A stretch of DNA of 32,666 bases from Anaerolineae bacterium (GTDB lineage Bacteria; Chloroflexota; Anaerolineae; Aggregatilineales; Aggregatilineaceae): the NCBI GenBank assembly GCA_016929355.1, contig JAFGJA010000652.1, positions 1-32,666 on the forward strand, read 5' to 3'. The position numbers and the translations under genes were made by a program. The notes below the pieces were generated by a model. It ran no database searches. It saw only the letters and a program-made list of their open reading frames with translations, and had not been told where the DNA came from. Position 1 is the stretch's first letter. Each line of letters opens with the position of its first letter. This document shows positions 1-32,666 of the stretch, piece after piece.

Positions 1-782
1 AGTTCCGGCCCGGCTTGCCACTGGTTCTGATCATCTGTCACCGGAACCCAATTGAGTTCCACCGCAAAAATGATAATCAAGACCGGTCCGACCACAATCG
101 CTGGCGTCGCCTGATTAAAGATGGCGAAAAACATCGCCGCATAATCAATAATCGTATTGTGATAGATGGCGGCCAATACGCCCAACGGAATGCCCAACGT
201 AAAGCCAAAAATGACCGCAAAAATGCCAACTTGCGCGGATACCCAGAGCCGGGATGTGATCTCGTCTTTCACCTGGACATTATGATCGCGGTTTTCCAGG
301 CTCAGCGAGGGGCCAAAATCGCCCTGGATTGCGCCCCAGATGTAATTGAAGAACTGCGAATCCAGCAGATCAATGCGAAACACGTCTTCCGTTTTTTCGA
401 TCAGGGAGCCGCCCGGCCCGCCCGATACCACTCGTGTTTCCGCGTGATACCCGGCGATCTGCCAATCATCACCATCAGGATAGTAGCCATCATTCCGGGT
501 ATTGAACACCACCGGCTTATTCAAGCCAAATTTTTGCTCAAGCTGGCGCACGACATATTCGGGCACTTGTTTATTCCCGGCATAGTCAAAGGGACCACCC
601 GGCATCAAGTGACTGAGGGTGAATGTCACCAGCATGATCGCAAACAAGACCGGAATCGCCGCCAGTAAGCGCCGGATCAAAAATTTGCCCATACCTGATC
701 CGCGCCTGCGCAGGGGTTGAGCAGCACGCCTACCGGAGAGTCGCCGTACCAGACCCTTTGATTTTTCGTTTTGCTCGCTCAT
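1..782 (-). CDS. Peptide/oligopeptide ABC transporter permease, DppB/OppB-like (C-terminus runs off the left edge)
   Basis: Minus-strand open frame from ATG at 782: MSEQNEKSKGLVRR...MGKFLIRRLLAAIPVLFAIMLVTFTLSHLMPGGPF...; later SAQVGIFAVIFGFTLGIPLGVLAAIYHNTIIDYAAMFFA, typical of BPD_transp_1 DppB-type permeases. Absent from the ORF track because it has no stop inside the window. Confidence 0.88.
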   Translation of the reverse strand, partial: MSEQNEKSKGLVRRLSGRRAAQPLRRRGSGMGKFLIRRLLAAIPVLFAIMLVTFTLSHLMPGGPFDYAGNKQVPEYVVRQLEQKFGLNKPVVFNTRNDGYYPDGDDWQIAGYHAETRVVSGGPGGSLIEKTEDVFRIDLLDSQFFNYIWGAIQGDFGPSLSLENRDHNVQVKDEITSRLWVSAQVGIFAVIFGFTLGIPLGVLAAIYHNTIIDYAAMFFAIFNQATPAIVVGPVLIIIFAVELNWVPVTDDQNQWQAGPE

Positions 783-788
783 CGGCCT

Positions 789-2501
789 TTACCTCTCGTC
801 ATCAGCCAGCACCAAATCTCTGCCCAACGCATAGCCACTGATCAGGCTGGTTTCTGTGGTGTCATAAGCGATCACCGGGCGCGATGTGCCGCTTGCATCT
901 TCTTCATACGTCACGATGGCAGCTTGCCCCTCACATTCGACAGTGAAATAGAAGATAAAGCGGTTACTGGTCCGGGCTTTGTCCAGCATAACGCCCGTAA
1001 CGCGCATTCCATCCGCGTACAAACAGCGCCCGGTATACAGCGTGTAATCGCCAATCGCTGACGCGCCGGTAATGTTTGCCGGAATCCGCGCGTATTGTAA
1101 TGCGGTGATTTCGTCGGTCATCACCGCTTTGCTGCTTGACTTGAACTGCACCAAATCCCCCGGCACATAGTCCAATGGACCTTGCAAATAGGTTTGTTCG
1201 ATCCAGCCCTGTTGGGATTCAGTGGTGAGACATGCGCCGGTATCGTCCGTTTCCGTGCAGCGTTCGCAGACGATTTCGTAATACACCTCGTCCCCCACGC
1301 CTTGATACGCTAACACATCTGCCGTGACCTGTGAGTCACACTGCCCAATGACGTTGTTATCTGCGCCCTGCAAAATCACCGGGCCGGGTTCGCCTGTCAG
1401 ATAAGCCGGGGGCGTATATTCCACAACCTGACGAGTTTCCGCCTCACCTTCGGCTGAGGTTTCATCGGCTGTCGTGGTATTGGCTTGATCATCTACGGTA
1501 TCCGCGTTTTCCTGATCATCAGTCAGCGCGACCTCACCCGCCGCGTCCGATGGTAATTCATCCGCAAAAACGAATTGTGCCGGCACATAGATGATCACGA
1601 AATCATCAGGCGCATAGGTTAGCGGGCCAATCAGATTAGCTTGCACAACCCACCCCGCCAGGTCGTCACATTGGACATTGTAGTAAGCGGTGTCCTCAAT
1701 GCGCTTGGCTTCGAGAATGTCAAGAACTGCCCCATCCGCACATTCGCCGCTCAGATTATCGTCTGTCGCGGGGGCGGGTTCACTCGCCAGCGCGACAGCA
1801 CTGCCACCATCAGCCGCCGCCAGCGCGCGATCATCAACTTTCACCTTCACTGGGCCAAATAAACTCTCGTTGCCCACATAGCCCTTATTGCCCGCCGGAC
1901 ATTCGATGAGGTAATACACTTCTTTGGCTCCGTCACCATCCGCATCAGCAACCTGAATGTTTTGCACATCCACCACCGTTTCCGGCAAACATTGCATGAA
2001 ACTGATCATCGGTTGGAACGTCGCCTGATCGAGCAATTGGAGCGGTTGGCCGGTTGCGGAAACGGTGAGCGCGAGGTCTTGCTGCTGGAACTTGAGCGGT
2101 CCCGCCAGCCGGTTCTCAGCCGCCCACCCCGCAGCCCCGGCACAATCGACCAAATAGTAGATGATGCCTTCTGCGCCTTCACCCACATATAAAATCGTGG
2201 CGGATGAGTTGCTTTCGCAGATCGCTTTGGAATTCAACAGATTGCTCGCCAGGGGTTCAGGATACAGCGTCATATTGAAGAAGGTAAACCCTTCCTCATG
2301 GGGAGCCAGCACGGTTTCCAATAACTCGAAGCGCGGATTGTCCACTGTGGGAATCTGGGTCGGAGTCGAATAAGGCGTTAACTCAAACACGCCGGGAACC
2401 TGCCCGGAATAGCAGGCCAGACTCGCCAGCATCAGACTGATAATCACCAGCATGAGCGCCCCTGAAACACGCATACCCGTTTTTCTCATGGTCAATGCCA
2501 C
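789..2501 (-). CDS. Secreted lipoprotein with about five Cys-containing SH3-like repeats
   Basis: 570 aa ORF. Signal peptide ending LASLAC (non-canonical lipobox). Repeats of the form C-x(20-28)-YY.V.C...GW/GY....L.GPL.Y. ATG at 2489 is a likely alternative start. About 6 nt from both neighbouring permease genes. Confidence 0.75.
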   Translation of the reverse strand: MALTMRKTGMRVSGALMLVIISLMLASLACYSGQVPGVFELTPYSTPTQIPTVDNPRFELLETVLAPHEEGFTFFNMTLYPEPLASNLLNSKAICESNSSATILYVGEGAEGIIYYLVDCAGAAGWAAENRLAGPLKFQQQDLALTVSATGQPLQLLDQATFQPMISFMQCLPETVVDVQNIQVADADGDGAKEVYYLIECPAGNKGYVGNESLFGPVKVKVDDRALAAADGGSAVALASEPAPATDDNLSGECADGAVLDILEAKRIEDTAYYNVQCDDLAGWVVQANLIGPLTYAPDDFVIIYVPAQFVFADELPSDAAGEVALTDDQENADTVDDQANTTTADETSAEGEAETRQVVEYTPPAYLTGEPGPVILQGADNNVIGQCDSQVTADVLAYQGVGDEVYYEIVCERCTETDDTGACLTTESQQGWIEQTYLQGPLDYVPGDLVQFKSSSKAVMTDEITALQYARIPANITGASAIGDYTLYTGRCLYADGMRVTGVMLDKARTSNRFIFYFTVECEGQAAIVTYEEDASGTSRPVIAYDTTETSLISGYALGRDLVLADDER

Positions 2502-2507
2502 TCCTGT

Positions 2508-3656
2508 TTAATTGCCGCGCATACGGGGATCGAGCGCATCGCGCAAACCATCACCCAGGAAATTGAACGATAACGTCGTAAGGACCAGCGCCGTACCAGG
2601 AACCAGCAGCAAATGGCGATTGGAGAACAGCCCCCCGCGATCCCGCACTTCACTGATCATCGATCCCCAACTGGGCGTACCGGGTTGGACGCCTAAGCCG
2701 ATGAAACTCAAGCCCGCTTCCAAAAAGATATAACCGGGGATCGCCATTGTTTCCAATACGATCAAGGGACCGAGAATATTGGGCAGCAAATGCACAAAGA
2801 TAATGCGCCGGTTGCTGGCTCCTACCGCGCGGGCTGCCTCGACAAATTCCTGTTCGCGGTAAGAAAGCACCATGCCGCGCGCCTGCCGCGCCATACCGAT
2901 CCAACCCAATGCGCCCAACGCAAAGAACAGGAACAACAAGCCGCCTAAATCTTTGTTGAGGTCTAACAGGAATCCGGCAATACCCTGCTGATCAGCATCT
3001 TGATAGGTGCGAGCCAATTCAGTGAAATACACCTGCAACAAAATGATAATGACAATGCCCGGCAGCCCGTACAGGAAATCAATAAACCGCATCATCAGGT
3101 TATCAATGCCACCGCCATAATACCCCGCAACAATGCCGTAGATCATGCCGATAATCATGCTGGTCATGGCCCCGATAAACCCCACCGCCAATGATACCTG
3201 TGCGCCATAAACGGTTTGCGTCAGCCAGTCTTTCCCGTCGCTGTCACCACCGAGTAGATAGCACCACTGTTCCTGGGTGGTATCAGGTTCGGGACGAAAA
3301 CAGTATTTGTTTTGCACCTGCACCAGCACATCCGATTCCAGCCAGCCGCACCAATAGGGATTGCTGTCCTGTCCATCCCGCGCGCAGAGGCCCGGATCAG
3401 GATAAGCATCTTGCGGCGTTTGATTCGCCGGGTTGACCGTATGACGCGCAGCCGCCCCGCCCCGCGCATCCAACAAACCGAGTTGGGTCCAAAGCCCGGC
3501 AGTTAAGGCAATGAACACGATGATGATCAACATCACCAGCGCGATCACTGCGGCTTTATTACGCTTGAACAAACGCCATGAATCGATCCAGGGACTAACG
3601 CCTTCATGATGTTCGTCTTCTAATGAAATCGGCTTTGCACCTTCCGCAACGGCCAT
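2508..3656 (-). CDS. Peptide ABC transporter permease, DppC/OppC-like
   Basis: 382 aa; SWRLFKRNKAAVIALVMLIIIVFIAL N-terminus and EAARAVGASNRRIIFVHLLPNILGPLIV EAA loop; C-terminal NFLGDGLRDALDPRMRGN. Confidence 0.92.
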   Translation of the reverse strand: MAVAEGAKPISLEDEHHEGVSPWIDSWRLFKRNKAAVIALVMLIIIVFIALTAGLWTQLGLLDARGGAAARHTVNPANQTPQDAYPDPGLCARDGQDSNPYWCGWLESDVLVQVQNKYCFRPEPDTTQEQWCYLLGGDSDGKDWLTQTVYGAQVSLAVGFIGAMTSMIIGMIYGIVAGYYGGGIDNLMMRFIDFLYGLPGIVIIILLQVYFTELARTYQDADQQGIAGFLLDLNKDLGGLLFLFFALGALGWIGMARQARGMVLSYREQEFVEAARAVGASNRRIIFVHLLPNILGPLIVLETMAIPGYIFLEAGLSFIGLGVQPGTPSWGSMISEVRDRGGLFSNRHLLLVPGTALVLTTLSFNFLGDGLRDALDPRMRGN

Positions 3657-3718
3657 ATTTCATATCTCCCTATCACGGTTTATGATTCACTGTAGCTCAA
3701 TCTTAATGAAAGAAAAGG

Positions 3719-3754
3719 AAAAGGGCGAACTAGAGTTTCTAATCCGCCCCTTTT
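3719..3754 (-). terminator. Rho-independent terminator downstream of oppF-like gene
   Basis: Minus strand AAAAGGGGCGGATTAG-AAACT-CTAGTTCGCCCTTTT followed by CCTTTTCTTT: about 15 bp stem with one bulged G. Confidence 0.7.
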
Positions 3755-3789
3755 AGGTTTAATTTTTGCTGCGAGCTAGCGGAGGTGAG

Positions 3790-4830
3790 CTAGACGCGGT
3801 GGCATGCCACCCAATGTTCGGGCAATACTTCGACCAATTCGGGGTCTTGCTCGAAGCAAACGTCAACCGACACCGGACATCGGGTATTGAAGTTACATCC
3901 ATGAGGAGGATTGATCGGGCTAGGCACATCACCCTTCAAAATGATACGCTGCCGTTTTTCCTCCACCTTAGGATCGGGCACGGGCACAGCCGACAGGAGC
4001 GCCTGCGTATAGGGATGCAACGGATTGGTGTAGAGTTCTTCACTCTCCGCAATCTCAACAATTTTGCCCAGGTACATCACGGCCACACGGTCACAAAGGT
4101 GGCGAACCATGCTCAAGTCGTGCGCAATGAACAGGTAGGTCAGGCCGAGGTCTTGCTGCAACTGCTGAAGCAGGTTTACGACCTGCGCCTGAATCGACAC
4201 ATCCAGCGCCGAAATCGGCTCGTCAGCAACAATAAATTTGGGATTCAAAGCCAGCGAACGGGCCAAACCAATACGCTGCCGTTGCCCACCGGAAAATTCG
4301 TGAGGATAGCGGCGAACAAAATAGGGATTCAAACCGACCAGTTCGAGCAGTTCCGCCACTCGTTCCTCACGTTCGCGCTTGGTCCCAATACCATGCACGA
4401 CCAACGGTTCCGCCACAATACGCCCCACTGACATACGCGGGTTCAAGGAGGCGTAGGGGTCCTGGAAGACCATCTGCATCCGGCGGCGCATCCGGCGTAG
4501 CTGCTCACCTTTCAAGGTAGTGAGTTCTTGCCCTTCGAATGTGACACTGCCGTCAGTCGCGCGGTAAAGTTGAAGGATCGTGCGGCCAGTGGTGGATTTA
4601 CCACAACCCGATTCACCCACGAGGCCCAGCGTTTCACCTTCGTAAATGTGGAAACTCACACCATCAACGGCTTTCACAGCCGCCACTTCGCGCTGAAAGA
4701 CGATCCCGGATTTGATGGGAAAATACTTTTTGAGGTTTTTCACCTCGACCAACACGCGCTTATCGCCCGATTGGAACAAATTTTTTACTTCGTCTGGTTG
4801 TGTTTGAACATTAGGTGTAGTGCTGCTCAT
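3790..4830 (-). CDS. Peptide ABC transporter ATP-binding protein, OppF/DppF-like
   Basis: ORF track 3790..4872; start more likely the ATG at 4830 ([11 protein letters not shown]...) preceded by GGAGGGCGGTT. Walker [10 protein letters not shown], signature [19 protein letters not shown], Walker B FIVADEP, oligo_HPY C-terminus. Confidence 0.93.
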
Positions 4831-5809
4831 AACCGCCCTCCGCTTCAAGAACATTGACCCAACAGGCTGCAATATGATCTGATGCTGAATCCGGCATAAC
4901 TTCTAGCACCGGATTCTCTTCGGTACAACGATCTATGCGGAATGGGCAGCGCGGTGCAAAAGGACACCCCTTCGGCAAAAAGCGCATATCAGGCGGTGTG
5001 CCTTCAATCGAAAAGAGCGCTTGTTTTTTCTGATCCAGACGGGGCAGTGATCCTAATAAGCCAAGTGTATAAGGATGGCGCGGATCGCCATAGACATCTT
5101 TCGCCGAGCCGCGTTCGACAATATACCCGGCATACATCACTTGCACGTTGTCAGCCAAACCAGCCACAACACCCAGGTCATGCGAAATCCAGATCATCGC
5201 CATCCCGATTTTGTCACGCAGACGGCGCACGAGGTCCAAAATTTGCGCTTGAATCGTTACATCGAGCGCAGTGGTCGGTTCGTCAGCGATCAACAACTGG
5301 GGATTACAGGATAAGCCCATAGCAATCATGGCACGCTGGCGCATCCCGCCGGAAAATTGGTGCGGGTAGTCATCCAAACGCTCTCTCGCCGAGGGAATAC
5401 CAACCATTGCGAGAAGTTCGGCAGCGCGTGTGCGCGCTTGCTCATTATCCATTCCCAAATGTAATTTGAGCGCTTCGGTAATCTGACGACCAACCGTGAG
5501 CACCGGGTTAAGCGAGGTCATGGGGTCCTGGAAGACCATCGCAATCTCAGCGCCGCGCACCAAACGTTGTTGATTTTTGTTCAGCTTAAGCAGGTCGCGT
5601 CCTCTGAACACAACTTCACCCGACGCAATTTCACCGGGGGGTTGGGGAATCAAGCCCATAATTGAGAGCGCGTGAACGCTCTTGCCACAACCGCTTTCTC
5701 CTACGACGCCAAGAGTTTCACCTTCTTGCAATGCGTAAGAGATGCCGTTGACTGCATGGACTGTTCCCTCTTCAGTATGAAAACGGGTGGTGAGGTTTTT
5801 CACCTCCAT
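4811..5809 (-). CDS. Peptide ABC transporter ATP-binding protein, OppD/DppD-like
   Basis: ORF track 4811..5887; start more likely ATG 5809 ([15 protein letters not shown]...). Walker [40 protein letters not shown]. Overlaps the next gene by about 20 nt. Confidence 0.93.
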
Positions 5810-6140
5810 TAAAACAGTCAAGAGTCTTTCTCTCCTTTTGTCGCCCCTATGACATGATCCCAGTGCGACGATAACAATAGATGCCATCCAAAAACTTTTG
5901 CGGAATTCTAAGTTAATTTCCGGCTGGCAGCAAACTTTTTATAATAACCGGGCAATTTTACCCATAAGTGAGCAATAATCAAAATGATGATTCAGTCGCA
6001 ATGCCTTGCTACACGTTGTTGTACGTTGTCACACGCTATAGTGTATCGTGCGATTATTTGCCGGACATGGTTATCTTCTACATATGCTTATCCCGAAACC
6101 GATCATTTGGTTCAAATTTGCGCAAAATTGGGTCAGGGGC

Positions 6141-6169
6141 TTGACAATCATCTGGGGCGCGGCTAGAAT
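6141..6169 (+). promoter_or_regulatory. Sigma70-type promoter TTGACA-17 nt-TAGAAT
   Basis: TTGACA at 6141-6146, TAGAAT at 6164-6169, 17 nt spacer; about 30 nt upstream of the T-box Stem I. Confidence 0.75.
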
Positions 6170-6403
6170 GTTGGCACTTAACAATTGAATGTCTGTGCCA
6201 ACAGCTATAAATGGAAGTAGTAAGTCATCATCGCAGCGAATCAGGGATAGTGCAAGCCTGATATTTATGCCCCCGATGAGCATAGCAGACTGAACTCGTC
6301 CAGGAGCTGCGCGGTTGACTGTACGATTAGCGTCAAGGTCGTATCCAGATCGCGCCGGATGCGCCCGTTATGCGTCATGAGTGGATGGCACGCCACACAA
6401 CAA

Positions 6404-6477
6404 GGGCCCATAGCTCAGTTTGGGAGAGCGCCACAATGGCATTGTGGAGGTCAAGGGTTCGAGCCCCTTTGGGTCCA
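6404..6477 (+). tRNA. tRNA-Ala(GGC)
   Basis: Full cloverleaf: acceptor GGGCCCA/TGGGTCC, D-arm GCTC/GAGC, anticodon arm CCACA-ATGGCAT-TGTGG (anticodon GGC), T-arm AAGGG-TTCGAGC-CCCTT, discriminator A. Contains G3:U70 and A32-U38. CCA not encoded. Confidence 0.95.
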
Positions 6478-6528
6478 CTCTTCGTTTTTAAGGTTACATA
6501 TTGCCATCAACCAGGGTGGTACCGCGGA

Positions 6529-6564
6529 GTCCTCTTCGTCCCTGAGACGAATGAGGGCTTTTTT
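6529..6564 (+). terminator. T-box intrinsic terminator
   Basis: GTCCTCTTCGTC-CCTGA-GACGAATGAGGGC then TTTTTT; about 12 bp with one bulge. The competing antiterminator pairs CAGGG (6512-6516) with CCCTG (6540-6544). Confidence 0.85.
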
Positions 6565-6694
6565 GTTTTTGGGCGATTTTACGTAATTCAATTGCTTTTT
6601 TCATGTTCTTTTTAGGTTGTTTTCTGTGTTTTGGTGTACAGTTTATATTAGGATGTGATGTATTGTAGAAACTGACAACGAAGGGAAACGATTG

Positions 6695-6841
6695 ATGGCT
6701 GACAAAAAACGACACGCACTCACTGATCGACTTCGGGAATTACTCGATAACCTTAAGGAAGTGCTTGGTCCACGCCAGCCTGTACCGGCTCCCATCCCGG
6801 TTCCAACCCGCGACGACCCGTATCGCCATATGCGTCGTTAG
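6695..6841 (+). CDS. Small hypothetical protein (48 aa)
   Basis: MADKKRHALTDRLRELLDNLKEVLGPRQPVPAPIPVPTRDDPYRHMRR*; GAAGGGAAACG upstream. Below the ORF-track length cutoff. Confidence 0.6.
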   Translation: MADKKRHALTDRLRELLDNLKEVLGPRQPVPAPIPVPTRDDPYRHMRR

Positions 6842-6958
6842 TCGCTAACGAACCGGCTTTCCTCCACAATTTAATGTCATCAGTGGTGGACAAGCGGGAA
6901 TCCGGTCCAGCGTACACTTGGGCCAGTTCGCCGCGTGTCCCTGCCTGTCTTCTGAGAC

Positions 6959-7003
6959 TAGCCCAGGTATCCGGCGAATGTGCCGGTAACGTGGGCTATT
7001 TTT
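6959..7003 (+). terminator. Intrinsic terminator/attenuator between the sORF and leuS
   Basis: TAGCCCA...CCGGC-GAATGT-GCCGG...TGGGCTA followed by TTTTTATT. Confidence 0.7.
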
Positions 7004-7024
7004 ATTGTGGGAAAGGAACAACTG

Positions 7025-7093
7025 ATGTCAGTATCAGCCACTAATGAATTAAGGATTATCTCCCTTCTCGCGGGCCGCCCATGCCGCGCCTGA
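7025..7093 (+). CDS. Possible 22-aa leader peptide upstream of leuS
   Basis: MSVSATNELRIISLLAGRPCRA*, preceded by GGGAAAGGAACAACTG. Confidence 0.35.
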   Translation: MSVSATNELRIISLLAGRPCRA

Positions 7094-7197
7094 GCAAGCG
7101 TGCGCGTGCGGGACTGGCAAACATATCCAGTTTGTGGACAATCAAACGGCAATTCATGTGCCGCTAACCTTTTCATGACTATACAACAACAAGTGGA

Positions 7198-9996
7198 GTG
7201 AACCTATCGATGGCAGATAAATATGTGCCACAAGAAATCGAACCCCGTTGGGCAAAACACTGGGAAGATGACGGGCTGTATAATTCGGAGATTGATCCGA
7301 ATCGGGAAAAGTTCTACGCGATGACCATGCTGCCGTATCCGAGCGGCGATCTGCACATCGGGCATTGGTACGCGATGGCTCCTTCTGATGCGCGCGCGCG
7401 GTGGCTGCGCATGAAGGGCTATAACGTGCTGTTTCCGATGGGCTTCGACTCGTTTGGACTAAATGCGGAAAATGCCGCCATCAAGCGCAACATCCACCCT
7501 AAAACGTGGACCGAGAAGAACATGGAATACATGCGGCAGCAGTTGCGCACGATGGGCACGATCATCGACTGGCGGCGTGAACATGCGACCAGCCATCCCG
7601 ATTACTACAAGTGGACGCAGTGGTTTTTCTTGCAGTTCTACACGCATGGGTTGGCTTATCGCAAAATGTCAGCAGTGGATTTTTGCCCGCAGTGTAATAC
7701 CACGCTGGCCCGCGAACAGGTGTGGGGCGATGATCGTCACTGCGAGCGCTGCGGCACGCCCGTCATCAAAAAAGACCTGGAACAGTGGTTTTTCCGCACC
7801 ACCGATTACGCCGAAGAACTGCTGGATCACAGCCACATTGACTGGCCGGAGCGCGTCAAGACGATGCAAACCAATTGGATCGGACGCAGCGAAGGCGCGC
7901 ATGTGACCTTCCGTACCGAAGCCGGTGATCCGATTGAAGTCTTTACCACGCGCCCCGATACATTGTGGGGCGCAACCTTCATGGTCCTGGCCCCGGAACA
8001 TCCGTTGGTCGATCAGATCACGACGGACGAACAGCGCGCCGCCGTTGCAAACTACATCGCGGAAGCGGCCCGCAAAACCGAAATTGATCGCACGGCGGAA
8101 GGCAAAGAGAAAACCGGCGTTTTCACGGGCGGTTACGCGATCAATCCGGTCAATGATGAACGCATCCCGATCTGGATCGCGGACTACGTGCTGATCAGCT
8201 ACGGCAGTGGCGCGATCATGGCTGTGCCGTTTGGCGATCAGCGTGACTTCGAATTCGCGCGTGAATTCGGCCTGGCGATTGTGCCCGTGTTACGGCCTGC
8301 TGGACAGGATGCCGATCCGGTAGCCGACAAGATGGCAGAAGCCTACGAGGGACCGGGCATCATGATCAACAGTGGCCCGATCAATGGCATCGAACACAAC
8401 GGTGAAAAGGGCAGCAAGAGTCCCGCCGTTGCCGCCGCAATCAAGATTCTGGAAGACAAAGAAATCGGTCATGGTGCAGTCAATTACCGTTTGCGGGACT
8501 GGCTGATCAGCCGCCAGCGCTATTGGGGCGCACCGATCCCGATGGTGTACTGCGACCAATGCGGCATCGTGCCGATCCCGGAATCCGATTTGCCCGTGCT
8601 GCTGCCGGATGATGTGGACTTCATGCCGACAGGTGAAAGCCCCTTGCGCTATCACGAGGGCTTTTTGCACACGACCTGCCCCACATGCGGCGGACCAGCC
8701 ACCCGCGAAACGGATACGATGGACACCTTCATGTGTTCGTCATGGTATCAATTCCGCTACCTGAGTCCGCATTACGATGATGGCCCGTTTGATCCTGAAG
8801 AGGGCGCATACTGGCTGCCGGTAGACCAATATACGGGCGGAATCGAACACGCAACCATGCACCTGATGTATACGCGCTTCTTCACCAAAGCCATGCGCGA
8901 CTGCGGCGTCTTCGGCCCGATGGATAATGTTGCGCAAGCAATGGGCCGCGATATGACCGGGATGTATGATGAGCCGATGTTGGCGCTGTTTAACCAGGGC
9001 ATGATCCTGGGCGAGCCGCGCGACGGTGATCTGATCGTGGTGGAAGGCGCGTTTGCGGGTGAAAAATTCAACGCGACAAGTCTGAAAGTCGTTACATCAA
9101 TAGACGACATCCCCATCGGACAGCAAACCGTGACTGGCGGCGAAGTGATGCGCCGCGTCGAGACAACGCTGAACGTGCGGACGCCCGATGGACGCGACGT
9201 GGTAATTGACACCTTTGACGATACGACCTTCGACATTCCCGGTTTTGAGAATGCCAACATCAACCAGATCAAACATCATCTGGAAGTTGAGAAAATGTCC
9301 AAAACACAGGGCAATGTCGTCGCGCCGGATGAACTGGTTAATGAATACGGTGCTGATACCGTCCGCGCGTACCTGATGTTCGCCTTCCGGTGGGAGCAAG
9401 GCGGCCCCTGGGATAGTCAGGGTATTCAGGGTCCGGCGCGTTGGGTGGAAGATGTGTGGAACATCGTCATGGGTGGTGCGCCGAATGGTCCCGCCGATCC
9501 CAAAGCAGAACGGGCGCTGCGCCGCCGTGTCCACCAGACGATCCAGAAAGTATCGGATGGCATGGAAACATTCAGTTTCAATACGACGGTGGCCGAATTG
9601 ATGGCGCTGCGTAACGATCTGAAAACGGTTATCCGCGATCAGAACGTCAGCGCAACCGTTTGGAATGAAGCCATCGAAACCATGCTGACTCTGATGGCTC
9701 CTATCACCCCCTTTATCGCGGAGGAATTGTGGATCAAGACCGGGCACGAGTACAGCATCCATAACCAGCCCTGGCCCGCATTTGATCCCGAAATCGCCGC
9801 CGAAGATGAGATCACGCTGGTCGTCCAGATTAACGGCAAGGTGCGGGATCGCATCCAAGTGCCCGCCGACATCAGCGAAGAGGACGCGATCAAACTGGCG
9901 CTGGAATCGGAAGGCGCAGTGCGGCACATGGAAGGCAAAGAACCACGCAAAGTGATCTACATCAACCAGCGTGGCATGGTGAATATCGTCGTGTAA
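7198..9996 (+). CDS. leuS: Leucyl-tRNA synthetase
   Basis: 932 aa; MTMLPYPSGDLHIGHWYAM (HIGH region), KMSKTQGNV (KMSKS), editing domain TTRPDTLWGATFMVLAPEHPLV. ATG 7210 may be the true start. Confidence 0.98.
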   Translation: MNLSMADKYVPQEIEPRWAKHWEDDGLYNSEIDPNREKFYAMTMLPYPSGDLHIGHWYAMAPSDARARWLRMKGYNVLFPMGFDSFGLNAENAAIKRNIHPKTWTEKNMEYMRQQLRTMGTIIDWRREHATSHPDYYKWTQWFFLQFYTHGLAYRKMSAVDFCPQCNTTLAREQVWGDDRHCERCGTPVIKKDLEQWFFRTTDYAEELLDHSHIDWPERVKTMQTNWIGRSEGAHVTFRTEAGDPIEVFTTRPDTLWGATFMVLAPEHPLVDQITTDEQRAAVANYIAEAARKTEIDRTAEGKEKTGVFTGGYAINPVNDERIPIWIADYVLISYGSGAIMAVPFGDQRDFEFAREFGLAIVPVLRPAGQDADPVADKMAEAYEGPGIMINSGPINGIEHNGEKGSKSPAVAAAIKILEDKEIGHGAVNYRLRDWLISRQRYWGAPIPMVYCDQCGIVPIPESDLPVLLPDDVDFMPTGESPLRYHEGFLHTTCPTCGGPATRETDTMDTFMCSSWYQFRYLSPHYDDGPFDPEEGAYWLPVDQYTGGIEHATMHLMYTRFFTKAMRDCGVFGPMDNVAQAMGRDMTGMYDEPMLALFNQGMILGEPRDGDLIVVEGAFAGEKFNATSLKVVTSIDDIPIGQQTVTGGEVMRRVETTLNVRTPDGRDVVIDTFDDTTFDIPGFENANINQIKHHLEVEKMSKTQGNVVAPDELVNEYGADTVRAYLMFAFRWEQGGPWDSQGIQGPARWVEDVWNIVMGGAPNGPADPKAERALRRRVHQTIQKVSDGMETFSFNTTVAELMALRNDLKTVIRDQNVSATVWNEAIETMLTLMAPITPFIAEELWIKTGHEYSIHNQPWPAFDPEIAAEDEITLVVQINGKVRDRIQVPADISEEDAIKLALESEGAVRHMEGKEPRKVIYINQRGMVNIVV

Positions 9997-10033
9997 CGGA
10001 TTGGTTTTAGAACGTTTGTTGTGTTAACATGGA

Positions 10034-10066
10034 AGGCGACTCACATATCCTGAGTCGCTTTCTATT
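10034..10066 (+). terminator. Intrinsic terminator after leuS
   Basis: GCGACTCA-CATATCC-TGAGTCGC followed by TTTCTATTTG. Confidence 0.7.
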
Positions 10067-10084
10067 TGTTCTATCAGGTGAGCT

Positions 10085-12949
10085 ATGGGCATACACGACC
10101 AACTCGAAGCATTTGTTGCATGGTGGCAGCAGTACTGCAAAGGTGACGAAAAAGGCGAAGCACAGATTTTTTTGGATCGCTTCTTTCAAGCCTTTGGGCA
10201 TAAAGGTGCGCTCGAAGCGGGTGGAACCTATGAGGAACGGGTGCGTCGCAAACGGCACGGACATGAAGGGATCGTGTTTGCCGATTATGTCTGGCCCGGC
10301 CATGTCCTGATCGAGATGAAAAAGCGCGGTGAAGACCTCAGCCGCCATTACGATCAGCTTGAGGACTACTGGAAAAATCTGGAACGCAAACCGCCGTATG
10401 CTCTGCTCTGTAACTTTGATGAGATTTGGATTTATAGTTTCCCCACCCAATTTTACGATCCGGTTGATTGTGTTCGCATTGAAGACTTACCCCGGCGCAC
10501 CGCCGCCTTAGAATTTCTGATTCCCGGCTCGCGCAAACCACCGGTTTTCCAGAACAATCTGGTTGAAGTGACAAAAAATGCCGCGCACAGCTTATCCGAA
10601 GTGTTCAAGTCGTTGGCACGGCGCGATAATGACCGCGCGGTGATCCAGCGTTTTATTTTGCAGTGTATGCTGGCTTTGTTCGCCGAGGATATTGGCCTGC
10701 TGCCGGATTCCACCTTCACCCGCATTATCGAAGAAGCGATGGACGGTGGTGAAGATGCTCACGACTTGATCGCGCTGCTATTCACCATGATGAATTCGCA
10801 TGTTCCCAAAACGGTTGGGCGTTTTAGAGGAGTCGCATATTTTGACGGCGGCTTATTCAGTGAAGTCAACCCGGTACAGTTATATCCTGAAGATTTGCGG
10901 CTGCTGCGCGATGCCTCCCGCGAAAATTGGTCCCAGATTCGGCCTGCAATCTTCGGCACGATCTTTGAAGACAGTTTGGACAAAGACCAGCGTCACCAGA
11001 TCGGCGCGCACTTCACCAGCGAGCAAGACATCAAACGCATTGTTGACCCGGTGATCGTCGAACCCTGGGATAAACGGATTGAAGCGGCGCAGACAGTCGA
11101 CGAGCTACGCGCCCTGCACACCGAACTCTGCGCCTATCAGGTGCTTGATCCGGCGTGCGGATCGGGGAATTTCCTGTACATTGCATACCGCGAAATGAAA
11201 AAACTCGAACGCCGTATTTTAGATCGCAGCGCAGCGCTCACCGGGGAACCACCTCAGCCTGAAACGTTTGTCACCGCGCAGCAATTTTGGGGCATTGACA
11301 TCAACTCGTTTGCGGTAGAACTTGCCAAAGTGACGCTGATGATCGGCAAAAAGTTGGCCGTTGACGAACTGCATCTCAGTGAGGCTCCCCTGCCACTGGA
11401 TAATTTAGACGACAACATGCAATGCCGGGATGCGCTTTTGACCGAGTGGCCGACATTCGACGCTTGCATCGGCAACCCGCCGTATCAAACGGCTAAAGAA
11501 TCGCGGGATATTGATAGTATTGCGCATCTGAGTCGTGTACGTGAAGCATTTCCTGATGTGCCCGGCAACGCCGACTACTGCGTATACTGGTTTCACAAAG
11601 CCCACCAATTGATGCAGCCGGGCGCACGCGCCGGGTTAGTCGGGACGAATACCATCCGGCAAAATTATTCGCGGATCGGGGGACTGGATTACATCGTTGC
11701 TAACGATGGACATATTTTTGATGCCGTATCTTCCATGCCCTGGTCGGGACAGGCTGTTGTTCATATCTCGGTTGCATGTTGGAGCAAGGGCAAACCACCA
11801 ATTAGTCCAGCTCGCCTGCGTTTATATGATGAAACTGGCGAAACTGAAGAAGATCGTTGGGTAATAATTAAACTACCTTTCATTAACAGTGCCTTATCAG
11901 AAAAAATTGATGTTAGCACAACTTCGATTTTGACCGTAAACACTGATTCTAAACGCACGTTTCAGGGGCAAACACCGGGGCATAAAGGCTTTGTACTGAG
12001 TCCAAATGAAGCATCTGAAATGGTGCGAAAAGATGCAGCCACCCAAGAGGTTATTTTTCCCTACCTTATCGGACGAGATTTGGTGGCGAAACCAGGAGGA
12101 AGTCCCAGCCGGTTTGTTATTGATTTTGGTGAACAAGATGTGTTAGAAGCTCAAAAATACCCTGCTGCCTATAAACGTATTGAACAGCAAGTATTACCCG
12201 ATAGAAAAGCTAAAGCGCAAGACGAAATCAAAAAGAATAATAAACTACTGGCACAAAACCCTGACACGAGAATCAATACTGATCATCAGGATGCACTTAA
12301 ACGCTGGTGGCTTCACTATCGAGGACGCCCCGAACGCCGTGAAGCAACTCAAGGCATGAAACGTTATATTGCTTGTTCGCGTGTAACCAAGCGCCCCATT
12401 TTTGAACTTATCTCGGCATCGATCTGTCCAAGTGACGCCTTGCAAACATTTGCTTTTGACGATGATTACAGTTTTGGGATTCTGCAATCAGATTGTCATT
12501 GGCAGTGGTTTTTAGTCAAAGGTGCAACTTTAAAAGCTGATCCGGCTTATACCCCACATAGCGTTTTCGACACCTTCCCCTGGCCGCAGAATCCGACGCC
12601 GGAACAGGTCAAAGCAATAGCTGACGCTGCACGCAACCTGCACGAATTCCGCCGCAAGCGCATGAGCAACAGCGTCAAGATCACGCTGCGTGATATGTAC
12701 CGCTCGTTGGAACTGCCCGGCAAAAATCCGCTCCGCGATCTGCATGATATTCTCGATGCGGCAGTGCTGGCGGCGTATGGCTTCGATCCTGAGGGGGAGG
12801 TGCTGGCGCAATTGCTGGCGCTCAATCTCCAGGTTGCCGCACGGATTGAAGCCGGGGAGTCGGTGACACCGCCCGGTATTCCGCCGGGATACCCGAATCC
12901 TGCCGATTTGATCAGCGCGGGCTGCATACCCGCCCCTGAGATTATCTGA
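10085..12949 (+). CDS. MmeI-like (type IIL) fused restriction endonuclease/N6-adenine methyltransferase/specificity protein
   Basis: N-terminal nuclease-like ADYVWPGHVLIEMKKRGEDLSRHYDQLEDYW (D...ExK), SAM motif DPACGSGNFLYIAYREM, catalytic IGNPPYQTAK, then FPYLIGRDLV and a C-terminal TRD-like region. Confidence 0.88.
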   Translation: MGIHDQLEAFVAWWQQYCKGDEKGEAQIFLDRFFQAFGHKGALEAGGTYEERVRRKRHGHEGIVFADYVWPGHVLIEMKKRGEDLSRHYDQLEDYWKNLERKPPYALLCNFDEIWIYSFPTQFYDPVDCVRIEDLPRRTAALEFLIPGSRKPPVFQNNLVEVTKNAAHSLSEVFKSLARRDNDRAVIQRFILQCMLALFAEDIGLLPDSTFTRIIEEAMDGGEDAHDLIALLFTMMNSHVPKTVGRFRGVAYFDGGLFSEVNPVQLYPEDLRLLRDASRENWSQIRPAIFGTIFEDSLDKDQRHQIGAHFTSEQDIKRIVDPVIVEPWDKRIEAAQTVDELRALHTELCAYQVLDPACGSGNFLYIAYREMKKLERRILDRSAALTGEPPQPETFVTAQQFWGIDINSFAVELAKVTLMIGKKLAVDELHLSEAPLPLDNLDDNMQCRDALLTEWPTFDACIGNPPYQTAKESRDIDSIAHLSRVREAFPDVPGNADYCVYWFHKAHQLMQPGARAGLVGTNTIRQNYSRIGGLDYIVANDGHIFDAVSSMPWSGQAVVHISVACWSKGKPPISPARLRLYDETGETEEDRWVIIKLPFINSALSEKIDVSTTSILTVNTDSKRTFQGQTPGHKGFVLSPNEASEMVRKDAATQEVIFPYLIGRDLVAKPGGSPSRFVIDFGEQDVLEAQKYPAAYKRIEQQVLPDRKAKAQDEIKKNNKLLAQNPDTRINTDHQDALKRWWLHYRGRPERREATQGMKRYIACSRVTKRPIFELISASICPSDALQTFAFDDDYSFGILQSDCHWQWFLVKGATLKADPAYTPHSVFDTFPWPQNPTPEQVKAIADAARNLHEFRRKRMSNSVKITLRDMYRSLELPGKNPLRDLHDILDAAVLAAYGFDPEGEVLAQLLALNLQVAARIEAGESVTPPGIPPGYPNPADLISAGCIPAPEII

Positions 12950-13104
12950 AAACGACAAGCCTAATTATAAGTGCCCCACTTTACCATTCAGGCGGATGCC
13001 CAGCCGAGCGATCCAGCCTGAAAAATTTGCGATTCCAGTAAAGTAGTCAATTTGGAGTGGCAATGCTACAATGCGGACACGATTAGTAATCGTAAGGGTT
13101 GTGA

Positions 13105-13623
13105 ATGCGTATTGCCATTGGATCGACCAATCCGGTTAAGGAGCAGGCTGCCCGCGCCGTGTTAATGCCGCTCTACCCGGCGGCGGAGTTTGTCACTGTG
13201 ACTGCGCCTTCCGGGGTATCTGCTCAACCCTGGGGCGATCAGGAAACGCGCCTCGGTGCGCGCAATCGGGCGCAGTTTGCGCTGGAACGCACCCAAGCGG
13301 CGTTGGCGATTGGTTTGGAGGGCGGTGTAACCGAGTCCGAATTTGGCCTCATGACCTCAGCGTGGTGTGTGATCATGGACGATCAGCAGCATCTTGGCGT
13401 TGGGGGCAATTCGTGTACACTGCTGCCTCAGATTGTGGTGGATTATATCCGGCAGGGCTATGAACTCGGCGCAGCGATGGATCAGTTGATCCAGCAGCAT
13501 GATACTAAACATAAAAACGGAGCCATTGGCATTTTGACAAATGATCTGGAAACGCGCCAAAGCGCTTATGAAACCATCATTCGCTTTGCTTTGGCCCCGT
13601 TCCGGCATCCTGAATGGTATTAG
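13105..13623 (+). CDS. yjjX: Inosine/xanthosine triphosphatase, YjjX/DUF84 family
   Basis: MRIAIGSTNPVKEQAARAVL...ARNRAQFALERTQAALAIGLEGGV...KHKNGAIGILTN. Confidence 0.88.
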   Translation: MRIAIGSTNPVKEQAARAVLMPLYPAAEFVTVTAPSGVSAQPWGDQETRLGARNRAQFALERTQAALAIGLEGGVTESEFGLMTSAWCVIMDDQQHLGVGGNSCTLLPQIVVDYIRQGYELGAAMDQLIQQHDTKHKNGAIGILTNDLETRQSAYETIIRFALAPFRHPEWY

Positions 13624-13651
13624 CGGTACTCCAATAACTACGGGGGTTATT

Positions 13652-15136
13652 ATGAAACGTGCGTTAGTGTTGCTTGTGATCCTGATAGCGCTGCTGCTGG
13701 CAGCCTGTGGCGGCGATGAAAAAGTCAATCCGCCGGAAGTTCAGTTGCAAGTAAGCGGTCAGACTTTTGCCGAGGACGTATACAGTTATTGCTGGCCTGT
13801 CTCCGCCGACAATTGGGAATGTGATGTCGATGAGATGGCGCTGGCGAAACCGGCTCACCAGGCGACCATCGGCAAAGATGATGATGTGAAGTTTGTCGTA
13901 CCGGGCAATGAAGGCTCCATCGAACGGATCACCGCCCAGGTTATCGGCGTTTCCGACGAACAAGACCTGGGTTCTGGGCCGGAAGTCGCCTTTGATCCGC
14001 AGTTGGCCGATGGGGTACACCGTATCCAGATTAATGTCGAATATGCCAGCGTCGAAGGCGTCGAACTTGCCGCCGGGGAAAAACCCTATGTATCGTATGT
14101 CTTTGGTGTGCAAGTGGCTGGTGTGCTGACACCCACGCCCACGCCCACCAACACTCCCCTCCCAACTGATACCCCGACGCCGACCCAAACGCCCGAACCA
14201 ACAGCGACTTCGACCCTGACGCCGACCATTCCGCCCACCAATACGCCGGAACCGACTGAGACACCACTACCAACACCAACGGAAACACCGCTACCAGAAT
14301 CCACCACATCTGGCGCAGATGCAGGCGGTGATCTCACAACAGCATTGGGTGACGTTGCTTTAACGGGGGTAGTCCAGCTAGCCGACGCGACAGGCGCAGC
14401 GCAGCCGGGCGAGGGTATACAGGTCCGCTATAGCTACCGGTCCACCGTCAACACCGATCAACCCGACTCAGGGGCCACGCTCACCAACGCCAATGGCGAA
14501 TTCGCGTTCGATCCCATGACGATCTATGCCGATGATGTCCTCGTCGTGATCGCGGAAGCGCCCGGCTACGAGTTACAAGCCATGACTCACTCCGGCGCGG
14601 ATGTTATCGCCGCCAATGGCGTGTATGACTTTACCTTGCAACCCGCCGGACCCACCTCGGATACAGATACCAGTACTGATTCCGATACCGATACGGCCAC
14701 ACCCGCGCCAACAATGGCCCAACCGATCCCCACCGCGACCCCGATCCCGGTCAGCACAGCGATGCCCGATGTGCCGCCCTTGAATCTGGACATGGCAGGG
14801 CGCGTCTTCTCACCAACCGGCTACCAACTGTGTGAGCGCACCGAAAACGGCGAGCGTCTATGTGTTGAGCGTCCGTATGAAAACGCCACAGGTCGTATAG
14901 ATTTACCGCGCGGGGTCGATGTGCAGATTCAGATCGGTGGTGAACGGCCTAACGAGGTTGAGATCGAGTATTTGAATGACCTTGGTGTGCGCACTGGTCA
15001 ACCCGAAACACGGCCCGGCGATTCGCGCTTACTGCTCACCATCACACCCGAAGCCGGATCGTATATCATGGTGATCCGCGTGATATGGGACGAATACGAC
15101 GCGGTATACTTCTTCCGCATCACGGTAAGCGACTAA
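13652..15136 (+). CDS. Lipoprotein with Pro/Thr-rich linkers and a carboxypeptidase-regulatory-like domain
   Basis: Same frame as ORF 13541..15136; signal peptide MKRALVLLVILIALLLAACGGDEK starts at 13652. TPTPTNTPLPTDTPTPTQTPEP linker; GVVQLADATGAAQPGEGIQVRYSYRSTVNT...TLTNANGEFAF. Confidence 0.75.
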   Translation: MKRALVLLVILIALLLAACGGDEKVNPPEVQLQVSGQTFAEDVYSYCWPVSADNWECDVDEMALAKPAHQATIGKDDDVKFVVPGNEGSIERITAQVIGVSDEQDLGSGPEVAFDPQLADGVHRIQINVEYASVEGVELAAGEKPYVSYVFGVQVAGVLTPTPTPTNTPLPTDTPTPTQTPEPTATSTLTPTIPPTNTPEPTETPLPTPTETPLPESTTSGADAGGDLTTALGDVALTGVVQLADATGAAQPGEGIQVRYSYRSTVNTDQPDSGATLTNANGEFAFDPMTIYADDVLVVIAEAPGYELQAMTHSGADVIAANGVYDFTLQPAGPTSDTDTSTDSDTDTATPAPTMAQPIPTATPIPVSTAMPDVPPLNLDMAGRVFSPTGYQLCERTENGERLCVERPYENATGRIDLPRGVDVQIQIGGERPNEVEIEYLNDLGVRTGQPETRPGDSRLLLTITPEAGSYIMVIRVIWDEYDAVYFFRITVSD

Positions 15137-15239
15137 TACATTATATGATTATCGGGCGGGGTGTTTACGCGCCTCGCCCACGCTATATTTCCATTGGAGC
15201 TACGTTGGTTCCATGTTAAAATGAAGAGTAAGGAATACT

Positions 15240-15713
15240 ATGGCGTCAAATGCGGTAGACCCGGTCCGAAAACACAATCGAGATGTCTGGTTAAAAATTG
15301 TTGCGCCAGTTTTGCTACCGGTGATAGGGTTAATTGGGTTGTGTGTGGCACTGATTATTGCCGTTGCCACCGATGCCATTGAGCCGGTGCAAGTGAACAT
15401 CGTCATGAGCGTGGTTTCAACGCTGTGCCTGGCAATTCCACTCTCGCTTTTGTGTCTGGGCGGTTGTGCCGTGATGATCCTGGTGGCTTATTCGGGCAGT
15501 TGGGGTTATAAGCACGTCAGAACACCCATCCGCGCAGTACGCCGCCTGACCGATACCATCACCGCACAGACGAAACAGCAAGCGCCCAAGATCGCGCGTC
15601 CCACGATGGCGCTCAATACACACATCACGCGCGTAGAACATAGTTTACGGCACTGGATTGCTCCGGTTGAGACATCTGGCAGAAAGGACAGTTACGATGA
15701 ATCAAGTGAATGA
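15240..15713 (+). CDS. Hypothetical membrane protein (two predicted TM segments)
   Basis: 157 aa; APVLLPVIGLIGLCVALIIAV and IPLSLLCLGGCAVMILVAY hydrophobic segments; GAGTAAGGAATACT before ATG. Confidence 0.7.
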   Translation: MASNAVDPVRKHNRDVWLKIVAPVLLPVIGLIGLCVALIIAVATDAIEPVQVNIVMSVVSTLCLAIPLSLLCLGGCAVMILVAYSGSWGYKHVRTPIRAVRRLTDTITAQTKQQAPKIARPTMALNTHITRVEHSLRHWIAPVETSGRKDSYDESSE

Positions 15714-15927
15714 TGCGCTTGAAAATGCGGAAGAACAGGTCGGCGATCTGATCAAAACGCTCGAAGATCAGGACGCACAGGTCTGGGCTTATTTGATCGG
15801 CGGCGTGGTCGCGCTGATCGTAGGTTTACTGGCCGCCTATTATTATTCGCAGGTCGTGCGCGAACGTCGGCGCAGTCGCCTGGAAAAATTGAAAGACGCA
15901 CTACGACGGGGAGGATTGTCCCGGTGA
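15697..15927 (+). CDS. Small single-TM protein (YtxH-like appearance)
   Basis: MNQVNDALENAEEQVGDLIKTLEDQDAQVWAYLIGGVVALIVGLLAAYYYSQVVRERRRSRLEKLKDALRRGGLSR; internal start in the 15658..15927 ORF. Confidence 0.65.
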   Translation: MNQVNDALENAEEQVGDLIKTLEDQDAQVWAYLIGGVVALIVGLLAAYYYSQVVRERRRSRLEKLKDALRRGGLSR

Positions 15928-16160
15928 CTGATCAAGTACCCTCGGTCCAAAACGCAAACTGGAAATCGCAGGTTTATCTGATCGGCGGACTGGTCGGGAT
16001 CGTGGCTGGTCTGTTGGCGGCATATTTTTATGCGCGCGCCTCCGAAGAATCGGGCAAAGATGGCCCCGGCCCAATCAAGTCAATGGAAGCGCTATCCCTG
16101 GCGGTAGCGATGCTCTCATTGATTCGCCAGATCACCGATCTCGGCGGCAAAAATAAATAG
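15924..16160 (+). CDS. Small single-TM protein, similar to the preceding one
   Basis: VYLIGGLVGIVAGLLAAYFYARASEESGKDGP; 4-nt overlap with upstream ORF. Confidence 0.65.
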   Translation: MTDQVPSVQNANWKSQVYLIGGLVGIVAGLLAAYFYARASEESGKDGPGPIKSMEALSLAVAMLSLIRQITDLGGKNK

Positions 16161-16258
16161 CGGCCATTCGCTGCACATCGACTCCATTACAGGGCGCGAT
16201 TCCTCTGTTCACCTGATGAACAAAGCGCGTCCTGTTTGATTCGTGTTATCCTTCGCTC

Positions 16259-17404
16259 ATGATACCAAAAAGACTCTACACTTATGCCGGGTGGCTGTTG
16301 CGGGTGGCGTTGATCGTGTTGTTTGTGCGCGATCTTGCGCCAATCAAGCCGCGCGTTCACCTGGACCTGCCGCAAACCGTTGTCACCGAACATCCGGCAG
16401 TGTGTGTGCATACCCGCCTCACGGATGAGGTCGAGGAATGGAAGATTCAGCGCACACTGCAAATGGTGCGCGAGATGGGCGCAGCGACCATTGTGGAATA
16501 TTTCCCCTGGCCCTATGCCGAACGCAATCGCGGCACGTATAACTGGACTCATGCGGATCGCATCATGCGCCACGCGGCGAATCAGGGCTTAACGGTGATT
16601 GCGCGGCTAGATCGATCTCCGGCGTGGGCGCGTCCGCCCATCCAGGAAAAAGTAACAACGCTCACCTATCTCGAAGAGGAATATTTTGACGAGTTCGCCG
16701 CGTTTGTCGGCGCATTTGTGAATCGCTACAGCACGCTTTACGGGGATCAGTTGCGCGGTGTCATTATCTGGAACGAACCGAATCTCAGCCTGGAATGGGG
16801 CGGACGTGCGCCTGATCCCGAAGCGTATACGGAATTGCTGCGCCAAGCTTATGCCGCCGCGCACGCGGCTAACCCGGATATAACCGTTTTTGGCGCGGCG
16901 CTGGCTCCCACCACCGAAGCGGAAGATAGCAGCGCGGGGATGAACGAGATCGATTACCTCACACGCATGTATGCTGCCGGTGCTGCCGGGACATTTGATG
17001 TGTTGGCGGTGCATACGTATGGTTTTACACAGCCCGCCACCACCGATCCCGATCCTGATGTGATCAACTTTCGCCGGATCGAACTGCTGCGCGAGGTTAT
17101 GATCGCGCATGGTGACGGTGATACACCGATGACCATCACCGAAAGCGGTTGGAACGATGATCCGCGCTGGACCAATGCGGTGCGTCCCGTTCAACGCATC
17201 ACCTATACGCTCGCAGCGTTTCAGATGGTCGAAGCGTGGCCCTGGGTCGATCACCTCTGCCTCTGGATATTTCGCCAGCCCGCCGATCATCGCAACCGCC
17301 GCGATATGTATTATTCGCTCGTATCGTCAGACTTTTACGCCAAGCCGATTTATGAAGTGATCCAGGCGTATGCGCACGATTGGGAGAATCCTTACCTGCC
17401 ATGA
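16259..17404 (+). CDS. TIM-barrel glycoside hydrolase-like protein (GH5/39/42 clan appearance)
   Basis: GVIIWNEPNLSLEWGG (catalytic acid-like NEP) and MTITESGWND (nucleophile-like TESG); N-terminal hydrophobic anchor. Confidence 0.75.
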   Translation: MIPKRLYTYAGWLLRVALIVLFVRDLAPIKPRVHLDLPQTVVTEHPAVCVHTRLTDEVEEWKIQRTLQMVREMGAATIVEYFPWPYAERNRGTYNWTHADRIMRHAANQGLTVIARLDRSPAWARPPIQEKVTTLTYLEEEYFDEFAAFVGAFVNRYSTLYGDQLRGVIIWNEPNLSLEWGGRAPDPEAYTELLRQAYAAAHAANPDITVFGAALAPTTEAEDSSAGMNEIDYLTRMYAAGAAGTFDVLAVHTYGFTQPATTDPDPDVINFRRIELLREVMIAHGDGDTPMTITESGWNDDPRWTNAVRPVQRITYTLAAFQMVEAWPWVDHLCLWIFRQPADHRNRRDMYYSLVSSDFYAKPIYEVIQAYAHDWENPYLP

Positions 17405-18249
17405 GGCTTCTCAAGGGGATTTACCATCACCTACGCCACTTGTATATGTGGGCTAAATTGCATCCTCGCTTGGCATTGGCCCTCTGCACAATACTGTGTG
17501 CCATTTTCCTGATCGCGGGCTGGCTGTTAACGCGACCCGGCGCACTGCTTGGTCCCCAAGATGGCACATGGTATCGCTCGCAGATCAACAAAGATTTATA
17601 CGTGGGCCTCGATCCGAACTATCCACCGTTTACCGAATGGACGCCCGATCAGATCGAGGGCATCGAAGCGGACATTGCGCGCGAAATTGGAAATCGCCTG
17701 GGCGTCACCACGTCGATCCTGATCATGGGCTATGATGGGTTGTACGATTCGCTCTATACGGGCTACGTGGATATGATTATCTTCGGCTTATCTGCCGATC
17801 CCGCGTATGAAGAATGGGTCTACTACTCGCGCCCGTATTATGATGCGGGGCAAATTCTCGTCTCGCGCGTGGCTGCGCCAGTTGATAATATACGCGAATT
17901 GGATGGAAAAACCGTCGCGGTAGAATTGGCCTCGGCGGGCGATATTGCTGCGCAGCGTTGGGTACGCCGGTTGCACGCGCTGGATATTCAACGTCACCTG
18001 CTGCCGGATGAAGCCATGCACGCGGTCCAATTGGGTGAGGCGGACGCGGCCTTAGTGGATACGGTTAGCGCGCGCTTGTATCTCGCAGATCACGATGATT
18101 TGCGGCTGGCATCCAAAACCACCGTTGCAAACGGTTATGTGATCGCCATGCGTAAAGCGAATTTTCGGCTCAACGCAGAAGTAGATCAAGCGCTCGCGGA
18201 TATGATCGCCGATGGCACACTAGACGCGATCATTGCGCGCTGGTTGTAG
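17401..18249 (+). CDS. Membrane-anchored family-3 (amino-acid type) substrate-binding protein
   Basis: DLYVGLDPNYPPFTEWTPDQIEGIEADIAREIGNRLG...YDGLYDSLYTGYVDMIIFGLSADPAYEEWVYYSRPYYDAGQ; N-terminal TM. ATGA overlap with the previous gene. Confidence 0.82.
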   Translation: MRLLKGIYHHLRHLYMWAKLHPRLALALCTILCAIFLIAGWLLTRPGALLGPQDGTWYRSQINKDLYVGLDPNYPPFTEWTPDQIEGIEADIAREIGNRLGVTTSILIMGYDGLYDSLYTGYVDMIIFGLSADPAYEEWVYYSRPYYDAGQILVSRVAAPVDNIRELDGKTVAVELASAGDIAAQRWVRRLHALDIQRHLLPDEAMHAVQLGEADAALVDTVSARLYLADHDDLRLASKTTVANGYVIAMRKANFRLNAEVDQALADMIADGTLDAIIARWL

Positions 18250-18327
18250 CAGGTTTTACCTACCTTTGCCTTTCAAATCTGTGTAATCTGTGTTTATCTA
18301 TGTCCCATTTTTTAGAGGAATTTATCC

Positions 18328-18690
18328 ATGTACATCAAAAACGCGCAATCTGTCGAACCGCTCCACAGCGAACACGGCGAGATCGTCCACGAACTGATCG
18401 GCAATGCCGCCGGGGGGACCGCCACCTACAGTGTGGCCGAGATCGTGATCCCGCCGGGCAAAGCCGCCCTCAAGCATTACCACCCTGTCGTGGAGGAAAG
18501 TTACTACATCCTCACCGGAACAGGTCGCATGGTAATGGATGATAAGACAGTGACGCTCAAGCCCGGCGATGCGCTGCCGATTCTGCCGAATCAGGTCCAC
18601 CAGATTTTTAACGACGCAGAAACGAATCTGGTACTGCTGGCGGTTTGCGTGCCCGCGTGGACACCGGATAACAGCGTATATCTGGATTAA
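18328..18690 (+). CDS. Cupin-domain protein
   Basis: EIVIPPGKAALKHYHPVVEESYYILTGTGRMVMDDKTVTLKPGDALPILPNQVHQIFN: both cupin motifs. Confidence 0.88.
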   Translation: MYIKNAQSVEPLHSEHGEIVHELIGNAAGGTATYSVAEIVIPPGKAALKHYHPVVEESYYILTGTGRMVMDDKTVTLKPGDALPILPNQVHQIFNDAETNLVLLAVCVPAWTPDNSVYLD

Positions 18691-18704
18691 ATGATCGGAG
18701 CGCG

Positions 18705-20183
18705 TTAATCCCCATTGCCCGGACTGACGCGCTCTAACACATTATTCAACTGCCGCAGCACGTTATTCTGATTCATCCCAGCAACGACGCAGAGCAAGTA
18801 GGTGATCGCACGTTCGGCGGTGCTGCCCGCGTTATCCAGCAAATCTTCGTTGGCAATCGAGGCAATCAAAAACATGATCAGGCCCATCACCGCACCGAGC
18901 AAGGGATTCATCAGATACCACCCCACATGCACCGGGTCAAAATCGCGAAGCTTGGTCGTGTGGCGTTCCAATGTGAGATAGCCGGAAATCAACGCCCCGG
19001 TGATACCAAACAACATCGGGTTATACATCGCGGCGAATGCTTCCACGCCCACCGCGTCAGTGATGCCAACAAACAATTCCCGGAGGAGAAACAGCACCCC
19101 AACCGCGATGGCCCAACACGCATAATAGATCAACAGGCTAAAACGAAAATCATTAATCGCTTGATCGACTTTTTCTTCGCGTTTCATGTCAGCACGCACG
19201 CGAAAGACAATCGCGCGGGCATCGTCATAATTTTCCCGCGACGCCATTAATAATCCACTGGCCCGCAGCAGTTCGTTCATGTACACATCCGTCGAATCGC
19301 GATCACTGCGGACATTTTCGGCGAGTTCAGCTTGCAGGGTATCGATCTGCTGGTCCAATTTTCGAATCGCGTCATCGTCCACCAGCAAATGCAGCAGACT
19401 CGGATCAGCCGGTTCGGTTTCGTCAAATAATTCTTTCGCCGGTTGACGCTTGTATACCGGATCAAATGGCTCCGACAAACCAACAGGCGGCGGATCATCA
19501 ACAACCACCGCGCCTTCGGGCACAATCACGCCGCCTTCATGTTCGGCGCTGTCAAAATGCGGTTCGACCCACCAAATTTCTGGCTCACGCGGGATCAGTT
19601 CATCAACATCGGGATGCGGCTGGTAATTCTGGGCCGCTTTTTCCGCGAGGATTTCAGCAGCGCGTTCGGGGAGAGGAATCGAATCCTTTCGCGTGCGCCG
19701 TGAGGGTAAAACAACCGGTTCCCCTTGCCCATCTTCGACCAGAGTTACATCTACTGTACCCTCTGCCGCGTCAAAATCGTCATCCAACAGGGCCGCGATC
19801 ACCGCATCATCTAACCGATCATCATCAGCGGCATCTTGCCACCACTCCGGCACATCATCGGCTAAATCTTCGGCGGGAACCAGCACATCCGGCTTTGGCA
19901 GGGGAATATCCGGGGATGAGTCGGGGAAATCGAGCAGGGCGGCAGTTTCTTCCGGCGTGAGCGGCAAGGCATCCGGTTGAATGGTTTCCGGTTGATCGGC
20001 CTCATGCGTGATCTGATCGGGATTGACCAACTCATCATCAATTAAATCGGCTTGTTGGCCGAGCAAAATCTCGCGCCCTCGACCCCGTAATGACGCTCTA
20101 GGGCGCTCAGTGGATTCTATCGGTTGTTCGTGTTGATCGACGGGAGGATCAACCTGCGGATCATCGTGTTTATTTGCGGCCAC
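18705..20183 (-). CDS. Acidic membrane protein with coiled coil and C-terminal TM domain, coupled to ParA
   Basis: 492 aa; about 270 residues rich in D/E/P, coiled-coil-like DDDAIRKLDQQIDTLQAELAENV, then several TM segments; overlaps parA-like stop by 14 nt. Confidence 0.7.
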   Translation of the reverse strand: MAANKHDDPQVDPPVDQHEQPIESTERPRASLRGRGREILLGQQADLIDDELVNPDQITHEADQPETIQPDALPLTPEETAALLDFPDSSPDIPLPKPDVLVPAEDLADDVPEWWQDAADDDRLDDAVIAALLDDDFDAAEGTVDVTLVEDGQGEPVVLPSRRTRKDSIPLPERAAEILAEKAAQNYQPHPDVDELIPREPEIWWVEPHFDSAEHEGGVIVPEGAVVVDDPPPVGLSEPFDPVYKRQPAKELFDETEPADPSLLHLLVDDDAIRKLDQQIDTLQAELAENVRSDRDSTDVYMNELLRASGLLMASRENYDDARAIVFRVRADMKREEKVDQAINDFRFSLLIYYACWAIAVGVLFLLRELFVGITDAVGVEAFAAMYNPMLFGITGALISGYLTLERHTTKLRDFDPVHVGWYLMNPLLGAVMGLIMFLIASIANEDLLDNAGSTAERAITYLLCVVAGMNQNNVLRQLNNVLERVSPGNGD

Positions 20184-20934
20184 CTACGACCTCCTCAGCC
20201 AATGCCCGGTAGCCCTGTGCGATAGGGTGTCGGGGCAAATATTCAAGGACAGACATCCCGGCGACGGGCGCTTCTGCAACTACATCATCATAATGAATCA
20301 AGGTTTTAAACATTTTAGGACCAAAAACCGCGCGCAGTTCATCCACCACTTCTTGCGCGTGCTGCGAATCGGGCCGGTACATCGTGCCAAACAATCCTCC
20401 CAGGCGCAGCGAGGCGTTCATGCTGTTCTTGATGCGCACAATCGTATCCATCAGCGCCCGCACACCGCGCATCGCCAGAAATTGACACTGCACCGGGACC
20501 AAAACTTCATGCGCTGCGACCAATCCATTAGCGGTTAAAATACCCAGACCGGGCGCTGTATCAATGAAGATAAAATCAAACGGAATCCGGCTGCGTTGTA
20601 AGGCATGGTTTAAACGATGAACGCGATCTGAGGCATTAGCCAGGCGAATTTCCGCCGCCGCCAGATCGATGCTCGCCGGGACCAGCGCCATATTTTTCCG
20701 TACCGGGCGAATCACACGCGCCAACGACACATGGTTGTACATCAACAGCGAAAACGCGCTGCGCCGGATATCATACGAATCGACTCCAAACGCCGCCGTT
20801 AGCCCGCCCTGCGGATCGAGATCGACCAGCAACACGCGCGCGCCGCGTTCGGCTAAGGCTGCGCCGAGATTCATCACCGAGGTTGATTTGCCAACGCCAC
20901 CTTTTTGATTGGCGATTACGAACGTTCGCGTCAT
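20170..20934 (-). CDS. ParA/Soj/MinD-family ATPase
   Basis: MTRTFVIANQKGGVGKSTSVMNLGAALAERGARVLLVDLDPQGGLTAAFG: deviant Walker A KGGVGKST; FIFIDTAPGLGILTANGL. Confidence 0.92.
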   Translation of the reverse strand: MTRTFVIANQKGGVGKSTSVMNLGAALAERGARVLLVDLDPQGGLTAAFGVDSYDIRRSAFSLLMYNHVSLARVIRPVRKNMALVPASIDLAAAEIRLANASDRVHRLNHALQRSRIPFDFIFIDTAPGLGILTANGLVAAHEVLVPVQCQFLAMRGVRALMDTIVRIKNSMNASLRLGGLFGTMYRPDSQHAQEVVDELRAVFGPKMFKTLIHYDDVVAEAPVAGMSVLEYLPRHPIAQGYRALAEEVVGGRK

Positions 20935-21008
20935 GGACCTGATTCCTGTTGAGATAAGTGCTGCGTGTCATTATAGCATAGGCAGCACAGGAGAAATAAC
21001 AGAGGCAG

Positions 21009-21047
21009 AAAAAAATGGGGCGGTTGTGGAAATTCAACACGCCCCAT
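21009..21047 (-). terminator. Intrinsic terminator of the feo operon
   Basis: Minus strand ATGGGGCGTGTTG-AATTTCCA-CAACCGCCCCAT followed by TTTTTT. Confidence 0.75.
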
Positions 21048-21070
21048 GCACAACTTTCGTGTGAGGGAAA

Positions 21071-22498
21071 TCAGACCCAACCGAATGTACGCGCAATGGT
21101 CGCCGTGATCAGCGTAATCCCAATCCCCATCACAACGGGCATCAACGTGGCAACGGCGGTCCATTTCAGGCTCTTGGTTTCATTGTAGATCGTCAGGATC
21201 GTGGTGCTGCACGGATTATGCAGCAGGCTGAACAGCAGCAAATTGATCGCGGTGAGCGTTGTCCAGCCGCCCACGTGCAAAATTTCGCGGATCGCGTTAT
21301 TCGAGTCCAATTCGAACATAACACCCGCGCCCTCCCCCACGTCGGAAAGCCCTGCCGTGAGAACGGTCAGCATCAGCACGGTGGGGATCACGATTTCGTT
21401 GGCGGGAATGGCGACGATATACGCCACCAGGATCACCCCGTTCAGGCCGATCAGCCAACCAAACCCATCCAGAAATGTGACCATCTGCTCCGCAATGCTT
21501 TCGCCGCCAATGATCACGTTCGAACTGGTCCAGATCACAATCCCGGCGGGAACAGCCATCGTCACCGCGCGCCAGAGGACAATCAAGGTCCGGTCAATCA
21601 TGGATGTGTAAATCGTCTGCCAGATGCGCGGCGGGCGGTATGGCGGCAGTTCCAGGCTAAAGACCGAGGCTTCACCCTTGAGCATAGTCCGCGAAAGGAA
21701 CCACGAGGATGCAAATGTGATCAGCACCCCCAACACGGCAATCCCAACAACGGCCAACGCCGATACAAATCCGGCCAAAGCTGCGGGGACTGCGCCGCCG
21801 ATGAAAATAGTCGAAACCATGATCAGCGTCGGCCAGCGCCCGTTACAGATGGCAAAATTGTTGGTGATGATGGCGATCAAACGCTCGCGCGGGCTGTCGA
21901 TCACGCGCGTCGCGACGACGCCTGCCGCATTACACCCGAACCCCATTGTCATTGAGAGCGCCTGCTTACCATGCGCGCCCGCTTTGCTGAACAGACGATC
22001 CAGGTTGAACGCGACACGCGGCAAATAACCGAAATCTTCGAGCAGCGTAAACAACGGGAAAAAGATCGCCATCGGCGGCAGCATGACAGAAACGACCCAC
22101 GCCGCCGCTAAATATGCGCCATCAAACAACACGCCGCTCAACCACCAGGGAAAATGCAGCATGTCACCCAGATCGAGCAGCGCGGGATGCACCGTATCCA
22201 GCAGCAGTGATGCCAACAACGCTGAGGGCACGTTCGCGCCCTGGATCGTCAGCCAGAACACCAGCGTCAGCAGCGCGATCATGATCGGGAAACCAAACAT
22301 CCGGCTGGTAACGAGGTGATCAATGGTCCGGTCCAGATCAAACCGGCGGCGTTGATCGGGGCGCGTAACGGCGCGATCTGCGATTTGCGCGGCGTCCGTA
22401 TAGAGCGCTTCGGCCAACGCATCATGAAAATTTTCACCTACTTCCTGGCGTAATGCGCTGGCGCTATCCAGCAGTTTGGCAGTGGTGTCAGCACTCAT
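21071..22498 (-). CDS. feoB: FeoB membrane (channel) domain encoded separately
   Basis: 475 aa; [26 protein letters not shown]..., [42 protein letters not shown]. No GTPase domain in this ORF. Confidence 0.88.
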
Positions 22499-23346
22499 GC
22501 GGACACCTCCGCAATCAGCAAGTTATCGGGGATCGCGGTATCACTGCCATCCCGCGAAAGATCGCCCAGACTGCCATCGCGGATCGCTTGCTCGATCTGT
22601 GCATCATCATCCAGCAAACGCAGCGCTACCCAACGCACATTCGGCAAACCGGGAAATTCTGCTTCGATCTGCGTAACGAGTTGATCCACTGCACGATCAA
22701 GCGCCTGATGGTGAGTCGTGCGAATACGATGCGGGCGCGACTGAATCTCACCAACGGCCACATCATGCACCACCTGCAACAGTTCCTTAACGCCTTCATT
22801 ACGCCGCGCAACCATTGGTACAATCGGCACACCCAGATCGCGCGCTAACCGGCGCGGATCAACTTGCAAGCCGTGTCGTTCAGCTTCGTCCATCAAGTTC
22901 AGCGCAACCACCGCTTTATCGGTGATTTCCAAGACCTGCAAGACTAGATTCAGGTTGCGTTCGAGCCGCGTGGCATCAACCACAATTACCGTTACGTCCG
23001 GCTGCCCGAACAGAATAAAATCGCGCGCAATTTCCTCGTCTACGCTGGCCGCCAGCAAGGAATAAGTCCCTGGCAAATCCACCAGTTTGTAGCGTTCGTC
23101 GCCATACTGAAAGCCGCCTTCAGCCCGCGCAACGGTTTTTCCCGGCCAGTTACCTGTGTGCTGCCGGAGACCGGTCAGCGCATTAAAGACCGTGCTTTTG
23201 CCTGTATTGGGATTGCCCGCCAGCGCGATCACATAATCCCAGTTATCCATTTTCACACCCAACCGCTCCAGATGGCGGTTCATCGGGCAGGTTTCACAAG
23301 CGGCATGAGCATTCAGAGGTTTTGTGGTAGGGATGGTTACGGTCAT
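22495..23346 (-). CDS. feoB: FeoB GTPase domain encoded separately
   Basis: 283 aa; G1 [21 protein letters not shown] (G4), plus GDI-like C-terminus. N-terminal CETCP motif. Stops before any TM helix. Confidence 0.88.
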
Positions 23347-23627
23347 GATGTTTCCTCGGTTGTTGTCTTAGCTGTAGTTTTATCAATCAGGATCAATTGC
23401 GCCTGCTCACGGCGCAACGCCACCAGCGTGTCCCGGACCCGGTATGCTACCGGATCACCCAGTGGGCTGTTCATTTCTACGCTGATGGTTGTACCGGGAA
23501 TAATACCCAGGTCCATCATGCGACGGCGCTCCGGCCCCTGGCTGTGCAGCGCGCTGACTGTACCCGTTTCACCAGGGTGCAAATCAGCCAACGTATGCGC
23601 CGTGTTGGTATCATTTTGACTCATCAT
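23343..23627 (-). CDS. feoA: FeoA-domain protein
   Basis: TLADLHPGETGTVSALHSQGPERRRMMDLGIIPGTTISVEMNSPLGDPVAYRVRDTLVALRREQAQLI. Confidence 0.88.
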   Translation of the reverse strand: MMSQNDTNTAHTLADLHPGETGTVSALHSQGPERRRMMDLGIIPGTTISVEMNSPLGDPVAYRVRDTLVALRREQAQLILIDKTTAKTTTEETS

Positions 23628-23697
23628 TATCTCAATTTCGGTTAGTGTCGTATTTCACATTCAAAGAATCGAAATTCAACCACTGAGTATATCTTAG

Positions 23698-23726
23698 AAT
23701 ATAATTTAGGTTAGCCAAAATGTCAA
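23698..23726 (-). promoter_or_regulatory. feo operon promoter with DtxR/IdeR-like half-site in the spacer
   Basis: Minus strand TTGACA-TTTTGGCTAACCTAAAT-TATATT (17 nt spacer); spacer contains GGCTAACCTAA, identical to one half of the classic TTAGGTTAGCCTAACCTAA box. Confidence 0.7.
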
Positions 23727-23820
23727 ATGATTAATTCATGAAAATTTGTACAGCTTCAGAAATTGTATCTGTTCAAAGCCACTATCTCTGCCCCATGCAG
23801 AATCGGAATAGGGAACGGAT

Positions 23821-24065
23821 TTAGCCGCCCCCTGGCTTGGGTATCAGCGTGTGCTTGACCGGACTGGGTTGATACACGCCCCCATCCAGTCTCGCACGGA
23901 TACTCGGCCAATGCGCGCGTAATGGTCCGCCAACTCGTCGGTGGTCATGCCATCTATCCCCGTCGCACCCTTGTTGCTTTCTACTCGCGCCAGGGCTTTG
24001 AGCAGGTTTTCTCGACTGAAAATCCGTTCCCATTGTCCTTCGTGTTGAGTGCGTTTATCTTCCAT
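23821..24065 (-). pseudogene. Truncated, frameshifted group II intron reverse transcriptase N-terminus
   Basis: MEDKRTQHEGQWERIFSRENLLKALARVESNKGATGIDGMTTDELADHYARI... then GVYQPSPVKHTLIPKPGGG in another frame; ends at GGG where intact RTs continue VRPLGIPT. Confidence 0.85.
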
Positions 24066-24516
24066 TTGACCCGATAACGGCCTCTCGCCCCTAAATGGTT
24101 ATCTCCGGCCTTCAGCCTTCCCTCTCCTTCTGATGCTGCCCTTCGCCCTGTAAGCGGCTTTCATCGCTCGCCCTGGATGGTCGTTACGCCATCGACTACT
24201 TCGACCTCGGCTGACTTCTGCGTCAAAAAAAACAAAAACGCAGACCTCCCCGGATAAGGTACGATAACTTTCCCCTAAGCCCTGCCATGTCTACATCGAG
24301 CTGCTTTGGTCCTTTTCGGGCGTCACTGTCTGTTGCCAACTTACCCCACGCTCCATGCCTGCTACGCGATTCTTGTTCATCAGGTCCAGGGTTTGCCTCC
24401 GGCTTCCTCTCCACGTCCGCTCGCGCGCAACGCAGTTGCCTTCGGCCAGTAGTTCGTCGGACCAACGTCCACAGCGATCTTCCACCGCCTGGTTATCGCC
24501 CATGCCGGGCGTACAC
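23821..24516 (-). mobile_element. Group II intron remnant (class C-like), 3' truncated
   Basis: 5' end GTGTACGCCCGGCATGGGCG, internal GAGGAAGCCGGAGGCAAACCCTGGACCTGATGAACAAGAATCGC; RT fragment; no recognisable domain V downstream. Confidence 0.78.
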
Positions 24517-24520
24517 CAAA

Positions 24521-24551
24521 TAGGGAGCAGTTCTTGACGAACTGCCCCCTA
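24521..24551 (-). terminator. Terminator-like hairpin directly before the intron 5' end
   Basis: Minus strand TAGGGGGCAGTTC-GTCAA-GAACTGCTCCCTA then TTTG|GTGTAC. Confidence 0.65.
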
Positions 24552-24554
24552 CGG

Positions 24555-24591
24555 CGGGCGTATGGGACAAACCTCTGTTCGCATACGCCCG
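24555..24591 (-). terminator. Second hairpin downstream of the Fe-type ABC operon
   Basis: CGGGCGTATG ... CATACGCCCG, 10 bp perfect inverted repeat with 17 nt loop; no clear U-tract. Confidence 0.5.
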
Positions 24592-24620
24592 TACAGAATT
24601 CAGGTTTTCGGCAGGACGGC

Positions 24621-25709
24621 CTACTGAGCCAGTAAATGGACCGTTTCGGCCACGAACGAAATGCCGACCATCTGATCTTCGCGGAAAATTTGCTCCGTGC
24701 TTGGGTCGCTTTCGACCACGACTAATTCCTGACCATCTACATCCACGATGTACTCGCTGGATGCCCCCAGATACATCGCCTGTTTAACCACCGCCTGCGG
24801 CAGATTGGGATCGCTTTTGAGCAGCAGCGCTTCAGGCCGCAGCACCGCCGTCAGTTGATCGCCAACCGCCGGGGCAAATTTGGCACGCGCGGTCACTTTA
24901 TGCCCCAACAGGGTCATGGTGACTTGCTCATCGGTCACTGCTTCAACCGTAGCCGGGAGGAAATTCGCGCGTCCGATGAAGTCGGCCACAAAACGCGACA
25001 CGGGCCGCCGGTAGATTTCTTCGGGCGAATCAATCTGTTCGATCTGGCCCTCATTCATGATCACGACGCGATCCGAGAGCGCCATCGCTTCGACCTGATC
25101 ATGCGTCACATACACGCTGGTGATGTTCAGGCGGCGCTGGATGTTACGAATCTCGCTGCGCATCTGCACGCGCAGTTTTGCATCCAGGTTCGAAAGCGGT
25201 TCATCAAAGAGCAGCACGCGCGGCTCAACCACCAACGAACGCGCCAGCGCCACGCGCTGCTGCTGCCCGCCGGAAAGTTCATTCGGACGGCGTTCACCTA
25301 AATTGTGCAACCCCATCAGGTCCAGCACCTTGTCAACGCGCGCTTTGATTTCACTGCGCGAAACGTGCTGAATCCGCAAGCCGTAAGCGATGTTATTGAA
25401 AACGGTCATGTGCGGGAACAGCGCGTAACTCTGAAACACCATCGCCATATCGCGCTTGTTCGGCGGGCGGTGCGATATATCCTGCCCATCGAGCAAAATC
25501 CGCCCGGCGGAAGGCATCTCAAAACCAGAGATCAGGCGCAGTGTGGTAGTTTTGCCACAACCGGACGGACCAAGCAGCGTTAAAAACTCGCCCTCGTGGA
25601 TCGTCAGCGACACATTATCCACCGCGCGCACTTCGCCCTGCCCATCGCGCTGCGGGAAAATTTTTGAGACATTTTCCAACACTAACGTACCGACTTGTTC
25701 GTTTGCCAT
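24621..25709 (-). CDS. ABC transporter ATP-binding protein (Fbp/Pot-type, TOBE domain)
   Basis: GPSGCGKTTTLRLISGFE, LSGGQQQRVALARSLVVEPRVLLFDEPLSNLDAKLRVQMR; C-terminal TOBE-like region. Confidence 0.93.
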   Translation of the reverse strand: MANEQVGTLVLENVSKIFPQRDGQGEVRAVDNVSLTIHEGEFLTLLGPSGCGKTTTLRLISGFEMPSAGRILLDGQDISHRPPNKRDMAMVFQSYALFPHMTVFNNIAYGLRIQHVSRSEIKARVDKVLDLMGLHNLGERRPNELSGGQQQRVALARSLVVEPRVLLFDEPLSNLDAKLRVQMRSEIRNIQRRLNITSVYVTHDQVEAMALSDRVVIMNEGQIEQIDSPEEIYRRPVSRFVADFIGRANFLPATVEAVTDEQVTMTLLGHKVTARAKFAPAVGDQLTAVLRPEALLLKSDPNLPQAVVKQAMYLGASSEYIVDVDGQELVVVESDPSTEQIFREDQMVGISFVAETVHLLAQ

Positions 25710-25710
25710 A

Positions 25711-27447
25711 TTATGCGCCTCCTTCTATGGACTTTTCAGCGCCGGTAGTCGTGCCAACCGCAACAGATAAAATTACAATCGCTGTCAGCACAATGCCAAT
25801 CAGGATGACGCAATAAGCAAACGCATTGCCGTAACGTCCGTTTTCAACTTCGTTCAAAATCTGGTGGGTCATGATTTTGGTGCGCGAGGTCGTCAAGAAA
25901 ATAATCGCGGAGATCGTCGTCATCGAGCGCGCAAAGGCATAGACCAACCCGGAGAAAAACGCGGGCCGGATCAAGGGCAGCGTAATACGCCGGAATGTGC
26001 CGATATTATCCGCCCCCAGACTGATCGACGCTTCCTCAATCGAGGGATCGATCTGAGAGAGCGCCGCCACGCCCGCGCGTAACGCCGCCGGGGTACTGCG
26101 TACAATGAACACCAGGATAATCGCGCCCGCACCGCCGAAGATCGCTCGCCCACCAGTCAGTTTGGGAATGACCTCAATCGTCCCCAAAAGCGGCAGCGTA
26201 ATCTCGTTGGGCGTGTTGAAAACCAGCAAATAGCCAATACCGATAATCGTACCGGGCACGGCAATGCCGAGCATCGTCGCAAAGTCCAGCGCGGCGCGCC
26301 CCATAAACTTCTTGCGCACCACCAGAAACGCGATGATCATGCCCAGCAACCCCGCAATGGGAGTCGCAATCGCCGCCAACTGCGTGGTATCTTTCATCGC
26401 CTCGGAACCGTAGCCATTGATCACGAAATCGAAGTGATCGAGCGTGAACTCGTTATTCACATTCAAAATCTTGGTGAACGCCCCGGCAAAAATTGTGCCA
26501 TAGACCAGCAGAATAAACAGTGAGGCACATATGCCCACCGCAAACAACGGCCAGCGCACCAATGGATGCGTGATTTGCTGCGGCGTGCCAGTAGGTTTGC
26601 CGGTCACTGATACCACCGAGGTACGGCTGATCCAATAGCGCTGCACCATGAAGACCAACAGCGATGGAACCAGCAAAATCACCGACAACACGGCGGCAGC
26701 AGTAGTATTGTACAGGCCCACGATGGAGACATAGATACGGGTGGACAACACTTCATAATTGCCCCCCATCACCAACGGATTACCCAGATCGGCAATCGCC
26801 TCCACAAACAGCAGCAAAAACGATCCAGCAATACCCGGAATGAGCATCGGAATGGTCACGGTACGAAAGATACGGAACTTGCTGGCCCCTAAGTTGGTCG
26901 CCGCTTCATCCAATGCCGGATCAAGCGCCTGCATCATCCCTTTGAGATTCATATACGCAACGGTGAAATAGGATAAAGTAAGGACCAGCGTCAGGCCATC
27001 CAACCCGTAAATATCATACCGGACACCCAACCATCCTTTGGAGATGATGCCATTACGACCCAGCAGCAGTAAAACAGCCGAAGCCACCGCAAACGGGGGC
27101 GAGATGATCGGGATAAGATAGGTAATGTGCATCAGCCGTTTAAACGGCATCGCCACTTTGACCTGAATATAAGCCAGCAGGAACCCTAACGCGGTCCCGG
27201 TGGCGGCAACGATCAACCCCATCTCCAACGTATTGCGAATGATGTTCCGGTAAACCGGGGAACTCAAGTAGCGATCAAACAGTTCCTGGCCTTCCTCGGT
27301 GAGACTTTCTTCCACCATCGCGTAAATCGGAGAAAGAATGGTGATGCTGACGAACAGAACCACCAGAATCAAGCCAATGAACAAAACCGGGTCTTGAATG
27401 ATCCGGCGAAATTCAGCAATCGGGCGTCCACGAATTAAGTGATTCAA
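25711..27447 (-). CDS. Ferric-iron-type ABC permease, two fused permease domains (FbpB-like)
   Basis: 578 aa; two EAA-loop regions: LDEAATNLGASKFRIFRTVTIPMLIPGI and IEEASISLGADNIGTFRRITLPLIRPAF. Confidence 0.9.
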   Translation of the reverse strand: MNHLIRGRPIAEFRRIIQDPVLFIGLILVVLFVSITILSPIYAMVEESLTEEGQELFDRYLSSPVYRNIIRNTLEMGLIVAATGTALGFLLAYIQVKVAMPFKRLMHITYLIPIISPPFAVASAVLLLLGRNGIISKGWLGVRYDIYGLDGLTLVLTLSYFTVAYMNLKGMMQALDPALDEAATNLGASKFRIFRTVTIPMLIPGIAGSFLLLFVEAIADLGNPLVMGGNYEVLSTRIYVSIVGLYNTTAAAVLSVILLVPSLLVFMVQRYWISRTSVVSVTGKPTGTPQQITHPLVRWPLFAVGICASLFILLVYGTIFAGAFTKILNVNNEFTLDHFDFVINGYGSEAMKDTTQLAAIATPIAGLLGMIIAFLVVRKKFMGRAALDFATMLGIAVPGTIIGIGYLLVFNTPNEITLPLLGTIEVIPKLTGGRAIFGGAGAIILVFIVRSTPAALRAGVAALSQIDPSIEEASISLGADNIGTFRRITLPLIRPAFFSGLVYAFARSMTTISAIIFLTTSRTKIMTHQILNEVENGRYGNAFAYCVILIGIVLTAIVILSVAVGTTTGAEKSIEGGA

Positions 27448-27483
27448 ACGTTTTTACTCCGTATAAGTTTATAAAATTGCGAA

Positions 27484-27510
27484 GCCCCCCATTATCGACC
27501 TATGGGGGGC
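27484..27510 (-). other. GC-rich intercistronic hairpin between SBP and permease genes
   Basis: GCCCCCCAT ... ATGGGGGGC, 9 bp perfect stem between stop at 27545 and start at 27447. Confidence 0.7.
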
Positions 27511-27544
27511 AGCATTAACTCAAGCCAATGTCGTGATCAGGAAC

Positions 27545-28654
27545 TTATTCAACTGGCTGCGGCGCAATTTCGGCATCAAAGCGTTCTACGACAGCCGTGC
27601 GGTTCGTTCCGGCAGCAATGAAATTGTAGTTTACCAGATTCACTTCTTCCAACTTCACCGACAGATCAGACACCGGGGTTTCCGGGTTGGTCGGCAGTTG
27701 GAGCGAGTTCACAGTCGCGGCAACCGCCTGGGCTTCGGGGGTCAGCGCCCACTCAATCCACATCTTGGCCGCTTCCGGTTCCGGCGCGCCCTTGATCAAC
27801 CCCATACCACCGATTTCATAGCCTGTGCCTTCTTCGGGGAAGGTGGTCATCACAACGCCTTCAAATCCTTCGACCTGAAGTTTCACACAGTCGTGCGAGA
27901 AGATGATCGCCACTGCAATTTCGCCATTGGCCGCCATCGTGCCGGGCGCAGAACCCGAACGGGTGTATTGCAAAATATTCTGGTGCAGTTCGCCAAAATA
28001 TTCGAAAGCATTGTCGATAGCTGCTTCAGTCGGTGCGCCGTTTTCATCATAGCCGGTGCCCGCTTCCGCCGCTTCAAGTTCATCAGCTTTCAGCGTCACA
28101 ACGGTCCAGAAAGCGGTAAACGCTGTGCCGGAGGTCGCCGGGTGCGCCATCGCCACATTGCCCTTCAATTCGGGGGCCAGCAAGTCTTGCCATGAAGTCG
28201 GCGCTTCAATCCCCAATTCTTCGAGGAAATCAATATTTGAGCAGAAACCCAACGCGCCCACGTACACACCATGCCATGCGTGATCCACACCCACTGCATT
28301 CGGAGCCAGGACAGAAGCAAGTGCCGGCTCATACGGTTCAATCAACCCTTCTTCATACGCCGCGATGAAGGCATCCGCCGGACCACCCCACCAGACAGAA
28401 AATTCAGGATCATCCTGCGTGGCGCGGATACGGGCCAGTGATTCACCCGATGACATACGCACGTAGGAAGTCTCGATGCCTGTTTCTTCTTCGAAGGCCT
28501 GGGTCATGGCAATACACCAGTCTTCTTGCGGGGTGCAAAGCACAGTCAGGGTATCTTCTTGTGCTTCAACGAATGCGGCAGGGCTGGCTACCATCGCCGG
28601 GGCGAGAGCAGCCGCTAACAGAAAACAAAAGACCAAAATAGAAAGTTTCTTCAT
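27545..28654 (-). CDS. ABC transporter substrate-binding protein (ferric iron/FbpA-like family)
   Basis: Signal peptide; DTLTVLCTPQEDWCIAMTQAFEEETGIETSYVRMSSGESLARIRA...; APTSWQDLLAPELKGNVAMAHPATSGTAFTAFW. Confidence 0.88.
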   Translation of the reverse strand: MKKLSILVFCFLLAAALAPAMVASPAAFVEAQEDTLTVLCTPQEDWCIAMTQAFEEETGIETSYVRMSSGESLARIRATQDDPEFSVWWGGPADAFIAAYEEGLIEPYEPALASVLAPNAVGVDHAWHGVYVGALGFCSNIDFLEELGIEAPTSWQDLLAPELKGNVAMAHPATSGTAFTAFWTVVTLKADELEAAEAGTGYDENGAPTEAAIDNAFEYFGELHQNILQYTRSGSAPGTMAANGEIAVAIIFSHDCVKLQVEGFEGVVMTTFPEEGTGYEIGGMGLIKGAPEPEAAKMWIEWALTPEAQAVAATVNSLQLPTNPETPVSDLSVKLEEVNLVNYNFIAAGTNRTAVVERFDAEIAPQPVE

Positions 28655-28995
28655 TTCCCATCCCCTTAGGGTTAAAAGAAATTAATCAAAAAACCTGTCT
28701 ATCTTGTGACAGGATAGCCTCATTATAAAGGTTTTTTAACCATCGCACAATTGCCCATCTGCTTCACAGATGCCATCCGTCACTTTACTACAGGACGTTC
28801 CGCCCGTTCAGTACATGCTGCGGAAAGAAGTAAGGAGTACGATCCAATTAACACGAAACATACTTAAGCTTTGCAGTATGAGCAGCCCAAAGTTTTATGC
28901 AATTCCTATCTCATGCTTATCTAGTTTTTATAAAACGGGCTTAAAATCCCTATCGAATCAAGTTCCAACCAACAGATTATCAAAGGAGGTCACGC

Positions 28996-30147
28996 ATGTT
29001 GGATAAAATGAACACAGCAAACAACCGTGTGCGCTTGGCTTTCATAGCTCTTGTGATGATCGTCGTCCTGGCGTTCGGAACCTTTAGCCCCATGTTGATT
29101 CAATCAGCAAATGCGGCAGTTCCTACCGATGAGGTTTTCTCAACTGTCTATGAACAGGTCAGCCCTTCAGTCGTGTCGATCAGCGTGGTTGCGCGGCAAT
29201 CGGGCACAGGCGTTTTCGGTCAAGATCAGGAAGTTAGCGCCACCGGCACGGGGTTTGTGCTGGATACCGCCGGTCACATCCTGACCAACAATCATGTGGT
29301 GGATGGCGCTACCGAGATCGATGTCAGCTTTGTTGATGGCACGCTGGCGAACGCTGAAATCGTCGGGCTGGACCCTGACAGCGATCTGGCGGTGATCCAG
29401 GTTGACTTGCCAGAGAATGATCTTAACGAATTACAGCCAGTAACATTCGGCGATTCGAATGCCCTGCAAATCGGCCAAACCGTACTGGCAATTGGCAGCC
29501 CCTTCGGGCAGCGGTGGACACTCACAAGCGGGATTGTCAGCGCCACCGGGCGCAGCATCCAGGGCTTAACCGATTTCTCCATCGGTGGTGTGATCCAGAC
29601 GGATGCGGCTATCAACCCTGGCAACAGTGGTGGCCCACTCCTGGACCTGGAAGGGCATGTGATCGGGGTAAATTCGCAGATCATCAGCAGCACCAATAGC
29701 AGTGCCGGGATCGGCTTTGCCATCCCTGGTAATCTCGCGCAGCGCGTCGCCCAGAAGTTGATCGAGAATGGTTTTGTCGATTACAGCTATGTCGGCATCA
29801 GTGGGCGTGATGTATACCTGCCGCTCATCAAGGCGTTTAATCTGCCGAATGACACCCAGGGCGTTGTCGTCGCCAGCGTATCGGCAGGTGGACCAGCCAA
29901 CCGCACCGGGCTTAAAGACCCCGTTTTTGCCACCGAAGAAGATGCCAATAACGCGCGCGGTGTACCTCAATCAGTCGATGTGATCACCGCGATCAACGGC
30001 GAACCCCTATCCGGCATCAGCGAATTGATCAGCTATCTCGCGGCATCCACTGAACCGGGTCAGATCGTGACACTAACCATTCTGCGCCTGAGTAACGAAT
30101 CATCTGAAGAACTAACCCTCGATGTGCATCTGACACCGCGCCCCTAA
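28996..30147 (+). CDS. HtrA/DegP-like trypsin-fold protease with PDZ domain
   Basis: GTGFVLDTAGHILTNNHVVDGATEI (His), DSDLAVIQVD (Asp), TDAAINPGNSGGPLLDLEG (Ser); C-terminal PDZ-like region; AAAGGAGGTCACGC RBS. Confidence 0.95.
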   Translation: MLDKMNTANNRVRLAFIALVMIVVLAFGTFSPMLIQSANAAVPTDEVFSTVYEQVSPSVVSISVVARQSGTGVFGQDQEVSATGTGFVLDTAGHILTNNHVVDGATEIDVSFVDGTLANAEIVGLDPDSDLAVIQVDLPENDLNELQPVTFGDSNALQIGQTVLAIGSPFGQRWTLTSGIVSATGRSIQGLTDFSIGGVIQTDAAINPGNSGGPLLDLEGHVIGVNSQIISSTNSSAGIGFAIPGNLAQRVAQKLIENGFVDYSYVGISGRDVYLPLIKAFNLPNDTQGVVVASVSAGGPANRTGLKDPVFATEEDANNARGVPQSVDVITAINGEPLSGISELISYLAASTEPGQIVTLTILRLSNESSEELTLDVHLTPRP

Positions 30148-30202
30148 GTGAGCCGCCAGATCAAACCGGGCAACCTTTCGCCTGACAATATCGGCCCCTA
30201 TC

Positions 30203-30236
30203 GCACTCCCTTTCTTTGCTCAAAAAAGGGGAGTGC
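30203..30236. other. Hairpin between htrA-like and gldA-like genes
   Basis: GCACTCCC ... GGGAGTGC with an inner TTTCTTT/AAAAAA pairing; no U-tract on the plus strand. Confidence 0.5.
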
Positions 30237-30304
30237 CTGGGTGCGTTAACCGGGTAAGACTGTAGTATTTTGTAGCCATCCTTAAATTTAAGCAGGAGGA
30301 ATCT

Positions 30305-31219
30305 ATGATCAGTGTCCGCAATGTATCCAAATCTTACGGCGAGGTGCAAGCCCTCAAAGGGATTGATTTTGAAGTCGCCGAAGGAGAGATCGTGGGGTTA
30401 CTCGGCCCTAATGGGGCAGGCAAATCCACCACGATCAAAATCCTGACCGGCTATTTCCATCCCGATAGCGGCAGCGTCGAGATCGATGGCCGGGATGTGA
30501 TCACCCAAACCAAAGCAGTCCAGGCTGATATTGGCTATCTGCCGGAAACCACCCCCCTCTATCCCAATCTCTCGGTGCAAGCCTATCTCAAGCTGGTTGC
30601 GGATATGCGCAATCTACCGCCAGAGGAACGCCCCGCCCTGATCTCGGAAGCGTTGGTCGCCACCGGGTTAGTCGATCACCGCGCCCGATTGATCAGCCAC
30701 CTCAGTAAAGGGCTGCGGCAGCGTGTCGGGTTGGCCCAGGCCATTTTGCATAAGCCCAAATTATTGATTCTGGATGAACCGACCATCGGCCTTGATCCCA
30801 CACAGATTGTAGAAATCCGTAACCTGATCAAACGGCTGGCCGAACACAGCACCATTCTATTCTCATCACACATCCTCTCTGAAGTCGAGGCCGTTTGTGA
30901 TCGCGTGATCATCATCATGAATGGCGAAGTCAAAACCGATGACCGGTTAGTCGATCTGGCCGCCACCACCGACGCGGTTCTGATCCTGCAAACGGAAACT
31001 GAGGGCGTGCAGGATTTGCTGCTGACCATCGACCAGATCGAAACGGTGGAGCGCTTCGAATCCAGAGATGGGTATCCAGCCTATCGCGTTTGTGGTGCCA
31101 GCGATGTTACGCCCGTGATCTACGATCTGGCGCGACAGGAAAACTGGCCGGTGCGTGAACTGCGTCAGGAAACGATGACGTTGGAAGCGATTTTCAACCG
31201 GCTGGCAACAGCCGCGTAA
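30305..31219 (+). CDS. ABC transporter ATP-binding protein, GldA-like
   Basis: GLLGPNGAGKSTTIKILTGYFHPDSG, LSKGLRQRVGLAQAILHKPKLLILDEPTIGLDP. Confidence 0.92.
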   Translation: MISVRNVSKSYGEVQALKGIDFEVAEGEIVGLLGPNGAGKSTTIKILTGYFHPDSGSVEIDGRDVITQTKAVQADIGYLPETTPLYPNLSVQAYLKLVADMRNLPPEERPALISEALVATGLVDHRARLISHLSKGLRQRVGLAQAILHKPKLLILDEPTIGLDPTQIVEIRNLIKRLAEHSTILFSSHILSEVEAVCDRVIIIMNGEVKTDDRLVDLAATTDAVLILQTETEGVQDLLLTIDQIETVERFESRDGYPAYRVCGASDVTPVIYDLARQENWPVRELRQETMTLEAIFNRLATAA

Positions 31220-31235
31220 TGGGGGAAAGAATCTC

Positions 31236-32666
31236 ATGAGACAAACTATCGCTATCGCGCGCAAAGAGTTAGATGGCTATTTCAGTTCGCTGATGGCCCT
31301 GATCTTTGTGGGCGTTTTTCTGGCAGTTACTTTGTTTACATTTTTCTGGGTCGCTGATTTTTGGGCGCGTGAATTGACCGATGTCCGGCCCCTATTCCGT
31401 TGGATGCCCCTGCTCATGATCTTTTTGGCGGCGGCCCTGACCATGCGCCAATGGAGCGAAGAACAGCAAACCGGCACGCTCGAAGTTTTGCTGACCATGC
31501 CGGTTCACTTGATTCAGTTGGTCCTGGGTAAGTTCCTGGCCGTGTTGGGACTGGTGATTGTTGCGCTGGCGCTCACCTTCTTTTTACCCATCACGATTTC
31601 GACGTTAGGCGATCTGGATTGGGGTCCGGTAATCGGCGGGTATCTCGCGGCGATCCTGATGGCCGCGGCCTATATCGCCATCGGGTTATTCATCTCCTCG
31701 CGGACGGATAACCAGATCGTTGCCCTGAGCGTCACGGTTTTGCTGGCGGGCGCGCTGCACCTCATCGGCACGGCCTCAGTCACGGACCTTTTTAACAGCG
31801 ACACGGGCGAGCTGCTGCGCAATCTCAGCACCAGTGGTCGCTTTCAGAGCATCGAACGCGGCGTGATCGATCTCCACGATCTGCTGTACTATATCTCTCT
31901 GACCGGCTGTTTCCTCGGCCTCAATGTGCTGTCACTGGTCATGCGGCGCTGGGGGCGCGGTGAACAAACGCGCAACCTGCGTTTCAACAACGGTCTGACC
32001 GCCGCCTTGAGCATCCTGAACATCGTCGCGCTGAATATGGTGCTCTACCCGGTTAATATTGGGCGATTCGATCTGACTGAAGACAAGCTCTACACCTTGT
32101 CGCTCGCCACCGAAGAATTGTTGAGTAATCTGCAAGAACCCTTGCTGATTCGCGGCTATTTCAGCGAAAATAACCATCCTTTGCTGGAGCCATTGATCCC
32201 GCAAATCGAGGATATGTTCGAAGAATACGACGTTGCCGCCAACGACAAACTCACCGTCGAGCACCTCGATCCAATTGACGATCCCGATCTGGAAGCCGAA
32301 GCCAACCAGACCTACGGCATCAGCCCGATTGCGCTTCAGGTATCAGATCGCAGTGGGCAGTCGATCCTAAACGTGTACTTTCACATCCTTGTGCGGTACG
32401 GCGATCAGAGCGAAGTGCTAACTTTTGAGGATTTAATCGCCATTGATCAGTTCGGTAATGACATTGAAGTCCGCTTGCGCAATCTGGAATATGACCTGAC
32501 CAGCACGATCAAACGGGTCGTTGAGGGTTTCCAGAGCGTGGACAGCGTGTTAGCGGCGCTGGATGCCCCCGCGCAATTGACCCTCTACTATACCCCGGAA
32601 ACCTTGCCCGAATCGCTGGCGGATGTGCCCACCACCATTGAAACCGTCGCCAATGACATCCAGGCA
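31236..32666 (+). CDS. ABC-2 permease fused to GldG-like domain (GldF-GldG), runs off right edge
   Basis: MRQTIAIARKELDGYFSSLMALIFVGVFLAVTLFTFFWV...SEEQQTGTLEVLLTMPV; then NIGRFDLTEDKLYTLSLATEELLSNLQEPLLIRGYFSENNHP. Confidence 0.88.
   Translation, partial: MRQTIAIARKELDGYFSSLMALIFVGVFLAVTLFTFFWVADFWARELTDVRPLFRWMPLLMIFLAAALTMRQWSEEQQTGTLEVLLTMPVHLIQLVLGKFLAVLGLVIVALALTFFLPITISTLGDLDWGPVIGGYLAAILMAAAYIAIGLFISSRTDNQIVALSVTVLLAGALHLIGTASVTDLFNSDTGELLRNLSTSGRFQSIERGVIDLHDLLYYISLTGCFLGLNVLSLVMRRWGRGEQTRNLRFNNGLTAALSILNIVALNMVLYPVNIGRFDLTEDKLYTLSLATEELLSNLQEPLLIRGYFSENNHPLLEPLIPQIEDMFEEYDVAANDKLTVEHLDPIDDPDLEAEANQTYGISPIALQVSDRSGQSILNVYFHILVRYGDQSEVLTFEDLIAIDQFGNDIEVRLRNLEYDLTSTIKRVVEGFQSVDSVLAALDAPAQLTLYYTPETLPESLADVPTTIETVANDIQA

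Follow-up and report, generated by a model that had tools for sequence, protein, structure and literature searches.

In the thrU-tyrU-glyT-thrT-tufB operon of E. coli, tRNAs and an mRNA are transcribed from one promoter and separated by processing, and the tRNAs lie outside any regulatory RNA structure. The other described system that comes close to the locus reported here is the transcriptional T-box of the leuS class (RF00230), which consists of Stem I with its specifier, Stem II, a Stem IIA/B region, an RRRxG-Stem III-AA element, a UGGN bulge and a terminator in front of the matching synthetase gene. Two published accounts define the discriminator of a T-box as 5'-RRRxG-Stem III-AA-3', with the antiterminator coming after it (PMC7583486; PMC7778990). 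Insertions occur in every T-box domain, with their structure and function unexplained, and insertions into Stem III are found in translational T-boxes; the passages on insertions in the same account mention no tRNA among them (PMC7583486). The leader described below shares the leuS-class elements listed above, the terminator being a putative one. It differs in that its Stem III loop holds a complete tRNA gene and in that its score lies under the Rfam cut-off. In contrast to the insertions treated in those passages, its insert is an identified, conserved, single-copy tRNA.

The locus lies in a stretch of 32,666 nucleotides of an Anaerolineae bacterium (contig JAFGJA010000652.1 of assembly GCA_016929355.1), referred to here as the window; positions are those of its forward strand unless marked otherwise. 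The best sigma-70-like site of the region found by a promoter scan is TTGACA-17-TAGAAT at 6141-6169, which agrees with the consensus at 11 of 12 positions, is kept in relatives of the same family and the same order, and had been read as the promoter of the leader in a preliminary description made from the letters of the DNA. RF00230 matches from Stem I to the antiterminator (6198-6546; E=1.2e-16, 76.9 bits), covering the model from its first to its last position (1-219); the tRNA falls within an insert of 104 nt in Stem III. The T-box landmarks of the preliminary description are therefore real, and the part of the leader upstream of the tRNA, for which a covariance-model check had been proposed, scores as a T-box. 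Because 76.9 bits is less than the RF00230 gathering score of 93, a default Rfam scan of the window reports no T-box, and the leader was found through an E-value threshold; a leader from Bacillota (L040), its tRNA included, reaches 133 bits against the same model.

The specifier codon at 6295-6297 is CUC, for leucine, and CUC recurs in 77 of the 80 related leaders compared; of the three exceptions, one is a leader that is cut short. The T-box sequence AGGGTGGTACCGCG (6513-6526) carries a UGGU bulge at 6517-6520, as judged from the sequence and the alignment to RF00230, and UGGU is present in nearly all of the 80 leaders. An antiterminator and a competing terminator hairpin with its U-tract (about 6531-6564) can be made out both in the sequence and in the alignment to the family; a simple terminator scan did not list the terminator. 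The first large gene 3' of the T-box is leuS, encoding leucine--tRNA ligase (7198-9996; Pfam LeuRS editing domain; TIGR00396, 923 bits), so the codon agrees with the amino acid of the downstream synthetase and the leucine specificity previously proposed from CUC holds. A tRNA search of the window genome returned 35 genes, including one tRNA-Ala(GGC) and one tRNA-Ala(CGC). The genome has a single tRNA-Leu(GAG), in L189, with discriminator base A, which fits both the CUC specifier and the UGGU bulge.

Between the T-box and leuS there is a short open reading frame of 48 amino acids, MADKKRHALTDRLRELLDNLKEVLGPRQPVPAPIPVPTRDDPYRHMRR (6695-6841, forward strand). By tblastn it is conserved at this position across much of the family and order, also in relatives that have no T-box, and no family in Pfam or NCBIfam matched it; it is possibly an unannotated small protein or a leuS leader peptide. 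Elsewhere in the window, an MmeI-like restriction-modification protein is encoded directly 3' of leuS (10085-12949, forward strand), and a group II intron domain (RF02001, 108.8 bits) matches at 24260-24430 on the reverse strand.

The embedded tRNA-Ala(GGC) occupies 6404-6477 (RF00005, 61.4 bits), and ARAGORN and Rfam place it there independently, with the 3' end at 6477/8. The cloverleaf and the GGC anticodon are recovered by both programs, and the alanine identity pair G3:U70 can be read from the acceptor stem GGGCCCA/TGGGTCC, all of which upholds the complete alanine tRNA of the preliminary description. CCA is not encoded in the tRNA of the window; by a simple test it is encoded in 47 of the 80 embedded tRNAs, and the base 5' of the tRNA is U in 52 of the 80 leaders. 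At 6370-6403, just 5' of the tRNA, where the preliminary description had considered a separate promoter, the promoter scan found no promoter-like site. In three further loci (L051, L096 and L102) the embedded tRNA-Ala(GGC) is preceded on the same strand, at a distance of about 210 nt, by a tRNA-Ala(CGC), and there the leader may be flanked by two alanine tRNAs within one transcript. In L151, L134, L149, L152, L154 and L051 the embedded tRNA is followed, before the 3' arm of Stem III, by a second GC-rich hairpin that may assist 3' processing.

Around this tRNA the elements of the discriminator are found in their published order. GAGTG (6379-6383), an instance of the RRRxG motif that also occurs in relatives, precedes the 5' arm GATGGCA (6384-6390) of Stem III, and the 3' arm TGCCATC (6502-6508) precedes AA (6509-6510), giving GAGTG-GATGGCA-(13 nt)-tRNA-(24 nt)-TGCCATC-AA-CC-AGGGTGGTACCGCG. 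This order places the tRNA in the apical loop of a normal Stem III. The preliminary description was right to put the tRNA between the decoding module and the antiterminator and wrong to put it in the place of Stem III. Since spacers of 13 and 24 nt set it off from the tRNA, Stem III does not extend the acceptor stem directly.

The pairing of the two arms was examined in 77 related leaders from several phyla, aligned by their flanking motifs alone and blind to pairing. At the first six positions of Stem III, 80% of cells pair; sliding the 3' arm lowers this to 36-48%. Five or six standard pair types occur at each of positions 2-6. A stricter test, which asks for five or more contiguous pairs, is passed by 62 of 80 leaders and failed by the remaining 18. 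After the 3' arms are shuffled between leaders, which removes their relatedness only in part, 15.7 leaders pass on average and 28 at most. Outside the family of the window 46 of 64 leaders pass, against 9.5 after shuffling (maximum 17). Thermodynamic (minimum-free-energy) folding of 6360-6535 alone returned neither the cloverleaf nor Stem III, so the structure of Stem III and its tRNA rests on comparison. Single leaders vary this arrangement. In L203 (G023), CCCGTGT 3' of the tRNA can pair with ACACGGG, and because the latter takes in the first three bases of the tRNA, acceptor stem and Stem III may be mutually exclusive there. In L077, L114 and L123, from bins labelled Coprothermobacterota and Caldisericota, the Stem I region 5' of CUC is so short that the distal loop would not fit, yet the embedded tRNA is kept.

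The preliminary description had proposed a search of related genomes, and of 17 further genomes sampled from the family, 15 have a match spanning the leader. A wider scan, with one genome representing each GTDB species, looked for a tRNA T-arm at 16-76 nt 5' of the T-box word, with the type of tRNA left unspecified. Among the matches listed, at least about 80 are real cases as judged by ARAGORN on the fetched loci; all of these tRNAs are tRNA-Ala(GGC), and leuS lies behind nearly all of them. The carriers among these matches include Thermomicrobia, Ktedonobacteria, Anaerolineae/Caldilineales, Syntrophomonas, Thermosyntropha, Desulfofundulus, Symbiobacterium and Thermaerobacter, as well as single bins, which may be misassigned, labelled Coprothermobacterota, Caldisericota, Armatimonadota, Actinomycetota and others. 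The arrangement thus spans Chloroflexota, where it was found in 43 of 301 sampled genomes after removal of one false, non-tRNA match (G305), and Bacillota, where the class to which G067 (Desulfofundulus) belongs gave matches in 33 of 113 genomes, each with an alanine-type 3' end. In a tree of LeuS, most Bacillota carriers cluster together, and so do most carriers from Chloroflexota/Thermomicrobia. This pattern would fit an old arrangement followed by many losses; an old transfer of the leader could be an alternative. Some matches of the scan were set aside: tRNAs for arginine (L107), serine (L126) and glutamine (L137 and L141) near a T-box-like word, and an alanine match in a Rokubacteria bin (L053), have no upstream T-box and were judged to be chance.

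How many copies of this tRNA do the carriers possess? A tRNA-Ala(GGC) pattern was run over 49 genomes, with a match in 46 carriers. In 45 of these 46 no tRNA-Ala(GGC) other than the embedded one turned up, a number that refers to the copies found, as the genomes are mostly drafts; the exception, G081, has a second tRNA-Ala(GGC) confirmed by ARAGORN. Second matches of the pattern in G062 and G030 do not look tRNA-like, and second tRNA-Ala hits checked in G002, G008 and G013 have the anticodon CGC rather than GGC. Being the only isoacceptor of its kind found in nearly all carriers, the embedded tRNA-Ala(GGC) is very probably expressed and matured.

Within the order of the window the two elements also occur apart. 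T-box and tRNA stand together in families f1, f6 and f8 and in parts of f4 and f7. In family f3, the T-box 5' of leuS in two loci (L217 and L205) has a Stem III of the ordinary small kind and no tRNA. Genomes of f3 possess tRNA-Ala(GGC) as a free-standing gene that has its own promoter-like and terminator-like sequences, and one of these tRNAs is identical to that of the window. G021 and G025 have the tRNA upstream of leuS without a T-box, having lost the T-box while retaining the tRNA. In other genomes of the order, neither T-box nor tRNA adjoins leuS. The arrangements in L217 and L205 and in G021 and G025 imply that switch and tRNA can each do without the other, a separability that argues for a shared-transcript arrangement over an obligate regulatory role.

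We read the locus as a leucine-specific transcriptional T-box of leuS whose Stem III loop houses a tRNA-Ala(GGC), and in which the tRNA would be made constitutively, leuS would be gated by tRNA-Leu and Stem III would hold the leader together; we give this reading a probability of roughly 0.78. RNA polymerase would start from the promoter at 6141-6169 and would always pass the tRNA before reaching the decision point. Because the tRNA precedes the terminator, tRNA-Ala would be transcribed at every initiation, whatever the outcome for leuS; it may also delay the termination decision, as the preliminary description proposed. RNase P and 3' processing enzymes would cut it out of the transcript. Uncharged tRNA-Leu(GAG) would read CUC and pair its ACCA end with UGGU, upon which the polymerase would enter leuS, and the charging of tRNA-Leu would gate leuS only. 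Stem III below the tRNA is predicted to keep the 5' sensor beside the 3' antiterminator before excision and possibly after it. The preliminary description had expected processing to cut the sensor away from the antiterminator; the cuts may well be made, but with a covarying helix enclosing the tRNA they need not part the two. Pairing of a pre-tRNA 5' leader with the 3' RCCA is reported to hinder RNase P (PMC9433436). That excision divides the T-box into two cooperating RNAs, held by Stem III and by the bound tRNA-Leu, is an idea we put forward only tentatively; if true, the maturation of one tRNA would be physically coupled to the sensing of another on a single transcript.

Processing could also be a part of the switch itself, such that removal of tRNA-Ala by RNase P/Z, or its timing, would alter antitermination or the fate of the mRNA. 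Then leuS would also sense tRNA processing capacity, through a two-piece riboswitch held by Stem III. That compensatory changes maintain Stem III even with its loop taken up by the tRNA would suit such a role, as would the position of the tRNA, in every case, between sensor and decision point. However, every T-box needs Stem III for reasons of its own and the related leaders L217 and L205 work in the same position without a tRNA, and we regard this role of processing as unlikely. Those who would instead see the tRNA as an independent gene with its own promoter, caught by chance within a degenerate or dispensable T-box, could point to the free copies with their own promoter in f3 and to G021 and G025, where the T-box went and the tRNA stayed before leuS. 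Such an explanation is improbable for the window, which has no promoter-like site before the tRNA; the specifier, UGGU and the Stem III arms are kept by sequence or covariation, and matches of the size of the leader recur in 15 of 17 family members.

A further thought is that the embedded tRNA-Ala acts in cis as ligand or competitor, its ACCA end pairing with the UGGU bulge in the leader that contains it. The discriminator base A would permit this, as would the CCA that the simple test found encoded in 47 of the 80 tRNAs, but the anticodon GGC mismatches CUC, as the preliminary description had correctly argued in denying that the tRNA is the cognate ligand, and in the window the tRNA has no encoded CCA and a 3' end that is not free until processed; a role in cis is accordingly very improbable. 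Finally, the window comes from a draft genome in 695 contigs that is 75% complete, which could raise the suspicion of a misassembly or of a tRNA gene inserted once by chance. The at least about 80 further loci in unrelated assemblies, the many families of the phylum with the arrangement and its presence in 33 of 113 genomes of one Bacillota class exclude chance and assembly artefact.

The literature searched, a partial coverage that included the T-box database, a review and a 2008 survey, yielded no account of a T-box with a tRNA gene within it. As far as found, then, the leader is a true T-box with a previously undescribed internal domain, and leaders of this kind can be missed by default Rfam cut-offs. 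The locus makes it testable whether a T-box can function as a two-piece RNA and how RNase P acts on a tRNA that is closed off by an outer helix, and it raises the question of why leuS and tRNA-Ala(GGC) remain linked. Here a complete tRNA gene forms an internal domain of a natural riboswitch, an arrangement that many lineages in two or more phyla have kept, always with one isoacceptor, and in which one promoter would give both a constitutive tRNA and a regulated mRNA.
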